Shown here in pieces: positions 1-64,000 of a stretch of 64,000 nt of DNA; positions within the stretch are counted from its first letter, which is position 1, and each line of letters starts with the position of its first letter. The stretch is from Pseudomonadota bacterium. GTDB taxonomy: Bacteria > Pseudomonadota > Gammaproteobacteria > Steroidobacterales > SZUA-146. The position numbers and the translations under genes are program-made. The stretch is taken from contig JBCCHD010000010.1 in assembly GCA_039028935.1 (NCBI GenBank), positions 1-64,000 on the forward strand, read 5' to 3'. Below the pieces are notes generated by a model. That model saw only the letters and a program-made list of their open reading frames with translations, made no database searches and was not told the origin of the DNA.

Positions 1-171
1 ATACGAACGGGCTAGTCCGTCGACCAGGTTATCGAACAGCTCTTCAAGGGACGCACTTTCAAGAAGCCGCAGTTCACGGGCCTGCGCGCGGCGCAAAATC
101 GTCTCGTTCTTGCCGGCTTCCGCCACAAGATCGGCCATGCGTTTCCGAATTGCGGTTTGATCAGAATCCAT
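1..171 (-). CDS. DUF484/GAF-like protein, N-terminal fragment (partial)
   Basis: A reading frame runs from an ATG at 171 down to the window edge, giving the first 57 residues. They start MDSDQTAIRKRMADLVAEAG and continue as a charged amphipathic helix of the kind that precedes the GAF-like domain of DUF484 proteins (a basic Arg/Leu helix, an Asn-Glu-Thr turn, then a second helix). Compared with typical DUF484 proteins the usual N-terminal 30-40 residues seem absent. It may therefore be a DUF484-like sensor domain fused to something else, for example a GGDEF domain, which would suit the EAL neighbours. The C-terminal part lies outside the window, so function cannot be assigned. Confidence 0.5.
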   Translation of the reverse strand, partial: MDSDQTAIRKRMADLVAEAGKNETILRRAQARELRLLESASLEELFDNLVDGLARSY

Positions 172-319
172 CGTGCTCCACAGACTGCCGGTAACGTTGT
201 GACAGCGTGTTGACGTTATGCAAAATTCGCGCGCTTCAGCACCTTCACAATAGACCTCAATCACACAAAACGCCAACTCCATCATGGTCGCCGTGCTTGT
301 GTTTTCGCACACTGGATGA

Positions 320-1570
320 ATGACAACACCGTTCTCAACACTCGACACCTCGGGCCAGGTGCCGGTTTTAGCGGATTCCGCGATATGTCGCCCGCCACTT
401 GCTTTGGTCATGAGCGCCTGTGCGGATCGTCGTGCCACGCTATGTGCTTACGTCTGTTCGGATCGTCACACAATCGATTCGCTAAGTTCGCTCGAACAGC
501 TTCGCCAAGAGGAACGCAACGTCAGCATTTTGATTATGGAACTTGAGCTCGTCGATGCCGATGGCATCGAGGTGATTCGTTACCTTGGTCAACAAATTTC
601 ACCACCCGAGTTGATCATCATCAGTGACATGGATGCGCGGGTTGTTGCCGCCGCCACCCGTTTGGCACAGGCCAAGGGCCTGATCGTGCGTGGCACGCTG
701 CCACGGCAACCAACGGCCGAAGCACTCAACAACGCGATGCGGGATATGCACAGTATCGGCCACGCGGATCGGCGCTCGCCGATCGTGATGACCGACCACC
801 ATCACTTGCGTCGCGGTTTGGCGAACGACGAGTTTGTGGTGTTTTTCCAGCCCAAGATCAACGTCGAGACGCTCGAGCTGGTGAGCGTCGAATCACTGGT
901 GCGCTGGCGCCACCCCGAGTACGGCATGCTCGGACCTAATTCATTCGTGGATTTGGCCGAACGCACCGGACTGATCGTGCCGTTAACCGACGCGATTATT
1001 GAAAACGCGTTTTGCCACGCGGGCCACTGGCAAGAAAGCGGCGTGCCGCTCAAGGTCGCTATTAATGTCTCCGTGGCGTCATTGGCCGACTTGACGTTAC
1101 CCGACCAGCTCTTTGCCAGCGCTCAAAAATTTGCGCTGCCGCCCGACAGTATCGTTATCGAAATCACCGAAAGCTGGGTGGAACAAAACGCGATCGACGC
1201 GCTGGACATCCTCACTCGGCTGCGCATGAAGGGCTTTAATTTGTCGATCGATGATTTCGGAACGGGCTATTCGACCATGCTCAAACTCAAGCAGATTCCG
1301 TTCAGCGAACTCAAGCTCGACCAGTCGATTATTCGTGGCGCGGCCAACGACGCCGATGCCCGCACGATAGTGGAAACCAGCATCGATCTTGGTCATCGCT
1401 TGGGTCTGCACTTGGTTGCCGAGGGCATTGAACGGCAGGACGATTGGGACTTGATTTCCGAGCTCGGCTGCAATGAGGGTCAAGGTTACTTTATCGCCCG
1501 CCCCATGACCGCGGCGGAACTCCCGGACTGGCGCAGTCACTGGAATCGCAGCCTGGGTATCGCCGAGTGA
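320..1570 (+). CDS. Pseudo-receiver-EAL c-di-GMP phosphodiesterase
   Basis: 416 residues with RocR-like architecture: an N-terminal receiver-like domain (about 20-150) and an EAL domain (about 165-405). The EAL catalytic set is visible: ESLVRW (Glu kept, Ala to Ser), NVS, EITES, DDFGTG, KLD, EGIE and the QG near the end, so hydrolysis of c-di-GMP to pGpG is plausible. The receiver is degenerate. The N-terminal acidic pair is missing, the phospho-acceptor position reads MELEL with Glu where the paralogue just downstream has Asp (LLDIV), and the conserved Lys-Pro is replaced (LPRQP). A second ATG overlaps at 316 in another frame, and no convincing ribosome-binding site separates start choices. 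It is tandem with a paralogue that has an intact receiver. Confidence 0.87.
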   Translation: MTTPFSTLDTSGQVPVLADSAICRPPLALVMSACADRRATLCAYVCSDRHTIDSLSSLEQLRQEERNVSILIMELELVDADGIEVIRYLGQQISPPELIIISDMDARVVAAATRLAQAKGLIVRGTLPRQPTAEALNNAMRDMHSIGHADRRSPIVMTDHHHLRRGLANDEFVVFFQPKINVETLELVSVESLVRWRHPEYGMLGPNSFVDLAERTGLIVPLTDAIIENAFCHAGHWQESGVPLKVAINVSVASLADLTLPDQLFASAQKFALPPDSIVIEITESWVEQNAIDALDILTRLRMKGFNLSIDDFGTGYSTMLKLKQIPFSELKLDQSIIRGAANDADARTIVETSIDLGHRLGLHLVAEGIERQDDWDLISELGCNEGQGYFIARPMTAAELPDWRSHWNRSLGIAE

Positions 1571-1673
1571 TCGAGAATCGGCGCACACCCAATCGCTCAC
1601 CAGGGCGATTGGTCGCACGGCTACCAGCGACACCATGCTCACCGGGTGGTCACCCTTGTATGGGAATCGTGGA

Positions 1674-2870
1674 ATGACTCGGCCACGCGTACTCATTATT
1701 GATGACGATCCCGATCTGTCCGCGTTTATGCACGCGGTTGTGTCGGACATGGGGGGCGACGCGCTGGTGTGTGACGACCCCGCTCAGTTGGACCGCGTCT
1801 GGCGCGACGATCTAAGCGTCATTCTGCTCGACATCGTGATGCCCAATATGGACGGTATTGAAGTGCTTCGCCTGTTGGCCGAGCGTCGTTGCCGGGCGGG
1901 AGTAATTATTGTCAGCGGCAGTGATAACAAGATATTAAACGCCGCCGAACAACTCGCCCATGATCGCGAATTGAACATTGTCGGCAGCCTGAAAAAACCG
2001 TTCGTACCTGAAAACCTCGTGGCGCTGTTGGCCAAAGCGCGTCTGAGCGCCACGCGTCGACGCCTGCACCGCCACCCACTGGACAACACCGAAGCACGCA
2101 TCCCAGGCCACGACGAACTGGTCGTGATGTTTCAGCCGAAGATCGATCTGGAGACCATGGACTTTACCAGCGTTGAGGCGTTGGTCCGATGGCAGCATCC
2201 AACGAAAGGCCTGCTGGCACCGGGGTTCTTTATTCCAGCAGCAGAAGAAAGCGGTCAAATCGACGCCCTGACCGATCGCATAATCCGCCGGACTCTTGAA
2301 CAGTGCAATCAATGGATGAAGCAAGATCTGATTGTGAACACATCGATCAACATCTCGACGCGCACGCTCGGCGATGTCACGTTCCCTGATCGATTGGAAG
2401 ATCTGGTCACGTGCTACCGCATTTCGCCAGCACAGATCACCCTTGAAATTACCGAGTCGTGGTTGAGCAGCGATCCGACCAACTGCTTAGATTCCCTTAC
2501 ACGACTCTCGCTCAAGGGCTTTCGGCTCTCGATCGACGACTTCGGCACAGGCTACTCCTCCATTTCGCAGCTCTCGCGCATTCCGTTCAGTGAACTGAAA
2601 ATCGATCGATCGTTCATCAAACACGCGCCGGTTAATGGGCAAGCACGACGGATTCTCGAGTCGAGCGTTGAACTTGGCCATCATCTGGATATGAAAGTGA
2701 TCGCCGAAGGCGTGGAAACGCAAGAACAGTGGAATGCGGTCAAAGCAGCGCGCTGCGATGAGTGTCAGGGCTTTTTCATCGCTCGACCGTTGCCGGCCGG
2801 CAGCACTCCGGCCTGGCTGGCGCGATGGCGAAACATGCAGCAAGCCGGTCGTACGCACGCCCCGGCCTGA
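1674..2870 (+). CDS. Response regulator with EAL output (RocR-like phosphodiesterase)
   Basis: 398 residues from the ATG at 1674, chosen because the receiver domain begins directly there (RVLIIDDDPD). An upstream in-frame ATG at 1635 would only add a non-conserved leader. The receiver is intact: acidic pocket DDD, acceptor Asp in LLDIVMP, and the Lys of LKKPF. The EAL domain (about 140-390) has EALVRW, NIS, EITES, DDFGTG, KID, EGVE and CQGFF, which are all the residues needed for metal and c-di-GMP binding. It is therefore expected to be a phosphorylation-controlled c-di-GMP phosphodiesterase. Its histidine kinase is not adjacent. Similarity to the gene at 320-1570 over the full length indicates tandem duplication. 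Confidence 0.92.
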   Translation: MTRPRVLIIDDDPDLSAFMHAVVSDMGGDALVCDDPAQLDRVWRDDLSVILLDIVMPNMDGIEVLRLLAERRCRAGVIIVSGSDNKILNAAEQLAHDRELNIVGSLKKPFVPENLVALLAKARLSATRRRLHRHPLDNTEARIPGHDELVVMFQPKIDLETMDFTSVEALVRWQHPTKGLLAPGFFIPAAEESGQIDALTDRIIRRTLEQCNQWMKQDLIVNTSINISTRTLGDVTFPDRLEDLVTCYRISPAQITLEITESWLSSDPTNCLDSLTRLSLKGFRLSIDDFGTGYSSISQLSRIPFSELKIDRSFIKHAPVNGQARRILESSVELGHHLDMKVIAEGVETQEQWNAVKAARCDECQGFFIARPLPAGSTPAWLARWRNMQQAGRTHAPA

Positions 2871-3229
2871 TCACGCCTAACCATCGCGAACGCCGGAATT
2901 CGACGAGGCCGACACTCACTGGATGACCGCACACCCTATCCCGCGCCTGGGGCAGGGCGACACACAGCGTTAGGCCGCGCCGCAACGCGCGCCGCCGAAG
3001 GTGTACAACGTTGGTCGTGTGGCCGACACGCACGACTCAGACGGATGGACACCCGAGCGCTAGGTTGGCTGCCCGCCAAACACGCACAACACGCAGGCAT
3101 TGCCGTTTAAGCCAGCAAAAATGTGAACCCGGCCGTATTTCTGCAGCGACTTTGGGCTAGAATGACGGCAGTATGCGATGCGCGCCACCACACGTTCGTC
3201 GTCCGATTCAGATTTGTCCGGAGATTTCG
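2871..3229. other. Non-coding gap of 359 bases
   Basis: I see no convincing gene here on either strand. A minus-strand frame at 2776-3033 overlaps the end of the EAL gene, is arginine-rich without domain character and looks like a shadow. A TAGAAT hexamer at 3158-3163 could be the -10 element for the bactofilin gene, but no good -35 sits at the right distance. Confidence 0.5.
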
Positions 3230-3619
3230 ATGACAGACAACAAAGGTCGTCGCAGCACCGACCGCGCTAATTCACAAACAACCATCATCGGTGAAGGCGT
3301 ACACGTCGCCGGCACCATTTCCGGCACTGGCAGCTTTGTCGTTTGCGGTGTGGTCGAAAGCGATTGCGATCTGGACGGCCCGGTTACGCTCGCCAAAGAA
3401 GGCCAGTGGAAGGGCACGATTCGCGCGTCGGAGGTTGTCATCGCCGGACAAGTTGAAGGTGACGTACGCACCGACGGCATGATCGAAGTGGCCTCGACCG
3501 CGCATGTGCGGGGCAGCCTCATCGGCCGTAAAATCGCGGTCGACGAAGGCGCTGTTATCGAAGGCGAGATGCAAATGATCACCAACCCCGATGTTGTCAA
3601 GATCAAGGAAAACGCCTAG
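3230..3619 (+). CDS. Bactofilin family polymer-forming protein
   Basis: 129 residues. The start at 3230 is preferred over an in-frame ATG at 3173 because GGAG lies about 8 bases upstream and the protein then opens MTDNKGRRSTD. After a short polar tail comes the bactofilin beta-helix core: TTIIGEGVHVAGTISG, then repeated short strands ending in Gly (VVCGVVESD, VVIAGQVEGDV, HVRGSLIGRKI, AVIEGEMQM). Bactofilins are cytosolic, often membrane-associated cytoskeletal polymers that recruit cell-wall or polarity factors. There is no adjacent M23 peptidase gene, a frequent partner, so the local role cannot be read from context. Family assignment is firm; cellular role is inferred from the family. Confidence 0.9.
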   Translation: MTDNKGRRSTDRANSQTTIIGEGVHVAGTISGTGSFVVCGVVESDCDLDGPVTLAKEGQWKGTIRASEVVIAGQVEGDVRTDGMIEVASTAHVRGSLIGRKIAVDEGAVIEGEMQMITNPDVVKIKENA

Positions 3620-3891
3620 TCGCACGACCGCACGCTTCGCGGTAACGCGAGCGCACACGCACCCAACTCGCCACCCACCCCATCGCTTAGCCATCCGCGC
3701 GGCGCGGTGTGGCCGTGCTTGGCAAACCAGTCCAGCGCTGCAGCGAGACTGAGAGCGTCGGGAACGGCCGCCCATTAAACACTGACCCTCCTATTTCCAT
3801 CGATTGCCTAAACTGTATCGACTAACGGCGGGCGGTTTCAATCGACACGGCTAGGCCCTATCATGATCGCTTTTAGCCGGAAGCCAACCCG

Positions 3892-4899
3892 ATGACCTAC
3901 GGTGCACCCGACGCCGATTTTTACCCACCCGCGCTGCTTCGTCACGCCCATGCCCAGTCCGTGTTGGCCAGCCTGAAAATTCGCCTGCCATTTATACATC
4001 ACCGCGCCGGGGACATGATGGCCGCCTCGACCTACACGGTCATAGAAGGAGATGATGGCGTGCGACTCAGTGGGCTTTACACACCCGCAGCTGACGGAGC
4101 GCCGCTTGTGGTGCTGATTCACGGCTGGGAGGGCAGCGCGTCGTCGCAGTATATTTTGTCGTGTGCCGCGCATCTTTGGCGGCGAGGCTATGCCATCTTT
4201 CGACTCCAGCTCCGTGACCACGGCGACAGCCACCATCTCAATCCCGAGGTGTTCCACTCGTGCCGACTCGATGAGACGGCCGAATCGGTGCGGCAGATCG
4301 CCCAGCGGTATGCGCCGCCCCAACTCTTTCTCGGCGGTTTTAGCCTGGGCGGAAACTTTTCTTTGCGCATCGCCGCCGTGGCAGAAACGATCGGACTCTC
4401 GCTCGATGGCGTGTGCGCCGTATCGCCCGTAATCGACCCGTCCCCGACGCTCAGACATATGCAGAACGGCCCGGCTATTTATCGCTACTACTTCATGCGC
4501 AAATGGCGTCGCTCGCTACGCACCAAACACAACCACTTCCCCGACGCCTTTGATATGTCGGTGCTGGACACGCACCGTGAACTGCTGCCCCTGACCAAGG
4601 TGCTGGTCGAAACAGTCGGCGGCTTTGACACCGTCGAGGACTACTTTGACGGTTACAGTGTTCGCGGTGATCGACTCTCGACCGTTACCGCGCCCACGGC
4701 TATCTTGTCAGCGATTGACGATCCGATCGTGCCCGATGAACCACTCGCCGCGTTACCACCTCAGCCGAATATCCGCGTTGAGCGCCGCAAGCACGGCGGT
4801 CACTGCGGGTTTTTGTTTAATCTTCATCGAGAGAGCTACGCGGATCATTTTATGCTCGATTGGTTTGAGCAGCATCGACGTTCAACGAGTCACGCCTGA
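3892..4899 (+). CDS. YheT-like alpha/beta hydrolase
   Basis: 335 residues with an alpha/beta hydrolase fold. The oxyanion-hole region reads VVLIHGWEGS, the nucleophile elbow is GGFSLGGN near residue 150, the acid is probably in AIDDPIVP, and the His in HGGHCGF. Together with a long N-terminal extension before the core this matches the YheT/EMB8-like (COG0429) group, whose substrates are poorly known (carboxylester or acyl bonds). No signal peptide, so cytosolic. CCGGAAG a short distance upstream supports the start. It stands alone on the plus strand between the bactofilin and a GST-like gene. Confidence 0.85.
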   Translation: MTYGAPDADFYPPALLRHAHAQSVLASLKIRLPFIHHRAGDMMAASTYTVIEGDDGVRLSGLYTPAADGAPLVVLIHGWEGSASSQYILSCAAHLWRRGYAIFRLQLRDHGDSHHLNPEVFHSCRLDETAESVRQIAQRYAPPQLFLGGFSLGGNFSLRIAAVAETIGLSLDGVCAVSPVIDPSPTLRHMQNGPAIYRYYFMRKWRRSLRTKHNHFPDAFDMSVLDTHRELLPLTKVLVETVGGFDTVEDYFDGYSVRGDRLSTVTAPTAILSAIDDPIVPDEPLAALPPQPNIRVERRKHGGHCGFLFNLHRESYADHFMLDWFEQHRRSTSHA

Positions 4900-5030
4900 C
4901 AGACCTCGATTAATCAACGGTCGCAATAGATAGCATTGCGAAAAGTGTGGAATTTCTCTGCACCGGAACGCCGGTCAAAATTCATTCACATGCTAGGCTT
5001 CTGATACACACATCGCTCAGGACAGCCGCC

Positions 5031-5642
5031 ATGTTCACGCTCTACGACTATCTGCCTTCCGGTAACGGCTACAAAGTAAGGCTCGCGCTCTCCCAACTCG
5101 AAAAGCCGTTTCGCTATGTCGACATGGATATCATGCAAGGAGCCACGCGCACGCCCGACTTTCTTGAAAAAAACCCAAACGGTCGCATACCCACACTCGA
5201 GTATGCCCCAGGGCAGTTTCTGTTTGAGTCCAACGCGATCCTGTATTATTTGGCAGACAATTCCGACTTGCTACCCACCTCGAGACGCGAGCGCGCGGAG
5301 GTTCTCCAATGGCTCTTCTTTGAACAATACAGCCATGAGCCCTTTATCGCCGTATCGCGCTTTATCCTGATGCATGGCGGCGGCGACGCGGCGGCACAAG
5401 ACCGACTGCAAAGTAAACGCGAGGGCGGACTGGCGGCGTTGAACATCATGAACAATCATCTCGAGCATCATGATTTTTTTGTTGGTGATCGCTACTCCAT
5501 TGCCGACATTGGTCTTTATGCGTACACCCATGTTGCACCCGAAGGCGGCTTTGATCTCTCCGACTATACGGCACTGAACGCGTGGCTAGAGCGCGTGGCC
5601 AGTCAACCACGTCACTGCCTGATTACCGACACTTTCGACTAG
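5031..5642 (+). CDS. Glutathione S-transferase family protein
   Basis: 203 residues from the ATG at 5031, chosen because AGGA precedes it and the GST thioredoxin-like domain starts at once (MFTLYDYLPSGNGYKVRLAL). The N-terminal domain shows the cis-Pro segment NGRIPTLE and the ESNAILYYLAD glutathione-binding signature (Glu-Ser). The C-terminal helical domain contains FFVGDRYSIADIGLYAY, the usual N-capping box of GSTs. Likely a glutathione-dependent transferase or peroxidase of unknown substrate. A longer frame from 4947 lacks support. The window also carries glutathione synthetase (gshB) and glyoxalase I, so the cell makes glutathione. Confidence 0.9.
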   Translation: MFTLYDYLPSGNGYKVRLALSQLEKPFRYVDMDIMQGATRTPDFLEKNPNGRIPTLEYAPGQFLFESNAILYYLADNSDLLPTSRRERAEVLQWLFFEQYSHEPFIAVSRFILMHGGGDAAAQDRLQSKREGGLAALNIMNNHLEHHDFFVGDRYSIADIGLYAYTHVAPEGGFDLSDYTALNAWLERVASQPRHCLITDTFD

Positions 5643-5833
5643 GCAAATCCGATCGGCCCAATTGCTGCGGCGCTCGCCGTGGACCGACCTTGCGCAAACC
5701 TCATCGGCGAGCAGTCGATGGACGCATTCGAGCGTGGATTGACGCGCTCGGTGTAAACTGGGCCCAACGCACTCATGCGCTCTCACCGAGGCGCCCAGTG
5801 AACCGAGTGCGGGTTTGAGGATCAAACATCAGC

Positions 5834-7636
5834 ATGAAGGTCTCCACGCTACTGATCAATGTACTGGTCGCTGCGCTACTCTTTGGCGCCGGCGTTGCCA
5901 CCGGTTGGTGGGCGGCTTCGCAGCCCGCGTCACCTGAGGCCACGCCAGCCCCGGTTGCAGCCGCACCCGTCTTGGCGCAACCAACCACACCCGAGGCCAA
6001 CACTCTATGGCTCACCGTCGAGTTTGACGGTGGCTCTAGCCTCGTACCGGCCGCGCGGGTTGAAGGACTGTTACTCGCCTCGCTAATGAGTGTGTATCCC
6101 ACCAATGCCGTGTATTTCGTCGATAACAACGGCGAACGCCAATTCCCAAAGGTAGTGGCGTTCGATGCGCAGTCTCAGCTCGTGGCATTGAGCGATCCTC
6201 GATTGGCCGCCGGTAATGAGCCGACTGGCTTTCGATTAAGCGCGGATACCGGCTCCTTGTACATCGGTCGCGATGTAACGCTCGAACTGCCCGACCGGCA
6301 ACTGCCTGGCCAAATCGAGTCGGCGCTGCAAATCGCGGAAAACGGCCGAGAGTACTATCAAGTCACATTTGACAGCAGCGTCAGTCGACGCGGCGGCGCA
6401 CTGGCTCAAGGCGACGAGCTAATTGGTTTTGTGGTGACATCGCGCCATGCAACCCTCCCTTGGATGCATGTGTCCGGGGACCTGTACAGCGCCATCGACG
6501 CGGCCTCGCTGCGCGCCTTTTTGCAGAATGATCGACAAGCGCCGCAATCACCCCGCGATTTTACGTCGCGGTTTGCTCAATCGCCGGGTGGCCTTCGTCA
6601 TGAAATTGGCCTACTCGCGACGCGTCAACAGTGGGGAGAGGTTTACGCGCGCCTCCAGCGATTGAGCAGCGGCGGCAATCTCACCGCCACCGAGCGCCAA
6701 GCGCTCACGCTGTCGGCGTATTACTACGGCCACCAACTTGCCGCCGCGGGTGAAGGCTCCGCGGCGCTGACACTGGTGCAATCCATGCAGAATCAATATC
6801 CCGATGCGCAGCCCTGGTGTGTGTTGCGCCTGCAAGCGCACGTGGTTGAACAGGACTGGCCATCGGTGGTTGAACAGGCGACCGCTTGCCTTAATCGACC
6901 GACCGGCACGCGGCCACATGACACCCCCCGCTTGGCCACGTCGATGCGTGACACCCTACGTTCGCTCGATTCGCGTGAGGCCATTATTCGCGCGGCCCAC
7001 CAAGCCGCCATGACGTTTGCCAGCGACACACGCATGTCCCCCGCGGCGCAATCAGACGTGCTGCTCGCCGCGCTCGATCTGGCCGAGCAAGCCTCACTGT
7101 ATCGGCGACTGGGTGACATCGAGTATGAGTCGGGGCGCTATGCGGCGGCGCAGAGTTACTACAACGCGGCAATCCGTCTTGATCCCTCGATTGCCGCTAC
7201 GTTGGGCAACCGGCTGCGAAACAGCACTCAACGAGCCGACAGCGCACCGGCCAGTGAAGTGCCGTTCGTGCCGAGTGGGGGCGGAATTGTCGTGACCGCC
7301 CAGCTCAATAATAGCCCCCAGTCATTTCGCTTTTTGGTCGACACGGGTGCGACCTACACCGCGCTGTCGCGGGGCACATTGCTGCGTCTTGGGTTAGGAC
7401 ATCGGCTTAATGACGCTTCCGATATTGTGCAACTCGAGTCGGCCAACGGCACGCTGTATGCCCAGCGCATGCACCTCAATTCGATTCAGCTTGGCTCTGC
7501 GAGCGTAAGCGATGTGCCCGTCGTGATACTGGAGAACTTTGAAGGATTTGATGGCTTACTCGGGCTGTCGTTTCTTCGACATTTTGATGTCAGCATCGAT
7601 CAAGACAGCAACCGATTAATTTTAGTGCAGCGCTAA
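5834..7636 (+). CDS. Membrane-anchored pseudo-trypsin/TPR/retropepsin fusion
   Basis: 600 residues. Residues about 5-28 form one transmembrane segment followed by an Ala/Pro-rich linker, so most of the chain is periplasmic. Residues about 55-200 follow the strand pattern of DegP-type serine proteases, but I cannot find the His-Asp-Ser triad: the segment corresponding to the catalytic Ser reads SRRGGAL and the TNxH segment is lost. The middle is helical with TPR-like repeats (for example YRRLGDIEYESGRYAAAQSY). The C-terminus (about 480-600) is a clan AA aspartic protease: FLVDTGATYTAL carries the DTGA active site near residue 502, followed by SANG and GLLGLSFLRHF. Retropepsin-like activity as a dimer is plausible; the first domain is probably a binding module. 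Confidence 0.8.
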   Translation: MKVSTLLINVLVAALLFGAGVATGWWAASQPASPEATPAPVAAAPVLAQPTTPEANTLWLTVEFDGGSSLVPAARVEGLLLASLMSVYPTNAVYFVDNNGERQFPKVVAFDAQSQLVALSDPRLAAGNEPTGFRLSADTGSLYIGRDVTLELPDRQLPGQIESALQIAENGREYYQVTFDSSVSRRGGALAQGDELIGFVVTSRHATLPWMHVSGDLYSAIDAASLRAFLQNDRQAPQSPRDFTSRFAQSPGGLRHEIGLLATRQQWGEVYARLQRLSSGGNLTATERQALTLSAYYYGHQLAAAGEGSAALTLVQSMQNQYPDAQPWCVLRLQAHVVEQDWPSVVEQATACLNRPTGTRPHDTPRLATSMRDTLRSLDSREAIIRAAHQAAMTFASDTRMSPAAQSDVLLAALDLAEQASLYRRLGDIEYESGRYAAAQSYYNAAIRLDPSIAATLGNRLRNSTQRADSAPASEVPFVPSGGGIVVTAQLNNSPQSFRFLVDTGATYTALSRGTLLRLGLGHRLNDASDIVQLESANGTLYAQRMHLNSIQLGSASVSDVPVVILENFEGFDGLLGLSFLRHFDVSIDQDSNRLILVQR

Positions 7637-7736
7637 TCGTCAACTCACACAGGCAGCGCGCACTGCATACCCCACAGACGTGTGACGCGCTTGCCATCAA
7701 TGAACCGACGACTTGACCGTAGAGACAATTAAAAAA

Positions 7737-7758
7737 ACGGCGAGCCGAGGCTCGCCGT
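7737..7758 (-). terminator. Rho-independent terminator of the carboxypeptidase gene
   Basis: A perfect inverted repeat (ACGGCGAGCC, GA, GGCTCGCCGT) is flanked on its left by seven A residues (7731-7737). Read on the minus strand this is a 10-bp GC-rich stem followed by a run of T, a classical terminator just after the stop of the M14 peptidase gene. On the plus strand no T run follows, so it serves the upstream retropepsin gene poorly. Confidence 0.85.
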
Positions 7759-7783
7759 GGTTTGCGATCTTAGCGATCCATCG

Positions 7784-10438
7784 TTAGGGACCCACAACGC
7801 CACTGGGTCCAGGCGGCAGAAGATAAAAGTCTCTGAGCACGACCAGGTCAATGAAGTTCACCACTCCATCACCGTTGGCATCCGTTTCAAGCACGCCGCT
7901 CACGCCGAAATCATTGGAGAACAGACTTAAGTCGAGGAAGTTGGTGATGTTGTCATTATTGAAGTCCGTATCGCAGGCGTTACCATACCCATCGCCGTCA
8001 ACATCGAGCTGACTGGCATTCGAAATCTGGGTGCAGTTGTCCTGATCATCCAATACGCCATCTCCGTCGGTATCGACCGCGGTCACACACTGTGCTCCTG
8101 CGGCACGAACCTCAACATCGTCAACATAGAATCCATCGCGTGTTACGGTGACATCGGTAGTTAGTCGAAAACGCACCTGCGCTGTGCTGCTGCCCGCCAC
8201 CGATGAGATATCGAACGATTGAGTACTCCAACCCGTACCGTCCGACTCGTCTGAGCTACTGATCGGACTCCAGTTCGCGCCATCGGCACTCACTTCGACA
8301 ACACAGAAGTCGTACGTCGCCTCAGTCAAACAACGTTGGGCAAAAGACAGTTCCGCGGATGTGACGCCACTCAAGTCGATCGACGGCGACGTCAGCGAGA
8401 CATCCTGATTGTTTCCATAGTTGCCGGCGGGACTGTCCGTCCAGGAGAACGTTGGACTGTTTGACGAACTGGTCGTACGCGCCCATGAACCCGTGGTGGT
8501 CCAAGCGACGTCGGTCGTTTCCATGTCATCCGCGAATACCGCGCAGAAGGGGAACAGGCTGATGTTCGCCGTCGTAGTTTGTCCATTGCTGGCGCTCACA
8601 CCGGAAACCGTCGTGCCACCATAGTCGTTGGAGGACGGTGTCACCGTGAGCGTATAGTCCCCCGCAAAGACAAACAGTTCATAGGCACCGGTGGCAGGGT
8701 CGGTCGTTGTTGAAAACGCGCCCGCTGCCACCGTTGCAGCAATACCTGCGCCCGTGTCCGCGGCGGTCACGGTGCCGGCAATCACCGGTGACGTCGATGG
8801 ATCGATCACGTACAGAAACTGCGCTGTCACCACGCCGGTGTTGGCCGCCGCATCCGTGCCCGTCACATACACAATATGTTCACCGTTGGGTAACCCAGAG
8901 GTGTCAATCACCCCTTCCACCGCTTCGGTCACGCTATTAAACGCGCCATCGGTAGCCACCAACGGAATCGCGACAGCTCCCGCCTCCCAAGGAGGTGTGT
9001 TGAGATAGGCGGCCGCCGACGCGATGGCCTGTGTCGGCTCTGCGCCGTTGTTGTTTTCGTACCTCGCGTCGCTCACGCTCGCCGTCAGCGTGGCCTGAAC
9101 GCCGGGCATCACAGTGTTATTGGCAAAGGCCAACCCGGTGACATCGGGTCCCGCCGGAAGCTGATACGGGGCCCGCACGGTTTTGGCTGCGTAAATTAAT
9201 GACTCAAGATTGTCTGGAAAGATGGTGCTTTCAAAGGTACCGCACGCCTGAAAGAACGCGGTGCCCAGCTCGTATGTGTAGGCGGCCAGGCCAAGATCGC
9301 CGTAGGCGAAGTCATCGGTAGTCCCGTCGGTGATGTAAAGCTCTGTCGCCTGCTGCGGTTCGTAACCGTTGAAGAAGGCCAATTTGCGCGCCAGCGTGCG
9401 CAACCCAACTTGGTTGGGGGCGGGGCTAAACGTATTGCCCCAGGGATACAGCACTAGCTGACTGAAACTGTGAATATCCAGAAACACACCGGTCGCGTCG
9501 ATGGGCGCCGCGTCGGTGATTGCCGGGCCGCGCTGGTCTGGGAAGATTGAGCGGACATATTCCTGTACGGCATCAACCTCCGGCTCAGACGCCGGTGACG
9601 ATCCACGATACGTCAGGTTACACTGATTACCGCTCGAACCGCCGCAGCAGGCCCAGCCAAACTCAAAGTTTCGGTTAAGATCGGCGCCGCGCGAGGTACT
9701 GGTGGGACTGCAATAATCACCGTTGGTGTTTTTACGCCAAGACAGGCCGGTCTGAGCCTGCACGCGACCATCGGGGTTTCCGTGCAGCAACAGATGCACC
9801 TCATGGTGATCCAGAATCCATCGGGCGTCGGCATCGGTCGCGTAATTGTTGAGCAGGTATTCACCGAACCGAGTGTTGAGTTCGGCGGTGGTGTATTCAC
9901 GCGCATGAATCGCGCTCATCGCAAAGAGCTTGGGCTTGTCACCCGTCAGGTTTTTATTGGTGAGCTTGAGCACATACAGATCGTGTCCAGTCTGACCGTC
10001 GGTTTTCTCCCAGCTATCGCCAATGTCGACCCATTCGGCAAGATCCGGGTAATCAATAACCAACTGTTCGGCGGTTGCGTAGGTTTCATCGACCGTGCGA
10101 TAGCATTCAAATCCATCGATACCGGCGCGTTGATTCGGCAATCGATCGTACGAAAGCGCGTTGGACAACGTCCGCTGCATGTCGAGCTCAAGCCGAAAAC
10201 CGTCCTTAATCAGTTCCACTTCGTCGAACTGACTGATTTCGACCACGGCGTAAGATTTGTTTTTGTCGACCTGCCAAATAGGCGTTCGATCCGCTAGGGA
10301 TTGAAGCATGGTTTGGTTATCGTAGTACGCCCGCACGACAACACGCTCGCGATCTTTACTAAACCAGGCATTGTTGGTGTCGCTGGCAAACGCAACGGTT
10401 GTCAATGACAGCGCCATCGCAATCAGAACAGTACGCAT
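7784..10438 (-). CDS. Secreted M14 zinc carboxypeptidase with dockerin-like C-terminus
   Basis: 884 residues from the ATG at 10438, chosen because GGGGAA precedes it and a signal peptide follows (MRTVLIAMALSLTTVAFASD); an upstream extension to 10627 lacks such signals. The M14 domain (about 95-430) has the zinc ligands HARE near 177 and His of DIHSFSQ near 324, substrate-binding NPDGR and DLNRNF, and the catalytic Glu in YTYELGTAFF near 389. Then come Ig/carboxypeptidase-regulatory-like beta domains, a jelly-roll (MAM/immune-inhibitor-like, ending DGFYVDDVEV), thrombospondin type 3 Asp-rich calcium repeats, and a dockerin-like pair of EF-loops (FNNDNITNFLDL, ANGDGVVNFIDL) ending PPGPSG. Extracellular peptide degradation is likely; the C-terminal module may anchor or sort it. 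Confidence 0.9.
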   Translation of the reverse strand: MRTVLIAMALSLTTVAFASDTNNAWFSKDRERVVVRAYYDNQTMLQSLADRTPIWQVDKNKSYAVVEISQFDEVELIKDGFRLELDMQRTLSNALSYDRLPNQRAGIDGFECYRTVDETYATAEQLVIDYPDLAEWVDIGDSWEKTDGQTGHDLYVLKLTNKNLTGDKPKLFAMSAIHAREYTTAELNTRFGEYLLNNYATDADARWILDHHEVHLLLHGNPDGRVQAQTGLSWRKNTNGDYCSPTSTSRGADLNRNFEFGWACCGGSSGNQCNLTYRGSSPASEPEVDAVQEYVRSIFPDQRGPAITDAAPIDATGVFLDIHSFSQLVLYPWGNTFSPAPNQVGLRTLARKLAFFNGYEPQQATELYITDGTTDDFAYGDLGLAAYTYELGTAFFQACGTFESTIFPDNLESLIYAAKTVRAPYQLPAGPDVTGLAFANNTVMPGVQATLTASVSDARYENNNGAEPTQAIASAAAYLNTPPWEAGAVAIPLVATDGAFNSVTEAVEGVIDTSGLPNGEHIVYVTGTDAAANTGVVTAQFLYVIDPSTSPVIAGTVTAADTGAGIAATVAAGAFSTTTDPATGAYELFVFAGDYTLTVTPSSNDYGGTTVSGVSASNGQTTTANISLFPFCAVFADDMETTDVAWTTTGSWARTTSSSNSPTFSWTDSPAGNYGNNQDVSLTSPSIDLSGVTSAELSFAQRCLTEATYDFCVVEVSADGANWSPISSSDESDGTGWSTQSFDISSVAGSSTAQVRFRLTTDVTVTRDGFYVDDVEVRAAGAQCVTAVDTDGDGVLDDQDNCTQISNASQLDVDGDGYGNACDTDFNNDNITNFLDLSLFSNDFGVSGVLETDANGDGVVNFIDLVVLRDFYLLPPGPSGVVGP
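7787..8076 (-). repeat. Thrombospondin-3/dockerin-like module, copy 1
   Basis: Encodes the last ~95 residues of the M14 peptidase: DTDGDGVLDDQDNC, DVDGDGYGNACD, FNNDNITNFLDLSLFSNDF, TDANGDGVVNFIDL and a PPGPSG tail. The same order and spacing recur at the end of the unrelated protein at 30347-31132, so this is a shared domain rather than a tandem DNA repeat. Confidence 0.75.
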
Positions 10439-10627
10439 AAGAGTTCCCCAAGAGACTCGCGCTACAGCGAGTTCATCACAATCATCTTGTCGATGCACAT
10501 CCGCTAGCGCGACAACGCAAGTGGATGATGCACAGCTGTTTTTTTTTCTTTGCTCAGGGTAGTGGGAATACGCTAGGGACACAAGCCAATCTTTTAATTG
10601 ACATAATGGTTTGGCGCGAATTCGCAT

Positions 10628-11062
10628 CTATCGATAAAAATCCACCCACTCGATGCGTAAGTCGCGAACCGGCTGGGCCAGCGCGTTTGGCCAAATAATC
10701 AAACGAACGGTGTCGAGCCGGTTATGTGATTCTGAATTATCCATATACAGCACCTTTGTCGACGGCGGTGAGCGTAAGAGCCCTTCCTCGGTGACCGACA
10801 GTGAATGCGTCTCTGTGCCATGATGCACCGCAAAGTGCTCGAGACCGGCCAACGACAGGTCAATATAAATCGCGTCCGGCCACGATCCGTCATGTTGAAT
10901 GCGCAACGTGCCGATGCCCGACGGGCTGTCAATCTCAAGGGTAACGTTGTCATCTATGCGCCACGACGCCACCGTGTCGCGTGTTGTTTCGATACGCGGT
11001 AGAAAATGATCGCTGCACGCTGCCATCAACATGCACACGATCAATGGCCACACAGCTCGCAA
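10628..11062 (-). CDS. Small predicted lipoprotein, unknown function
   Basis: The frame is open from 11194, but the most credible start is a TTG at 11062: GCGAGGCAGG sits immediately upstream and translation then opens with a compact signal sequence (MRAVWPLIVCMLMAACSDH) ending in a lipobox LMAAC. That gives 144 residues, a lipoprotein whose mature part is rich in beta strands (WRIDDNVTLEIDSPSG, IYIDLSLAGLEHF). I do not recognise a family. It lies between a zinc-ribbon membrane gene upstream and the carboxypeptidase downstream on the same strand, so the three may be co-transcribed. Confidence 0.55.
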   Translation of the reverse strand: MRAVWPLIVCMLMAACSDHFLPRIETTRDTVASWRIDDNVTLEIDSPSGIGTLRIQHDGSWPDAIYIDLSLAGLEHFAVHHGTETHSLSVTEEGLLRSPPSTKVLYMDNSESHNRLDTVRLIIWPNALAQPVRDLRIEWVDFYR

Positions 11063-11159
11063 CCTGCCTCGCTCGAGCCGCTCGAAGGACTGAACTAAAC
11101 ACACGTCGAGACGCTCGGCGTGCGCGTGAAAAAAGACAAGGAAGGAACGCGCAAGCGTC

Positions 11160-11450
11160 TTAGGAAATCGATGCCCAAATGCGCGCAACGACATACCAGA
11201 TCACGCCAATCGCACCGACAAACAATGATGTCGAGACGACCATCGGATCGAGCGCGACCCCATTGAGAGCGGAAATGTAGGTGGCCGCACCCGCCACTGC
11301 CAGCACCATCGAAAGCAGATAGTGCAAGGCGAAATTGCGGCGCGGAACATAACCCTCTGATGCCGCGCGCAGCGATTTGCCGCAGTGACGACAGGCCGAC
11401 GCCTCGCTGGAAATCTGCTTGCGACAACGGGAGCATGCGATCAGAGCCAT
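11160..11450 (-). CDS. Zinc-ribbon protein with two transmembrane segments
   Basis: 96 residues from the ATG at 11450, preceded by AGGA at good spacing; an in-frame ATG at 11510 is less likely. The N-terminus MALIACSRCRKQISSEASAC followed by RHCGKSL contains two CxxC pairs, a zinc-ribbon typical of small membrane proteins. Two hydrophobic helices follow (about residues 45-65 and 72-92, ending in the Trp-rich IWYVVARIW). Function unknown; small zinc-ribbon/TM proteins of this sort are common and often unannotated. It would be first in a short minus-strand unit with the lipoprotein and the carboxypeptidase. Confidence 0.7.
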   Translation of the reverse strand: MALIACSRCRKQISSEASACRHCGKSLRAASEGYVPRRNFALHYLLSMVLAVAGAATYISALNGVALDPMVVSTSLFVGAIGVIWYVVARIWASIS

Positions 11451-11592
11451 GAGTGAAATCCTGCCGTGGTAATCGTCAGAAACCATATCACGATCGCGCA
11501 CGGAACCCACGTCGCTGCGGCAAGTCGCTCTCTTGTCACGCTGATGCGCGGATAAGGTCCCTCACGCCACGTGAATTTGGTAACCTTCACGC

Positions 11593-12531
11593 ATGCAGGT
11601 AGTTCTGGACACCGACCCGGGCGTTGACGATATTTTGGCGCTTCTGTGGCTGCTGGCGCTCGATGTGCGCTACAAAGCCGATGTCATTGGCATAACCACC
11701 GCCGAAGGCAACCTCAGACGACGCGCCACGTTCAATAACGCTTGCCGCGTGCTCGACCTGTGCCGTCGCACCGACCTGACGCTGGCAAAGTCGGCGTCGC
11801 ATGCGGGCAAAACCGCCGAGCATCTCAACGGTGTAGACGGTCTGGTCGGCCTCACCAGTTCGATGCCGGCTCCGAGTAAGAGCTACGAAAGCGCGCCGCG
11901 CGCCCCACAGTTACTTGAACGCTGGCTAAGCGACGAGGGCAACGAGGTGACCCTTTTGGCGACCGGCCCGGTCACCAATCTCGAGGCGGTCGAGGTGATG
12001 TCAAAAGGTTCGCTGGGGCAAGCCAAACACATCGTCGCCACGGCCGGTACATTCATGCGGGGCAACGTGACGCCCGAAGCGGAATTCAACGCCCATTTTA
12101 ATCCACGAGCGTTACATCGCTTGTTTCACGCGAATGCCAACGTCACGCTCATCCCACTCGACGTGTCGCGCCAATTTGATCTCAATCTTGATCATCTACG
12201 TGCCGCTGGCTTTGACGAAGACGTGACCCGCGTCAGTCGTTTTGTGTGGCGCTTGGTCGGCGCCACCCAAAAACACTTGATGTCAGTGGATCAACCGCGA
12301 TTTTGCGCCGCTGATGCGACAGCGGTCGCCTTTGCGTTCTATCCCGAACTGTTTGAGACCGTCAGCGCCTACGTCAAGATCGAGACCCGCGCTAACCTCG
12401 AGACCACCGGAAAGACATTTATCGAGCCACACCGCACACCCAATGTCAGTATCACGCGACGGGTCAACATCGATCGCGTACGCGAGCAGATGCTCAGTGA
12501 TCTCAAGCAATTCTCGGCCATGCTTCGCTAG
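11593..12531 (+). CDS. Nucleoside hydrolase (IUNH family)
   Basis: 312 residues. The calcium-binding signature DTDPGVDD is at residues 6-13, followed by the family pattern VIGITTAEGN, LATGPVTNLE and AEFNAHFNP (AEFN ribose-contact region). These enzymes cleave the N-glycosidic bond of ribonucleosides to ribose plus base for salvage; which base is preferred cannot be read here. No signal peptide, so cytosolic. No clear ribosome-binding site precedes the ATG, but the protein begins exactly where the family does. It is convergent with the isoaspartyl peptidase gene, with only about 10 bases between the ends. Confidence 0.9.
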   Translation: MQVVLDTDPGVDDILALLWLLALDVRYKADVIGITTAEGNLRRRATFNNACRVLDLCRRTDLTLAKSASHAGKTAEHLNGVDGLVGLTSSMPAPSKSYESAPRAPQLLERWLSDEGNEVTLLATGPVTNLEAVEVMSKGSLGQAKHIVATAGTFMRGNVTPEAEFNAHFNPRALHRLFHANANVTLIPLDVSRQFDLNLDHLRAAGFDEDVTRVSRFVWRLVGATQKHLMSVDQPRFCAADATAVAFAFYPELFETVSAYVKIETRANLETTGKTFIEPHRTPNVSITRRVNIDRVREQMLSDLKQFSAMLR

Positions 12532-12541
12532 CCGATCCTAC

Positions 12542-13597
12542 TCAATTGGTTGGCGAGTCGTCTTTAAAGATCAGAACGCGGGGCGGCTGATCCCGCGACT
12601 GGTGTGCGCGCACCATACTCGCCGAATTAAACGGCCAGGCGATATTGCCATCCGCATCCATCGCCACCACGCCGCCAGAGCCGCCCACCTCCACCAGTTC
12701 GCTCATAATCACGGTGTTTGCCGCCTGCTCGAGCGTGACGGATTGAAAGGCCATGCGCGCGCAAATGGTGTAGGCCACAACGTGACGAATAAAAAACTCG
12801 CCATGACCGGTCGATGACACGCCGCATTCACCATTGGCATACGTCCCGGCGCCGATGACGGGCGAGTCGCCGACGCGTCCATACCGCTTCGCGGTCATGC
12901 CCCCCGTGGAGGTACCTGCCGCAAGCCTGCCTTGTTTGTCGAGTGCGACCACACCGACCGTGCCGAAATAAGAGGTCGACGGATCCATTCGGCCGGACAT
13001 CGGCTCACGCAACGTCGCCTGTTCTCGAAGGAGTCGCTCATCCAGCTGTTTTCGGCGTCGTTCCGTATCGAAAAACGAGGGCGACACAAACTCGAGGTTG
13101 TGCTCGCGTGCAAAGTGCTCGGCGCCCTCCCCGGACAACAGCACATGCGGCGATCGATCCATCACCGCACGCGCCAACAATATTGGGTTGCGAATCTGTT
13201 TGACACCCGCCACAGCCCCGGCATTGAGCGTGAATCCATCCATTATGGAAGCATCGAGCTCGTGCCCACCGCGGGCGTTGTAGACCGCCCCCTTACCCGC
13301 ATTAAAGACCGGTGCCTCCTCGAGCACCACGATCGTGGCGGCCACCGCGTCAAGACTGCTCCCCCCTTGATCGAGCACGTCAAATCCGGCTTTCAGTGCT
13401 CGCGCCGATGCCTCACGCATCTGTGCTTCCAGTTCCGGTGAAATCGTGGCCCGCGAGCCACCCCCGGCACCGCCGTGAATCACGAGCCCATGCGGCGCAA
13501 CGCCGGCGTTCTCTGTGGACTCGGTATAAATCGCGCGGGTGCACCCCACGAGCGTGAGCGTCAAAATACAAACGAAAGTCAGGCTCAAAATGCGCAT
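12542..13597 (-). CDS. Lipoprotein isoaspartyl peptidase / type 2 asparaginase
   Basis: 351 residues. A lipoprotein signal comes first (MRILSLTFVCILTLTLVGC, lipobox LVGC). The Ntn-hydrolase asparaginase 2 fold follows: LVIHGGAGG, GGSSLDAVAATIVVLEE, FNAGKGAV, and the autocleavage and catalytic Thr in FGTVGVVALD near residue 213, then AAGTSTGGM. The proenzyme is processed into alpha and beta chains and removes beta-aspartyl residues from dipeptides or hydrolyses asparagine. Membrane anchoring in the periplasm is less usual than the cytosolic IaaA form. The alternative, a glycosylasparaginase, shares the same motifs. Confidence 0.9.
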   Translation of the reverse strand: MRILSLTFVCILTLTLVGCTRAIYTESTENAGVAPHGLVIHGGAGGGSRATISPELEAQMREASARALKAGFDVLDQGGSSLDAVAATIVVLEEAPVFNAGKGAVYNARGGHELDASIMDGFTLNAGAVAGVKQIRNPILLARAVMDRSPHVLLSGEGAEHFAREHNLEFVSPSFFDTERRRKQLDERLLREQATLREPMSGRMDPSTSYFGTVGVVALDKQGRLAAGTSTGGMTAKRYGRVGDSPVIGAGTYANGECGVSSTGHGEFFIRHVVAYTICARMAFQSVTLEQAANTVIMSELVEVGGSGGVVAMDADGNIAWPFNSASMVRAHQSRDQPPRVLIFKDDSPTN

Positions 13598-13689
13598 TCG
13601 GTGGTCCTCGTCAGCGACTGTTTACAGGAATATACAATTAAGCACCGTTTAAACCCATGAACATTTACACTTTTGTATCGTCAACCCCC

Positions 13690-13695
13690 TATAAT
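13690..13695 (+). promoter_or_regulatory. Candidate -10 element for the 13.8-18.4 kb cluster
   Basis: A perfect TATAAT hexamer lies about 115 bases before the first small gene of the cluster. No good -35 is at 16-18 bases; TTTACA at 13664-13669 would need a 20-base spacer. The five C residues directly before it give a CCCC-TATA pattern that loosely recalls heat-shock sigma factor -10 regions, but a matching -35 is not clear. Confidence 0.4.
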
Positions 13696-13810
13696 AAGAG
13701 AATAAGGAATGTAGGCACTCGCCTTGCGCAGTGACATACGCTGCGCCGAATCGACGCGTGGCTGAGGGTACAACTCGGTCATTTCGCAGGCAGCCAGTGG
13801 GGAACGCGGC

Positions 13811-13945
13811 ATGAATCCATCGATAAAACGCTTGGTCGGCGCGCTTTTGCTGATCGGCACGCTCGGTGTGTCATCGGTTATGGCGTTAAACGCCAATGCC
13901 GAGACGCCTTCCGGCGCCGACTATCAGGATGCGCCGCGTGGCTGA
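13811..13945 (+). CDS. 44-residue membrane or secreted micropeptide
   Basis: A short gene from ATG 13811 to TGA 13943-13945. The product begins MNPSIKRLVGALLLIGTLGV and continues SSVMALNANA, a positively charged N-end and hydrophobic core with an Ala-x-Ala site, then a short polar tail ending DAPRG. It reads as a signal peptide or single membrane helix. Its 3' end overlaps the start of the XpaC-like gene (candidate starts 13929 ATG or 13938 GTG), which suggests translational coupling. No family recognised. It could be a genuine small subunit of the following cluster or a leader peptide. Confidence 0.5.
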   Translation: MNPSIKRLVGALLLIGTLGVSSVMALNANAETPSGADYQDAPRG

Positions 13946-14774
13946 GCCCTATACACGAGAAACAGCGGGCTACTGGCGTTCACAGGGCGTGCTGCTGTTT
14001 GTGCTGCCATTGCCCTTGCTGTGGGTGGTGGTTACCGCGATTGCCAGCGGCGCCACCGATCGCTTGATCACCGCCGTCGTGGCGCTCGGTCTTTGCTGGT
14101 TAGGGGCCATGCTCAATCGCAGCGGACTACAGGCCGAGGCCGAATTTCGACGCCGTAAAATTGCAACAGCACCCGCGACACCGCGCAAAACGCTCGGCGC
14201 AATATTGATCGCTGCCGGCACGTTTTTGACCGCCGCGTTTTTGGTGGGCAATGGTTTCACCGTAGGGGCAATCGCAGGCGCGCTCGCGGGTCTTGGCTCG
14301 ATCATGCACTACGGCACCGATCCGCGTGGCGATAAGGGGGTCGCAAAAGCGACTCATGGCTACACGACCGAAGAAATTGTCGACGCGTTGAGTAGCGCGC
14401 AACGCAAGATCGAGGCCATTGAACTGGCCAGTCGCGGTATCCCAAACTCCGAGCTTGGGCAGCGGTTGCATCGCATTACCGACAAGGCACGAGAGATCAT
14501 TGGTGTGATTGAAGACGACCCCGGTGATCTACGCCGGGCACGCAAATTTCTCAATGTGTATCTGGATGGCGCAGTGAAAGTGACCGAGGGATACGCGCGC
14601 AGCCACGAAAACGACACCGATGGCATGCTCGAAACCAATTTCCGCAACGTGCTCGACACCATCGAAAGCACCTTTGCCGAACAAAAGGAAAAACTGCTGC
14701 AAGACGATATTTTTGATCTCGATGTTCAAATTGAAGTGCTGAAAACGCAGCTTGAAAAAGAAGGAGTGGGCTAG
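13929..14774 (+). CDS. XpaC-like membrane protein (5-bromo-4-chloroindolyl phosphate hydrolysis family)
   Basis: 281 residues from ATG 13929; a GTG at 13938 has better-spaced AGGA (8 bases) and may be the real start. Four hydrophobic helices occupy the first ~140 residues (LLFVLPLPLLWVVV; LITAVVALGLCWLGAML; TLGAILIAAGTFLTAAFLV; GFTVGAIAGALAGLGS). A cytosolic helical and coiled-coil C-terminal half follows with IVDALSSAQRKIEAIELASR, the part most characteristic of XpaC proteins. The historical name refers to a Bacillus phenotype; the biochemical role is unknown. XpaC is often found directly before TelA, as here (47 bases apart), so it is probably a membrane partner of TelA. Confidence 0.8.
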   Translation: MRRVAEPYTRETAGYWRSQGVLLFVLPLPLLWVVVTAIASGATDRLITAVVALGLCWLGAMLNRSGLQAEAEFRRRKIATAPATPRKTLGAILIAAGTFLTAAFLVGNGFTVGAIAGALAGLGSIMHYGTDPRGDKGVAKATHGYTTEEIVDALSSAQRKIEAIELASRGIPNSELGQRLHRITDKAREIIGVIEDDPGDLRRARKFLNVYLDGAVKVTEGYARSHENDTDGMLETNFRNVLDTIESTFAEQKEKLLQDDIFDLDVQIEVLKTQLEKEGVG

Positions 14775-14821
14775 CCGCATCGCCCGCCCACCGTCACAAC
14801 GAAGCAATATGGAGTACACAC

Positions 14822-15973
14822 ATGTCTAACCAAAGCGATTCCAGTGTTGATCAAACCGCAACCACTATGGTCGGTGGCGACCTGCACGTAGCCGCTGCCA
14901 ACCTACCAGAGCTGAAGGACGCGATGGTGGTCTATGAGTCGGCCGCGCCGGAAGAGCGTGCCAAAATCGAAGAGCTAATGGCCAGCATCAATCTGGCGGA
15001 CACCAACTCCATCATTTTCTTTGGCACCAAAGCCCAAGAAAACCTCACAACCGTGTCCGATAACATGCTCGAGGGCGTCAAAAACAAAGACCTCGGTGCA
15101 GCGGGCGATTCGCTGAGTGACATGGTCGCGACACTGCGTGGGTTTGATGCGGATGGCCTTGAAAAACCCGGCTTCTTCGCGCGTCTTTTTGGCCGCGCCA
15201 AACCGATCGTCAAGTTTTTACAGCGTTACGAAGACGTGCGCAAACAGATCGATAAAATCAGCAACGAGCTGGACTCCCATAAAACCAAACTGCTCACCGA
15301 CATCACATCGCTCGACCGACTGTACGAAGCCAACCTGCAGTACTTTCACGATTTAGAACTGTACATCGCTGCAGGCGATGAAAAATTGCGCCTGCTTGAC
15401 GAAGAGGTCATTCCCGAACTCGATCGTGCAGCGCAGGCCACCGACGATGTCATCAAAGCCCAGGAGTTGCGCGACCTGCGAAGTGCACGGGATGATCTTG
15501 AGCGTCGGGTTCACGACCTCAAACTCACGCGCCAAGTCACGATGCAGAGTCTACCGAGCATTCGCTTAGTGCAAGAAAATGACAAGGGCCTGGTGACTAA
15601 GATAAATAGCACCATGGCCAACACGATTCCGCTGTGGCAAACGCAGCTTGCGACATCGGTAACGATCGCGCGCTCGCACGCCGCGGCCAAGTCCGTCAAG
15701 GCGGCTTCTGACCTTACTAACGAACTGCTTGAGGAAAACGCCGAGGCGCTTAAAACCGCCAACGCTGAGGTTCGCGCACAAATCGAGCGCGGCGTATTCG
15801 ATCTCGAAAGCGTGAAGAAAGCGAATCAGTCGCTCATCGACACCATCGAAGAAAGCCTGCAAATTGCCGACGAAGGCAAGCGCCGCCGTGCAGAGGCTGT
15901 CGTGCAGCTTCAAGAGATGGAAAACAATCTCAAGGAAACGCTGGCAGCTGCGAGCGCCCGGGCTAACGCGTAA
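14822..15973 (+). CDS. telA: TelA/KlaA toxic anion resistance family protein
   Basis: 383 residues preceded by GGAG 8-9 bases before the ATG. The family is recognisable from the PIVKFLQRYEDVRKQIDKI segment, the long helices LTDITSLDRLYEANLQYFHD and LYIAAGDEKL, and the highly conserved NDKGLVTKINSTMANTIPLW and LATSVTIAR region, ending in extended coiled coil. TelA proteins are linked to tellurite, bacteriocin and phage resistance in plasmids and to cell-envelope stress in Gram-positives; the mechanism is unresolved. No transmembrane segment is evident, so membrane association would depend on XpaC or the SPFH protein in the same run. Confidence 0.93.
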   Translation: MSNQSDSSVDQTATTMVGGDLHVAAANLPELKDAMVVYESAAPEERAKIEELMASINLADTNSIIFFGTKAQENLTTVSDNMLEGVKNKDLGAAGDSLSDMVATLRGFDADGLEKPGFFARLFGRAKPIVKFLQRYEDVRKQIDKISNELDSHKTKLLTDITSLDRLYEANLQYFHDLELYIAAGDEKLRLLDEEVIPELDRAAQATDDVIKAQELRDLRSARDDLERRVHDLKLTRQVTMQSLPSIRLVQENDKGLVTKINSTMANTIPLWQTQLATSVTIARSHAAAKSVKAASDLTNELLEENAEALKTANAEVRAQIERGVFDLESVKKANQSLIDTIEESLQIADEGKRRRAEAVVQLQEMENNLKETLAAASARANA

Positions 15974-16030
15974 GCGCATGCAGTCATCACACGAACCGGC
16001 GAACCGAATTAACGAACAGGAGCACGACTG

Positions 16031-17134
16031 ATGGGATTTTGGGAAAAATTGTTTGGCGAATTTGTTGATGTCATTGAGTGGACCGATGACTCCGCCAACA
16101 CGATGGTGTATCGCTTTGAGCGCTACGGCAACGAAATCAAGTATGGCGCCGCTCTCACTGTGCGCGAGTCGCAGGTTGCGGTGTTGGTTAATGAGGGAAA
16201 AATTGCCGATGTCTTCCAGCCTGGCATGTACAAACTCGAAACCAACAATATGCCGGTGCTCTCCACGCTGCAGGGCTGGCCGCACGGATTCGAAAGCCCG
16301 TTCAAGGCCGAGGTGTATTTTTTTAACACCAAACGCTTTATCGATCTCAAATGGGGCACCAAAAATCCGATCATGCTGCGCGACAAGGAGTTTGATGTTG
16401 TGCGTTTGCGCGCGTTTGGCACGTACGAAATTCGCGTGCTCGATGCGGTCGCGTTTTTGCGCGAAGTAGTGGGCACCGACGGTCACTACACCACCAATGA
16501 AATCACCAATCAATTGCGCAATCTGATCCTCTCGCGGTTTGCCAACGTACTGGGTGAATCCGACATACCCGTTCTTGACCTGGCGGCAAACTACGACGAC
16601 TTGAGCACGTTCGTGACAGCCAAAATTTCACCGGAGTTTAAGGAATATGGACTGACGCTCACGCGAATGCTGGTGGAGAATATTTCACTGCCGCCCGAGG
16701 TCGAAAAGGCGCTCGACAAACGGACAAGCATGGGCGCGATCGGTGGCCTACGCGACTATGCAGACTTCCAGGCAGCCGAAGCCATGACGCAAGCGGCCTC
16801 CAATCCAGGAGGCGGTGCCTCCGATGGCGTTGGACTCGGCATGGGTATCGCGATTGCGACCCGCATGAGCGAGTCACTTGGCGCGGCCGGCAGCGGCCAT
16901 CCGGCTGGCCCACCGCGCATTCCGACGGAAGCGCGGTTTTACGTGGCCGTCAATGGCCATCAAACCGGTCCGTATACGCTGGTGGAAATGAACGCCAAAA
17001 TCGCCGGCGGCGAAGTGAAACCGGAAACGCTCACTTGGACACAGGGTGAGAAAGATTGGCAGCCCGCAGCCAAGCTGACTGAATTAGCCACATTGTTTGA
17101 CCACCAACCGCCACCGGTGCCGACGTCGTCCTAA
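16031..17134 (+). CDS. SPFH-domain protein with C-terminal GYF_2 domain (YdjI-like)
   Basis: 367 residues, with AGGAG upstream of the ATG. The N-terminal two thirds is an SPFH/band-7 variant of the YdjI or 'virion core' type: opening MGFWEKLFGEFVDVIEW, then VAVLVNEGKIADVFQPGMY, EVYFFNTKRFIDLKWGT and FGTYEIRV. A Gly/Ala-rich linker (about 255-290) follows. The last ~65 residues form a GYF_2 domain: FYVAVNGHQTGPYTLVEM and LTWTQGEKDWQPA. SPFH proteins form membrane-microdomain scaffolds; GYF_2 domains bind proline-rich segments. In Bacillus the YdjI homologue works with a PspA-type protein and a zinc-ribbon partner; the next gene here supplies a similar zinc-ribbon protein. Confidence 0.9.
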   Translation: MGFWEKLFGEFVDVIEWTDDSANTMVYRFERYGNEIKYGAALTVRESQVAVLVNEGKIADVFQPGMYKLETNNMPVLSTLQGWPHGFESPFKAEVYFFNTKRFIDLKWGTKNPIMLRDKEFDVVRLRAFGTYEIRVLDAVAFLREVVGTDGHYTTNEITNQLRNLILSRFANVLGESDIPVLDLAANYDDLSTFVTAKISPEFKEYGLTLTRMLVENISLPPEVEKALDKRTSMGAIGGLRDYADFQAAEAMTQAASNPGGGASDGVGLGMGIAIATRMSESLGAAGSGHPAGPPRIPTEARFYVAVNGHQTGPYTLVEMNAKIAGGEVKPETLTWTQGEKDWQPAAKLTELATLFDHQPPPVPTSS

Positions 17135-17157
17135 TCTATCGCCCTAAGGATTGACGC

Positions 17158-18357
17158 ATGGCTGCGTGGCGCCGAAGTGAATCTGAAACGGCCCAGCCTC
17201 CGGCGCGGGTCCGTTCCGCTCAGCGCGCGGAAGCGCCGCGCCAGTTTCCGTGCGAGCAATGCGGCGCGCTCGTCACGTTTGAGCCGGGATCTAACGAGCT
17301 GGTGTGCGATTACTGCTCGCATCGAACACCGATAACACGCGCCGAAGGGCTGGTACGCGAGTACGATCTAAATGAAGCACTGCGTTGGCTCGAGACCGCA
17401 GGACCAGCGAACGAGCGACCGTCTACGCAGTGCGACTCGTGCGCCGCCGAGTTCGATTTTGATCGTCACGTGCACTCCGGCGAGTGCCCGTTCTGCGGCA
17501 CGCCGATTGTGATTGGCACCGGAAGCGACAAACACATCAAGCCGCGATCGCTGCTGCCTTTTCATATCACCGAGCATCAAGCACAGGAACAGTTTCGACG
17601 CTGGCTAAAAGGCCTGTGGTTTGCACCGAGTAAAATCAAGCGACATGCTCGACAAGAAGCCTCACTCAATGGCGTGTACGTCCCGTACTGGACATACGAC
17701 AGCCAGACCCACACTCAGTATGTAGGCGAACGAGGCGATGCCTATATGGTGCCCGAATCCTACACCACCGTAGAAAATGGTCGTCGAGTACGCCGCACTC
17801 GCATGGTCAGAAAAGTCCGCTGGCGTCCGGTACGCGGCCGGGTGAGACGCTTTTTTGATGACGTGCTGGTCGGAGCAACCCGCTCGTTGCCCCGTAAAAT
17901 CACAGACAGCCTCTTACCCTGGGACCTGGAAAATCTAACGCCGTATAACGAGAAGTACCTAAGTGGCTTTCAGAGCGAGGTCTATCAGGTCGATCTTGAT
18001 CAGGGTTTTGACGTGGCGGTCGACACCATGAACCGCCTAATCCGTCGCGACATCGCAAACGATATTGGTGGCGACCATCAACGAATCCATCATGCGGATA
18101 CACGCCATTCCAATACGACGTTTAAACACGTGCTGCTACCGGTATGGTCTGCCGGCTTTCAGTTTGGCAAAAAGACCTACCGATTCGTCGTCAACGGTCG
18201 CACAGGTAAAGTGCGCGGCGAGCGCCCCTACAGCGTGTGGAAGATTACCTTAGCGGCACTCGCCGCGATTGCGGCCATAATTGTCATAATGGCGGTAGCG
18301 GATGAATCAGGTGCACTCGATACGCTGATCAACACTGTCGAATTCGGCGGCTTCTGA
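17158..18357 (+). CDS. Double zinc-ribbon membrane protein (YdjG-like)
   Basis: 399 residues starting at ATG 17158 with AAGGAT 7 bases upstream. The first zinc ribbon is CEQCGALVTF...CDYC (about 25-46), the second CDSCAAEFDF...CPFCG (about 88-114). A mixed alpha/beta region follows with the recurrent pattern LLPFHIT, GVYVPYWTYD, YMVPESYTTV and HVLLPVWSAGF, then one transmembrane helix near the C-terminus (KITLAALAAIAAIIVIMAV). Such proteins are often mislabelled as primosomal or TFIIB-like; there is no helicase or nucleotide-binding motif. Last gene of the cluster, 23 bases after the SPFH gene, and probably its functional partner at the membrane. Confidence 0.82.
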   Translation: MAAWRRSESETAQPPARVRSAQRAEAPRQFPCEQCGALVTFEPGSNELVCDYCSHRTPITRAEGLVREYDLNEALRWLETAGPANERPSTQCDSCAAEFDFDRHVHSGECPFCGTPIVIGTGSDKHIKPRSLLPFHITEHQAQEQFRRWLKGLWFAPSKIKRHARQEASLNGVYVPYWTYDSQTHTQYVGERGDAYMVPESYTTVENGRRVRRTRMVRKVRWRPVRGRVRRFFDDVLVGATRSLPRKITDSLLPWDLENLTPYNEKYLSGFQSEVYQVDLDQGFDVAVDTMNRLIRRDIANDIGGDHQRIHHADTRHSNTTFKHVLLPVWSAGFQFGKKTYRFVVNGRTGKVRGERPYSVWKITLAALAAIAAIIVIMAVADESGALDTLINTVEFGGF

Positions 18358-18444
18358 GCCGACCCGCATACGCGGCATGGGCCGACACCTGTGCGAACTG
18401 TCACAGTCTTTTGTATCACGCATCATGTGGCTTTACATAGTCAA

Positions 18445-18475
18445 TTGACATAAATGAAGAGCGTGCCGATACATT
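18445..18475 (+). promoter_or_regulatory. Candidate sigma-70 promoter for the 18.6-kb secreted protein
   Basis: A perfect TTGACA at 18445-18450 is followed by TACATT at 18470-18475 (19-base spacer) or GATACA at 17 bases. It lies in an AT-richer stretch about 160 bases upstream of the gene at 18637, in an otherwise empty gap of 279 bases. Confidence 0.45.
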
Positions 18476-18636
18476 GTTAAACCGCGATTAAGAAAATTCT
18501 AACGGCGGATTTTAAAACGTGACGGGTCTCAAGAAATTACACTGCACCTAGCGCGAAGCTGGGCAAAACGTGCAGGCTTCACAGCGAAAATTTTCACGCT
18601 TCGATACAGTGACAACACTGATTGAGGAGGCACGCT

Positions 18637-19044
18637 GTGCGCAAGACTGTATTTTGTTTAATCGCGTTTTTACTGTTGTCGATGCCTACATTGGCGATGG
18701 AAAATGACGCGTATCATAACCACGATCCCGAGCTTGTGGGCCAGTGGGCAGCAACGTCACACAACGGCGATATCGCCAGTTTGAGTTTTGAAGACAGTGG
18801 TAAGTTTATTCTCGACGAGCGTAGCTCAACAACGCTCGAGCGACAGTATCGATGCGGCACCTGGGAACGCAACGGGGACGCGGTCGAACTGGCAGTAAAA
18901 GCGCAGAAGTCTCGGTTTGCCGATGGCAACATCGAGGAGGCGCTTGACGAATACGATGATCGGTTCACGGTCCTGCGTGCGACGGCAAACACGCTGATAC
19001 TGCGCATCGATTCAAAGGTATTTTCGTTCCACCGGACCGCCTGA
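18637..19044 (+). CDS. Small secreted protein, lipocalin-like beta fold
   Basis: 135 residues starting at GTG 18637, fixed by AGGAGG six bases upstream. A signal peptide MRKTVFCLIAFLLLSMPTLA is followed by a mature region with the pattern LVGQWAATSHNGDIASLSFE, a Tyr-Arg-Cys-Gly-Thr-Trp turn and alternating strands ending LILRIDSKVFSFHR. The G-x-W followed by strand repeats resembles small periplasmic lipocalin-like domains. No specific family can be named. It has its own promoter and a strong terminator, so it appears to be a monocistronic gene. Confidence 0.7.
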   Translation: MRKTVFCLIAFLLLSMPTLAMENDAYHNHDPELVGQWAATSHNGDIASLSFEDSGKFILDERSSTTLERQYRCGTWERNGDAVELAVKAQKSRFADGNIEEALDEYDDRFTVLRATANTLILRIDSKVFSFHRTA

Positions 19045-19080
19045 CGGCATTTCTCTAAGGCAACATGAGCGTCAGTAAAA

Positions 19081-19107
19081 AACGGCCGGTTTGTATCACC
19101 GGCCGTT
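19081..19107. terminator. Bidirectional Rho-independent terminator
   Basis: The inverted repeat AACGGCCGGT / ACCGGCCGTT encloses a 7-base loop (TTGTATC). Six A residues precede it and four T residues end it, so it can terminate both the secreted-protein gene (plus) and the convergent hydrolase gene (minus). Confidence 0.85.
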
Positions 19108-19141
19108 TTGCGTCGCGCTCGTCAATAATCAATGCAAAGGG

Positions 19142-19939
19142 TCAGCGCAGTTGATCCGCCTCGACGTTCATCACATGATCGCGCACAAGCTCATACACCA
19201 CTTCAGCCTGATCCACGTGGGACACGTGCCGGCTGTTTTGAATAACTTCTAGACGCGCATTGCCCATTTGCTCAAGGTAGACGAGCTTGTCCTCGAGAGG
19301 CGTATAGTCCTGATCCGCCGCGAGCACCAATACGGGCATCTCAAGTTGATGAATACGATCGGCCACACTCCATCCGGCTAGCGCCTGAACTGCTTTCACA
19401 TAGCTGTCTTGATCGTTATTTTCGTGGCGTCGGATCATCCGTTGCCGCAGATCCGCCTGATGCGGGTCTGGAAACACGCGTTTCGCGACAAAACGCGCAA
19501 GGCGCTTCATGCCAACAACGCGCGCCATCGCGATGCGGTACAACACCATCATGTGTTTGTACCACTCGTTGAGCTCGAAACTTGGCTGGCTGTTAATGAT
19601 CGTCAGCGAGCGCAGCCTGGTCGGCTGATCCACCGCCGTCTGGTAGGAAATGGCGCCGCCCATCGAAAACCCGAGCAGGTGAAACGTCTCGAAGCCAAAA
19701 TAATCCGCCAAGGCCAACACGTCCTCTGACCAGGTTTTAACCGAGTGATCGTGCACTTTTTCCGACTCACCGAAACCGCGCATGCTGGGCGCGATCACCC
19801 GAAAATGCTGCGCAAGGAGCGCGATCTGATCCTCCCAATCGTGATGGCTTGATCCCAGACCATGAATAATCAATAGCGGCTCACCACTGCCTGCGTCTGC
19901 GTAGTCAAGTTGGATTCCATTCACTTCGATGATGGGCAT
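19142..19939 (-). CDS. Alpha/beta hydrolase
   Basis: 265 residues if translation begins at the ATG at 19939 (MPIIEVNGIQLDYADAGSG, a typical family start); a TTG 48 bases upstream would add a short leader. The fold is clear: LLIIHGLGSSHHDWE (oxyanion hole), APSMRGFGESEK, nucleophile LLGFSMGGAIS, acid ADQDYTP and His in SRHVSHVDQ. It belongs to the large group of cytosolic esterase, lactonase or C-C hydrolase-like enzymes, and the substrate cannot be told. It is divergent from the gamma-glutamyltransferase gene. Confidence 0.87.
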   Translation of the reverse strand: MPIIEVNGIQLDYADAGSGEPLLIIHGLGSSHHDWEDQIALLAQHFRVIAPSMRGFGESEKVHDHSVKTWSEDVLALADYFGFETFHLLGFSMGGAISYQTAVDQPTRLRSLTIINSQPSFELNEWYKHMMVLYRIAMARVVGMKRLARFVAKRVFPDPHQADLRQRMIRRHENNDQDSYVKAVQALAGWSVADRIHQLEMPVLVLAADQDYTPLEDKLVYLEQMGNARLEVIQNSRHVSHVDQAEVVYELVRDHVMNVEADQLR

Positions 19940-20059
19940 AGGGCGTTGAACCGTGGCGTGCTCTAGTTGGATCTGGACGAGACTCAAGTCTACTAAAAAT
20001 TACACGGCACCTCAGTGATTCTCGTGGCACTTCTCACCTTCATTGGAACGCATTTTGTT

Positions 20060-21622
20060 ATGATCAAGGACCGCTCATCAAAAAAGTCGCTCATGTCCCG
20101 TGTAGCCATCGCCTCCAGCACTCAGCTTTCCGCCGACGCCGGCGCGTCACTCGCGCGAGAGGGGGGCAATGCGGTCGATGCCGCCATCGCCGCTGCGTTG
20201 GTCGCCATTACAACCGAACCCGGCATCTGCTCACCCGGTTGCGGGGGCTTTGTGACGGTGTGGCCTCCACACGGCGACCCCGTGACGATTGATGGCAACA
20301 TCGAAATGCCAGGACGCGGCCTGGATCCCGCGCGACTCGGCCAAGGGGCCTGGGAAGTCACGATGCAGTATGGCGGCGGTGTGTCGACCTACGTGGGTCA
20401 TGGCAGCGTGGGCACGCCTGGCGGCCTGGCCGCACTCGATCGCACTTGGCAGCGATTTGGCCATCTGCCTTGGGCGGCATTATTCGGTCCGGTGCTCGAC
20501 AGTGCAAAGCACGGATTTCCGTTATCACCGGCCTCCTACAGCTACCTGCAGTTTTCGCACGAGTGCGTCTACGGTTGGCTACCGCAGAGCCACGCGCCGC
20601 TACACCACAATGACGCGCTTAAGAAAGTGGGCGACACGGTGGTGGTTGAACACCTAGCGGACAGTTTCGAAGCGATCGCGCGCGATGGCGTCGACACATT
20701 TTATCGCGGCGATCTGGCCAAACTGATCGCCGCCGATTTTGAGGCGAACGGCGGCGTCATGACGGCTATGGATCTGGCCGAATATGAGGTATTGGAGCGC
20801 ACGCCGCTCCCGTTCGTATTGAACGATTGGCGGCTGGCGACCAACCCCGCTCCGGCCATCGGCGGCGTCACGCTCATGGCCATGCTCGAATTACTGACCC
20901 ATCCCGATCATCCGGCAGGCGGCGGCTGGGATAACGCGTTCACCGCCCGTATCGCCGATATTCAACACCGGGTTCTGATGCATCGACTGCATCATCTTGA
21001 TTACAGTGAGGCACTGCAAGCCGATACACAACGCCTACTCGAACTGGCCCGCAGCGGGTCGGTTCCGTTAGCCCGGCCAGCGGCCTCCACCGTGCACACA
21101 TCCGCCGTCGATACGGACGGGCTGGCCTGCGCGATCACCCTCTCATCGGGCTACGGGGCGGGCGTGATGCCACCCGGTACGGGCATTTGGATGAATAATT
21201 GTCTTGGCGAAATTGAGCTCAATCGCAAAGGACTCAATGCGGGGCCAACCGGCATGCGACTGGCGTCAAACATGGCGCCAACGACCGGTCGCCACGCAAA
21301 TGGTCAAGTGCTGTCGATCGGTTCGCCAGGCGCGGATCGCATCACCAGTGCCCTGCTCTGCACGCTCAATAACTTCATGCGCGAAGGGTTATCGCTTGAA
21401 GAGGCCATCGCGCGGCCCCGCCTACATCTTGAAATTAATGATGGCGATCCACGGGTCGCCTACGAGCGGGGCGTGGACGCGAGTGGTGTGATCTTGCCCA
21501 CGCGCGAATTTGATGAACCGTCTATGTTCTTTGGTGGTGTCGGCGCGGCACTTCATACGCCAGGGTCTGAGCTGATCGCGGCCGCCGATCCCCGTCGTCG
21601 CGGCGGCCGGGCCATCGCCTGA
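20060..21622 (+). CDS. Gamma-glutamyltransferase family protein without signal peptide
   Basis: About 520 residues; ATG 20060 is taken as start, ATG 20093 (MSRVAIASSTQ) is equally possible and leaves the whole domain intact. The large-subunit pattern is GGNAVDAAIAAALVA, GIGS-like PGCGGF and GHGSVGTPGG. The autoprocessing Thr is in the ASTVHTSAVD segment near residue 344, followed by GVMPPGTGIWMNN and GSPGADRIT in the small subunit. There is no signal peptide, whereas classical Ggt is periplasmic, so this is probably a cytosolic family member acting on gamma-glutamyl amides or a related amide. Followed 8 bases later by a metallo-beta-lactamase-fold gene. Confidence 0.87.
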   Translation: MIKDRSSKKSLMSRVAIASSTQLSADAGASLAREGGNAVDAAIAAALVAITTEPGICSPGCGGFVTVWPPHGDPVTIDGNIEMPGRGLDPARLGQGAWEVTMQYGGGVSTYVGHGSVGTPGGLAALDRTWQRFGHLPWAALFGPVLDSAKHGFPLSPASYSYLQFSHECVYGWLPQSHAPLHHNDALKKVGDTVVVEHLADSFEAIARDGVDTFYRGDLAKLIAADFEANGGVMTAMDLAEYEVLERTPLPFVLNDWRLATNPAPAIGGVTLMAMLELLTHPDHPAGGGWDNAFTARIADIQHRVLMHRLHHLDYSEALQADTQRLLELARSGSVPLARPAASTVHTSAVDTDGLACAITLSSGYGAGVMPPGTGIWMNNCLGEIELNRKGLNAGPTGMRLASNMAPTTGRHANGQVLSIGSPGADRITSALLCTLNNFMREGLSLEEAIARPRLHLEINDGDPRVAYERGVDASGVILPTREFDEPSMFFGGVGAALHTPGSELIAAADPRRRGGRAIA

Positions 21623-21629
21623 TCGACGT

Positions 21630-22682
21630 ATGATCAAGCGATTGCTTTGGATTGTCTTGAGTTTGACGGCCGTTGGCCTGGTCTATGACGCACTGACGAT
21701 GGCGCGCTATGAGGGACCCAAGTCTGGCCTGTTTGATGGCCAGACATTTTACTCAGCCAGTTACGAGAAGAAACGTCCCTCCGATCTGCTTAAGTGGCGA
21801 TTCAATCGTGAACCCGGCGCCTGGGAACATCGGACAACTCAGACGCAGCGTCCACCCGAACGTGTCAGCGAAGGCCTGCGCATTACACTGATTAACCACG
21901 CAACCCTACTCATCCAAACCGCGAACCTCAATTTGCTAACGGATCCTACTTGGTCAGGCTCCACCGGCCCCTTTGGCAAGATTGGACCATCACGCTTTCG
22001 CCATCCGGGCGTGCCGTTCGATGCGCTTCCTCCCATCGACGCGGTGTTTGTGAGCCATTCCCATTATGACCACATGGATTTACCAACGTTAGCGAGACTC
22101 GACAAAACCCATGCTCCGCTTTTTATCGTGGGTCTTGGCAATGCCGGCAATTTAGCAAAGGTCAACATCGATAATGTGATTGAGCTGGACTGGTGGGCGG
22201 AAACAAAGGTGGGTGACTCGCTCACCCTAACCATGACGCCCGCTCGGCACTGGTCCAAACGCACCGCGCTCGACACAAACCGCACCCTCTGGGGCAGTTT
22301 TGTGTTGCACGATGACGCGCGGCCCTTGGTGTTTTTTGCGGGCGACACCGGACTGGGAAACCACTTTCGTCTGATTCGTCAGCGCCTCGGTGAGGTGCCC
22401 GTGGCGCTCATGCCCATCGGCGCGTATCTGCCGCGTTGGTTCATGAAAGACAATCATTTGTCGCCTTCGGATGCGCTGACGGCCACCAGCGACCTCGGTA
22501 GCGATGTTATGATCCCCATTCATTACGGCACGTTTGCACTCGGTGACGACGGCCAGGACCTGCCACTAACGACACTGCGTGACGAACATTCACGCCTGGC
22601 GCTGCTCGGCGACGAATCCATCCCCACGCTGCAGGTCCTGGACAACGGCGAATCGGTGCGGATCGACGCCCATACGCGTTAA
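21630..22682 (+). CDS. MBL-fold hydrolase, NAPE-PLD-like
   Basis: 350 residues with one N-terminal membrane helix (IKRLLWIVLSLTAVGLVYDAL). The metallo-beta-lactamase fold then shows the metal motif VSHSHYDHMD, TPARHWSKR, FAGDTGLG and MIPIHYGTF. With NLLTDPTWSGS...GPSRFRHPG this is the NAPE-PLD/UlaG-like group (phosphodiesterases acting on phospholipids or related substrates). The N-terminal helix suggests anchoring to the inner membrane with the domain in the periplasm. Eight bases after the gamma-glutamyltransferase and 25 before pdxH, so probably co-transcribed. Substrate unproven. Confidence 0.87.
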   Translation: MIKRLLWIVLSLTAVGLVYDALTMARYEGPKSGLFDGQTFYSASYEKKRPSDLLKWRFNREPGAWEHRTTQTQRPPERVSEGLRITLINHATLLIQTANLNLLTDPTWSGSTGPFGKIGPSRFRHPGVPFDALPPIDAVFVSHSHYDHMDLPTLARLDKTHAPLFIVGLGNAGNLAKVNIDNVIELDWWAETKVGDSLTLTMTPARHWSKRTALDTNRTLWGSFVLHDDARPLVFFAGDTGLGNHFRLIRQRLGEVPVALMPIGAYLPRWFMKDNHLSPSDALTATSDLGSDVMIPIHYGTFALGDDGQDLPLTTLRDEHSRLALLGDESIPTLQVLDNGESVRIDAHTR

Positions 22683-22707
22683 CCGGTTACACGAGAGTCC
22701 CCACACT

Positions 22708-23346
22708 ATGCTCGACGATCTACTGCCTGCCGATCCAATGCCGCTGTTTGCCAACTGGCTGGAGGAGGCCTGGGCGAACGCTGACACGCCGAATCCCAAT
22801 GGCATGGCGCTGTCAAGCGCGCTCGTGGAGAATGGAGTGGCCTTTCCATCGACACGCATCGTGTTGCTCAAAAATCTGGTCGTCGATCCAGGCTATGTTG
22901 TGTTCTACACCAATTATCAATCACGCAAGGGGCATGAGTTGCTCACCAATTGTCGCGCAGGCGCTCTGCTTCATTGGGACAAACTTGGCCGTCAGGTTCG
23001 CCTGGAGGGTGCCGTGGTGAAATCACCGGCAGCCGAGAGTGACGCCTATTTTGGGTCGCGTCATCGCGCATCGCGCATCGGCGCGTGGACCAGCGCGCAG
23101 AGTCAGCCTATCGAATCGCGCGAGCAGCTGCTTGAGAAACGCACTCAAACCGAGCAACGATTTGGTGAGGACAAGGTGCCGAGGCCGCCGCACTGGGGCG
23201 GTTTTCGACTGTTTATTGATCGACTCGAATTATGGTGTGACGGCGAATTTCGACTGCATGACCGCGCGGTTTGGCAGCGCGTTCTTAATCACACGACTGA
23301 GCCGACTGGCGGCGACGCATGGCGGGCAACGCGCCTGCAGCCCTAA
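22708..23346 (+). CDS. pdxH: Pyridoxamine 5'-phosphate oxidase
   Basis: 212 residues from ATG 22708. PdxH oxidises pyridoxamine or pyridoxine 5'-phosphate to pyridoxal 5'-phosphate with FMN, the last step of B6 salvage and synthesis. Visible signatures: NPNGMALSSAL, STRIVLLKN, YVVFYTNYQSRKGHEL (FMN contacts), LGRQVRLEG, SRHRASRIGAW, PRPPHWGGFRL and RLHDRAVWQR (substrate Arg and His). The segment before RLHDR reads WCDGEF, shorter and more divergent than the common WQGRPxR form. Otherwise of normal length. PLP-related yggS occurs further along the window but is not linked. Confidence 0.93.
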   Translation: MLDDLLPADPMPLFANWLEEAWANADTPNPNGMALSSALVENGVAFPSTRIVLLKNLVVDPGYVVFYTNYQSRKGHELLTNCRAGALLHWDKLGRQVRLEGAVVKSPAAESDAYFGSRHRASRIGAWTSAQSQPIESREQLLEKRTQTEQRFGEDKVPRPPHWGGFRLFIDRLELWCDGEFRLHDRAVWQRVLNHTTEPTGGDAWRATRLQP

Positions 23347-23410
23347 GGGTGTTCGAGCATCGTGTAGTTGACTCATCCCCCACTTTGGACCACTGAACAG
23401 GCATTTTGAT

Positions 23411-23590
23411 TTGGATCAACAGCCCTACACCATCACATGCCCCTTTTGTTGGGAGTCACTGGATATCCTACTCGATCCCTCCGTCGAGCATCAGCGCTAT
23501 ACCGAAGACTGCCAGGTATGCTGCCATCCCATCGCGTTGAGCGTGACGCAGGATGGTCACTCGGTGCATGTTGACGTGGAGCGCGAGTAG
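23411..23590 (+). CDS. CPXCG-motif cysteine-rich micro-protein
   Basis: A 59-residue gene starting at TTG 23411 with CAGG about 10 bases upstream. Translation reads DQQPYTITCPFCWESLDILL, then YTEDCQVCCHPIALSV, the signature of the CPXCG family (CPxC near the N-end, then ED-C-x2-CC-x-PI). It probably folds as a small zinc-binding protein; the function is unknown although the family is widespread in Gammaproteobacteria. Its stop codon TAG shares its last base with the GTG start of the next gene, so the two are translationally coupled. Confidence 0.85.
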   Translation: MDQQPYTITCPFCWESLDILLDPSVEHQRYTEDCQVCCHPIALSVTQDGHSVHVDVERE

Positions 23591-24372
23591 TGAAAAAGAA
23601 ACGCGGCATTGCTTGGCTGCGTCAGATGCTCATGTTTTACGTGCTGATTGCCGTCGCACTGTCCGCCTGGCTAGCGCGTGAACGCTCCACGGATTGGAAC
23701 AACACGCTTTGGGTGGCCGTATTTCCGATCAATGGCGACCAATCCGATGCAGCGGCTGCCTATATTACCGATCTTCACGAGGATGACTTCGCGCCGATCG
23801 AAACGTTTTTCCAAACTGAGCTCAATCGTTATGGTCTGTCGCTGGACCAGCCGGTACGCATCGATCTTCGCGACCAACTCGGTGAGAAACCGCCATCGCC
23901 ACCCGAAGGCTCGGCGTTGAGTGTGATCAAATGGAGTCTAGTGATGCGTCACTGGGCGTGGAAAATGGAGCGTAGTCAGGACGGCGTGACCCCAGACATC
24001 AAACTGTTTGTTGTGTATTATGATCCAGCCCGTCACACGCAGCTTCCCCACTCGGTCGGTGTGCAAAAGGGACTGTTCGGCATCATTAATGCGTTCGCTT
24101 CAAGACAATACCGTGGCAGCAATCAAGTCGTGATCGCGCATGAACTCTTGCACACGTTGGGCGCCACCGACAAATACGATCTGCAAACGGTGCAGCCAGT
24201 CCATCCCGACGGATTCGCTGATCCGGACGCCAAACCACTGTTTCCCCAGCACCGCGCCGAGTTGATGGGTGGCCGTATCCCGATTTCGCCGGAGCGCGCC
24301 GAGATTCCGCGCAGCCTGCGTCAGGTGATGGTCGGGCCGCTCACCGCCCGTGAAATTCGCTGGACCCAGTAA
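23590..24372 (+). CDS. Membrane-anchored HExxH metalloprotease-like protein
   Basis: 260 residues starting at GTG 23590, one base overlapping the stop of the CPXCG gene. The N-terminus KKKRGIAWLRQMLMFYVLIA is a basic stretch plus one membrane helix. The periplasmic part contains VVIAHELLHTLGATDKYD near residue 180: an HExxH zinc motif with downstream His/Asp-type positions, as in metzincin-like peptidases, and LMGGRIPISPERAEIPRS near the end. Catalytic residues are therefore present. Substrate unknown. The family seems to occur mainly as hypothetical proteins. Confidence 0.75.
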   Translation: MKKKRGIAWLRQMLMFYVLIAVALSAWLARERSTDWNNTLWVAVFPINGDQSDAAAAYITDLHEDDFAPIETFFQTELNRYGLSLDQPVRIDLRDQLGEKPPSPPEGSALSVIKWSLVMRHWAWKMERSQDGVTPDIKLFVVYYDPARHTQLPHSVGVQKGLFGIINAFASRQYRGSNQVVIAHELLHTLGATDKYDLQTVQPVHPDGFADPDAKPLFPQHRAELMGGRIPISPERAEIPRSLRQVMVGPLTAREIRWTQ

Positions 24373-24500
24373 CCCCCAGTTTCCCCGTTTTCAGCGTTCA
24401 GGCCCTGAACGCACAGCTTTGGACCGCGCTTGACCCGAATCCCTCTGGCACTGACCAATGCGGCGGTCGTGGCGCCGAACAGGCCTGGACCCACTCTCAA

Positions 24501-24529
24501 TTGACATGATCTTCACATCGCCGTACATT
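24501..24529 (+). promoter_or_regulatory. Sigma-70 promoter of the btuB riboswitch transcript
   Basis: TTGACA at 24501-24506 and TACATT at 24524-24529 are separated by exactly 17 bases. A transcript starting a few bases downstream would begin just before the cobalamin aptamer. Confidence 0.7.
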
Positions 24530-24534
24530 CGTTG

Positions 24535-24746
24535 CCGCTATAGGTGAACCCAAGCCGCAGCTTGGGTGAACGGGAAGTCGGTGCGCGGTTCGCCGCCAAT
24601 CCGACGCTGCCCCCGCAACGGTGATCGAGCATCACCCGGATTCGCTGCACCGCCAGGTGTCGCAGCCACTGCGTTAATCGTGGGAAGGTTATCCGGGTGG
24701 AAACCAGAAAGATGTGGTTTAACTCGTCAGCCCGGAGACCGGCCTT
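24535..24746 (+). ncRNA. Cobalamin (AdoCbl) riboswitch
   Basis: The conserved blocks occur in order: TAGGTGAA opening, GGGTGAACGGGAAGTCGGTG, the B12-box core GCTGCCCCCGCAACGGTGA at about 24606-24624, GCCACTGCG, a GGGAAGG block, and the closing GTCAGCCCGGAGACCGGCC at 24726-24744. The element ends about 90 bases before the btuB start and follows a good promoter. Binding of adenosylcobalamin is expected to shut off expression of the downstream transporter (translation or termination control; no terminator hairpin is obvious, so translational control is more likely). Confidence 0.93.
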
Positions 24747-24832
24747 GGCAAATTTGCACAACGCGGCGGGCGTTTGGGCAGGTCGTTGACACCTGTGTGC
24801 CCGTTCCCAACATTTCTACACAGGATACTATC

Positions 24833-26674
24833 GTGAAATATCTCCTACTGATTGCCGGTTTATTAACCGTCGCTACGGGCGGGGCGCCCGTCGCCGCAGC
24901 CGACGAAGAAACTCGCCTAGAGCGCGTGATTGTTACCGCGTCTCGGGCCGAAGAATGGGCCACCCGTCGGGCCGCCTCCATCACTGTGATCGATCGCGAT
25001 CAAATCGAGCTACAAAACGCACGCGATTTGGCCGACGTGCTGCGCTTTAACGCGGGCCTCGATATCGGTCGTAACGGCGGCCCCGGCCAGACCACGTCCG
25101 TGTTTATTCGTGGCGCCGAGAGCAATCACACGCTCGTGTTGATCGACGGCGTGCGCATCAATCCCGGTACTATTGGCGTAGCGGCGATCCAGAACATTGA
25201 CCCAGACTTAGTCGAGCGCATCGAAATCGTCAAAGGACCTCGCTCCACAGTGTATGGCACCGATGCCATCGGTGGCGTGATTAATGTCATTACCCGTAAA
25301 GGAACCTCACCACAGGACGTGTCGCTCACCGTAGGCGGCGGGAGCTTTAACACCACGGATGTCAGTGCGAAGTTCGGTTTTGGTGACAGCGAGTTTGGTT
25401 CGAATATCGGCGTTTCCCATTACGATACCGACGGCTTTGCAACGCGTGAGGGTGTCGACGAAGACCGCGGTCACGACAATCTGTCCTTCAACTTTTCGCT
25501 CTGGCAGACCGTCGACAACCACCGCTTTGAATTCGACGCGTTCCGCAGCGACGGCAACACCGAATACGCCGACTTCTTCCTGGCTCCCGTTGACCAGGAT
25601 TTCACCAATCAGGTACTTAAGGGCAGATTGGTCACGCAAATCCGCCCCTTCTGGGAGAGCGCATTGACACTTGCGCACCTCACCGACGACATTCAGCAAA
25701 ATCAGCCTAGCTTCACCGGCGAAAACGATTTTGTGACCACCGAGCGCTACAGCTTCGACTGGCAGAACACGCTGGTCGACTCCGGTGACAACCGCGTTGT
25801 CTTGGGCTTGTACGGCTATGACGAGAACGCCGACGTGCTGTCGTTTGGCACGCCGTTCAATGAAGACACCAACGTATATGGTGCGTATGCTGAATACGGC
25901 ATTCGCGGCGCAAACTATGACGCATCGTTTGGCGCACGTTTTACCGATCATGACGATTTCGGTAGCGCCACCACCTGGCACGTAGACGTGGGATATCGCG
26001 TATCTCCCCGCGTACAGCTCATCGCCGCAGCCGGCACGGGTTTTCGCGCCCCCGACGCGACGGACCGATTCGGGTTTGGTGGCAATCCTGAGCTCGACGC
26101 GGAAGAATCAACGACCCTTGAACTGGGTGCGCGTTTTCGAATTTCTGACCGCCAAATGGTCAGCGTGCGTGCCTTCCAACAGGACATCGATAATCTCATC
26201 AACTTTGTGGTTACCGACTTCACGACGTTTGCTGGTATGAACGAAAACGTTGATGAGACCAGCAACGACGGTTTTGAGCTAAGCTATTTGTGGGCCGGCG
26301 AACGACTCCGTGTTGAGACAAGCTTAATCCTGCAAGACCCCACGGACGAAGGCACCGGCCTAACGCTGCTCCGACGTGCCGAAGAGGTGCTGAGTGCCAA
26401 TGCGTCATATCAAATCGGCAATGGCACGATCGGTCTCAATGTGCTGGCATCCGGTAAGCGACCCGACTTTGACTCCGCGTCGTTCGGACGCACAGACAAC
26501 CCTGGGTATTGGCTGGGCAACCTAAGCTATAGTCATCGAGTAAACGATCGCTGGACGGTGCGTGCCAGCATCGACAACCTGCTCGATACTGACTATCAAA
26601 CTGCAAACGGTTTCAACACGGCAGAGCGCAGCTACTTTGTCGAGGTCAACTACGGGCTGTCTCTGGTTCGCTAA
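24833..26674 (+). CDS. btuB: TonB-dependent vitamin B12 receptor
   Basis: 613 residues starting at GTG 24833, fixed by AGGA seven bases upstream and by a signal peptide (VKYLLLIAGLLTVATGGAPVAAA). A TonB-box-like ERVIVTASR leads into the plug domain (DLADVLRFNAGLDIGRNG, SVFIRGAESNHTLVLIDGV, VERIEIVKGPRSTVYG, AIGGVINVIT), then the 22-strand barrel. Size and plug motifs match BtuB. Assignment is strengthened by the cobalamin riboswitch in front and the cobalamin adenosyltransferase behind. It imports cobalamins across the outer membrane using TonB energy. No BtuFCD genes lie in the window. Confidence 0.93.
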   Translation: MKYLLLIAGLLTVATGGAPVAAADEETRLERVIVTASRAEEWATRRAASITVIDRDQIELQNARDLADVLRFNAGLDIGRNGGPGQTTSVFIRGAESNHTLVLIDGVRINPGTIGVAAIQNIDPDLVERIEIVKGPRSTVYGTDAIGGVINVITRKGTSPQDVSLTVGGGSFNTTDVSAKFGFGDSEFGSNIGVSHYDTDGFATREGVDEDRGHDNLSFNFSLWQTVDNHRFEFDAFRSDGNTEYADFFLAPVDQDFTNQVLKGRLVTQIRPFWESALTLAHLTDDIQQNQPSFTGENDFVTTERYSFDWQNTLVDSGDNRVVLGLYGYDENADVLSFGTPFNEDTNVYGAYAEYGIRGANYDASFGARFTDHDDFGSATTWHVDVGYRVSPRVQLIAAAGTGFRAPDATDRFGFGGNPELDAEESTTLELGARFRISDRQMVSVRAFQQDIDNLINFVVTDFTTFAGMNENVDETSNDGFELSYLWAGERLRVETSLILQDPTDEGTGLTLLRRAEEVLSANASYQIGNGTIGLNVLASGKRPDFDSASFGRTDNPGYWLGNLSYSHRVNDRWTVRASIDNLLDTDYQTANGFNTAERSYFVEVNYGLSLVR

Positions 26675-26841
26675 CGCGACGAGCAGTTTGGACATCCCTC
26701 AAGCGGCGCACGGAGGCGCCGCCGGTCGCGACCGTGTGATCGACACACCATCCTCACGCGGCATCAGCGACGATCCGGTGTGGAAAACGATAGCTTCGCT
26801 TCGTACACTACCTCTCACACCACCACACGGGAATCGTCAAC

Positions 26842-27393
26842 ATGGGACATCGGCTCAGTAAAATCTATACGCGAACAGGTGACAGTGGCAGCACCGGGCT
26901 AGGCGACGGCAGTCGCGTCGACAAAGACAGTCATCGCGTCGAAGCGTATGGCTCGGTCGATGAACTCAACAGCACGATCGGCGTTGTTTTGGCGGTCGAG
27001 GGCTTGCCTGACAAATTAGCCGCCTGCCTACTCGACATTCAGCATGATCTATTCGACCTGGGCGGCGAACTTTGCATTCCGGGTCAGCAAATGATCACCA
27101 CCGAGTATGTGGATCGACTCGAGTCTTGGCTGGACGAATTCAACGAAGATCTACCGATGCTAAAAGAGTTTATCTTGCCCGGTGGTGGCCCAGCGGCAGC
27201 GGCGTGTCATGTCTCGCGCACCGTATGCCGTCGTGCCGAGCGCCGCGTATGGACTCTGGCGCGTCATGAATCGGTGGTGGAAGCCACACCCAAATACCTC
27301 AATCGCCTATCTGATTTACTGTTTGTGTTTGCGCGTGTGTTGGCACGCCATGAAAACGGCACCGAAGTACTCTGGAAACGCAAACCCAGCTGA
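26842..27393 (+). CDS. pduO: ATP:cob(I)alamin adenosyltransferase, PduO type
   Basis: 183 residues. The N-terminal ATP-binding signature KIYTRTGDSGSTGLGDGSRV is diagnostic of PduO-type enzymes, followed by VEAYGSVDELNSTIG and the conserved ACHVSRTVCRRAERR and YLNRLSDLLFVFARV. The enzyme transfers the adenosyl group of ATP to Co(I) to make adenosylcobalamin, the ligand that the upstream riboswitch should sense, so uptake and activation are together. It lies 167 bases after btuB on the same strand, probably in the same transcript. Confidence 0.94.
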   Translation: MGHRLSKIYTRTGDSGSTGLGDGSRVDKDSHRVEAYGSVDELNSTIGVVLAVEGLPDKLAACLLDIQHDLFDLGGELCIPGQQMITTEYVDRLESWLDEFNEDLPMLKEFILPGGGPAAAACHVSRTVCRRAERRVWTLARHESVVEATPKYLNRLSDLLFVFARVLARHENGTEVLWKRKPS

Positions 27394-27400
27394 GCGGTCG

Positions 27401-28306
27401 CTAAATGGCCGCTCCGGCGATCGTTAGGAGCGCAATGGCGACAAGCCATACGATGGTGGAACGCTCAACCAAGCTCAATGCACAACGCGCACCGGCGCTC
27501 GGGCTTTCCAACATATCCTCCTGTGCCTGGCGCCCCAGTGCACCACATCCTGCCGAGGCGACCACTTCATCATTTGCATCGAAAAAGCGTGCTTCGTTGT
27601 CCGTGTAGTACGCCTTCCATGCTGATGTCGCCGGCTCAAAGCTACCGGCGAGCGCAAAACTCATGGCGGCCAGTCGCGATGGCAGCCACGTTAGGATTCC
27701 ATGGATCGTCTGCAGCGGTTGTAGGTACGGCGCTTCGGTGTTGCCCTCTTCCTCCTGCCGTTCGTTTTCATAAAACGCGCGGCGACGCATAAGATCCGAC
27801 ACGCGAAAAATCCACGCACCCAGTGGGCCTAACAAAACAAACCACAAAAACACGCCGAACGTGCGGTTGGTGGACTGCACAAACACGGCCGACGCAACTG
27901 CGCCACCCAGCTTGCACTCCTCTTCGGGCGCGTCAAACTCCAGCAGCTCCTTGGCCACGCGACGCATCGATTCATGGTCGCCGCGCATGCTGGCCTCCGA
28001 AAACTCCTCAACCTCCGCACTCAGATCGCGTGGCCCAAGCGACAGAAACAGCACAACCACCGACGTCGCCAAATAGAACACGCCGAAAAAAGCACTCTCA
28101 AGATAATGGGCAAGCGCAAAAATCGGCAAGGCACACACCAATAGCGCGGCCACCGCCACCCCGTAGGCGCGGATGCCATGCCCCTGGCCCATCCATTTAA
28201 AGGTTTGATCAAAATAGCCGTCGAGCCATCGAATTTCGCGCAAACCAAACAGGTGCGTAAAAAATCGCTCTAGCGTGTAGGCGATGAGCAATGCAAGCAG
28301 TTTCAT
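27401..28306 (-). CDS. ampE: AmpE inner-membrane protein
   Basis: 301 residues, four to five transmembrane helices. The N-terminus MKLLALLIAYTLERFFTHLF and the central LLGPLGAWIFRVSDLM followed by WLPSRLAAMSFALAGSF are characteristic of AmpE/CobD-like proteins. AmpE accompanies ampD and is described as a signalling modulator in beta-lactamase induction; the reaction is not established. It lies downstream of ampD on the same strand with about 210 bases between them. It is convergent with the adenosyltransferase gene. Confidence 0.92.
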   Translation of the reverse strand: MKLLALLIAYTLERFFTHLFGLREIRWLDGYFDQTFKWMGQGHGIRAYGVAVAALLVCALPIFALAHYLESAFFGVFYLATSVVVLFLSLGPRDLSAEVEEFSEASMRGDHESMRRVAKELLEFDAPEEECKLGGAVASAVFVQSTNRTFGVFLWFVLLGPLGAWIFRVSDLMRRRAFYENERQEEEGNTEAPYLQPLQTIHGILTWLPSRLAAMSFALAGSFEPATSAWKAYYTDNEARFFDANDEVVASAGCGALGRQAQEDMLESPSAGARCALSLVERSTIVWLVAIALLTIAGAAI

Positions 28307-28514
28307 ACGATCACTATAGCGAAATCAGTCATTTAGACAAGCGTGCCAAATCCGGTGTCAAACCACGGTCACGAACCGAGCGCGTTCGACAAAAAGACGC
28401 CTTGTGGAGGACGGCCAGGACAACACCCGCCAAGCAGCCTCACACAAACGGCTGTCTGCCATCCCGGTGGCGTGTGTGGATGACACCATAAGGCGAGGGT
28501 CGGCGGTTGACGCG

Positions 28515-29102
28515 TCAGAGCGCGTGACCTCCGAGCGTATTCAACAGACGTTGCAATCGCGACCATTCAAATTCTACGCCCGGATCGGTCTTGCGACCTG
28601 GCGCCACATCGCTGTGCCCAACCACTGGGCACTGGTGCATAGACGGATACGCATGCCGAATAGCGTCAACGAGCAAAGCCAGCTTCCAATATTGGATGGT
28701 GCGAAACGGTGTGTGATCGGTGCCCTCAAGCTCGATGCCGATCGAAAAATCGTTACAGCGTGTCCGGCCGTCAAATTGCGACTCGCCGGCATGCCAGGCG
28801 CGCCAATGCAGCGGCACAAACTGCACCAGTTCGCCATTGCGGCCGATCAATACGTGGGCAGACACTCTTAGCGCCTGGATCTCTTCAAAATAAGGATGTG
28901 CGTCGACCGCCAGTCGATTTTGAAAAAAATCGATGATGTGTGGACCACCATATTCCCCCGGCGGCAGACTGATGCTGTGCACGATGAGCAACTCCGGCGC
29001 GCAATCGTCGGGCCGCTCATCACAGTTGGGCGATGCGTGATAGGCCGCCTCGCGAATGAGGCCGGTGGTGTTGTCAATGCGCAGCATGGGGGACGGAGCC
29101 AT
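28515..29102 (-). CDS. ampD: 1,6-anhydro-N-acetylmuramyl-L-alanine amidase AmpD
   Basis: 195 residues (ATG 29102; a TTG six bases upstream or an ATG at 29087 are alternatives). Zinc and catalytic residues of the amidase_2 fold are visible: IVHSISLPPGEYGG (first zinc His), VSAHVLIGRNGELVQFVPL, AWHAGES, IGIELEGTD (catalytic Glu), VVGHSDVAPGRKTDPG (second His, Lys and zinc Asp). AmpD cleaves the amide of anhydro-muropeptides in cytosolic peptidoglycan recycling and thereby controls ampC-type signalling. No signal peptide, consistent with the cytosolic form. Confidence 0.95.
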   Translation of the reverse strand: MAPSPMLRIDNTTGLIREAAYHASPNCDERPDDCAPELLIVHSISLPPGEYGGPHIIDFFQNRLAVDAHPYFEEIQALRVSAHVLIGRNGELVQFVPLHWRAWHAGESQFDGRTRCNDFSIGIELEGTDHTPFRTIQYWKLALLVDAIRHAYPSMHQCPVVGHSDVAPGRKTDPGVEFEWSRLQRLLNTLGGHAL

Positions 29103-29385
29103 ATACAAAGATCATGGCGCAGCACTCTATCAAAACTGGTGCGGCGCATAAATACGGCAGCGAGTAAGTCGGCATTAAACGGCGTCTCGCTTCAGCCGCC
29201 GGTTGACTCGCCGCGTTTGGCGGCCGAAAACCGATTGGGAGCCCGTAATGGTGTCTCGGCCCTGTTGGCCAACATCAACGGACGTCAACCGTGTTGACGG
29301 CAACGCTGAAACACCCTCTGCGCGCAGTTGCGAAATTCGACGGCAGTCGTCACACTCTGTGTGACTCGGCCAAACAGATTCCGCC

Positions 29386-30126
29386 ATGCGGCAGCACCGA
29401 CTTTATTTTTCAGGTCCCCTCGCCCTCAATACCCGTGTGACCGTTCAGGACAATCAAGCGCACTATCTGACGCAGGTGCTGAGGTTGCGACCGGGCGACG
29501 AGGTAGTGCTGTTCAATAACGGTGATCACGAATTTGTCGCGCAGATCGACACGCTGTCGCGAAAAGCCGTTGCGCTTCGTATCACAGATGCCGCACACGT
29601 CGACACTGAAAGCGCATTACACATCACGCTCATACAAAGTCTGATTCGCAAGGAACGATTTGATTTTTGCATCCAAAAAGCGACTGAACTAGGTGTAAAT
29701 CGAATCGTACCGGTCATCACAGAACGCACCACCGCCAAGCTGCCATCCAATCGAGTGGCCAAGCGCGTCGCACATTGGCAGGGCATTGCTGTTTCGGCGT
29801 GTGAGCAGAGCGGGCGCTCACGCATCCCAGTGATCGCCGCACCCACTGATCTGGAGGCCGCAATCGCGCAGACCACTCAAACGCAACGGCTTGTACTCGA
29901 CCCCTGGAGCACGCCGACCGCGCTGTCCTCGATTTCGCGTCCCACCGATGTGTCGATCGCCATCGGTCCGGAAGGTGGCTTCTCACCAGATGAAGTGAAT
30001 CAACTCAAGGCTCACGGTGCGGCGACGATGACACTTGGACCACGAGTATTGCGCAGCGAAACCGCGGGCATCGTCGCTGTTGCGCTCTGCCAACAACTGT
30101 GGGGAGACCTGGCACCGCCCACGTGA
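29386..30126 (+). CDS. rsmE: 16S rRNA (uracil1498-N3)-methyltransferase
   Basis: 246 residues. The N-terminal PUA-like domain starts RQHRLYFSGPLALN and includes HYLTQVLRLRPGDEVVLFN. The SPOUT methyltransferase part shows LIRKERFDFCIQKATELGV, IVPVITERTT, the SAM-binding knot AIGPEGGFSPDEV and LGPRVLRSETAGIVA. RsmE methylates U1498 in the decoding centre of 16S rRNA. No clear ribosome-binding site, but the start matches the family. It is not beside gshB, its frequent neighbour, which lies 13.5 kb away here. Confidence 0.95.
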   Translation: MRQHRLYFSGPLALNTRVTVQDNQAHYLTQVLRLRPGDEVVLFNNGDHEFVAQIDTLSRKAVALRITDAAHVDTESALHITLIQSLIRKERFDFCIQKATELGVNRIVPVITERTTAKLPSNRVAKRVAHWQGIAVSACEQSGRSRIPVIAAPTDLEAAIAQTTQTQRLVLDPWSTPTALSSISRPTDVSIAIGPEGGFSPDEVNQLKAHGAATMTLGPRVLRSETAGIVAVALCQQLWGDLAPPT

Positions 30127-30346
30127 TCAAGTTCTCGGTGTTTCGAGGGTGAGGGAAAACTCGACGCGTTGGCGCTATACAGTTTAGGAAGCGTCAAGAT
30201 TGTCCATTTCGATACGCGATCAATACCGCGTGCATCGGTGCCCCGTCACGCATTAAGTCACATCCGTGCCGAACGCCATTCGCTTTCTCGTAAGATGTCG
30301 GTGACGCCGACAGTCCGCGTCGAATTCAATCGAAAGGAGCGTAACA

Positions 30347-31132
30347 ATGAGATCATCAATAACACTGCTTGCTGCGCTACTTGCTCTGGCCGCTCCGCAA
30401 TCGCTCGGCGCCATCTCCGTCGCGTTTTACCCAACAAATGATGGCGGCACCTTCGCAGAGTTTTCCGGAAGCGGCAGCAAAATGACGCTCGGTGCGGGCG
30501 GTGGATTAAATTGGTCGAATCTCATCGGCGGCGATCCGTTTAACAATTCGCTGCAAAACGCACTTTTTTCATTGTCCTCCGCAGTCTCTTTTTCGGGCAA
30601 TGCAGACATCACTCAACTGCAGCTCGACAGTGATGGCGCAGGCCAAGGTCAGGACGACTTCGCGCTGGTATTCGACGGACTGTTTGCCTTTGAGGACGAC
30701 TATTCGCTCAACTCAACGGTAGAAGTGATCGGCCTTGATTTTGCGCTGCTTAATCCAGGCGTCTATACCCGACCCGATACATTTGTCGGCGGCCTAACGA
30801 TCATCGTCGCAGGCTCAGCGCCGATCGACAGCGATGGTGATGGTGTATTTGACATCGCCGATAACTGCAGCGCGCTCGCCAACCCCGATCAACGGGACAC
30901 CGACGGGGACAACGTGGGCAACGCGTGCGATGCAGATTTTAACCAAGATTGCCTCGTTAATTTTCTTGATCTTTCTTTCTTTAGCAACAACTTTCTGCTT
31001 GCGGGCGACTTAGTGACCGACCTCAATGGCGACGACCTGACCAATTTTGCCGACCTTTCCATTGTCGCTCAACGCTTTTTTATGCCGACAGGGCCCAGCG
31101 GTCTACCTAATGACTGCGGCGTCGCTCAATAG
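30347..31132 (+). CDS. Secreted protein with thrombospondin-3/dockerin-like C-terminus
   Basis: 261 residues, GGAG 8 bases before the ATG, signal peptide [21 protein letters not shown]. The mature N-terminal domain (about 22-155) is a beta-rich domain ([40 protein letters not shown]) that I do not recognise. The remainder, about 160-255, has [14 protein letters not shown] and [12 protein letters not shown] calcium repeats followed by two EF-type loops ([32 protein letters not shown]) and a TGPSG tail, the same module found on the M14 carboxypeptidase. Secretion is confident; role unknown. It may be a structural or adhesive extracellular protein. Confidence 0.8.
30827..31110 (+). repeat. Thrombospondin-3/dockerin-like module, copy 2
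   Basis: Matches copy 1 at 7787-8076 position by position: DSDGDGV, DNC, DTDGDN-GNACD, NFLDLS-FSN-F, D-NGD--NF-DL, GPSG. The copies diverge at many residues, so they are old homologous domains rather than recent duplicates. Confidence 0.75.
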
Positions 31133-31225
31133 ACGAAGACAATAAACACCAAACGATCACGCAAACGAACGGCGCTTTCATCTTCGGCGTGATCAACTGA
31201 TCAGGCGCAAGACTCCCAACCCGTT

Positions 31226-33004
31226 TCACGAGCGACGGCTCGCCCCTTTGTCGATTCGAATTAACGCATTGGCGCGTTCGCTGACAGAGACATAACGATC
31301 ACGAAGCTGAGCAACATAGGGAGTGTTGGCTTTCTCGAGCGCCTGCAGCACCAGCGTAGCGAATATCGCCTGCTGAGCGGTCTCAAGTGGTTCAACACGA
31401 CGAAATAGCCGCTCGCAGTATCGGGGAATCTTATTGGCAAGCTCGGCAATTTTAAGACCGGCTTGATCGACTTCAGATCGATAGGCCGTAATTTGCTGCT
31501 GCAAGACAAGCAGCGCTACCAGCCGTAGTGCAATGCATATCAGCGCGGGTTGATCCGCATCCTCAGAGCCAAACGCATCGGCATCGTTATAGCCGCGTTC
31601 ACGCCAGTCGTAAAAATTCTCAAGACTCGGGGACGGCGTGCTGTACCCAATCTGATTGATCCAATTGGATAGCTTTTCGTTTGCTTCCTCGGCCGATATC
31701 GACTTGCTTTTCGGCGGACGCGGGGAAACTGAAAAAACAAAGAACAGCATGACGCATAAGTAAGATGGGTCACGGATGAAATCGTTGTAGTGGACGCTGA
31801 GAATGACCGGACTGCGGTCTTTTTTCAGCAGTCCGCCGATAAAATTGCACAACACCGCAAAATTGTGCGCGTCGGGGTCTTTTTGGTGCGTATCGTAGAA
31901 CGCCGCCTGACTCGACAGCATCAGCTGCTGCTTAAATGACTCGAAATCATTGTCGTGAAAATAGACGCTTGCCAAAACAGAATGGGCGACAGCGGACTGT
32001 GGTTTTATGCGCTTAGCGTATTTTCTTGCGCGTCTAATACGACCGTCATTCACCAAGTGAATGACCGCCTCCAGCTGGGCTGTATCGGTACGGGCGGTGA
32101 AGCTACGGGTGAGCCCTTTCAGACCCAGACCGCCAATCACAAAAGACAGCAGCGCAATCAGATGCAGATCTTGCTTCTCGCTCACCGTCAGCGTGCCATT
32201 CAATAAGTCTGGAATACTGGCGTAAATATCGCCGACAGCCTGAATTCGTCCCGGCAAGGAGCGAATCGTATCCATCACATTCGTACGCAGGAATTCCATC
32301 AACGACACCGACTCTGCGTCCATCGCAATCGAGGCATTCGATAGCAGTGCGCCTAATGCAAAAAGCAAGACGGTCAATATAATCGTGACGTTAGGGTGGA
32401 AGCGCGCGATCAACTTATTGGCCTCAAAGTTCTGACCGAAGACAATAAACACAAAGATGGCGTAAAATGGGAACAAGTAGTAGAGAAATTCAAGAACCCC
32501 ACCCACGACTAAGACGTGATCCGGGTAATTAAAGAAAAGTAAGATGCCGACTCCCAATACGCTCGACGAGACGATCACGTAGTTCGGCACGTAATGGGCG
32601 ACGAACACGGAATTCCAGTGTCTCATTGGCGTGATTAGCACGAGCAGCGCGCCACGCAAAATATTCGCCGGCACGATCGCGATATCGGTAAGCGAATAGA
32701 GAAATAGCTTGAGCTTTTCGGAGGCTTTATTGCTTATCGCGTTGTCAAAGTTGTCGCCCGCAATCTGCACGATACCGAGGTCTTGCCGACTGTAGTTGGA
32801 TTCCCACGGCAGATCCTGGCTCATGCCGTGCCTCAATTTCACGAAATAGATAAACCCATTTATAAGCAGGGAATAGACCAGCACAAAGGTGCAGAAAATC
32901 GGATTGGGATCAATCAGGCACCAGTAGACAAAGGCGCCGGTACTGATTGTCACGCCAATCAGCGGGCCCAATTTATTGGTAACAGACTGTGCAGGTGCAT
33001 TCAT
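31226..33004 (-). CDS. Large membrane protein with cytosolic helical C-terminus, unrecognised
   Basis: 592 residues from ATG 33004 (MNAPAQSVTNK); an in-frame start at 33079 adds a polar leader. Six to seven hydrophobic helices occupy the first ~330 residues (LGPLIGVTISTGAFVYWCLI; FCTFVLVYSLLINGFIYFV; NYVIVSSSVLGVGILLFF; FLYYLFPFYAIFVFIVFG; VTIILTVLLFALGALL; LIALLSFVIGGLGL). The C-terminal ~260 residues are helical and TPR-like (ARKYAKRIKPQSAVAHSVLA, VYFHDNDFESFKQQL). I cannot name a family. Base composition looks more AT-rich than flanking genes, which may indicate separate ancestry. It sits alone, convergent with the dockerin-like secreted protein. Confidence 0.75.
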   Translation of the reverse strand: MNAPAQSVTNKLGPLIGVTISTGAFVYWCLIDPNPIFCTFVLVYSLLINGFIYFVKLRHGMSQDLPWESNYSRQDLGIVQIAGDNFDNAISNKASEKLKLFLYSLTDIAIVPANILRGALLVLITPMRHWNSVFVAHYVPNYVIVSSSVLGVGILLFFNYPDHVLVVGGVLEFLYYLFPFYAIFVFIVFGQNFEANKLIARFHPNVTIILTVLLFALGALLSNASIAMDAESVSLMEFLRTNVMDTIRSLPGRIQAVGDIYASIPDLLNGTLTVSEKQDLHLIALLSFVIGGLGLKGLTRSFTARTDTAQLEAVIHLVNDGRIRRARKYAKRIKPQSAVAHSVLASVYFHDNDFESFKQQLMLSSQAAFYDTHQKDPDAHNFAVLCNFIGGLLKKDRSPVILSVHYNDFIRDPSYLCVMLFFVFSVSPRPPKSKSISAEEANEKLSNWINQIGYSTPSPSLENFYDWRERGYNDADAFGSEDADQPALICIALRLVALLVLQQQITAYRSEVDQAGLKIAELANKIPRYCERLFRRVEPLETAQQAIFATLVLQALEKANTPYVAQLRDRYVSVSERANALIRIDKGASRRS

Positions 33005-33193
33005 CGTAGTTGCTGGGATAGCAATACTCGTGCGGTAAGTCAATGACGACGACTCTTTGAACCTTATGCCTAAAGACAAACAACGAATGGGTGTTTACCC
33101 TTTCAAGATTGTCTGCCCACCCTTCACCACTCTGTCGAGATTCCCAACTCGACCGGTGGAAGCACGAGTCGAATGAAGCGATGGGTCTCTATT

Positions 33194-33643
33194 CTACGAC
33201 TCACTCGATTGAGCGACGGTTTTTCTCATCAACCGCTGCCCGTCCTCGATTTTCCAATCGCGCCAACCATTTCGTAAGTAGAAACCGTAGGCCCGAAGCG
33301 CAGGATCGAGGCTGGTTGCCAGCCAGATCTGCTGGCAACCCGTCGACGCTAACCAGCCTTCAACGCGCGATAGTAACTGACCGCCAATGCCTTGGCCCTC
33401 ATACTCCGGCAACAGCGCAATCACGGTGAGCTCATGGTTCGCCGCATCCCCCATGGCGAAGCCGCCGACCTGAGCATCCGTCTCATAGAGCCAGCCTCGT
33501 TGCGAATCACGCAGCGCCGCGGCCAGCGAATCAGGCGTAATGCCCAGCTCCGTTAAGCGCTCGACAGATACTGGATTCTCCCGTGTTTGGGGTCGAAGGG
33601 TGAACAGCGCCGGCAGGTCTTTTTCTTCGATTGGTCGGATCAC
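33194..33643 (-). CDS. GNAT family N-acetyltransferase
   Basis: 149 residues starting at GTG 33643 (translated VIRPIEEKDLPALFTLR, a standard GNAT opening), with CGGAG upstream. The acetyl-CoA binding motif A is LTVIALLPEYEGQGIGGQLL (Q/R-x-x-G-x-G/A), followed by IWLATSLDPALRAYGFYLRN, the motif B region. It transfers acetyl from acetyl-CoA to an amine; the substrate cannot be told. A protein or small-molecule acetyltransferase are both possible. Immediately upstream (60 bases) of the Chp cluster end but probably not part of it. Confidence 0.88.
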   Translation of the reverse strand: MIRPIEEKDLPALFTLRPQTRENPVSVERLTELGITPDSLAAALRDSQRGWLYETDAQVGGFAMGDAANHELTVIALLPEYEGQGIGGQLLSRVEGWLASTGCQQIWLATSLDPALRAYGFYLRNGWRDWKIEDGQRLMRKTVAQSSES

Positions 33644-33702
33644 CGCAGAGCGACTCCGTTCAGTCCGGACTGGTGCTGAAAAAGCGTTCAGCGCAAAGGC
33701 AG

Positions 33703-34173
33703 TTAACTGGTCACCGCCAACGCATCGCTGACCAATCGCTCGAGCTTCTCAATGTCGGGAATGAGCGGTGATTGGCTGGCCATCGTGACCTGACACAGCA
33801 CGGGAAGTGATTCACCAAACTGCTGAGGCTCAAGGGAGAGCGCATCCTCTTGCACCCGCACAAGCTGAGGAAAGCCCTGGCTGATCAAACCAAACGCGCG
33901 CGTGTTGAGATGATCGGTCAGGCAGCGTACGAGCACCACGCGCGAACGGCCCGCAGAGGGTGGCAGGTCGTCGCCGCAGATTCCCTCAAATGACACCACG
34001 GGAATCAACGAGCCTTCCCACTCGGCGGAGCCCACAAACCACGGCACACTGCCGGGGTTATCTTCTAGCTCATTGAGACTGATCACTTCCATCACGTTCG
34101 AGCGCGGAATCAGCAACGTCTTATCGGCTAACGGAATGAGCAGGCTTTGCACTTCATTAGTTTCGTCGGACAT
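33703..34173 (-). CDS. chpC: CheW-like accessory protein of the pilus chemosensory system
   Basis: 156 residues with a CheW fold: QSLLIPLADKTLLIPRSNVM, PWFVGSAEWEGSLIPVVSFE (CheW-type glycine and strand pattern), LVRCLTDHLNTRAFGLISQG. It directly follows chpA by 8 bases. In Pseudomonas ChpC is the accessory CheW-like protein of the same cluster, encoded there after chpB. It would couple an additional receptor to ChpA or tune its array. Compared with PilI it is shorter and more divergent. The name rests on position as much as on sequence. Confidence 0.8.
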   Translation of the reverse strand: MSDETNEVQSLLIPLADKTLLIPRSNVMEVISLNELEDNPGSVPWFVGSAEWEGSLIPVVSFEGICGDDLPPSAGRSRVVLVRCLTDHLNTRAFGLISQGFPQLVRVQEDALSLEPQQFGESLPVLCQVTMASQSPLIPDIEKLERLVSDALAVTS

Positions 34174-34181
34174 TCGCGTTC

Positions 34182-37100
34182 CTAACTTCGTTGTTTGATC
34201 GCGCGTGCGAGCAAGGGCTGCAGGACATCCAGTAAGGCGTTCTCCTGGTACGGCTTACCGAGGTACTTATCGACTCCCAACTCAAAGGCGCGAGCCCGAT
34301 GCTTTTCCCCCACTCGCGATGTGATCATGCAGATCGGCACGTGTTGGAGTGCATCCGTATTGCGAATATGCGAGGCCACTTCATAGCCGTCCATACGTGG
34401 CATTTCAATGTCGAGCAACACGCAGTCGGGCACCTGTTCTTGCATCACCGCGACCGCATCGACGCCGTCTTTCGCCAGCAGCACTTTCATGCTATTGCGC
34501 TCGAGCAGACGCTGTGTCACGCGACGCACTGTAATGGAATCGTCGACGACCAACACAACTGGGCGCAGGTCCTCGCTCGACTCAGCTATCACAAAGTCAT
34601 CGCCGTCACGCTCGTGAGTGTTGTTGCGAATCAGTGAAGCCACATCGAGAATCACGACGATGCTGCCGTCGCCCAAAATGGTGGCGCCCGCGACGCCCGT
34701 AATGCTAGACACCATCGGCCCTGCCGACTTAACCACGACCTCACGGCTACCGAGCAACTCATCGGCGAGCAACGCGCACGATTCTTCACCGGCTCGGACT
34801 AGAATCAATGGAATTGAAGCGCCCTCCAAACTCTCAGCGCTGAGTTCAGCGCCGCCGAGATACGGACTCAGCTTACGCACACTGTAGTTTTCGCCTTCGT
34901 GAGCGTACTCAATGTCCGCTTCCAGACAGTTGAGCACATCGTCTCGCTCAGCGCGCACCACACCGTGCACTGCCGGCAATGGAATCGCAAAGCGCTCGGT
35001 GCCGCAGCGAACCAACAACGCCTGACTCACCGCAAGGGTGAGCGGTAAACGTATCGTTATGACCGTCTCTTGACCGAACTGCGAGTCGAGCTGAATCGAG
35101 CCGCCCAGTTCTTTCACTTCACTGGCGACGACGTCCATGCCCACGCCCCGCCCCGCCGACTGGGTAACACTGCTCGCCGTGCTAAAGCCGTGACGGAAGA
35201 TAAGGTCATACGCCGCCCGATCATCGAGTGGACGCGCATCATCGACCAAACCCAGCGCTTGCGCTTTTTGTACAATCGCCTCGGCGTCCAGTCCACGCCC
35301 ATCATCGGTAACCCGTATAACCATTTCAGCGCCTTCGCGCGTCAGGTCGATATTGACAATGCCCTGCTCGGGCTTGCCGGCGCCTTGACGTGCTTGCGGC
35401 GTTTCGATTCCGTGGATAACGGCATTTCGCAGCATGTGCTCAAACGGCGGTAACATTCGCTGCAACACTTGCCGATCGAGTTCTCCCGAGGCGCCGGTCA
35501 CTACCAGGCGGGCCTGCTTGTTATGCTCGCTGGCGGCCTGCCGCACGATACGCTCGAAGCGTGAAACAAAGTGTGAAAACGGCAGCATACGCGATCGAAT
35601 GAGCGCATCTTGGAGTTCGCCGGTCACACGCGCTTGTTGCACCAGCAGCGATTCAGATTCGCGCGCGATATCGGTCATCAAATCTTGCAGGCTGGCCAGG
35701 TCACTGACCGATTCGGCGAGCGCTCGCGAGAGCTGCTGCAGGCCGGAATAGCGATCGAGCTCCAGAGGATCGAATTCTTCATCGCGCGTTGTCTGATCTT
35801 GATGCCGATGAAGAATTTGCGCTTCCGTTTCAATTTCGAGTTTGCGCAGCTGTTCGCGCAAACGCATGACGGTTTGCTGATGTTCGGTGAGATTAAACGA
35901 AATCGAGCCCACCTGTTCTTCGAGTCGAGCATGGAAAATGCTCACTTCGCCCGCATTGTTTAGCATATCGTCGAGCAGACGCGCATCGATGCGCGCTTTG
36001 TCTTGGGACTTCGGCTCATCACTCACGCTGGTTGCTAACGACGACACGGCCTCGCCGGTGTCGACTTCGGTGTCATCGTGCGCGTGGATGGCCGGCTCAT
36101 CGAACACGCTATCGCGTCTCTCAATCGGTGCCTGCTCAAACACGTCTTCGAGCACGGGCGGTGCTGATGCGGGTTCAGGCTCGATTTTCGCCTCCGGCTC
36201 CACGGACACTTCGCGCGTCATAACCGGCACCTCGGCCGGAAGCTCACCGCGCAGCAATGCCTGGAGTGCATCGATTAACGCCGGCTGCGGAGTGACCGCC
36301 ACGCTTCGCGTGAGTTGATCGGTCATCGCATGAAGCTGGTCAAAACTGGCTCGAATCGTCTTTTCATGCTCCGGTGTTGGCGCCTCACCGCCTTCACGAA
36401 GATGCTCTGCCAACGATTCGGTCTCGTGACTCAAATCGCCCATCGCCGCAATGCCCGCCATGCGCGCGCCGCCTTTGAGCGTATGCAAATGGCGCAGCAA
36501 TTCTTCGAGACGTTGCGGACTGGATTCGTCGTGGGCAAACCACCCTCTGAGCGCCTGCTCTGACGCGTCGAGTATCTCCACCGCCTCTTCGGAAAAAATC
36601 GACGCGATGTCCGGATCGTAGCCAGGGCCTTCATCGGTCGGCGGCAGCATCACTTCGCCGGTACGCTCGAGTGCTTCGACCGCCTGTTGAGCGGAATCAA
36701 ACAGCTGTGGCAGTGAATCGATGTCCGCGAGCAGCCACGACTGATCGGGCAGCTCAGTGAGCGAATTGACGCCACGCACGAGAAACTCGAACTGATCAGC
36801 CGCGCGCCCGATAATCGCGACTGCTTCATGGCTGAGCGGCAAACTTTCCGCCCGCGCGGTTCGTAGGTGTTGGTTGAGCGGAGTCGCAATCGCCGCCAAA
36901 GGCTGCACGTGCGCCGTATTGGAGCTGCCGCTGAGCGTGTGCCAGGCGCGATGGAGCGGCTCGCTCACCGCAAAGGGCTCGGCCTGTTGCGACACCTCAA
37001 GAATAAACTGCCGTACGTTTTCAAGATGACCGAGGCTCTCTTTGAGAAAAATGTCGTAGAGTGTCGGATCGAGCGTAATCGCGTACTCCGCATCGTTGGC

Positions 37101-39887
37101 CTCTTCAGCCTGCTCCGCATCCGACGTATCGACGGCGGCATCGTCGAATGTCGGGGGCAACTCCGACACCAAATGATCGGGTGGCGCTTCTTGCGGCTGC
37201 ATTTCCAGCACGACGCCCGGCACCATCGCCGTGATCGACGTGTCGTCGGTGCTCGGCACCTCCGAGGTCGCTGGCGATGGGTCTTCGTCAGGCGGTGCGT
37301 CGAAGGCAGGAACGCTGACGGTGTCATCGCGATCTTTATCATCCACTTCGGGACGCGCCTCGCCTCGGTCAAAGGCATCTTCGGCGATGGCCACGATCAA
37401 ACTGTCGTCGATGACATCCTCGGATATTTCAAGCTCAGTCATCGTATCGTCGGCAGGGGGTACGGTAGCGTCAGCCGCCGGTGGGGCATCGCCCAAATCT
37501 TCCAAGACCTCTTCCAGTCCGGTTACCACATCCTGCGCTACCGCCGATGGTTCCTCGTCCACCGCCGGCAGCTCGACGTCAGACTCGGCGTCGTTCGACT
37601 CTACCGCAAACTCATCAAACGGCTCTTCTTTTTCGATCGGCCGTTCAACCAGCTGCCAAGCGCGCTCCATCAATCGGTTGAGCGACGCCGGCGTCGGTGT
37701 GCCCATCTCTAGCTGCTCAATGAGCGCTGGCAAGCCGTCAACGGCTTCTTCAACCGTCGCCACCACCTCGGGTGTGGCTTCAAAATCATGGCCGACGACT
37801 TTATTGACCAGATTCTCGAAGCTCCAGGCGTATTCGCCAATCAGCATCGCACCGACCATGCGACCGCTGCCTTTAAGTGTGTGTAAGGAACGTCGAATCG
37901 TTAGCAGCACTTCCCGATTGGTCAGCTCCTGCTTCCAACGAGGCAAGGCGCGACGCAACGTCACCACTTCCTCTTTGGCTTCCTCAATAAAGAGTTCGAG
38001 TAGCTCCGGATCAACCCGTCGGCCACTGATGCCCGCAATGGGCTCTTCGAGCGCCGCCGCCCGACGCGCGGCGTCGGAATCGGCATTAAGCTTCGCGGCC
38101 TGGCGCACACCGGTGGCTTCAAAGACGCCCGTCGACGCCGGCTCATCGATCTGTGGGGTCGTGTCAACCGCCGCCGGTCCCTCGGTGTCCGGTTGACGTT
38201 TAATCGACTCCAGGCAGCGTTCGGCGTTGTCGAGCATATACCAAGGATCAGACCGGCCCGACCGCACTGTTTCCATGTAGTACTCGATGCTCACAATCGC
38301 ATCGGCGAGACGATCAAGCTCATGCGTGTGGCGGTTGATGTCGTCTTCGCCCGTCACCGCACTGATATGCCATTCAATGCGTTCAAGAAGCTCAGCCGCA
38401 CGCTCTTTTTCGAGCATGCCAAGTCCGGCTCGAATACCCGTAATAAGCTTGGGAATCGAATCGAGCACCGCGCCGTGATCCGGATTGTCGACAAACTGCG
38501 ACAGCATCTCTTTAATACGGGTCAGGTTCACGACACATTCGCGCAGCACGGCACCGGCCACGTTTTTGCGATCCGCCGCCGCCGCCACATCGCTCGCGCT
38601 CGTCGGCTGTTCGTCTTTTTTCTCGGGAATAATGACGCCCAAGAGCTGCTCGTCGATCGCGTCTTCGACATTGATCAACGTCGCCGCGATATGCAAAAGC
38701 TCGTCGTCGCCTGAGCGCTTGTCCTCAATAAAGGTGTGCAACCGCCGCGCTTCGCCGGCAACCTGCTGGCGCAATGCGTCCAGTCCCAGCATGCCCAGCG
38801 TGTCGCTGAGTTTTTTCATCGATTCGCGCTCGGGCTCGAGCTCTTGATGGTTGTCGCTCTTGGTGCGCACAAAGACGTCGATCGCGTCTTTAACGTTGCC
38901 CACGTCTTGCTTGATTGCCGCGCCAACGGTTTTCATTAGCTCCACGCTCGGCCCCTGGAGCGAGGTGTGTTCGCCGGCTGTTCCCGCCTCGCCCGGCTCG
39001 AGAAGCTCCGACAAACTAAATGAATTCTTGATGCCGGTGACACGCTTTCCGTCGGAGTCAGAGCGCGCGACGTAATACAATAGGTTGTTAATCAGATTGC
39101 GAGGGGGATCTTGAGTAAAGCCTTCCTCGCCCTCGAGCGTTAGGCGCTTGAGCACCGCATCCGCCTGTCCCAGCAGACGCTTAATCGCGGCGCTTGGTAA
39201 TAGACCACTTTCTTGAACCGCCTCGACAACGCCCCCCAGCACCCACCAAAACTGGTACACAGACGATACGGCGGCTCCGGCCTCAAGTTTGGCGGCCACA
39301 CCGCCCAGACGCGCAAGATTATTGAGCGCATCTTCACCACGAAGCCAGCCTAATAGCGCCTTTTGATAGTGTGGTCGGAGCTTTCGAGCCAGCACTTTGT
39401 AGTCCAGACTTTCCGGCGGTTTGGCACGCTCGGGCGTGGCGCCACCCTGGTCAATGTTGAGCACAAACAGCGAGCTTTCCGACAACAGCGGACTGCCGCG
39501 CACGGCGCGCAAATCGTTGAGCAGCGGCAGCAACACCAGCGGCACGTCGTGGCCGCCGCCGGCAACACGGTCGAGATAACCAGGAATCTGAACAATCGCG
39601 CGTGACAGCACTTCGAGACCGTCGTCGATGCCCGCGTCGCCATCGTGCATTTTGCGCGCGAGCGACACCATCTCTTCAACCAGTAGTGCACCGCCGTATA
39701 CCTCGACCATGCGCAAGGCGCCGTGTGCAGCGTGGAGCAGATCACCAACATTGGCCAAGTGCTCTTTCGCGTCGCGATTGTCTGCGTACTTCTGGAGTTG
39801 GTTACGCGCGTCGCCGAACGTGGTGCTCAGCTCTACTCGCACCCACTCCAAACCCTCGGCAGGCGATCGCGTGGCCACATTACTCAT
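34182..39887 (-). CDS. chpA: ChpA hybrid chemotaxis histidine kinase (type IV pili)
   Basis: 1901 residues. Start ATG 39887 has GAGGG five bases upstream. The N-terminal ~550 residues are FimL-like helical and degenerate Hpt-like regions. Three Hpt domains keep the phosphorylatable His: HTLKGSGRM near 670, HTLSGSSN near 984 and HTLKGGARM near 1135. Long acidic linkers separate them. Then the CheA core: dimerisation helices, HATPase with HMLRNAVIHGIE near 1490, DDGRGLD and GRGVGMDVV, a CheW-like P5 domain, and a C-terminal receiver (VVDDS, LLDIEMPRMDG near 1825, LGKPY). It should phosphorylate PilG and PilH in response to PilJ. Pseudomonas ChpA is longer (about 2470 residues) with more Hpt-type domains. 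Confidence 0.95.
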   Translation of the reverse strand: MSNVATRSPAEGLEWVRVELSTTFGDARNQLQKYADNRDAKEHLANVGDLLHAAHGALRMVEVYGGALLVEEMVSLARKMHDGDAGIDDGLEVLSRAIVQIPGYLDRVAGGGHDVPLVLLPLLNDLRAVRGSPLLSESSLFVLNIDQGGATPERAKPPESLDYKVLARKLRPHYQKALLGWLRGEDALNNLARLGGVAAKLEAGAAVSSVYQFWWVLGGVVEAVQESGLLPSAAIKRLLGQADAVLKRLTLEGEEGFTQDPPRNLINNLLYYVARSDSDGKRVTGIKNSFSLSELLEPGEAGTAGEHTSLQGPSVELMKTVGAAIKQDVGNVKDAIDVFVRTKSDNHQELEPERESMKKLSDTLGMLGLDALRQQVAGEARRLHTFIEDKRSGDDELLHIAATLINVEDAIDEQLLGVIIPEKKDEQPTSASDVAAAADRKNVAGAVLRECVVNLTRIKEMLSQFVDNPDHGAVLDSIPKLITGIRAGLGMLEKERAAELLERIEWHISAVTGEDDINRHTHELDRLADAIVSIEYYMETVRSGRSDPWYMLDNAERCLESIKRQPDTEGPAAVDTTPQIDEPASTGVFEATGVRQAAKLNADSDAARRAAALEEPIAGISGRRVDPELLELFIEEAKEEVVTLRRALPRWKQELTNREVLLTIRRSLHTLKGSGRMVGAMLIGEYAWSFENLVNKVVGHDFEATPEVVATVEEAVDGLPALIEQLEMGTPTPASLNRLMERAWQLVERPIEKEEPFDEFAVESNDAESDVELPAVDEEPSAVAQDVVTGLEEVLEDLGDAPPAADATVPPADDTMTELEISEDVIDDSLIVAIAEDAFDRGEARPEVDDKDRDDTVSVPAFDAPPDEDPSPATSEVPSTDDTSITAMVPGVVLEMQPQEAPPDHLVSELPPTFDDAAVDTSDAEQAEEANDAEYAITLDPTLYDIFLKESLGHLENVRQFILEVSQQAEPFAVSEPLHRAWHTLSGSSNTAHVQPLAAIATPLNQHLRTARAESLPLSHEAVAIIGRAADQFEFLVRGVNSLTELPDQSWLLADIDSLPQLFDSAQQAVEALERTGEVMLPPTDEGPGYDPDIASIFSEEAVEILDASEQALRGWFAHDESSPQRLEELLRHLHTLKGGARMAGIAAMGDLSHETESLAEHLREGGEAPTPEHEKTIRASFDQLHAMTDQLTRSVAVTPQPALIDALQALLRGELPAEVPVMTREVSVEPEAKIEPEPASAPPVLEDVFEQAPIERRDSVFDEPAIHAHDDTEVDTGEAVSSLATSVSDEPKSQDKARIDARLLDDMLNNAGEVSIFHARLEEQVGSISFNLTEHQQTVMRLREQLRKLEIETEAQILHRHQDQTTRDEEFDPLELDRYSGLQQLSRALAESVSDLASLQDLMTDIARESESLLVQQARVTGELQDALIRSRMLPFSHFVSRFERIVRQAASEHNKQARLVVTGASGELDRQVLQRMLPPFEHMLRNAVIHGIETPQARQGAGKPEQGIVNIDLTREGAEMVIRVTDDGRGLDAEAIVQKAQALGLVDDARPLDDRAAYDLIFRHGFSTASSVTQSAGRGVGMDVVASEVKELGGSIQLDSQFGQETVITIRLPLTLAVSQALLVRCGTERFAIPLPAVHGVVRAERDDVLNCLEADIEYAHEGENYSVRKLSPYLGGAELSAESLEGASIPLILVRAGEESCALLADELLGSREVVVKSAGPMVSSITGVAGATILGDGSIVVILDVASLIRNNTHERDGDDFVIAESSEDLRPVVLVVDDSITVRRVTQRLLERNSMKVLLAKDGVDAVAVMQEQVPDCVLLDIEMPRMDGYEVASHIRNTDALQHVPICMITSRVGEKHRARAFELGVDKYLGKPYQENALLDVLQPLLARAIKQRS

Positions 39888-39923
39888 CGCTGCCCTCGCT
39901 GCGTGTGGTGTCTACCGGCTCTT

Positions 39924-42008
39924 TCACGTTGAGGATTTCTCGTTTTCGATAATGGTTTCAATAAAGTCGTTCTCTTCGGTCGCCACAAGGTCCTGTAACA
40001 GGGCGTCCTCTTCTTCGGCCACGGCCTCCGCTTCCTCCATCACCATTTCTTTTGGCAGCGTAAACCCGGTCACCGAGTGTCGAAGCTGAGAGGCCATCTC
40101 CGCCAGCTTGCTGATCGAGTCCGACGTCGCACTGGTGTTTTCTGCCGTTTGCGCGCTGATTTCCTGCAGTACGCTCATGTTACGCGTGACGTCCGAGGCC
40201 GCCGTGGCCTGTTGTCGAGCAGACCCGGAAATGTTTTGTACCAAACTGGCAATCTGATTCGACACTTTTTCGATTTCGTCGAGGGCCGCGCCCGCGTTTT
40301 CAGCCAGCAGCGCGCCGCTCACGACATCGGTTGTGCTGCGCTCCATCGAGACGACCGCTTCATTGGTGTCGGCCTGAATGGTTTTGACCAGCACTTCGAT
40401 TTGTTTAGTGGCGTTGGTGCTACGTTCGGCGAGCCGTTGCACTTCGTCGGCCACCACACCAAAACCGCGACCAGCTTCGCCGGCCATCGACGCCTGAATG
40501 GAGGCGTTGAGCGCCAAAATATTGGTTTGCTCGGCAATGTCGTTAATCAGTTCAACGATGTTGCCAATTTCTTGAGAACTCTCACCGAGGCGCTTAATAC
40601 GCTTCGATGTGTCTTGAATGGTCTCCCGAATGGTGTTCATCCCGTCGATCGTGCGACGCACGGCCTCACCGCCCTTGTGCGCAATTTCAACCGAATGACG
40701 TGTCACTTCGCTGGAGCGTTCGGCATTGCTCGACACCTGCTCGATGGAGTGGGCCATCTTTGCAATCGAATCGGTCGCCGACGCCACTTGTTTGGATTGG
40801 TTGTCACTGGCCTTGGCCAGATGGTTGGCTGAGGCCTGTGTTTGGCGAGCGGCAGAATCGACTGACTCGGCCGCACCATCGATGGTCGACACGAGGTCGC
40901 GCAAGGCCTCGATCGCGTAGTTAATCGCATCCGCAATCGCACCGGTGATGTCCTCGGTTACTGTGGCTTCCACCGTCAGGTCGCCGTCGGCCAGATCACC
41001 CATCTCGTCGAGCAGACGCAAGATGGCTTCTTGCTGTTTATCGGCCACATCCGAGCCCGTCTCTACCGCTACCGGTGGCTCTTCAGGGCGTGATCGCGCG
41101 CCGATCATCAGTCCCAGAGCCGACAATAACGCGCCACCGAGCAATGCGAGTGGTAACCACGACGACTGCCACCATGAACTCGTACCGGCTTCGGCGCGCA
41201 CGCTGCCCAAACGCAGATTCAACGCACGAGCAGCTGTATCGATTTGCGCCGCCGCGAGCTGCGTTTCTTTTGCCGCCTCCAACGCGGTAAGCGTGTTACC
41301 CAACTCTTGAGAGACACTGGCCATCGCGCTTTGCACGGCCGTCAGTTGAGACTGTTGCGCACCGCTCAAGGCCGGCACGCCAGCTACAGTGCCCGAGCCG
41401 CCAAAGCTGCTCACCACCTCGCGCAAAAACAGTTCCGGGTCTTGCATCGGTTTGGCCGTCAGCGCCAGTCCGCGCTGCTCCAGGGCCAAAACAAGCTGTT
41501 CGGCCTGTAACTCCACACGCTCGAGTACCGGCGAGAATTGCTGACGCTGTCGAGGCGTAAGCGCCGCGGTCACGTTACCCATTTCACTGAGCAATGCCCC
41601 AACGCGTTGGCTCGCAAGTGCGGCCGAGTCAAGGCTTCCGATGACCGCTTCTTGTCCATCGATCACCTTCTTAACGCTGGCAACGACCAACCCCCACGAG
41701 CCCGCAACACGTTCGGCATTGAGCCCATCGATACTCGCGGCGTTGCGCTGAACTTCTCGCTGATTCATGAAACGACTGTTTTGTTTTTTCAGTCGCTCAA
41801 AGGCCGCTTCTTGTCCATTCACGGCTTCTTGCGCATCCAGTGCGGCGGTGAGCGCCTCGGATGACAGCGTCAAAAACTGAGCGTGCTGGCTCGCACCGGC
41901 TGCTTCACGATTGCCCAGCACATGGAGAGCGGCAGCCGCAATCAACAAAATGCAGAGCAAGATGCCGAAAAACAGGGCGCTACCCGCCCCTCGCTCACGT
42001 CTCATCAT
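39924..42008 (-). CDS. pilJ: PilJ methyl-accepting receptor of the Chp system
   Basis: 694 residues. One N-terminal membrane helix (GSALFFGILLCILLIAAAALHVL), a periplasmic PilJ-type ligand domain to about 290, a second helix (WLPLALLGGALLSALGLMIGA), then a HAMP-like segment and the cytosolic signalling hairpin with tip QTNILALNASIQASMAGEAGRGFGVVADEVQRLAE (given in two overlapping motifs of the MCP consensus). The C-terminus ends in an acidic tail without a CheR-docking pentapeptide. It signals pilus or surface inputs to ChpA through PilI. No SD is obvious, and the start has two adjacent ATG codons. Confidence 0.95.
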   Translation of the reverse strand: MMRRERGAGSALFFGILLCILLIAAAALHVLGNREAAGASQHAQFLTLSSEALTAALDAQEAVNGQEAAFERLKKQNSRFMNQREVQRNAASIDGLNAERVAGSWGLVVASVKKVIDGQEAVIGSLDSAALASQRVGALLSEMGNVTAALTPRQRQQFSPVLERVELQAEQLVLALEQRGLALTAKPMQDPELFLREVVSSFGGSGTVAGVPALSGAQQSQLTAVQSAMASVSQELGNTLTALEAAKETQLAAAQIDTAARALNLRLGSVRAEAGTSSWWQSSWLPLALLGGALLSALGLMIGARSRPEEPPVAVETGSDVADKQQEAILRLLDEMGDLADGDLTVEATVTEDITGAIADAINYAIEALRDLVSTIDGAAESVDSAARQTQASANHLAKASDNQSKQVASATDSIAKMAHSIEQVSSNAERSSEVTRHSVEIAHKGGEAVRRTIDGMNTIRETIQDTSKRIKRLGESSQEIGNIVELINDIAEQTNILALNASIQASMAGEAGRGFGVVADEVQRLAERSTNATKQIEVLVKTIQADTNEAVVSMERSTTDVVSGALLAENAGAALDEIEKVSNQIASLVQNISGSARQQATAASDVTRNMSVLQEISAQTAENTSATSDSISKLAEMASQLRHSVTGFTLPKEMVMEEAEAVAEEEDALLQDLVATEENDFIETIIENEKSST

Positions 42009-42073
42009 GATTCAATACTCGTCCGTTAATGCGATTGTTGCCTGTTGCTTGAAGCACCGCTGCAAATGTGCCG

Positions 42074-42616
42074 CTAGTGCATTGCGGCGCCGTCGCCACC
42101 GCTATTAATCAGTTTAATGACATCGATCACCGCCCAATTGCTATCGTCCTGGGCAAAGGTGCCCAACACAAAATCGCTCAACGGAGAGGACGAGCGCGGC
42201 GCCATCGTCATCTTGGCCGGAAAGCGGCGAAAGCCGAACACTTCATCCACGACGATCGCCACCGGCGCCGGCTCAATATTAATCAGCACAATGCGGCTAT
42301 CTCGACCGATGAGCGTCGGTTGATCACCACAGTACAAACGCACATCGATGACCGGAAACAGCGTGCCGCGTACGTTCGACAACCCCAGCATCCAGCGCCG
42401 AGAGCCCGGAACGCGCGTGGTGGCCGGTTTCTTGAGCACTTCGAGCACCTGCTCTTGGGGAACCAGGTAGTTGATACCATCAATCGCGACACCAACTCCC
42501 ACCCATTCGGTGCGCGCTTTTTGCACCTGCACGTCGGCGGCGCGCGCGCGGCTTTCCATTTCGCGCAGCAGCGCGAACGGTTGATCGGATAATCCGGACA
42601 GACTTGACTGCGTCAT
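42074..42616 (-). CDS. pilI: PilI, CheW-type coupling protein
   Basis: 180 residues, CheW domain with GVGVAIDGINYLVPQEQVLE, MLGLSNVRGTLFPVIDVRLY and VAIVVDEVFGFRRF. It links PilJ to ChpA. Located between pilH (2 bases upstream) and pilJ, as in Pseudomonas. The N-terminal 30 residues are a helical extension typical of PilI (LSDQPFALLREMESRAR). Confidence 0.95.
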   Translation of the reverse strand: MTQSSLSGLSDQPFALLREMESRARAADVQVQKARTEWVGVGVAIDGINYLVPQEQVLEVLKKPATTRVPGSRRWMLGLSNVRGTLFPVIDVRLYCGDQPTLIGRDSRIVLINIEPAPVAIVVDEVFGFRRFPAKMTMAPRSSSPLSDFVLGTFAQDDSNWAVIDVIKLINSGGDGAAMH

Positions 42617-42618
42617 AA

Positions 42619-42981
42619 TCAGGCCAGTGCAGCCGCCGTCTTTTCGATGAGGTCAGCCGCGGAAAAAGGCTTAACGATATAATCGACAGCGCCTTGTCGC
42701 ATGCCCCAAATGCGGTCCGTTTTTTGATTCTTGGTGGTCACCATGATCACCGGAATATCGGCGGTGGCCGGATCCCGACTCAATTGCCGTGTGGCCTGAA
42801 AGCCGTTTAGGCCAGGCATTACCACATCCATAAGAATCAGATCGGGCTGCTTGTCGCGCGCGATTTGAACACCCACTTCGCCGCTTTCGGCCGATAGGAT
42901 GTCGTAACCCTCACTCTCGAGCGCCGCTTTGATCACGTGCACCTCCGTCGGTGAATCATCAACGATAAGTACGACTGGCAT
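42619..42981 (-). CDS. pilH: PilH, CheY-like response regulator
   Basis: 120 residues starting at ATG 42981, chosen because GGGAG stands six bases upstream and the receiver begins there (MPVVLIVDDSPTEVHVIK). Conserved residues: acidic DD, acceptor Asp in LILMDVVMPGLNG, Thr in MVTTK, Lys in VKPFSAADL. Stand-alone receiver without output. In Pseudomonas PilH counterbalances PilG and acts on retraction control. An in-frame extension to 43104 overlaps pilG and is not supported. Confidence 0.95.
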   Translation of the reverse strand: MPVVLIVDDSPTEVHVIKAALESEGYDILSAESGEVGVQIARDKQPDLILMDVVMPGLNGFQATRQLSRDPATADIPVIMVTTKNQKTDRIWGMRQGAVDYIVKPFSAADLIEKTAAALA

Positions 42982-43000
42982 GGTTTCTCCCGACAGACTG

Positions 43001-43393
43001 CTAGCGACCGACGTGACGCTCGATAGCGCCCAGCAGTTCGTCTTTGGTAAAAGGTTTGGTGAGGTATTGCTCCGAGCCCACGATGCGACCCCGAGCGCGA
43101 TCAAACAGTCCGTCTTTACTCGACAGCATGATGACCGGCGTGCTGCGGAACACTTTGTTGTTTTTGATCAGCGAACAGGTTTGGTACCCGTCCAGTCGAG
43201 GCATCATGATGTCGACGAACACGATGTCAGGCTGGTGATCAGCGATTTTCGACAGTGCGTCGAACCCGTCTTCAGCGGTAAACACATCACAGCCTTCTTT
43301 CGACAACAGCGTCTCCGCCGTGCGTCTGATAGTCTTACTATCGTCAATGACCAGTACTTTCAAACCGGATAGATCGTTGGGATTGGATGTCAC
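43001..43393 (-). CDS. pilG: PilG, CheY-like response regulator
   Basis: 130 residues starting at GTG 43393 with GAGGA about nine bases upstream. Receiver motifs: VLVIDDSKTIRRTAETLL, acceptor in IVFVDIMMPRLDGYQ, MLSSK, and TKPFTKDELL. It is the first gene of the Chp operon, divergent from gshB across a 291-base intergenic region that must hold both promoters. Phosphorylated by ChpA, PilG favours pilus extension and cAMP signalling in Pseudomonas; the same role is inferred here. Confidence 0.95.
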   Translation of the reverse strand: MTSNPNDLSGLKVLVIDDSKTIRRTAETLLSKEGCDVFTAEDGFDALSKIADHQPDIVFVDIMMPRLDGYQTCSLIKNNKVFRSTPVIMLSSKDGLFDRARGRIVGSEQYLTKPFTKDELLGAIERHVGR

Positions 43394-43684
43394 ACTGATT
43401 GTCCTCGAACGCGAGCCTGCCGGGCTCTTCTGATGGCAACGTCGTCACGCGCGACGCCACCTCGAAGGGATAAACTGGTCCGGCGCATTAAGCGCTGTGA
43501 CCAGAGAGTGATAAACTACCATGCTCTCAGGTGTTATTGACTGAAAAGCAACGTGTTTTTGGCGATTACGCCTACCTTTTAACACATTGGAAGCCGCGCT
43601 TCCATTTGCCCATTCAAGAATTCGCGCATTGTCCGTGAAAAGACCCGTTCACTGCGCTGATCGTCCGGCCAAGGAGTATCGATT

Positions 43685-44644
43685 TTGACAACAACCAACC
43701 GCGTGATGGGCATCATTATGGACCCCATCGACGCCATTAAACCGGTCAAGGATTCCAGTTTCGCCATGCTGCTCGCTGCTCAGCGAGCCGGCTATGCGAT
43801 ACGGTATTTCAATCTCAATGACTTGCGGCTGGAGCGTGGTAGGGCCCTCGGCAGGAGTCGGGCGCTCACGGTACGTGACGACCCCAACCACTGGTTCGAA
43901 CTGGACGACGAGCGCGATGCACCGCTCGGCGAGCTCGATGTCATCCTAATGCGCAAAGATCCGCCCTTTGACATGGAATACATCTATGCGACCTACATTC
44001 TCGAGCGCGCTCAGGCGCAGGGCGCGCTGGTGGTCAACAATCCCTCGAGCCTTCGCGATGTTAATGAGAAGGTCTATACCGCTTGGTTTCCCGAATTTTG
44101 TCCCGATACGTTGATCACCCGATCCATGGACGATCTGCGCGCATTTCACGATCGACTCGGAAAAATGGTGGTCAAGCCACTGGATGGCATGGGTGGTGCC
44201 TCGATTTTTGTGGTCAATGAACACGACGGTAATCGCAACGTGATTTTCGAGACGCTGACTGAGTATGGCCAACGATTTGCGATGGCCCAGCAATATCTGC
44301 CCGAGATCAAGGACGGCGACAAACGCATTTTGATCGTCGATGGCGAACCGATTCCCTATTGTCTTGCGCGTATTCCCGGCGCCGACGATGCGCGTGGCAA
44401 TCTGGCGGCGGGCGGCACCGGGCGGCCCCAACCACTCAGCGATCGCGACAAAGCCATTTGTGCGGTGGTTGGTCCTGCGATGCGCGAACTCGGCCTGTTG
44501 TTTGTCGGGCTTGACGTCATCGGCGACTACATTACGGAAATCAATGTGACGAGCCCAACCGGCATTCGCGAACTGGACGCCGGCTACGATCTGGACATCG
44601 CCGGCACGCTGATGGCAGCCATCGGCAAACGTCTGGACGCCTAG
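43685..44644 (+). CDS. gshB: Glutathione synthetase
   Basis: 319 residues starting at TTG 43685, which is supported by AAGGAG eight bases upstream; the next ATG would cut into the conserved start (NRVMGIIMDPIDAIKPVKDS). ATP-grasp motifs: ILMRKDPPFDMEYI, VVNNPSSLRDVNEKVY, MVVKPLDGMGGASIF, GDKRILIVDGEP, RGNLAAGG and ITEINVTSPTGIREL. It joins gamma-glutamylcysteine and glycine. gshB divergent from pilG is a conserved arrangement in Pseudomonas. Confidence 0.96.
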   Translation: MTTTNRVMGIIMDPIDAIKPVKDSSFAMLLAAQRAGYAIRYFNLNDLRLERGRALGRSRALTVRDDPNHWFELDDERDAPLGELDVILMRKDPPFDMEYIYATYILERAQAQGALVVNNPSSLRDVNEKVYTAWFPEFCPDTLITRSMDDLRAFHDRLGKMVVKPLDGMGGASIFVVNEHDGNRNVIFETLTEYGQRFAMAQQYLPEIKDGDKRILIVDGEPIPYCLARIPGADDARGNLAAGGTGRPQPLSDRDKAICAVVGPAMRELGLLFVGLDVIGDYITEINVTSPTGIRELDAGYDLDIAGTLMAAIGKRLDA

Positions 44645-44732
44645 TCGCCTGTACCCTCGGTCACCCGCCCATGCGCATCAGAGCAATGTGCGACCGCATC
44701 CCCGGTTGGCGGGTGCCGATCGGGTGGGCGCG

Positions 44733-45818
44733 ATGACAGACCGACGGAATCCGGCCCTCCCCACTCTCTTTGGCCTGAAAGTCGGCGCGCTCACGCTGCT
44801 GTTGGCGTTCACGCCGTCGTGCATCGAGCCCCCACCGCGTGTGGTGACCATCGACTTTTTGGCGTTCAGCACCACCGTGTCCTTGAGTGTCTATGCCCCG
44901 TCCAACGACTTTTACCTCACGACAGTGCCCGCCATCGAAGCCCGTTTGGCGACGCTCGACACGCGATGGCGAAGTTTCGGCGACGGCAGTTTGGGTCGCC
45001 TCAATGACGCGCTCGAACGCTCCGACTGTGCCACCACCGACGCCGATACCCATGCGCTGATCGTGCGTGCACTCGATTATCGCGTGCGCAGCCAGGGCTT
45101 ATTTGACCCGACTTTAGGCATTGAAGTCGATCACCATGGATTTCGTGACACGGCTCAAACAGAGCGCGCCGAATTACCAACGCGCAAAGGCGCTGTGTCG
45201 ATCACCGATTCAACGATATGCGCCGACGGGCCCGTACGTCTCGACTTGGGTGGCATCGCCAAGGGCGCCATCGCTTTGGATCTGGCCACACTTCTACGCA
45301 ACCACAATGCACCCGACGCGATCATCAACCTCGGGGGTGATTTGCTGGTGCTGGGAACACGCGGCCCACAACCGTGGCGCGTGGCCATTCAACATCCGCG
45401 CGCGCCTGGCGTCATCGCCACGTTCGATGTGCACGATGGCACCGCCGTATTCTCGTCGGGGGACTATTTTCGACGACGACCCGCGCCGACGCTGGAGCAC
45501 GCCGATCACGACGGTTCGGCGCGCGGTACGGCGGACATCGACGCCGTCCGCGCGAGGCCACGTGACGATGTTGGACCTCACCATATACTCGACCCCCGAA
45601 CAGGCAACCCGGCTCGTGGCGCCATCGCCACCACGGTGATGCATTCTGATCCGGTCTTGGCCGACGTGGCCGCCACCGCGCTAATGGTGGCCGGGCCTCA
45701 GTCATTTGAAGAGATCGCCGCACGGCTTGAGATCGACGAGGCCCTACTGATCGACGCCGAGCTCGCGGTGCACCGACTGCCCGGCACGAGCGTCGAACTG
45801 CCGATACGCTTGCGCTGA
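44733..45818 (+). CDS. apbE: FAD:protein FMN transferase (ApbE family)
   Basis: 361 residues from ATG 44733. N-terminal membrane or lipoprotein-type signal (LKVGALTLLLAFTPSC; the residues before Cys, TPS, are an imperfect lipobox). The ApbE fold: FSTTVSLSVY, TRWRSFGDGSLGRLND, FDPTLG, LDLGGIAKGAIALDL, INLGGDLLVLG, FSSGDYFRR and HHILDPRTGNPARG, with ADVAATALMVAG near the end. ApbE attaches FMN covalently to Thr of target flavoproteins such as NqrB/C or RnfG/D. None of those targets is in this window, so its location next to gshB and tonB is unusual. Confidence 0.92.
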   Translation: MTDRRNPALPTLFGLKVGALTLLLAFTPSCIEPPPRVVTIDFLAFSTTVSLSVYAPSNDFYLTTVPAIEARLATLDTRWRSFGDGSLGRLNDALERSDCATTDADTHALIVRALDYRVRSQGLFDPTLGIEVDHHGFRDTAQTERAELPTRKGAVSITDSTICADGPVRLDLGGIAKGAIALDLATLLRNHNAPDAIINLGGDLLVLGTRGPQPWRVAIQHPRAPGVIATFDVHDGTAVFSSGDYFRRRPAPTLEHADHDGSARGTADIDAVRARPRDDVGPHHILDPRTGNPARGAIATTVMHSDPVLADVAATALMVAGPQSFEEIAARLEIDEALLIDAELAVHRLPGTSVELPIRLR

Positions 45819-45878
45819 CGGCAGGGCGCTCAAAGGCCTAATTTGGGGTCAGAAAGAAGACCCGCGTCACAGATCCGA

Positions 45879-45908
45879 CTGCCACCGGATGAGTCTGGCC
45901 GGTATACT
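45879..45908 (+). promoter_or_regulatory. Candidate promoter of the tonB-yqgE-ruvX-pyrB run
   Basis: CTGCCA at 45879-45884 (4 of 6 matches to the -35) and TATACT at 45903-45908 (5 of 6 to the -10) are separated by 18 bases, some 50 bases before the TonB-like gene. Confidence 0.45.
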
Positions 45909-45959
45909 GGTCGTTCGCATGAACACCCGTCTTTCAAAAACCGGTGCAGGGCGCGATCA

Positions 45960-46853
45960 ATGAATCTCGTCGCGACACCCAACCAAAACGACAAGCTTGT
46001 GACGGCGCTGTTTATCACGGGGCTGTTGCACGGCGTGCTGATTCTGGGTGTTAGTTTCGACTTCATGCCGCCGCCGAATTTTCTCGGCAGCCCGTCGCTG
46101 GAAGTGATCTTGGTCCAGGATCCCAAGCAGAGCGACCTCGCGCCGGATGACGCCCACTACCTGTCCGAACAAAACCAGAGCGGCGATGGCACCACCACTG
46201 AAAAAGTACGAGCGGAATCGCGGCTGAGTAATCGCGCACCGATGTCTAACGCGGGCACCGATGAAGGCAACGCCATCCAGTCCAATCCTGCCGCCGCCAA
46301 GAACGACGTCAGCCTGATTGTCTCCCGCAGTTTGTCCGAACACTCGAAACTGAGCCTGCGCGAACGCGAGGACAGCCAAACCGAGGCAACCGAAGCGATG
46401 CTCATGCGGGAAACGGAAAACGCGCCCGATTTGGTCAGCGAGTTCGATGACAGCACGCAAATTCACAGTCCCGAATTGCGCGAACTGTTTGTGTCAGTCA
46501 ACACAAAAAAAACCGAGCTCGCGCGCTACTTAGTGATGTGGAAACGCAAAATCGAACAGGTGGGTACGCTCAACTTTCCGAACCAAGCGCTGCTGCAAGG
46601 ACTGTCGGGCAACCCCACGCTCGAGGTCGCGATTTCCGCCAACGGTTTTTTGGAGGATGTGGTGCTACGTCGCTCATCGGGCGAACCACGCGTCGATCAA
46701 GCAGCGATGAATATTGTGCGCCTCGCCTCTCCGTTCGAGCCTTTTCCCGCGGAAATTCGTAACAAATACGACGTGATGCGATTTGTGTACATTTGGCAAT
46801 TTGTGGACGGTGAAGCGCTCGATGGGGCCGTGAAACTACCGGCGGCAAACTGA
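45960..46853 (+). CDS. tonB: TonB-like energy transducer (TonB3-like)
   Basis: 297 residues from ATG 45960 with AGGG eight bases upstream. One N-terminal membrane helix (LVTALFITGLLHGVLILGVSF), a long polar, disordered periplasmic span without the usual Pro-Glu/Pro-Lys repeats, and a TonB C-terminal domain (about 215-290: VGTLNFPNQALLQGLSGNPT, LEVAISANGFLEDVVLRRSS, VDQAAMNIVRLASPFEPFP). Position next to yqgE and ruvX matches Pseudomonas tonB3, which is required for twitching motility. It may energise a pilus-linked process or BtuB. The role here is inferred from synteny. Confidence 0.87.
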   Translation: MNLVATPNQNDKLVTALFITGLLHGVLILGVSFDFMPPPNFLGSPSLEVILVQDPKQSDLAPDDAHYLSEQNQSGDGTTTEKVRAESRLSNRAPMSNAGTDEGNAIQSNPAAAKNDVSLIVSRSLSEHSKLSLREREDSQTEATEAMLMRETENAPDLVSEFDDSTQIHSPELRELFVSVNTKKTELARYLVMWKRKIEQVGTLNFPNQALLQGLSGNPTLEVAISANGFLEDVVLRRSSGEPRVDQAAMNIVRLASPFEPFPAEIRNKYDVMRFVYIWQFVDGEALDGAVKLPAAN

Positions 46854-46868
46854 GTCTGAGACTAAGAG

Positions 46869-46892
46869 ACCGACACGGTTGTCGTCGGTTTT
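46869..46892 (+). terminator. Weak hairpin terminator between tonB-like gene and yqgE
   Basis: ACCGAC (46869-46874) can pair with GTCGGT (46884-46889), with a 9-base loop, followed by a short T run (46889-46892). The stem is only six pairs, so read-through into yqgE is likely. Confidence 0.4.
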
Positions 46893-46924
46893 CGTGCTCA
46901 TCAATTGGGGGTACCATAAAGGCT

Positions 46925-47479
46925 ATGACGCACTTTGCTAATCAGTTCATGATCGCCATGCCGGGACTTCAGGATCCTGGGTTTTCGCGCACGGTGAGCA
47001 TTATTTGCGAACACAACGAACAGGGCGCGCTGGGGCTTGTGCTCAACCGGCCGAGCGATATCAATGTCGGAGAGCTGTTGGCGCAAATGGATCTGACCAC
47101 GGCCAATGACCAACTGGCTGCGCAAGCGGTGCTCCATGGCGGCCCAGTTTCACGGGATCGCGGCTTTGTTCTGCACGAGGAACGCGGCCCATGGGAATCG
47201 ACCATGAGCGTGTCACCCGATCTTCAGCTCACCACCTCGCGGGATATCCTCGAAGCCATGGCCAACGGCGAAGGCCCAACGCGCGCCGTCATGACAGTGG
47301 GATATGCGGGCTGGAGTGCGGGCCAATTGGAAGAAGAAATGACAGCCAATTCATGGTTATCGGCCGATTACTCCTCTGACATTCTGTTCAACACCCCGGT
47401 CGAGCAACGTTGGTCGGCCGCCACTGCCCTTCTGGGCATCGACCCGCATCAAATTACCGGCGAGGCCGGCCACGCGTGA
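46925..47479 (+). CDS. yqgE: YqgE/AlgH family protein
   Basis: 184 residues. Family signature at the start: LANQ-like FANQFMIAMPGLQDPGFSRTV, then ICEHNEQGALGLVLNRP, VLHGGPVSRDRGFVLHE and MTVGYAGWSAGQLEEEM. The fold is known but the biochemical function is not; AlgH was once linked to alginate regulation. It is nearly always adjacent to ruvX, as here: its TGA overlaps the GTG start of ruvX. Confidence 0.95.
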   Translation: MTHFANQFMIAMPGLQDPGFSRTVSIICEHNEQGALGLVLNRPSDINVGELLAQMDLTTANDQLAAQAVLHGGPVSRDRGFVLHEERGPWESTMSVSPDLQLTTSRDILEAMANGEGPTRAVMTVGYAGWSAGQLEEEMTANSWLSADYSSDILFNTPVEQRWSAATALLGIDPHQITGEAGHA

Positions 47480-47940
47480 GTAGCGCCGGCGCCGTATCCA
47501 CGGTGATGGCGTTTGACTATGGCAAACGACGCATCGGCGTCGCGGTGGGTAGCACGTTGATCGGCACCGCCAACCCCTTGACCACACTCCACCATACGGG
47601 CGACCCCGACTGGACAGCGATCGACAAGCTCGTGCGCGAGTGGGGACCCGACCTGCTGCTGGTTGGCCTACCGCTTATGCTCGACGATTCTCCGAGCGCA
47701 AACACCGTCGACGCGGAGCGTTTTGGCGCAAACCTGCAAGAACACACCGGGCGCAAGGTCATTATGGTGGACGAAAAGCTCTCGTCCGCCGCCGCGCGGG
47801 ATGAAATTCGAGCGCGCCGACAGGCGGGAATGGCCAAGCGCACGCAACCGGGTGATATAGACAAATTTGCTGCACAAGTCATACTACGCACCTGGCTTAA
47901 TCAACGTGGCGGACGTCAACCGGAGAACGGTGACGGATAA
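47476..47940 (+). CDS. ruvX: RuvX/YqgF Holliday-junction resolvase-like protein
   Basis: 154 residues starting at GTG 47476, overlapping the yqgE stop (GTGA); a GTG-ATG pair at 47503-47508 is an alternative. RNase H-like fold: MAFDYGKRRIGVAVGS (catalytic Asp), LLLVGLPLMLDDS (Glu replaced in this stretch as in many homologues), MVDEKLSSAAARDE and GDIDKFAAQVIL (C-terminal Asp). YqgF processes the 5' end of 16S rRNA precursors in E. coli; resolvase activity is also proposed. Confidence 0.94.
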   Translation: MSSAGAVSTVMAFDYGKRRIGVAVGSTLIGTANPLTTLHHTGDPDWTAIDKLVREWGPDLLLVGLPLMLDDSPSANTVDAERFGANLQEHTGRKVIMVDEKLSSAAARDEIRARRQAGMAKRTQPGDIDKFAAQVILRTWLNQRGGRQPENGDG

Positions 47941-47943
47941 CTC

Positions 47944-48852
47944 ATGCAGCACTTTGTTTCGATTCAAGATTTAACCCGCCCTGAACTCGAAGCACTGATT
48001 GATGATGCCGCCCGCCGAGCCTCAAAGCCCGTGCGTCACGACACCTCTTTGGCTCATATCTGTGTGGCCAGCTTATTTTTTGAGAACAGCACGCGCACAC
48101 GCGTGTCGTTTGAGCTCGCGGCAAAGCGCCTCGGGGCGCATCACGTCAATGTTGATCTTGCCTTGTCCTCACGATCCAAAGGCGAATCCGAATGGGATAC
48201 CGTCGCCACGTTGCAGGCGATGGGAATCGACCAGCTAGTGGTGCGCACGTCAACGGTCGGACTACCGGCGATGCTCGCTGAAAAAGCCAGTCGCGTTCAA
48301 ATCATCAATGCCGGCGAGGCCAACGTGTCTCACCCGAGCCAGGCACTGCTGGATTTGGTCACGCTCAAGCAGCGCAAAGGACGCATTGACGATCTATCGA
48401 TCGCCATCATCGGCGACATCGCTCACTCGCGCGTAGCACGCTCATTTGTTCAGGGCGCATCCAAGCTCGGCTGCCGTGATATCCGATTGGTCGCGCCGAG
48501 GCAATGGCAGGCCAGTCGCGAGGACTTTGCCGGCTTATCGTTTACCGACGAACTGGCGCCCGCCATCGCCGACGCCGATGTCGTGATGGCCTTGCGCATT
48601 CAAAAAGAGCGCCTCGATAAAGACGATGAGATGGACCTGGACGACTATCGCGCGCGTTTTTCGTTGACCACTGAACGCCTAAAAACGGCGCGCGACGCAC
48701 TGCTTGTGATGCATCCGGGACCCATTAATCGCAACGTCGAGCTCAGTGATGCCGTCGCCGATGGCCCGCAATCGGTAATTGAGGAACAGGTGGCCATCGG
48801 GGTGTCGGCGCGTATGGCCATCTTAAGTGCACTCGCGGAGCATCGCGCATGA
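47944..48852 (+). CDS. pyrB: Aspartate carbamoyltransferase catalytic chain
   Basis: 302 residues. Carbamoyl-phosphate signature FENSTRTRVSFELAAKRLG, the loop SSRSKGESEWDT, HPSQALLDLVTLKQ, DIAHSRVARS, and the aspartate site MHPGPINRNVEL. It catalyses carbamoyl-phosphate plus aspartate to carbamoyl-aspartate, the second pyrimidine step. No regulatory pyrI adjoins it, and pyrR is absent, unlike the Pseudomonas locus; the next gene is PyrK-like rather than a pyrC-type chain. It starts 3 bases after the ruvX stop. Confidence 0.96.
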   Translation: MQHFVSIQDLTRPELEALIDDAARRASKPVRHDTSLAHICVASLFFENSTRTRVSFELAAKRLGAHHVNVDLALSSRSKGESEWDTVATLQAMGIDQLVVRTSTVGLPAMLAEKASRVQIINAGEANVSHPSQALLDLVTLKQRKGRIDDLSIAIIGDIAHSRVARSFVQGASKLGCRDIRLVAPRQWQASREDFAGLSFTDELAPAIADADVVMALRIQKERLDKDDEMDLDDYRARFSLTTERLKTARDALLVMHPGPINRNVELSDAVADGPQSVIEEQVAIGVSARMAILSALAEHRA

Positions 48853-49736
48853 ACGGCACGGCCAATAGCCATCGCAACACCATCTTTGTCGAAGAGGCGC
48901 GCATCCTGAGTCAGGATGTGTACAGCGACGAGCAGTTTATTCTGCGCGTACACGCACCCAAATGTGCGGCGGCGGCCCTGCCCGGCTCGTTTGCGCACGT
49001 AACCTGCGACCCGACGCTGCCGATGCGACGACCACTCTCCATTATGCGCGTAGACGCCGACCAGGGATGGGTCGACTTTCTGTATAAGATCGTGGGTGAT
49101 GGACTGCGGTTACTATCCTTGCGCAAACCGGGCGATTGCCTAAGTGTCATGGGCCCAATTGGCAAGCCATTTGTGCTTCATCCCGAGCGCCCCCGGCCTC
49201 TGTTGCTCGGAGGCGGTGTCGGTATCCCACCGATGGTGTTCCTGGCCGATGCGCTCCGCGATGATACGGATTACTCCCCGGTTCTGTTCATGGGCTCAGA
49301 AGTGCCGTTTCCCTTTGAGCTCACCACCTCAGCGCTGCCCATGCCCGGCATCGAGCCCTCGATCAATCAGACTCTAGCGCTTCTCGAGCGCTGGCAAATC
49401 CCAGCCCGCCTTACCTCGCTTCAAGGGTATGACGGCTGTTTCGAGGGCTATGTGACGCAGGCAGCCGCGTCTTTTCTCGACACCCTGGACGATGCGGCGA
49501 AAAAAGACATTGAGATATTCTCCTGTGGTCCCACACCCATGCTCGAAGCGGTCGCGAAACTGGCACGTGACTACCATCTGCCTGCGCAGGTTTCATTGGA
49601 AGAACACATGGCGTGCGCCGTTGGGGGCTGCGCCGGCTGCGTCGTTCGCGTCGAGAACGACCAGGGCGTGAGCATGCAGCGAGTGTGTGTGGACGGTCCG
49701 GTTTTCGAAGCACGCGACGTTTTTCCCGCCGCGTAG
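48849..49736 (+). CDS. pyrK: PyrK-like dihydroorotate dehydrogenase electron-transfer subunit
   Basis: 295 residues; ATG overlaps the pyrB stop by four bases. Ferredoxin-reductase-type FAD domain (MRRPLSIMRVDADQGWVDFL), NAD-binding LLLGGGVGIPPMVFLADAL and SCGPTPMLEAVA, and a C-terminal [2Fe-2S] cluster with CAVGGCAGC and the fourth Cys in QRVCVDGPVF. PyrK passes electrons from dihydroorotate dehydrogenase 1B (PyrD) to NAD. A pyrD partner is not adjacent, and most Gammaproteobacteria use the quinone-linked PyrD class 2. Overlap with pyrB supports a pyrimidine role; a different flavoprotein partner is possible. Confidence 0.88.
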   Translation: MNGTANSHRNTIFVEEARILSQDVYSDEQFILRVHAPKCAAAALPGSFAHVTCDPTLPMRRPLSIMRVDADQGWVDFLYKIVGDGLRLLSLRKPGDCLSVMGPIGKPFVLHPERPRPLLLGGGVGIPPMVFLADALRDDTDYSPVLFMGSEVPFPFELTTSALPMPGIEPSINQTLALLERWQIPARLTSLQGYDGCFEGYVTQAAASFLDTLDDAAKKDIEIFSCGPTPMLEAVAKLARDYHLPAQVSLEEHMACAVGGCAGCVVRVENDQGVSMQRVCVDGPVFEARDVFPAA

Positions 49737-49745
49737 CACTCCAAC

Positions 49746-50801
49746 CTAGCCGAAATTGATTTTCGTTTCGAGATTGGCGCGTGAATCGGCCGCGCTGAGC
49801 GCCGCTTCGAGCGTCACGCGACCTTGCTTGTAGAGTTCATAGAGCGACGAATCAAACGACTGGATGCCATTCTCGGATGACTCGGCTACCGCCTCTTTAA
49901 TCGCGTCGATGTCGCCCTTAAGAATCTGCTCTTGAATATGCGGTGTATTGAGCATGATCTCGATGGCCGCACAGCGCATCCCGTTTTTCCCGGGCACCAG
50001 ACGTTGTGAAATTATGGCGCGCAAATATTGCGACAGATCCATGAGAATCTGCGCATGCTGCTCGGTAGGAAACATATTGATGATGCGATCGAGCGTTTCT
50101 GCGGTATTGTTGGCGTGGAGTGTCGACAGACACAAATGCCCTGTACCCGCCAGCGCAAGTGCCGACTCCATTGTTTCGCGATCGCGAATCTCACCGATCA
50201 AAATCACATCCGGCGCTTCGCGTAACGCGCTTTTCAGTGCCCGCGCATACGACATGGTATCGACCCCGACTTCACGCTGATTAATCAGGCAGTTCTTATT
50301 CGGGTGAAGAAACTCGATGGGATCTTCAATCGTTAAAATGTGATCGCTCGATGATTCATTGCGGTGATTAATCATGCCCGCAATGGTGGTTGACTTACCG
50401 GAGCCCGTCGCGCCGACCATCAAAATCAGACCGCGCTTACGCATGATGAGATCTTTGAGAATGGGCGGCATGCCGAGCTCGTCGAGGCGCGGTAAATCGG
50501 ACGTGATGTAGCGCAACACCATCGCGACGTTGCCGCGTTGATGAAAGATGTTAACGCGGAATCGACCGAGCCCTGGTTCGGAGATGGCGAAATCAATCTC
50601 AAGCTCGCGCGCGAACTGATCGAGCTGCTCCTCATTCATCAGACCAAACGCCGCTTGTTTCACCATCTTGGGCGTCAGCTCTGTGTTGTTCACGGGGATA
50701 ATCCGCCCATCGATCTTAATTTTGACCGGCGCGTAAGTTGTGAAAAACAGGTCGGAGGCTTTTTTCTCCACCATGAGTTTGAACAGGGGCTTGGTATTCA
50801 T
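49746..50801 (-). CDS. Third PilT/PilU-family type IV pilus ATPase
   Basis: 351 residues. Typical retraction-ATPase layout: N-terminal PAS-like domain (ASDLFFTTYAPVKIKIDGRI), Walker A GATGSGKSTT, Asp box DHILTIEDPIEFLHP, Walker B DVILIGEIRDRETM, His box LCLSTLHANNTAETLDR. It lacks PilT's AIRNLIRE motif; the equivalent reads HIQEQILKGD, so it is closer to PilU. All catalytic motifs are intact. It is the last of three consecutive genes (pilT, pilU, this), transcribed together and ending 9 bases from the convergent pyrK stop. Its specific task (accessory force generation or a different pilus) is unknown. Confidence 0.93.
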   Translation of the reverse strand: MNTKPLFKLMVEKKASDLFFTTYAPVKIKIDGRIIPVNNTELTPKMVKQAAFGLMNEEQLDQFARELEIDFAISEPGLGRFRVNIFHQRGNVAMVLRYITSDLPRLDELGMPPILKDLIMRKRGLILMVGATGSGKSTTIAGMINHRNESSSDHILTIEDPIEFLHPNKNCLINQREVGVDTMSYARALKSALREAPDVILIGEIRDRETMESALALAGTGHLCLSTLHANNTAETLDRIINMFPTEQHAQILMDLSQYLRAIISQRLVPGKNGMRCAAIEIMLNTPHIQEQILKGDIDAIKEAVAESSENGIQSFDSSLYELYKQGRVTLEAALSAADSRANLETKINFG

Positions 50802-50869
50802 TGCGTCTCAGTCAGTGCGGTAGAAGTGTGACGAACAGCGAAGATCAATCGGCGCGTCGATGCGCGACG

Positions 50870-52030
50870 TTAAAACTGTTTAGCGTCCGGTTCGTGCTCC
50901 ATGATGCGCAGACTTTGACCGCCTTCATCCTGAGCTTTGAATTCACGTTTGCTTTCCAGCTTGATACGTAATCGAAGTTCGTTCTTCGAGTCAGCGTTGC
51001 GCAACGCTTCCTCATAGCCGATCGCTTCTTCCTCGTACAGATCGAACAACGCCTGATCAAACGTCATCATGCCGAGGCGGTTGGACTTTGCCATTACCTC
51101 TTTAATTTGCGCCACTTCTCCCTTAAAAATAAGATCGGAAATAAGTGGCGAAGCGAGCATGATCTCCATAGCGGCTATCCGGCCCACGTTGTCCGCACGC
51201 GGAATCAGTCGCTGCGAGACTAAGGCGCGAATGTTGAGCGACAAGTCCATGAGCAGCTGGTCACGTCGTTCCTCGGGGAAAAAGTTGATGATGCGATCAA
51301 GGGCTTGGTTGGCGCTGTTGGCATGGAGCGTGGCCAGGCACAAGTGGCCGGTTTCGGCAAATTGAACGCCATATTCCATCGTTTCGCGGTCACGAATCTC
51401 GCCGATCAAAATCACATCGGGCGCCTGTCGTAAGGTATTTTTGAGCGCCGCGTGCCAATTATCAGTATCCACACCCACTTCGCGTTGCGTAACCACACAA
51501 CCCTCATGCGGATGAACATACTCAACCGGGTCTTCAATCGTAATGATATGACCGCGAGAGTTCTTATTTCGGTGTCCGATCATTGCAGCCAGTGTGGTTG
51601 ATTTACCCGAACCGGTGCCGCCCACGATAATGACCAGCCCACGCTTGGACATCACCACTTCTTTGAGCACCGGGGGCAATTTTAGATCGTCGAACACTGG
51701 GATATCAGTAGTGATCGTTCGCAGCACCGCGCCCGTATTGCCCTGCTGAACAAACGCGTTAGCTCGAAAGCGGCCAATGCCTTTGGGGCTGACCGCAAAA
51801 TTGCACTCTTTGTTTGCGTCGAATTCTTTGGTTTGTTTGTCGTTCATGATCGAACGCACCAGCATCGCGCTTTGCGATGCCGTTAACGGGGTCTGCGACA
51901 CTGGTGTGATCACCCCATCGATTTTGATCGCCGGCGGGAAACCTGTGGTGATAAAAAGGTCGGATGCGTTTTTGGACACCATGCCGCGCATGAGGTCTTG
52001 CATCAATTTAATCGCTTGATCACGTTCCAT
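50870..52030 (-). CDS. pilU: PilU, accessory retraction ATPase
   Basis: 386 residues starting at ATG 52030 with AGGAG seven bases upstream. GGTGSGKSTT (Walker A), IEDPVEYVHPHEG, DVILIGEIRDRETM, CLATLHANSANQALDR, and at the position of the PilT AIRNLIRE motif LISDLIFKGE. The extended charged C-terminus (RIKLESKREFKAQDEG) is a PilU feature. PilU works with PilT in pilus retraction and twitching. It lies 23 bases after pilT and 68 before the third ATPase gene. Confidence 0.95.
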   Translation of the reverse strand: MERDQAIKLMQDLMRGMVSKNASDLFITTGFPPAIKIDGVITPVSQTPLTASQSAMLVRSIMNDKQTKEFDANKECNFAVSPKGIGRFRANAFVQQGNTGAVLRTITTDIPVFDDLKLPPVLKEVVMSKRGLVIIVGGTGSGKSTTLAAMIGHRNKNSRGHIITIEDPVEYVHPHEGCVVTQREVGVDTDNWHAALKNTLRQAPDVILIGEIRDRETMEYGVQFAETGHLCLATLHANSANQALDRIINFFPEERRDQLLMDLSLNIRALVSQRLIPRADNVGRIAAMEIMLASPLISDLIFKGEVAQIKEVMAKSNRLGMMTFDQALFDLYEEEAIGYEEALRNADSKNELRLRIKLESKREFKAQDEGGQSLRIMEHEPDAKQF

Positions 52031-52053
52031 GACGGGCTCCTGTTCCCCTGAGC

Positions 52054-53094
52054 TTAAAACTGCTCTTTATGGACAGCACGGAAACGTGCTTCTTCCCTGC
52101 TCACCACGCCCTTGCGGACAAGATCGAGCAAACACTGATCGAGAGTTTGCATGCCGGCCGCCTGGCCGGTTTGAATCGCCGAATACATCTGAGCGATTTT
52201 ATTCTCACGAATGAGGTTCCGAATAGCGGGTGTGCCGATCATGATTTCGTGTGCCGCGACTCGGCCGCCACCGTTTTTCTTGAGCAATGACTGCGATATC
52301 ACCGCGCGTAACGACTCAGATAGCATCGAGCGCACCATGTCTTTCTCGGCGGCTGGAAACACGTCGACTACGCGGTCAATGGTTTTGGCTGCGCTGCTGG
52401 TGTGCAGGGTGCCAAACACAAGGTGACCGGTTTCGGCGGCGGTTAATGCCAGGCGAATGGTCTCCAGATCGCGCATTTCACCCACGAGCACAATGTCGGG
52501 GTCTTCTCGCAGTGCAGAACGCAGCGCCTCGTTAAAGCCCAATGTATCGCGATGCACTTCGCGCTGGTTAATCAGCGACTTCTTGCTCTCATGTACGAAT
52601 TCGATGGGGTCTTCCACCGTCAACACATGGTCGGGCTTTGTATCATTAATGAAGTCGATCATCGCCGCGAGTGTGGTGGACTTACCGGAACCAGTTGGTC
52701 CCGTTACCAGCACAATACCGCGGTTGGTCAGCGAAATATCCTTAAAAATTTTGGGCGCATCCAGGTCATCGAGCGTAAGTATCTTCGATGGGATGGTTCG
52801 AAACACCGCGCCAGCACCGCGATTGTGATTAAACGCGTTAACACGAAAACGCGCCAGACCTGGAATTTCAAACGAGAAGTCGGTTTCAAAGAACTCCTCA
52901 TAATCCTTTCGCTGCTTATCGTTCATGATGTCATACACCATGCTGTGCACTTCTTTGTGCTCGAGCGCGGGCATGTTGATGCGCTTAATGTCGCCATCGA
53001 CGCGAATCATGGGCGGAACGCCCGACGACAGATGTAAATCCGATGCGTCGTTTTTGACGGCGAACGCCAGTAGTTGTGCAATATCCAAGGCCAT
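52054..53094 (-). CDS. pilT: PilT, type IV pilus retraction ATPase
   Basis: 346 residues. N-terminal ASDLHLSSGVPPMIRVDGDI, Walker A GPTGSGKSTT, Asp box LTVEDPIEFVHE, Walker B DIVLVGEMRDLETI, His box LVFGTLHTSSAAKTIDR and the diagnostic AIRNLIRENKIAQM. Hexameric motor that depolymerises pilin at the inner membrane. It is the first gene of the three-ATPase unit and divergent from yggS, as in Pseudomonas. Confidence 0.97.
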   Translation of the reverse strand: MALDIAQLLAFAVKNDASDLHLSSGVPPMIRVDGDIKRINMPALEHKEVHSMVYDIMNDKQRKDYEEFFETDFSFEIPGLARFRVNAFNHNRGAGAVFRTIPSKILTLDDLDAPKIFKDISLTNRGIVLVTGPTGSGKSTTLAAMIDFINDTKPDHVLTVEDPIEFVHESKKSLINQREVHRDTLGFNEALRSALREDPDIVLVGEMRDLETIRLALTAAETGHLVFGTLHTSSAAKTIDRVVDVFPAAEKDMVRSMLSESLRAVISQSLLKKNGGGRVAAHEIMIGTPAIRNLIRENKIAQMYSAIQTGQAAGMQTLDQCLLDLVRKGVVSREEARFRAVHKEQF

Positions 53095-53314
53095 GCGCTG
53101 CGTGTCCCCTATGGGTTTCCCTGCGATAATCCGACGGCAACCGTGCGGTCGTCAGGGTTTAACTTAATACTGTATATCGGTTAAACCGAATGGTCATGCG
53201 TTTGCACCCCATTGGGGCGCACTTTTTCGCCTCAGAGGGGTCATTCAGGCCATACTGCGACGCCGCAGAACCGCTTGATGCGCTAGAGTATACCGACAAT
53301 GTGGAGCAAAAAGT

Positions 53315-54022
53315 TTGACCCAAATCACACATAATCTGATGAATATTCAGGAAAGAATCGCCTCGGCGGCGCGCGCGAGTGGACGGGATCCAGCCTCGGT
53401 CAAACTGCTGGCGGTCAGCAAGAAACACCCTGCGGAGGCGATTCTCGACGCGCAGGCGGCGGGTCACATCCACTTTGGAGAGAACTTCGCGGCCGAGGCT
53501 CTCGACAAACAGCGGATCATCGACGCGCAAAATGCGCCCGCCGCCGCCGAGGCGCTTCGCTGGCATTTTATTGGCCGCATTCAATCCAACAAGGCGCGGC
53601 AGGTGGCGACCCACTTTTCGTGGGTGCATAGCCTTGACCGCGATAAAATTGCGCGCCGACTTGATCAATTTCGAGGTCCCGGTCAACCCCTAAACGTGCT
53701 CGTGCAAATCAACTTAAGCGATGATTCGACTCGGTCTGGGGTGCCCGTTGATGAGGCCCCGGCGTTTATCGAGCGAACCCGTGCGCTTCCCAGGCTACGC
53801 GTACGCGGCCTGATGGCCATGGCGCCCGCAACCGATGACTATGACGAACAAGCGGCCGCGTTCGCCAAAGTCGAGGCGCTCAGCCAGTCGCTTCAACAAA
53901 AATGGCCCGATCTGGTGGAACTGTCGATGGGCATGTCGGGCGACCTCGAGGCAGCGATCGCGCACGGAGCCACTTGGGTGCGAATCGGCACCGATGTGTT
54001 TGGCAAACGTCCCGTCGACTGA
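53315..54022 (+). CDS. yggS: YggS/PROSC family PLP homeostasis protein
   Basis: 235 residues starting at TTG 53315, with GGAG eight bases upstream. PLP-binding Lys is in LLAVSKKHP, with HFGENFAAEA, WHFIGRIQSNKAR, NLSDDSTRSGV and SMGMSGDLEAAI followed by VRIGTDVFGKR. It is an alanine-racemase-like barrel that buffers and delivers pyridoxal phosphate. Divergent from pilT and followed by proC, a widely conserved order. Confidence 0.95.
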   Translation: MTQITHNLMNIQERIASAARASGRDPASVKLLAVSKKHPAEAILDAQAAGHIHFGENFAAEALDKQRIIDAQNAPAAAEALRWHFIGRIQSNKARQVATHFSWVHSLDRDKIARRLDQFRGPGQPLNVLVQINLSDDSTRSGVPVDEAPAFIERTRALPRLRVRGLMAMAPATDDYDEQAAAFAKVEALSQSLQQKWPDLVELSMGMSGDLEAAIAHGATWVRIGTDVFGKRPVD

Positions 54023-54209
54023 CACACTAACACCGCGATACGACGCGCCGAAGCGGTAGGGAGTGGTCTTAACACCGACCGCATGGCGCGCCGAACGACA
54101 CGCTGCGTGCGCGAGCACGTTGCCGTGATGCCGCCTTACCGTGATTGGCTTGACCGGCGGCACCCTTTTTTTACCGTGTCGAGTAACCGACACCCACGAG
54201 GCCCAACTC

Positions 54210-55049
54210 ATGCAGACAATCCGTGTGACTTTTATCGGCGGCGGTAATATGGCCGGTGCCCTTATTCAGCGTTTGGCAACACTCACGCTGGAGAATGACG
54301 CGCCCGCCTATGCTTGTCGCGTCGCCGACCCAAGTCCCGAACAGCGGCAGCATTTGGCGACCTTACCCGGTGTCACGACCTTTGCGGATAATAATGAGGC
54401 GATCGAAGGGGCGGACTGCGTCGTGCTCGCGGTCAAACCACAAATTATGCGCGCGGTGTGCACAGAGGCGGCCACCGCGGTGGCGGCGACTACGCCCCTT
54501 ATTGTGTCGGTGGCAGCGGGCATTGGTTGCGATCAGATGAGCCACTGGTTCGACGGCTATCGACGAGTGGTTCGAGTGATGCCCAACACGCCCGCGTTAC
54601 TCGGCGTGGGTGCGACGGGTCTGTACGGCGACCGCGCGGTCACTGAAGCGGATCGCGCACTGGCGGACGCCTTGTTCAGCGCGGTCGGCGTCACGGCCTG
54701 GGTTGACCAAGAATCGCTAATCGATGCGGTCACGGCGGTATCGGGTAGTGGGCCTGCCTACTTTTTTTATCTGCTCGAAGCGATGGAAGACGCCGGTCGG
54801 GCCCAAGGTCTGCCCACAGCGATGGCGCAGACTCTGGCGCGTCAGACCGCGTTGGGGGCCGCGCACATGGCGTTGGCCGAACGCGATACACTCCATGCCG
54901 TGCGTGATCGGGTGACGTCACCAGGCGGCACCACTGCAGCAGCACTCGATGTCTTGGCGTCGCGCGACCTGCCGTCTATCATGCGGGAAGCCATGGACGC
55001 GGCCAACGCGCGCGCCGTCGAGTTGGCTCATGAATTTGGCTCGGACTAA
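54210..55049 (+). CDS. proC: Pyrroline-5-carboxylate reductase
   Basis: 279 residues from ATG 54210, GAGG eight bases upstream. Rossmann motif VTFIGGGNMAGALIQ, CVVLAVKPQ, IVSVAAGI, VVRVMPNTPALLGVGATG, and the catalytic C-terminal region VSGSGPAYFFYLLEAM, with VTSPGGTTAAAL. It reduces pyrroline-5-carboxylate to proline, the last proline step. Followed 6 bases later by yggT. Confidence 0.96.
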   Translation: MQTIRVTFIGGGNMAGALIQRLATLTLENDAPAYACRVADPSPEQRQHLATLPGVTTFADNNEAIEGADCVVLAVKPQIMRAVCTEAATAVAATTPLIVSVAAGIGCDQMSHWFDGYRRVVRVMPNTPALLGVGATGLYGDRAVTEADRALADALFSAVGVTAWVDQESLIDAVTAVSGSGPAYFFYLLEAMEDAGRAQGLPTAMAQTLARQTALGAAHMALAERDTLHAVRDRVTSPGGTTAAALDVLASRDLPSIMREAMDAANARAVELAHEFGSD

Positions 55050-55055
55050 TCGGTT

Positions 55056-55604
55056 ATGAACGCACTGATATTTATTTTGAATTTCGCCGGACAACTGCTG
55101 GTTGGGTTGTTTATCGTACGCTTTTTGCTGCAGCTTCATCGCGCCGATTTTCACAACCCGGTGTCGCAGGCGGTGGTCAGCCTTACCAATCCCCTCGTCA
55201 TGCCGCTGCGCAAATTCATCCCCGGGTTCAAAGGCATGGACATGGCAAGCTTATTCGCGGCATTGATCATGCAGGTGCTCGTTATCATCGTGCTTGTGGT
55301 GGTGCAGGTTGGCAGTGTACCCGGTGTACGCTACTTGATCGTACAGTCCGTGTTCGGTCTGATCAGCCTTGTGCTCGGTCTCTACACCATCACCATTTTT
55401 CTCAGAGTCATCCTCAGCTGGGTCAATCCAGACCCGCGAAACCCGATCGTCAGCATTCTCTATAGCCTCACCGAGCCCATTTTGGCTCCGGCGCGGCGCT
55501 TCATACCGCCGCTAGGTGGACTCGATCTATCGCCGTTGATCGTTCTCGTGCTCATTCAGGCCCTGAGCATTCTTATTACTTCGGATATTCGCACGCTGTT
55601 CTAA
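55056..55604 (+). CDS. yggT: YggT family membrane protein
   Basis: 182 residues with two YGGT repeats, each a hydrophobic helix pair with an Asn-Pro turn: FIVRFLLQLHRADFHNP...PLVMPLRKFIP, and LRVILSWVNPDPRNP...EPILAPARRFIPP. Four transmembrane helices. Proposed in osmotic tolerance or membrane organisation; conserved immediately after proC in Gammaproteobacteria. Confidence 0.94.
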   Translation: MNALIFILNFAGQLLVGLFIVRFLLQLHRADFHNPVSQAVVSLTNPLVMPLRKFIPGFKGMDMASLFAALIMQVLVIIVLVVVQVGSVPGVRYLIVQSVFGLISLVLGLYTITIFLRVILSWVNPDPRNPIVSILYSLTEPILAPARRFIPPLGGLDLSPLIVLVLIQALSILITSDIRTLF

Positions 55605-55691
55605 CGCGCTAACTCCCGCCGCCTGGCTTGCCAGATGGCCACAGTGAGCTATAGTGGGAGTCGAAACCTGACCTGACCATTGGGGAATCAC

Positions 55692-56186
55692 ATGCTCAAC
55701 CGCTCTTTGCACATCGTCGCTATTGGCGTTCTGTTTGCGCTAACGGCGTGCCAAAAGGCACCTGAAACCCGCTCTGCCGAAAATGTACCGACGGCCAAAC
55801 CCGCCGCACCACGTACCCTCGAGTCTGGCGACTATGTCGTCCACTACAACGCGGTCACAACCGATCAACTCCCGCAGGAAGCCGCTAGAGCATACGGTCT
55901 CTCTCGGAGCAAATCGCAAGTGTTACTCAATGTCGTTTTGCATCAGAAAACCGCGGGTTCGGACACGCAATCAACATCGGGTAAAGTCTCAGCGAAAGCC
56001 AATAACCTTACGGGACAATTGAAAAATCTTGAGATGCGAGAGATTCGCGATGGTGACGTGGTGTACTACATTGGCCAAACATCGATCTCTGACGGCGAAT
56101 ATTTGACGTTCAAAATCGAGGTTTTGCCCGACGGTGAAACGAGCCCCATAAACGTGACGTTTCAGCAACAGTTCCACACCGACTGA
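55692..56186 (+). CDS. DUF4426 lipoprotein
   Basis: 164 residues from ATG 55692 with GGGGAA seven bases upstream; an earlier in-frame ATG at 55680 is not supported. Lipoprotein signal LHIVAIGVLFALTAC, then a disordered Ala/Pro-rich linker and a DUF4426-type domain (SGDYVVHYNAVTTDQLPQEA, YGLSRSKSQVLLNVVL, VVYYIGQTSISDGEYLTFKI). DUF4426 genes commonly stand near yggT and metX. Function unknown. Confidence 0.85.
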   Translation: MLNRSLHIVAIGVLFALTACQKAPETRSAENVPTAKPAAPRTLESGDYVVHYNAVTTDQLPQEAARAYGLSRSKSQVLLNVVLHQKTAGSDTQSTSGKVSAKANNLTGQLKNLEMREIRDGDVVYYIGQTSISDGEYLTFKIEVLPDGETSPINVTFQQQFHTD

Positions 56187-56350
56187 CCCCGCACACAGAT
56201 CACGTTTGACAGCCTCAAAATAGGGGTAAGCGCGCCGTCAGCGAACTAAAAAGTTTTGCAAAAACGCTTACACCTTGCGTCATCTTATGCTATTTTCCGC
56301 TGCGTAATTTGACTCTTGTTTTCATTCCACCATCCTGAGGGGATCGATTA

Positions 56351-56680
56351 ATGGCTGCTAAGAAAAAAACAGCGGTAAAGAAGGCTCCTACAAAGAGCGA
56401 AATTCTTGCTCACATTTCCGACAAAACCGGCCTGACTCGTAAAGAAGTCAGCAGCGTGTTTGAAGAACTGGAAGGCCTGATCAAGAAAAACCTGGGCCGA
56501 CGCGGTCCTGGCGTCTTCACCGTTCCTGGCCTGATGAAAATCAAAGTGGTCCGTAAGCCGGCCACCAAAGCACGTAAAGGCATCAACCCTTTTACGCGCG
56601 AAGAAATGGTTTTCAAAGCCAAGCCTGCACGCAATGTCGTGAAGGTACTTGCGCTCAAGAACCTGAAAGAAATGGTCTAA
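56351..56680 (+). CDS. HU-family DNA-binding protein with basic N-terminal tail
   Basis: 109 residues; GAGGGGA upstream of ATG 56351. A Lys/Ala-rich tail (MAAKKKTAVKKAPTKSEILA) precedes the HU fold: KTGLTRKEVSSVFEELEGLI, GPGVFTVPGLMKIKVVRKPA, TKARKGINPFTREEM in the DNA-binding beta arm, and VFKAKPARNVVKV. It is longer than classic HU (about 90 residues) because of the tail. Nucleoid-associated protein that bends DNA. Own terminator downstream; an AT-rich leader upstream should hold its promoter. Confidence 0.93.
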   Translation: MAAKKKTAVKKAPTKSEILAHISDKTGLTRKEVSSVFEELEGLIKKNLGRRGPGVFTVPGLMKIKVVRKPATKARKGINPFTREEMVFKAKPARNVVKVLALKNLKEMV

Positions 56681-56705
56681 GACCGTACGCTTTCATCGCA
56701 CGATT

Positions 56706-56733
56706 AAAAGGCCGGGCATTGCCCGGCCTTTTT
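56706..56733 (+). terminator. Rho-independent terminator of the HU-family gene
   Basis: Stem GGCCGGGC / GCCCGGCC with a 3-base loop (ATT) at 56710-56728, four A residues before and five T residues after. Confidence 0.92.
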
Positions 56734-56827
56734 CGTTTTTGTAACCACCCATCGCGCCGCCTCCCCATGTAGCGCGATCTACTCACGACTGCTAAGCTGA
56801 TCGCGCCTTTCTGCCGGATAACGCACC

Positions 56828-57970
56828 ATGAGCGGACGCCTTACACTGCCTGATTTTGCTCTTGAAACGTACTTCAGTCAGTGGGAATTTAAGGCACGCT
56901 ATCACCTCACCGCCTCAGACGCGGAGTCGATGTCGACGTCGGCGCTATTGGCGCTCGGCACCGAGGAAGATCGAGTCGCGTATCACGACCTGCACTTGGG
57001 TTACACCCCAACCTGGGGCACAGACGCGCTGCGCAGCGCAATCGCTGACACCTATGACGGTATTGGCGATGAGCAGGTCTTAGCCTTTGCCGGTGCCGGA
57101 GAAGCCCTGTTTTGGGCGATGCAGCTGTTCGTTGAGCCAGGCGACCATGTGATCGTCAACGTGCCCAATTACCAAAGCATCGAATCGGTGCCCGTCGCGA
57201 GCGGGGTGTCGGTGGAGGGCCTACCGCTTTGGCAAGCCGACCAAGAAGGCTGGCAGCTCGATCTAGATCGATTAACCCATATGCTGCGCCCGAATACCTC
57301 GCTCGTTTCGGTGAATTTTCCCAACAACCCAACCGGATTTGTACCCGACCAGGACACGTGGGCGGCATTCAACGCGTTGTGCCACGCGCGCGGCATTCGG
57401 GTGGTCAGTGATGAGGTCTATCGCGGCGTCGAGCTTGATCCAGCCCGCACGTTGCCAGCAGCCGCGTCAATCAACCCCAGTGCACTGTCGGTTTCGGTGA
57501 TGTCTAAGGCCTACGGGTTGCCAGGACTTCGCGTCGGTTGGGTCGCCAGTCAGGACACTCACGCTTTAGCCAAACTGGAGCGCGCCAAACACTACACGAG
57601 CATCTGCAATTCCGCGCCCAGCGAGCATCTTGCGGGCGTGGCGCTGCGCAATGGCGATCGCATCCTCGCGCGAAACCGCGCGCTCATTCAACGCAATGAC
57701 GACGCGGTTCGCGCGTTCGTCACGCAGTATCCCGTGTTTGATTACCGCACACCCGACGGCGGCTGCGTTGCGTTTCCACGCTATCTGGGGCCCGGTAGCG
57801 CCGACGCATTCTGCACCCGAGCGGTGGAACAGGCGGGTGTCTTGTTGTTACCCGCACACGTCTATCGCTCAACGCTGGTCGATGTGCCGCAAAATCGATT
57901 TCGAATTGGCATTGGCCGCGCCAACGTGACCGAGTCGCTCGCCGCATTGGGCGCACATTTGGTCAGCTAA
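56828..57970 (+). CDS. PLP-dependent aminotransferase, class I/II
   Basis: 380 residues. Fold type I signatures: GAGEALFWAMQLFVEPGDHV, VNVPNYQSIESVP, SVNFPNNPTGFVPD (substrate and PLP contacts), RVVSDEVYRGVEL, and the Schiff-base Lys in MSKAYGLPGLRVGW near residue 227, with FRIGIGRAN near the end (carboxylate-binding Arg). The N-terminus is short and lacks an extra domain. Substrate unknown; such enzymes sit in the aspartate/alanine/arginine-type aminotransferase subgroups. Convergent with the hydrolase gene on the minus strand. Confidence 0.9.
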   Translation: MSGRLTLPDFALETYFSQWEFKARYHLTASDAESMSTSALLALGTEEDRVAYHDLHLGYTPTWGTDALRSAIADTYDGIGDEQVLAFAGAGEALFWAMQLFVEPGDHVIVNVPNYQSIESVPVASGVSVEGLPLWQADQEGWQLDLDRLTHMLRPNTSLVSVNFPNNPTGFVPDQDTWAAFNALCHARGIRVVSDEVYRGVELDPARTLPAAASINPSALSVSVMSKAYGLPGLRVGWVASQDTHALAKLERAKHYTSICNSAPSEHLAGVALRNGDRILARNRALIQRNDDAVRAFVTQYPVFDYRTPDGGCVAFPRYLGPGSADAFCTRAVEQAGVLLLPAHVYRSTLVDVPQNRFRIGIGRANVTESLAALGAHLVS

Positions 57971-57990
57971 ACGCCTATCACCGGTCGGAT

Positions 57991-58650
57991 TTATCGCGCA
58001 GAGAAATCCGCGCGGTGCAGAAAGTCGACCGCATGTTGGCGCAGCACAGTGAGACTGCCATGAAAGAAATGGCTCACGCCATCCAGCATCACCAACTCCG
58101 GAGTCGGTGATTGCTGTTCGGCCCATCGCTTCACCAACTGAGCATCCACCAACTCGTCCGCGCTACCTTGAATGACAAGCCACGGCACCGTGATCGCTAA
58201 GTCGTCCGGCACGCCCAGTCGACCGACCGGAGGTGCCGCGGATAGGACGGCGGATATCGCGTTCGAGGGGTAATTACGGCTTGCCAGACGCAACGACACG
58301 CCTGCTCCGAAGCTAAAGCCCATGAGCACCAGCGGCGCATTAAAGCGTGCGGTCATAAGCTCACAAGCGGCAAGCGCGTCGTCCGTTTCGCCGCGCCCTT
58401 CGTCATAGTTACCTTCACTTTTACCCACACCGCGGTAATTAAAACGCAGAGCTGGCCATCCGTTGTCGAGGGCACTGCGCGCCAAGGTGTGCACGACTTT
58501 ATTGAGCATAGTGCCTTGAAACTGTGGATGCGGATGGCATACAACCGCCACGGCAGCGGGTGTCGCCGGCAACGACTCGGGTAATTCCAACATCGCTTCG
58601 AGTGCCCCAGCCGGCCCATCGAACAGGAAACGCTCCGTTTCAACGACCAT
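57991..58650 (-). CDS. Alpha/beta hydrolase (COG2945-like)
   Basis: 219 residues. VAVVCHPHPQFQGTMLN is the characteristic opening of this small group, then FNYRGVGKSEG, nucleophile MGFSFGAGVS, acid QGSADELVD and His in GVSHFFHGS. Cytosolic. Starts inside the stop codon of the upstream antiporter gene (one-base overlap), so co-transcribed and probably coupled with it. Members are often annotated as dienelactone-hydrolase-like; the substrate is unknown. Confidence 0.87.
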   Translation of the reverse strand: MVVETERFLFDGPAGALEAMLELPESLPATPAAVAVVCHPHPQFQGTMLNKVVHTLARSALDNGWPALRFNYRGVGKSEGNYDEGRGETDDALAACELMTARFNAPLVLMGFSFGAGVSLRLASRNYPSNAISAVLSAAPPVGRLGVPDDLAITVPWLVIQGSADELVDAQLVKRWAEQQSPTPELVMLDGVSHFFHGSLTVLRQHAVDFLHRADFSAR

Positions 58651-60503
58651 TAATCACTATCGCTCGTGTCCGGCTCACGTGCCTCCACTTCGCGCGGCGG
58701 CGCATAATACAACAGCGTATCACCCGGCAGCGGCTCGACTTCGGCATCCACTGAATAAAACTCGATCTTGCCGTCGCCCCGCTGCACAAGCAGCACGATC
58801 GCGCCGTTGGGACAGTCACCCAGAAAGTCGCTGTACGAGTAACCCTCACTGATGCGCGTGCGATAAAAGGTCCAACCACGCACATGGCGTTGCCAGAGTT
58901 TTTCAAATACCGCTTTGGAACTGAACGCGACACGTCCACGCAAAGGTCGCGCCACGCCGCGTGGGTCGTCGTCTCCCTGCCCGTCTCCCATGGCGAGTTG
59001 GAATACTTCCCGACGCCCCACTTCGGGTGCAACGGCAGTACATACCAACGCGTTATAGGCGTCGTTGCTCGTCGCCGCAAACACATGCCCGACGTGGCCA
59101 ACCTCAAGACTTTCTTCGGCAAAGTCCGACAATATTTCGCCATAAAACACATCGACACCAGCGAGTCGAGCAGGTCGCAAGTTGTGCCATGAGGTGTCGG
59201 TGATCATGCAGCGCACATTGAGCGCTTTGAGTTTCTTTGCAAACGCAACCGTCCAGGGCGAGGCCCCGACGATGAGCACGCTATCGCGGACTTTTGACAC
59301 GAGATTAAGCCGTCTGGCCACCCACCCGATGGTGGATCCGTGCAAAATTATGGTCGCAAATATCACTAAGAACACAAGCGGTAACAACGCCTCCGCGCCT
59401 TCGTAACCGGCCGCTTCAAGACTGGGGCCCATCACACCGGCTGTGGCCGCCGCCACAATGCCGCGCGGCGCGATCCAGCTTAAGATCGCGCGGTCGCGAT
59501 AGTCCATATCGCTGCCAAGTGTCGCCAATAAAATCGTTGCGGGACGGCATAAAAATAAAATCGCTGCGACCAGCGCCGCTCCCCGCCAGGTGATGCCAAG
59601 CAACACGTTAGGATCGAGGTTGGCCGTCAGGACCACAAACACCACGGCGACCAACATCACCGTGATGTACTCCTTGAAACGTTTCATGTCCTGAATGCCG
59701 GGCAAGTGCATATTGCCGACCACAATCCCCATCACGGTGACGGCGAGCAGCCCCGCCTCGTGTTGCAGCAAGTTAGAGGTCACGAACACGAGCAGCACAA
59801 GACCCAGCATGACCGGCGGCTTTAGATACTCCGGTACCAATCCAAGTTGAAACGCCTTTCCGGTCAGCCAGCCGCCCAGACCGCCGAGAATGAGTCCCGA
59901 TGCCAGCGCGAGGGCAAGACCGGTCACCACGGACGCCCAACCCGAACCTTGTCCCGCGTAAACCAGAAACTGCAGAACCAGCACCGCGAGCAATGCGCCA
60001 ATGGGGTCATTGACGATGCCTTCCCATTTAAAATACGCAGCGGTGCGTCGATTGAGACGAGCCTGACGCAACAGCGGGATAATGACGGTCGGTCCAGTAA
60101 CCACCATGATCGCACCGAACACGGCGGCAACCGGCACACTGAGACCACCGATAAAGACGGCCGCTGCGGTGGCAAACAGCCAGGCGAGCGGCGCGCCCAA
60201 ATAGACCAGTCGACGGACGCCCACAGCAGTGGTTTTCAGTTCGTTGAAATGCAGGCTCAATCCACCTTCGAAGAGGATGATCGCCACACAGAGGCTCACC
60301 ACCGACTGAAGGTGGTTGCCAAACAGTTCACGAGGAGTAATTAAGCCGGTGACCGGACCGACAATCAGGCCCGCCAGAGCCAACAACACGATGGCCGGCA
60401 GTCGAAATCGCCACGCCATCCACTGCGCGCCCACACCGAGCGCGACGAGCGACACGAGGGCAAAACTCAAATGATGTGTATCCAAGACAAAGACCTTTGC
60501 CAA
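58650..60503 (-). CDS. CPA1 (NhaP-type) cation/proton antiporter with RCK-like domain
   Basis: 617 residues. About twelve transmembrane helices with CPA1 motifs LVGP-like LAGLIVGPVTGLI, ILFEGGLSLHFNEL, VVTGPTVIIPLLRQ and KWEGIVNDPIGALLAV (Asn-Asp ion site), and SWIAPRGIVAAATAGVMG. A cytosolic C-terminus from about 400 starts with a TrkA-N/RCK-like domain (SVLIVGASPWTVAFAKKL) whose glycine motif is degenerate, and a TrkA-C-like portion (NGAIVLLVQRGDGKIEFY). Exports Na+ or K+ in exchange for protons, probably gated by a ligand. The downstream hydrolase overlaps it by one base. Confidence 0.93.
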   Translation of the reverse strand: MAKVFVLDTHHLSFALVSLVALGVGAQWMAWRFRLPAIVLLALAGLIVGPVTGLITPRELFGNHLQSVVSLCVAIILFEGGLSLHFNELKTTAVGVRRLVYLGAPLAWLFATAAAVFIGGLSVPVAAVFGAIMVVTGPTVIIPLLRQARLNRRTAAYFKWEGIVNDPIGALLAVLVLQFLVYAGQGSGWASVVTGLALALASGLILGGLGGWLTGKAFQLGLVPEYLKPPVMLGLVLLVFVTSNLLQHEAGLLAVTVMGIVVGNMHLPGIQDMKRFKEYITVMLVAVVFVVLTANLDPNVLLGITWRGAALVAAILFLCRPATILLATLGSDMDYRDRAILSWIAPRGIVAAATAGVMGPSLEAAGYEGAEALLPLVFLVIFATIILHGSTIGWVARRLNLVSKVRDSVLIVGASPWTVAFAKKLKALNVRCMITDTSWHNLRPARLAGVDVFYGEILSDFAEESLEVGHVGHVFAATSNDAYNALVCTAVAPEVGRREVFQLAMGDGQGDDDPRGVARPLRGRVAFSSKAVFEKLWQRHVRGWTFYRTRISEGYSYSDFLGDCPNGAIVLLVQRGDGKIEFYSVDAEVEPLPGDTLLYYAPPREVEAREPDTSDSD

Positions 60504-60705
60504 TGACGGGTCCTACCGTAGCCCTCACGCGGCCCCAGTGCAACCTCCAGGCAACTTTCACAAACTATTGCGGCGTAACGGATTTATGGCGCTTATTGCG
60601 GTCTACCGTGCGCTAGCCGCCCCGACCTTAAACCCGCGCCGGGCCCCGCAGAGGGTCGAGAATCACGACGGTTCTCCGACGATCGGTGGCCGGCACAAAG
60701 AGGCT

Positions 60706-60733
60706 GTTGCTCGAGACCAATATTGCCCATAAT
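60706..60733 (+). promoter_or_regulatory. Candidate promoter of the OmpA/BON gene
   Basis: TTGCTC at 60706-60711 and CATAAT at 60728-60733 (5 of 6 to the -10) have a 16-base spacer, about 65 bases before ATG 60798. The rest of the 294-base gap to the divergent antiporter gene shows no further gene. Confidence 0.4.
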
Positions 60734-60797
60734 AGGGTCGGGGCGAATAGTGACACCGTTCGGCCCTACCCTGCCCGTTGGCCCAGAATAAGGTTTC

Positions 60798-62066
60798 ATG
60801 GTTCTAAGCACTCACCGCGGCGCGGTCATACTCCTTGGCGTGTGCCTGCAAGTCATTATCACCACGTTGTTTCTTTGGCGCGTGGTGCCGTACGTGGAAA
60901 GCCGTCTTGAGCAAGACAGCCAACAACTGCTGCAAGAGGCCAATCTCTCCTGGGCGAGGGTGGACGCCGACGGCCGGGATCTGCAAGTGAGCGGCATCGC
61001 ACCCAACGGTGCGCTTAAGTCACGCGCCGTGGGACTGGTCGAATCGGTCGCCGGGGTTCGTCGAGTGAAAGACGAACTTCTGGTCGCGGCAGCTCGCGCA
61101 CCGCAACTGGCGCCAGAGGAAGCCGAACGTCGCGCGCGCGAATTGCTGGCGGATATCGAAGACGATGCGCCAATTTTTACACTCGACCTGCCCTATGAAC
61201 TTCACCTGGAAGTGGAGGCGGCTGTGTTGACGCTGAGCGGACTGGTGCCGGATAACATCGCCAAAGAAAGTGTACTGAATCTTGCCAACCGCGCGTTTGG
61301 CGACGGGCGCGTCATCGACCGATTACTCGTATCACCGGGTGCCCCCGATGGCTACTTGGCCGCGTCCACACAGGCACTTGCCGCCGCGCGCGAGCTCAGT
61401 CGCGGCATGGTGTTGGTGAACGATCATGAAGTGATCGTGCAGGGCCTGAGTGGCTCAAACGACAGTCGCGAAACACTCGAAACACTCCTCAGCAACTTGC
61501 CCGAAGACTACGCGCCCAATATTCAGGTCGGTGATGAACAGGAATTGCAGGCACTGCTTCGCGTTCACCCTAGTCTGGCGGCTAGAGTGGGCACAGTTGG
61601 CACGCGTGCCGAGGACAACACCGTTATCGAAACCGTGCGCGTACCCGTACAGCAAACCACCAACACGCGAACCGACGTAACGCAGGCCATGGCAAGCGCA
61701 CCGTGTGCGGCGGCCATTCGCACCCGCCTAGCCGAACAGCACATCGGCTTTGATACTGGTAGTAGTGACATTGATTCGGCCAGTCAATCGCTCATGCAAG
61801 ATCTTGTGCGCATCGCCAAACAGTGCCCACAGGCAGTACTCGAAATTGGCGGTCACACCGACGACCTCGGAACGCGGGCCAACAATTTGGCGCTGAGCCA
61901 GCGGCGCGCCGAGTCAGTTATGGAATTTTTTGTGCGCAATGGCGTATCCCTGAGCCGACTTCGCGCGGTGGGCTATGGCGAGGAACGACCTTTGGTCGAA
62001 AACACCACCGCCGAGCGCCGCAAGATGAACCGACGAATCGAATTTTCGTTGCTTGACGAGAGTTAA
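60798..62066 (+). CDS. BON/OmpA-domain envelope protein
   Basis: 422 residues, AAGG before ATG 60798. N-terminal membrane helix (AVILLGVCLQVIITTLFLW), then BON-like segments (about 45-100: SWARVDADGRDLQVSGIAPN, VAGVRRVKDELLV; and about 125-180: HLEVEAAVLTLSGLVPD). A C-terminal OmpA-like peptidoglycan-binding domain (about 300-420) has FDTGSSDIDSASQ, GGHTDDLG, NLALSQRRAESV, VGYGEERPL and the NRRIEF end. So it probably spans the periplasm from inner membrane to the wall. It resembles ArfA-type BON-OmpA proteins. The next gene begins 3 bases downstream. Confidence 0.87.
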   Translation: MVLSTHRGAVILLGVCLQVIITTLFLWRVVPYVESRLEQDSQQLLQEANLSWARVDADGRDLQVSGIAPNGALKSRAVGLVESVAGVRRVKDELLVAAARAPQLAPEEAERRARELLADIEDDAPIFTLDLPYELHLEVEAAVLTLSGLVPDNIAKESVLNLANRAFGDGRVIDRLLVSPGAPDGYLAASTQALAAARELSRGMVLVNDHEVIVQGLSGSNDSRETLETLLSNLPEDYAPNIQVGDEQELQALLRVHPSLAARVGTVGTRAEDNTVIETVRVPVQQTTNTRTDVTQAMASAPCAAAIRTRLAEQHIGFDTGSSDIDSASQSLMQDLVRIAKQCPQAVLEIGGHTDDLGTRANNLALSQRRAESVMEFFVRNGVSLSRLRAVGYGEERPLVENTTAERRKMNRRIEFSLLDES

Positions 62067-62068
62067 CC

Positions 62069-63529
62069 ATGCTGCATTTCTCCGGCGTCATTTTACTGAT
62101 CATTTTGCTCACGGGCCTGCTGTGGTTCTGGATTGGCTACTGGGTCGCCAGTATCGAACGCACGCGCCGTCTCAAGCAGCGCGAAACCGAGTGGCACCAT
62201 CAGCTGAATACGTTGCGCCGAGATCGGGATGCGTTCCGCGATCAGGTGGAAGTGGCACACGGTAAGATTCGCGTTCTCGAAAACCGCCGCGCGGACGGCA
62301 AGTCACCCCCGCGCTCACCAGAAGACGAAGCGGCCGCGAAAGCGGTTACCGTCAAACTCCAAAGTCAACTGGATCGCGCTCGCAAGCAACTGAGTGGATT
62401 CTCGCAGCAAGTCGACGCGCTCAAACAGCAGAGCCTCGCGCGTGAAGACGTGTTGCAACAAATCAAAAAGAAACTCACGGACACATCCCGCACGCTCCAC
62501 GACCGAGAACAGCAGCTAGCCCGGCTCGACAGCGAAGCCGAATCGGCCGCGGTAGGCGACGACGCCACGCAAATTCAGCGCCTTCGTGTGCGCCTGCAGT
62601 CGGCCACCGATGCTGCGGAACAGGACAAACAGCGGCTTGATCACACGATTGAAGAGCATATGCAGACCATTGGCGCGTTGCGCTCGGAACTGGCCAAGCG
62701 CGATACCCAAACAGGCACTCACGACAACGCGCAAATCTCGGCGCTGCAGCAGGAACTCGATGAGCTGAAGCAGGAGAACCACGATCAATTCGAGCGCATC
62801 GAGCAACTTTCGCAGGGTAATCGGGTCGTCGACCACCAGCGTGAGCGACTCACACAGCTCAAAGAGGCACTTCGAGAACAAACGGCTAGCAATGAAACGC
62901 TCACGCAGTCGAATACTGAGCTCGAAGCTAAATTAAATGAACGCAATGCCCTCATCAAACGACTCAAGACCAGCCACGTCGACGAGTCTGAACTGGAGAA
63001 GCGCCAGCAAACGCTAAAAACGGTGATCGAACATCAGGAACTCACCGTCGAACGGTTACGCGATGAGGCCCGCGAACGCAATCTTCAGTATGAGCGCGAG
63101 CTGAAAGAATTGCGCGACGCAATGTCCGCCCAGGACGACATTGTCGCGCAACTGCGCGTTGTGCTCGACAAGCCTGCGCGCGCCAAATCCGCAGCGGCAA
63201 AGAAACCCACCGAATCGGCCCCCGACGCGCCACACTCCGGCGATCTCTTTGCGCAACTGGATGAAGACACCCCAAGCGATGCAACCGCGCCGGTTGTTGA
63301 GCTGTATACCGAAGCGCCCGATCAACCGGATGACCTAAAAAAAATCAGTGGTATTGGCCCCGCGTTTGAAAAGGCGCTGAACAACTTGGGGCTTTATACA
63401 TTTGATCAGATCGCCGCACTGACACCCAATGATATTGAGTGGGTCGCCCAAGAACTGCGCTCGTTTCCCGATCGCATTATCAATGGCCGCTGGTCGGAAC
63501 AGGCGAAACGCCTCATCGACGCTCGATAA
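62069..63529 (+). CDS. Membrane-anchored coiled-coil protein with C-terminal helix-hairpin-helix
   Basis: 486 residues. One N-terminal helix (GVILLIILLTGLLWFWIGYW), then ~340 residues of near-continuous coiled coil rich in Glu/Gln/Arg/Leu, a Pro/Ala linker with acidic residues (about 370-420), and a C-terminal HhH-type domain: DDLKKISGIGPAFEKALNN with LGLYTFDQIAALTPNDIEWV. This HhH is of the L21e/'DUF4332-like' kind that can bind DNA or protein. Three bases separate it from the OmpA/BON gene, so the two are expressed together and presumably linked at the envelope. Function unknown. Confidence 0.85.
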   Translation: MLHFSGVILLIILLTGLLWFWIGYWVASIERTRRLKQRETEWHHQLNTLRRDRDAFRDQVEVAHGKIRVLENRRADGKSPPRSPEDEAAAKAVTVKLQSQLDRARKQLSGFSQQVDALKQQSLAREDVLQQIKKKLTDTSRTLHDREQQLARLDSEAESAAVGDDATQIQRLRVRLQSATDAAEQDKQRLDHTIEEHMQTIGALRSELAKRDTQTGTHDNAQISALQQELDELKQENHDQFERIEQLSQGNRVVDHQRERLTQLKEALREQTASNETLTQSNTELEAKLNERNALIKRLKTSHVDESELEKRQQTLKTVIEHQELTVERLRDEARERNLQYERELKELRDAMSAQDDIVAQLRVVLDKPARAKSAAAKKPTESAPDAPHSGDLFAQLDEDTPSDATAPVVELYTEAPDQPDDLKKISGIGPAFEKALNNLGLYTFDQIAALTPNDIEWVAQELRSFPDRIINGRWSEQAKRLIDAR

Positions 63530-63622
63530 CGAAACGTAAACGTCAGACTCGATCGCGTCCGCGCCAGCACGACGACGCCGTGTCCAACACGCGATGATGA
63601 GTAAGTCGCACCGGTCGCCGAG

Positions 63623-64000
63623 CTAGGCGTTGCGTTCGATCAACTCGATCTTATAGCCGTCAGGATCTTCGACAAACGCGATGATCGTCGTACCGCCTTT
63701 AACTGGACCTGCTTCGCGCGTAATCACACCGCCGCGCTGTCGAATGCGCTCACAGGCCGCTGCCACATCCTCGACGCCGAGCGCAATATGACCGAACGCC
63801 GTACCCAGCTCGTATTCGCTCACTCCCCAATTATAGGTGAGCTCAAGCACCGTATGCCTTTCCTCATCGCCATAACCGACAAAGGCGAGAGTGTATTGGT
63901 AGGCATCGTTGTCCGACCGTCTGAGCAACGTCATGCCCAACACGTCGGTATAGAACGCAATGGACCGATTGAGATCGCCAACTCGAAGCATCGTATGGAG
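63623..64000 (-). CDS. gloA: Lactoylglutathione lyase (glyoxalase I), 5' end beyond the window
   Basis: 126 codons visible; the frame continues past the window edge with L-H-T before the first internal Met, and the family start ([13 protein letters not shown]) implies only two or three residues are missing. Metal ligands of glyoxalase I: His in LHTMLRV, Glu in [11 protein letters not shown], His in FGHIALGV and Glu in [26 protein letters not shown] is the conserved end. It converts the glutathione-methylglyoxal hemithioacetal to lactoylglutathione. Confidence 0.95.

Follow-up and report, generated by a model that had tools for sequence, protein, structure and literature searches.

Proteins of the TelA and XpaC families are widespread, bear misleading names (toxic anion resistance and bromochloroindolyl phosphate hydrolysis, respectively) and have no settled function. 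The question raised by the locus described here is what these proteins do in a compact gene cluster together with a micropeptide, an SPFH protein and a zinc-ribbon protein. The cluster is located in a stretch of 64,000 nucleotides, here called the window, from a gammaproteobacterium of the order Steroidobacterales (GCA_039028935.1, contig JBCCHD010000010.1, positions 1 to 64,000). In a preliminary description, made from the nucleotide sequence and its open reading frames, it was regarded as a candidate envelope-stress or defence module. The operon is conserved and poorly described, and its product is probably a membrane-protection platform, not a phage-defence system.

Gene layout

All five ORFs of the region 13811-18357 are carried by the + strand of the window. 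The genes and flanking signals are as follows:

13664-13695, + strand: candidate promoter, tentative and read from the sequence; TTTACA at 13664-13669, TATAAT at 13690-13695, spacer of 20
13811-13945, + strand: micropeptide gene; 44 aa, one predicted transmembrane helix at about residues 8-26
13938-14774, + strand: XpaC-like gene (PF10112), start revised; hydrophobic N-terminal segments followed by a helical domain, according to hydropathy
14822-15973, + strand: TelA/YaaN-type gene (PF05816); 383 aa, soluble, predicted helical hairpin
16031-17134, + strand: SPFH (Band_7_1) gene; 367 aa, C-terminal GYF_2 domain, proline-rich linker and tail
17158-18357, + strand: double zinc-ribbon gene of YdjG type; 399 aa, tail-anchored, eight invariant cysteines
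18389-18406, + strand: weak terminator-like stem-loop with a T-rich tail, 3' of the last gene

The start of the XpaC gene is most likely GTG at 13938 and not ATG at 13896, because the close relative L011 has ATG at the aligned position and the homology in L003 begins at that very point. With the revised start the gene overlaps the end of the micropeptide gene by 8 nt (GTGGCTGA). The following gaps are 47 nt (XpaC-TelA), 57 nt (TelA-SPFH) and 23 nt (SPFH-zinc-ribbon), which confirms the earlier account of five same-strand genes with an overlapping first pair and other gaps of 23-57 nt. The candidate promoter (TTTACAC..TATAATAA) is also present, aligned, in L011; a consensus scan returned no sigma-70 site, because the spacer of the candidate is long. 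Terminator-like sites are about equally frequent in shuffled sequence, and the stem-loop is no evidence by itself.

Domains and predicted structures

Pfam searches confirmed three of the proposed protein identities well above the cut-offs: XpaC (PF10112, E=1.2e-31), TelA (PF05816, E=1.5e-112) and the SPFH protein, which matches both PF13421 (E=7.8e-100) and PF14237, GYF_2 (E=1.4e-15). PF13421 also has a match in Bacillus subtilis. No hydrophobic or transmembrane segment was seen in the hydropathy profile of the SPFH-GYF protein, and its only noteworthy sequence-level relative in the PDB, adventurous gliding motility protein X, concerns the GYF domain. The proline-rich linker and the PPPVP tail could serve as GYF ligands and in this way provide a route to self-assembly.

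The zinc-ribbon protein is below every Pfam cut-off. Its cysteines C32, C35, C50, C53, C92, C95, C110 and C113, which make up two CxxC...CxxC ribbons, are invariant in 61 homologues, and a single hydrophobic helix is found at the C-terminus (about 363-381); the fourth identity, a membrane-bound double zinc-ribbon protein, is thereby confirmed as well. The AlphaFold2 model of this protein (mean pLDDT 84.5) combines beta hairpins of great length with a helix at the C-terminus. An NTF2-like domain has been reported for YdjG (PMC11237479); the PDB fold search with the model gave no significant match, so that this domain is not confirmable here. The AlphaFold2 model of TelA (mean pLDDT 75.6) is all-helical with a hairpin of two helices of ~80 residues (128-207 and 210-288). 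Foldseek returned no PDB match for it at E<=0.001, ESCRT-III folds included, and the idea of an ESCRT-III/PspA fold was dropped as unproven.

Conservation and genomic neighbourhood

A gene-neighbourhood survey had been suggested in the preliminary description, with rare co-occurrence as the result that would speak against a common module. The outcome was the opposite: order, co-occurrence and co-inheritance are all strong. Scanning 84,980 species genomes with an SPFH alignment gave 371 relatives, and the best 80 of these 371 loci were examined. In 62 of the 80 the complete set of four large genes occurs, with the same order and strand throughout; TelA is directly upstream of SPFH in 73, and most of the non-conforming loci are at contig ends. 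The carriers among the best 80 include Methylococcales, Granulosicoccaceae, Leucothrix, Competibacteraceae, Campylobacterota and metagenome-assembled genomes labelled Alphaproteobacteria. A Phycisphaerales locus (L056) probably stems from a Competibacter contig that was mis-binned, since it has the flanking gene c61 in common with L040 and L063, and it was left out of the count of phylum spread.

The co-occurrence tests were made on 274 genomes sampled evenly from the Gammaproteobacteria. Strong Band_7_1 matches were found in 15 genomes, with 13 of the 15 SPFH genes adjoining TelA, and XpaC is directly upstream in all 21 strong TelA loci. Co-occurrence was significant for SPFH and TelA (p=5e-15) as well as for XpaC and TelA (p=9e-26; both Fisher, uncorrected for relatedness). 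Moreover, pairwise correlations between the evolutionary distances of the four large proteins are 0.76-0.89 (56 loci), which fits co-inheritance. The spread is patchy, TelA being present in 10 of the 59 genomes searched within the order of the source organism. The gene set is thus conserved and real across many bacterial lineages. That its members act together, as previously proposed, is supported by order, co-occurrence and co-inheritance; a joint machine of all the products is plausible.

Recurrent extra operon genes were considered and rejected. The other recurrent neighbours, named by eye from sequence as a helicase/nuclease pair (resembling AddAB), a TPMT-like methyltransferase and ABC transporters, represent lineage-specific synteny and are not operon members. 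The genes flanking the operon in the window have metabolic functions and are in synteny with those of close relatives, which argues against an anti-phage defence module, i.e., a membrane platform that detects infection and either protects the cell or kills it. Nor did a PADLOC-DB model match any of the four large proteins or of eight proteins encoded in the flanks. The defence reading draws on the association of TelA with phage and colicin resistance, a link that stems from the plasmid KlaB type; the TelA of the window, however, is closer to B. subtilis YaaN (38% identity over the full length) than to plasmid KlaB (about 28%). On a Vibrio plasmid the SPFH and zinc-ribbon genes do lie beside TIR and TRAFs-binding genes, but this is a single locus without TelA and XpaC. 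The XpaC-TelA genes of jumbo phages could also be a counter-adaptation. On balance, the defence role entertained in the preliminary description is not borne out, and we consider it very unlikely.

Two dyads in one operon

The operon is composed of two co-inherited dyads, XpaC-TelA and SPFH-zinc-ribbon, plus the micropeptide. In Methylotuvimicrobium buryatense the dyads are found at distant sites (L028/L098), XpaC-TelA occurs without the SPFH dyad in several genomes (L104-L108), and SPFH-zinc-ribbon occurs without XpaC-TelA on Vibrio and Tsukamurella plasmids; neither dyad therefore strictly requires the other. In Paracoccus the gene order is TelA-DUF2927-SPFH-zinc-ribbon, and in Enterococcus it is SPFH-zinc-ribbon-TPM, which corresponds to the ydjI-ydjG-ydjH set of Bacillus.

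XpaC-TelA is also joined to other SPFH-family proteins. At one locus (L109) the partner is a divergent SPFH-like GYF protein, and in the Sinorhizobium jumbo phage Phosso a YqiJ/YuaF-like gene is followed consecutively by genes for a flotillin, XpaC and TelA. The Phosso cluster links XpaC-TelA independently with a protein of the SPFH family and speaks for a membrane function that is of use to the phage too. Within the phage collection, 80 records contain TelA homologues, and some of these records look like bacterial contigs.

The two dyads might be separate systems gathered in one operon through shared stress induction and forming no joint complex. Their separation in M. buryatense and elsewhere fits this explanation, as do the separate sigma-W operons of B. 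subtilis (PMC3498285). That order and spacing are tight in several lineages, and that XpaC-TelA is joined to different SPFH proteins in Phosso and L109, speaks against it, and we regard it as rather unlikely.

Micropeptide family

In nearly all loci XpaC is immediately preceded by a short ORF, mostly of about 28-60 aa, and the family shares the core MPxxxRRxxGxxLLxATxGxxSCQAL. When 18,528 short ORFs (1.54 Mb of DNA) were searched, every match better than E=0.029 was directly upstream of XpaC, including one in L109 (E=0.0059) upstream of an XpaC gene that tblastn had missed. In a six-frame whole-genome search of the 274 genomes, each of the 15 matches at E<=4.5e-7 was upstream of XpaC, and so were two weak ones (G188 and G252); a broader set of 398 genomes from Pseudomonadota provided no additional strong match. 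The family was found in neither Pfam nor NCBIfam and is in this sense newly exposed.

The codon changes point to a true gene under purifying selection: pS/pN is about 7.4 over 332 pairs, which are not independent, and changes are rarest at the second codon position. The micropeptide accompanies XpaC-TelA where SPFH is absent (L104-L106) and therefore belongs to the XpaC-TelA dyad. A lipoprotein nature was considered, as many members have SCQ in the core; others have SLQ, SWQ or TCQ, and the protein in the window has SVM, so that a lipobox is not general.

Proposed function

The functional studies drawn on here all concern Bacillota. In B. subtilis, recruitment of PspA to the membrane depends on YdjI together with YdjG and YdjH, and YdjI influences membrane fluidity (PMC8581546); both xpaC-yaaN and pspA-ydjGHI are part of the sigma-W regulon for envelope stress (PMC3498285). 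In Lactococcus lactis, an XpaC-like gene was up 10.3-fold and telA1 3.4-fold in the transcriptome of a study that dealt with overproduced membrane proteins and CesSR envelope stress (PMC3139573). A Listeria TelA mutant, cited in PMC12791056, was 4-fold more sensitive to nisin and 2-fold more sensitive to tellurite. A search for literature on TelA together with SPFH gave nothing relevant, and a review of SPFH and PspA proteins makes no mention of TelA, XpaC or GYF. We know of no phenotype of the operon in any gammaproteobacterium.

The Listeria mutant and the Pfam name of TelA could suggest an operon for resistance to tellurite or toxic oxyanions. In that mutant, however, the tellurite effect is smaller than that of nisin, the operon has no reductase, transporter or ter genes, and the expression data from Bacillus and Lactococcus indicate envelope stress (PMC3498285, PMC3139573). 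This explanation, too, appears very unlikely.

The reading we favour, and consider fairly probable, is a chromosomal envelope-stress operon of two dyads and a micropeptide that forms a membrane-protection platform. Envelope-stress induction is known in Bacillus and was seen in Lactococcus; the envelope-stress part of the preliminary description gains indirect support from the Bacillus, Lactococcus and Listeria work. The genes, their domains, co-occurrence and co-inheritance, and the micropeptide family with its exclusive linkage to XpaC are shown by the sequences, whereas a physical complex, membrane sensing and a protective function are inferences. The SPFH-GYF protein and the tail-anchored double zinc-ribbon protein would form a scaffold of YdjI/YdjG type on the inner membrane, with XpaC (in the membrane) and TelA/YaaN (cytosolic, with its long helical hairpin) as the second pair. 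The membrane peptide of ~30 residues is probably a small subunit or a modulator or regulator of XpaC. The platform would form where the inner membrane is damaged or disordered and shield it there, and TelA may be a coiled-coil effector taking the place of PspA in Bacillus or acting alongside a PspA encoded elsewhere. More tentatively, it is conceivable that the micropeptide is a dedicated XpaC subunit or regulator and that XpaC, TelA and the micropeptide constitute a general membrane-protection device, which can be combined with different SPFH scaffolds (of YdjI type in bacteria, a flotillin in the jumbo phage) as a PspA-independent counterpart of the phage-shock system.

PspA itself is encoded elsewhere in the source genome, in a psp-like operon with PspB- and PspC-like ORFs (L102). 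It was found in 8 of 13 operon-bearing genomes and in 45 of 261 others (p=0.0007, uncorrected for relatedness). An obligate partnership was rejected, as PspA is missing in 5 of the 13 carriers and never adjacent at the examined loci.

Comparison with known systems

The closest parallel to the SPFH dyad is pspA-ydjGHI of B. subtilis (YdjI, SPFH; YdjG, double zinc ribbon; YdjH, TPM), where a PF13421 SPFH protein is likewise paired with a zinc-ribbon protein bearing a transmembrane segment in a membrane-associated stress platform (PMC8581546, PMC11237479). In the window, too, a Band_7_1 SPFH gene adjoins a gene for a double zinc-ribbon protein with a transmembrane helix. The likeness to YdjG rests on the Enterococcus SPFH-zinc-ribbon-TPM operon, whose middle protein is matched with E=3e-19, and not on B. 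subtilis YdjG itself. The earlier analogy to the PspA partners YdjI and YdjG thus has support from the sequences; pspA, in contrast, is absent from the operon and no recurrent neighbour at the examined loci. A TPM partner was not found among the operon proteins in Pfam, and the flanking genes are of other families. In addition, the SPFH protein has a GYF_2 domain where YdjI has a C-terminal zinc ribbon, and XpaC-TelA and the micropeptide are added.

As in B. subtilis xpaC-yaaN (sigma-W) and L. lactis llmg_1115/telA1, a PF10112 gene is directly upstream of a YaaN-like PF05816 gene. The Bacillus pair stands alone, and no micropeptide of the family was seen between csfB and xpaC. Plasmid klaABC has PF05816 in common through KlaB (TelA of RP4/RK2), at the low identity given above. 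Flotillin-YqiJ/YuaF modules share an SPFH-family membrane scaffold, and the one in Phosso immediately precedes XpaC-TelA; here, however, the SPFH protein is of the Band_7_1/GYF type and there is no YqiJ/NfeD gene. Two Bacillus stress operons under one regulator thus appear here as one operon. By placing TelA and XpaC with a YdjI/YdjG-type SPFH scaffold, it provides a testable hypothesis for both proteins.

Gene neighborhoods of the operon genes

The SPFH-zinc-ribbon dyad also occurs apart from XpaC-TelA. In three loci, which come from two Methylomicrobium/Methylotuvimicrobium records and one MAG (L024, L028 and L029), two adjacent Hsp70-like genes are located upstream of the dyad, and XpaC-TelA is not adjacent to it. 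On a Vibrio coralliilyticus plasmid (L093:718-8154) the dyad is adjoined by divergent genes encoding TIR-domain and TRAFs-binding-domain proteins. In a Paracoccus plasmid, TelA and SPFH are separated by a DUF2927 gene (L094:7119-8147). One of the compared loci, L056 (isolate GAO1), is labeled Phycisphaerales; it is probably a mis-binned Competibacter contig, since its upstream gene is common to loci L040 and L063.

Outside the operon, the window carries the following gene:
11160-11510, minus strand, small protein that contains hydrophobic segments and whose N-terminal part weakly matches a zinc ribbon

XpaC-TelA is also found with other SPFH-type partners. In a small genome (L109:2365-3255), the gene for a short, sequence-divergent SPFH-like protein, which has a GYF-like stretch at its C-terminal end, lies immediately 3' of XpaC-TelA, and no zinc-ribbon gene was detected with these genes. 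Sinorhizobium jumbo phage Phosso has consecutive genes for YqiJ/YuaF-like protein, flotillin, XpaC and TelA (L097:795-4975), a membrane module borne by a phage.
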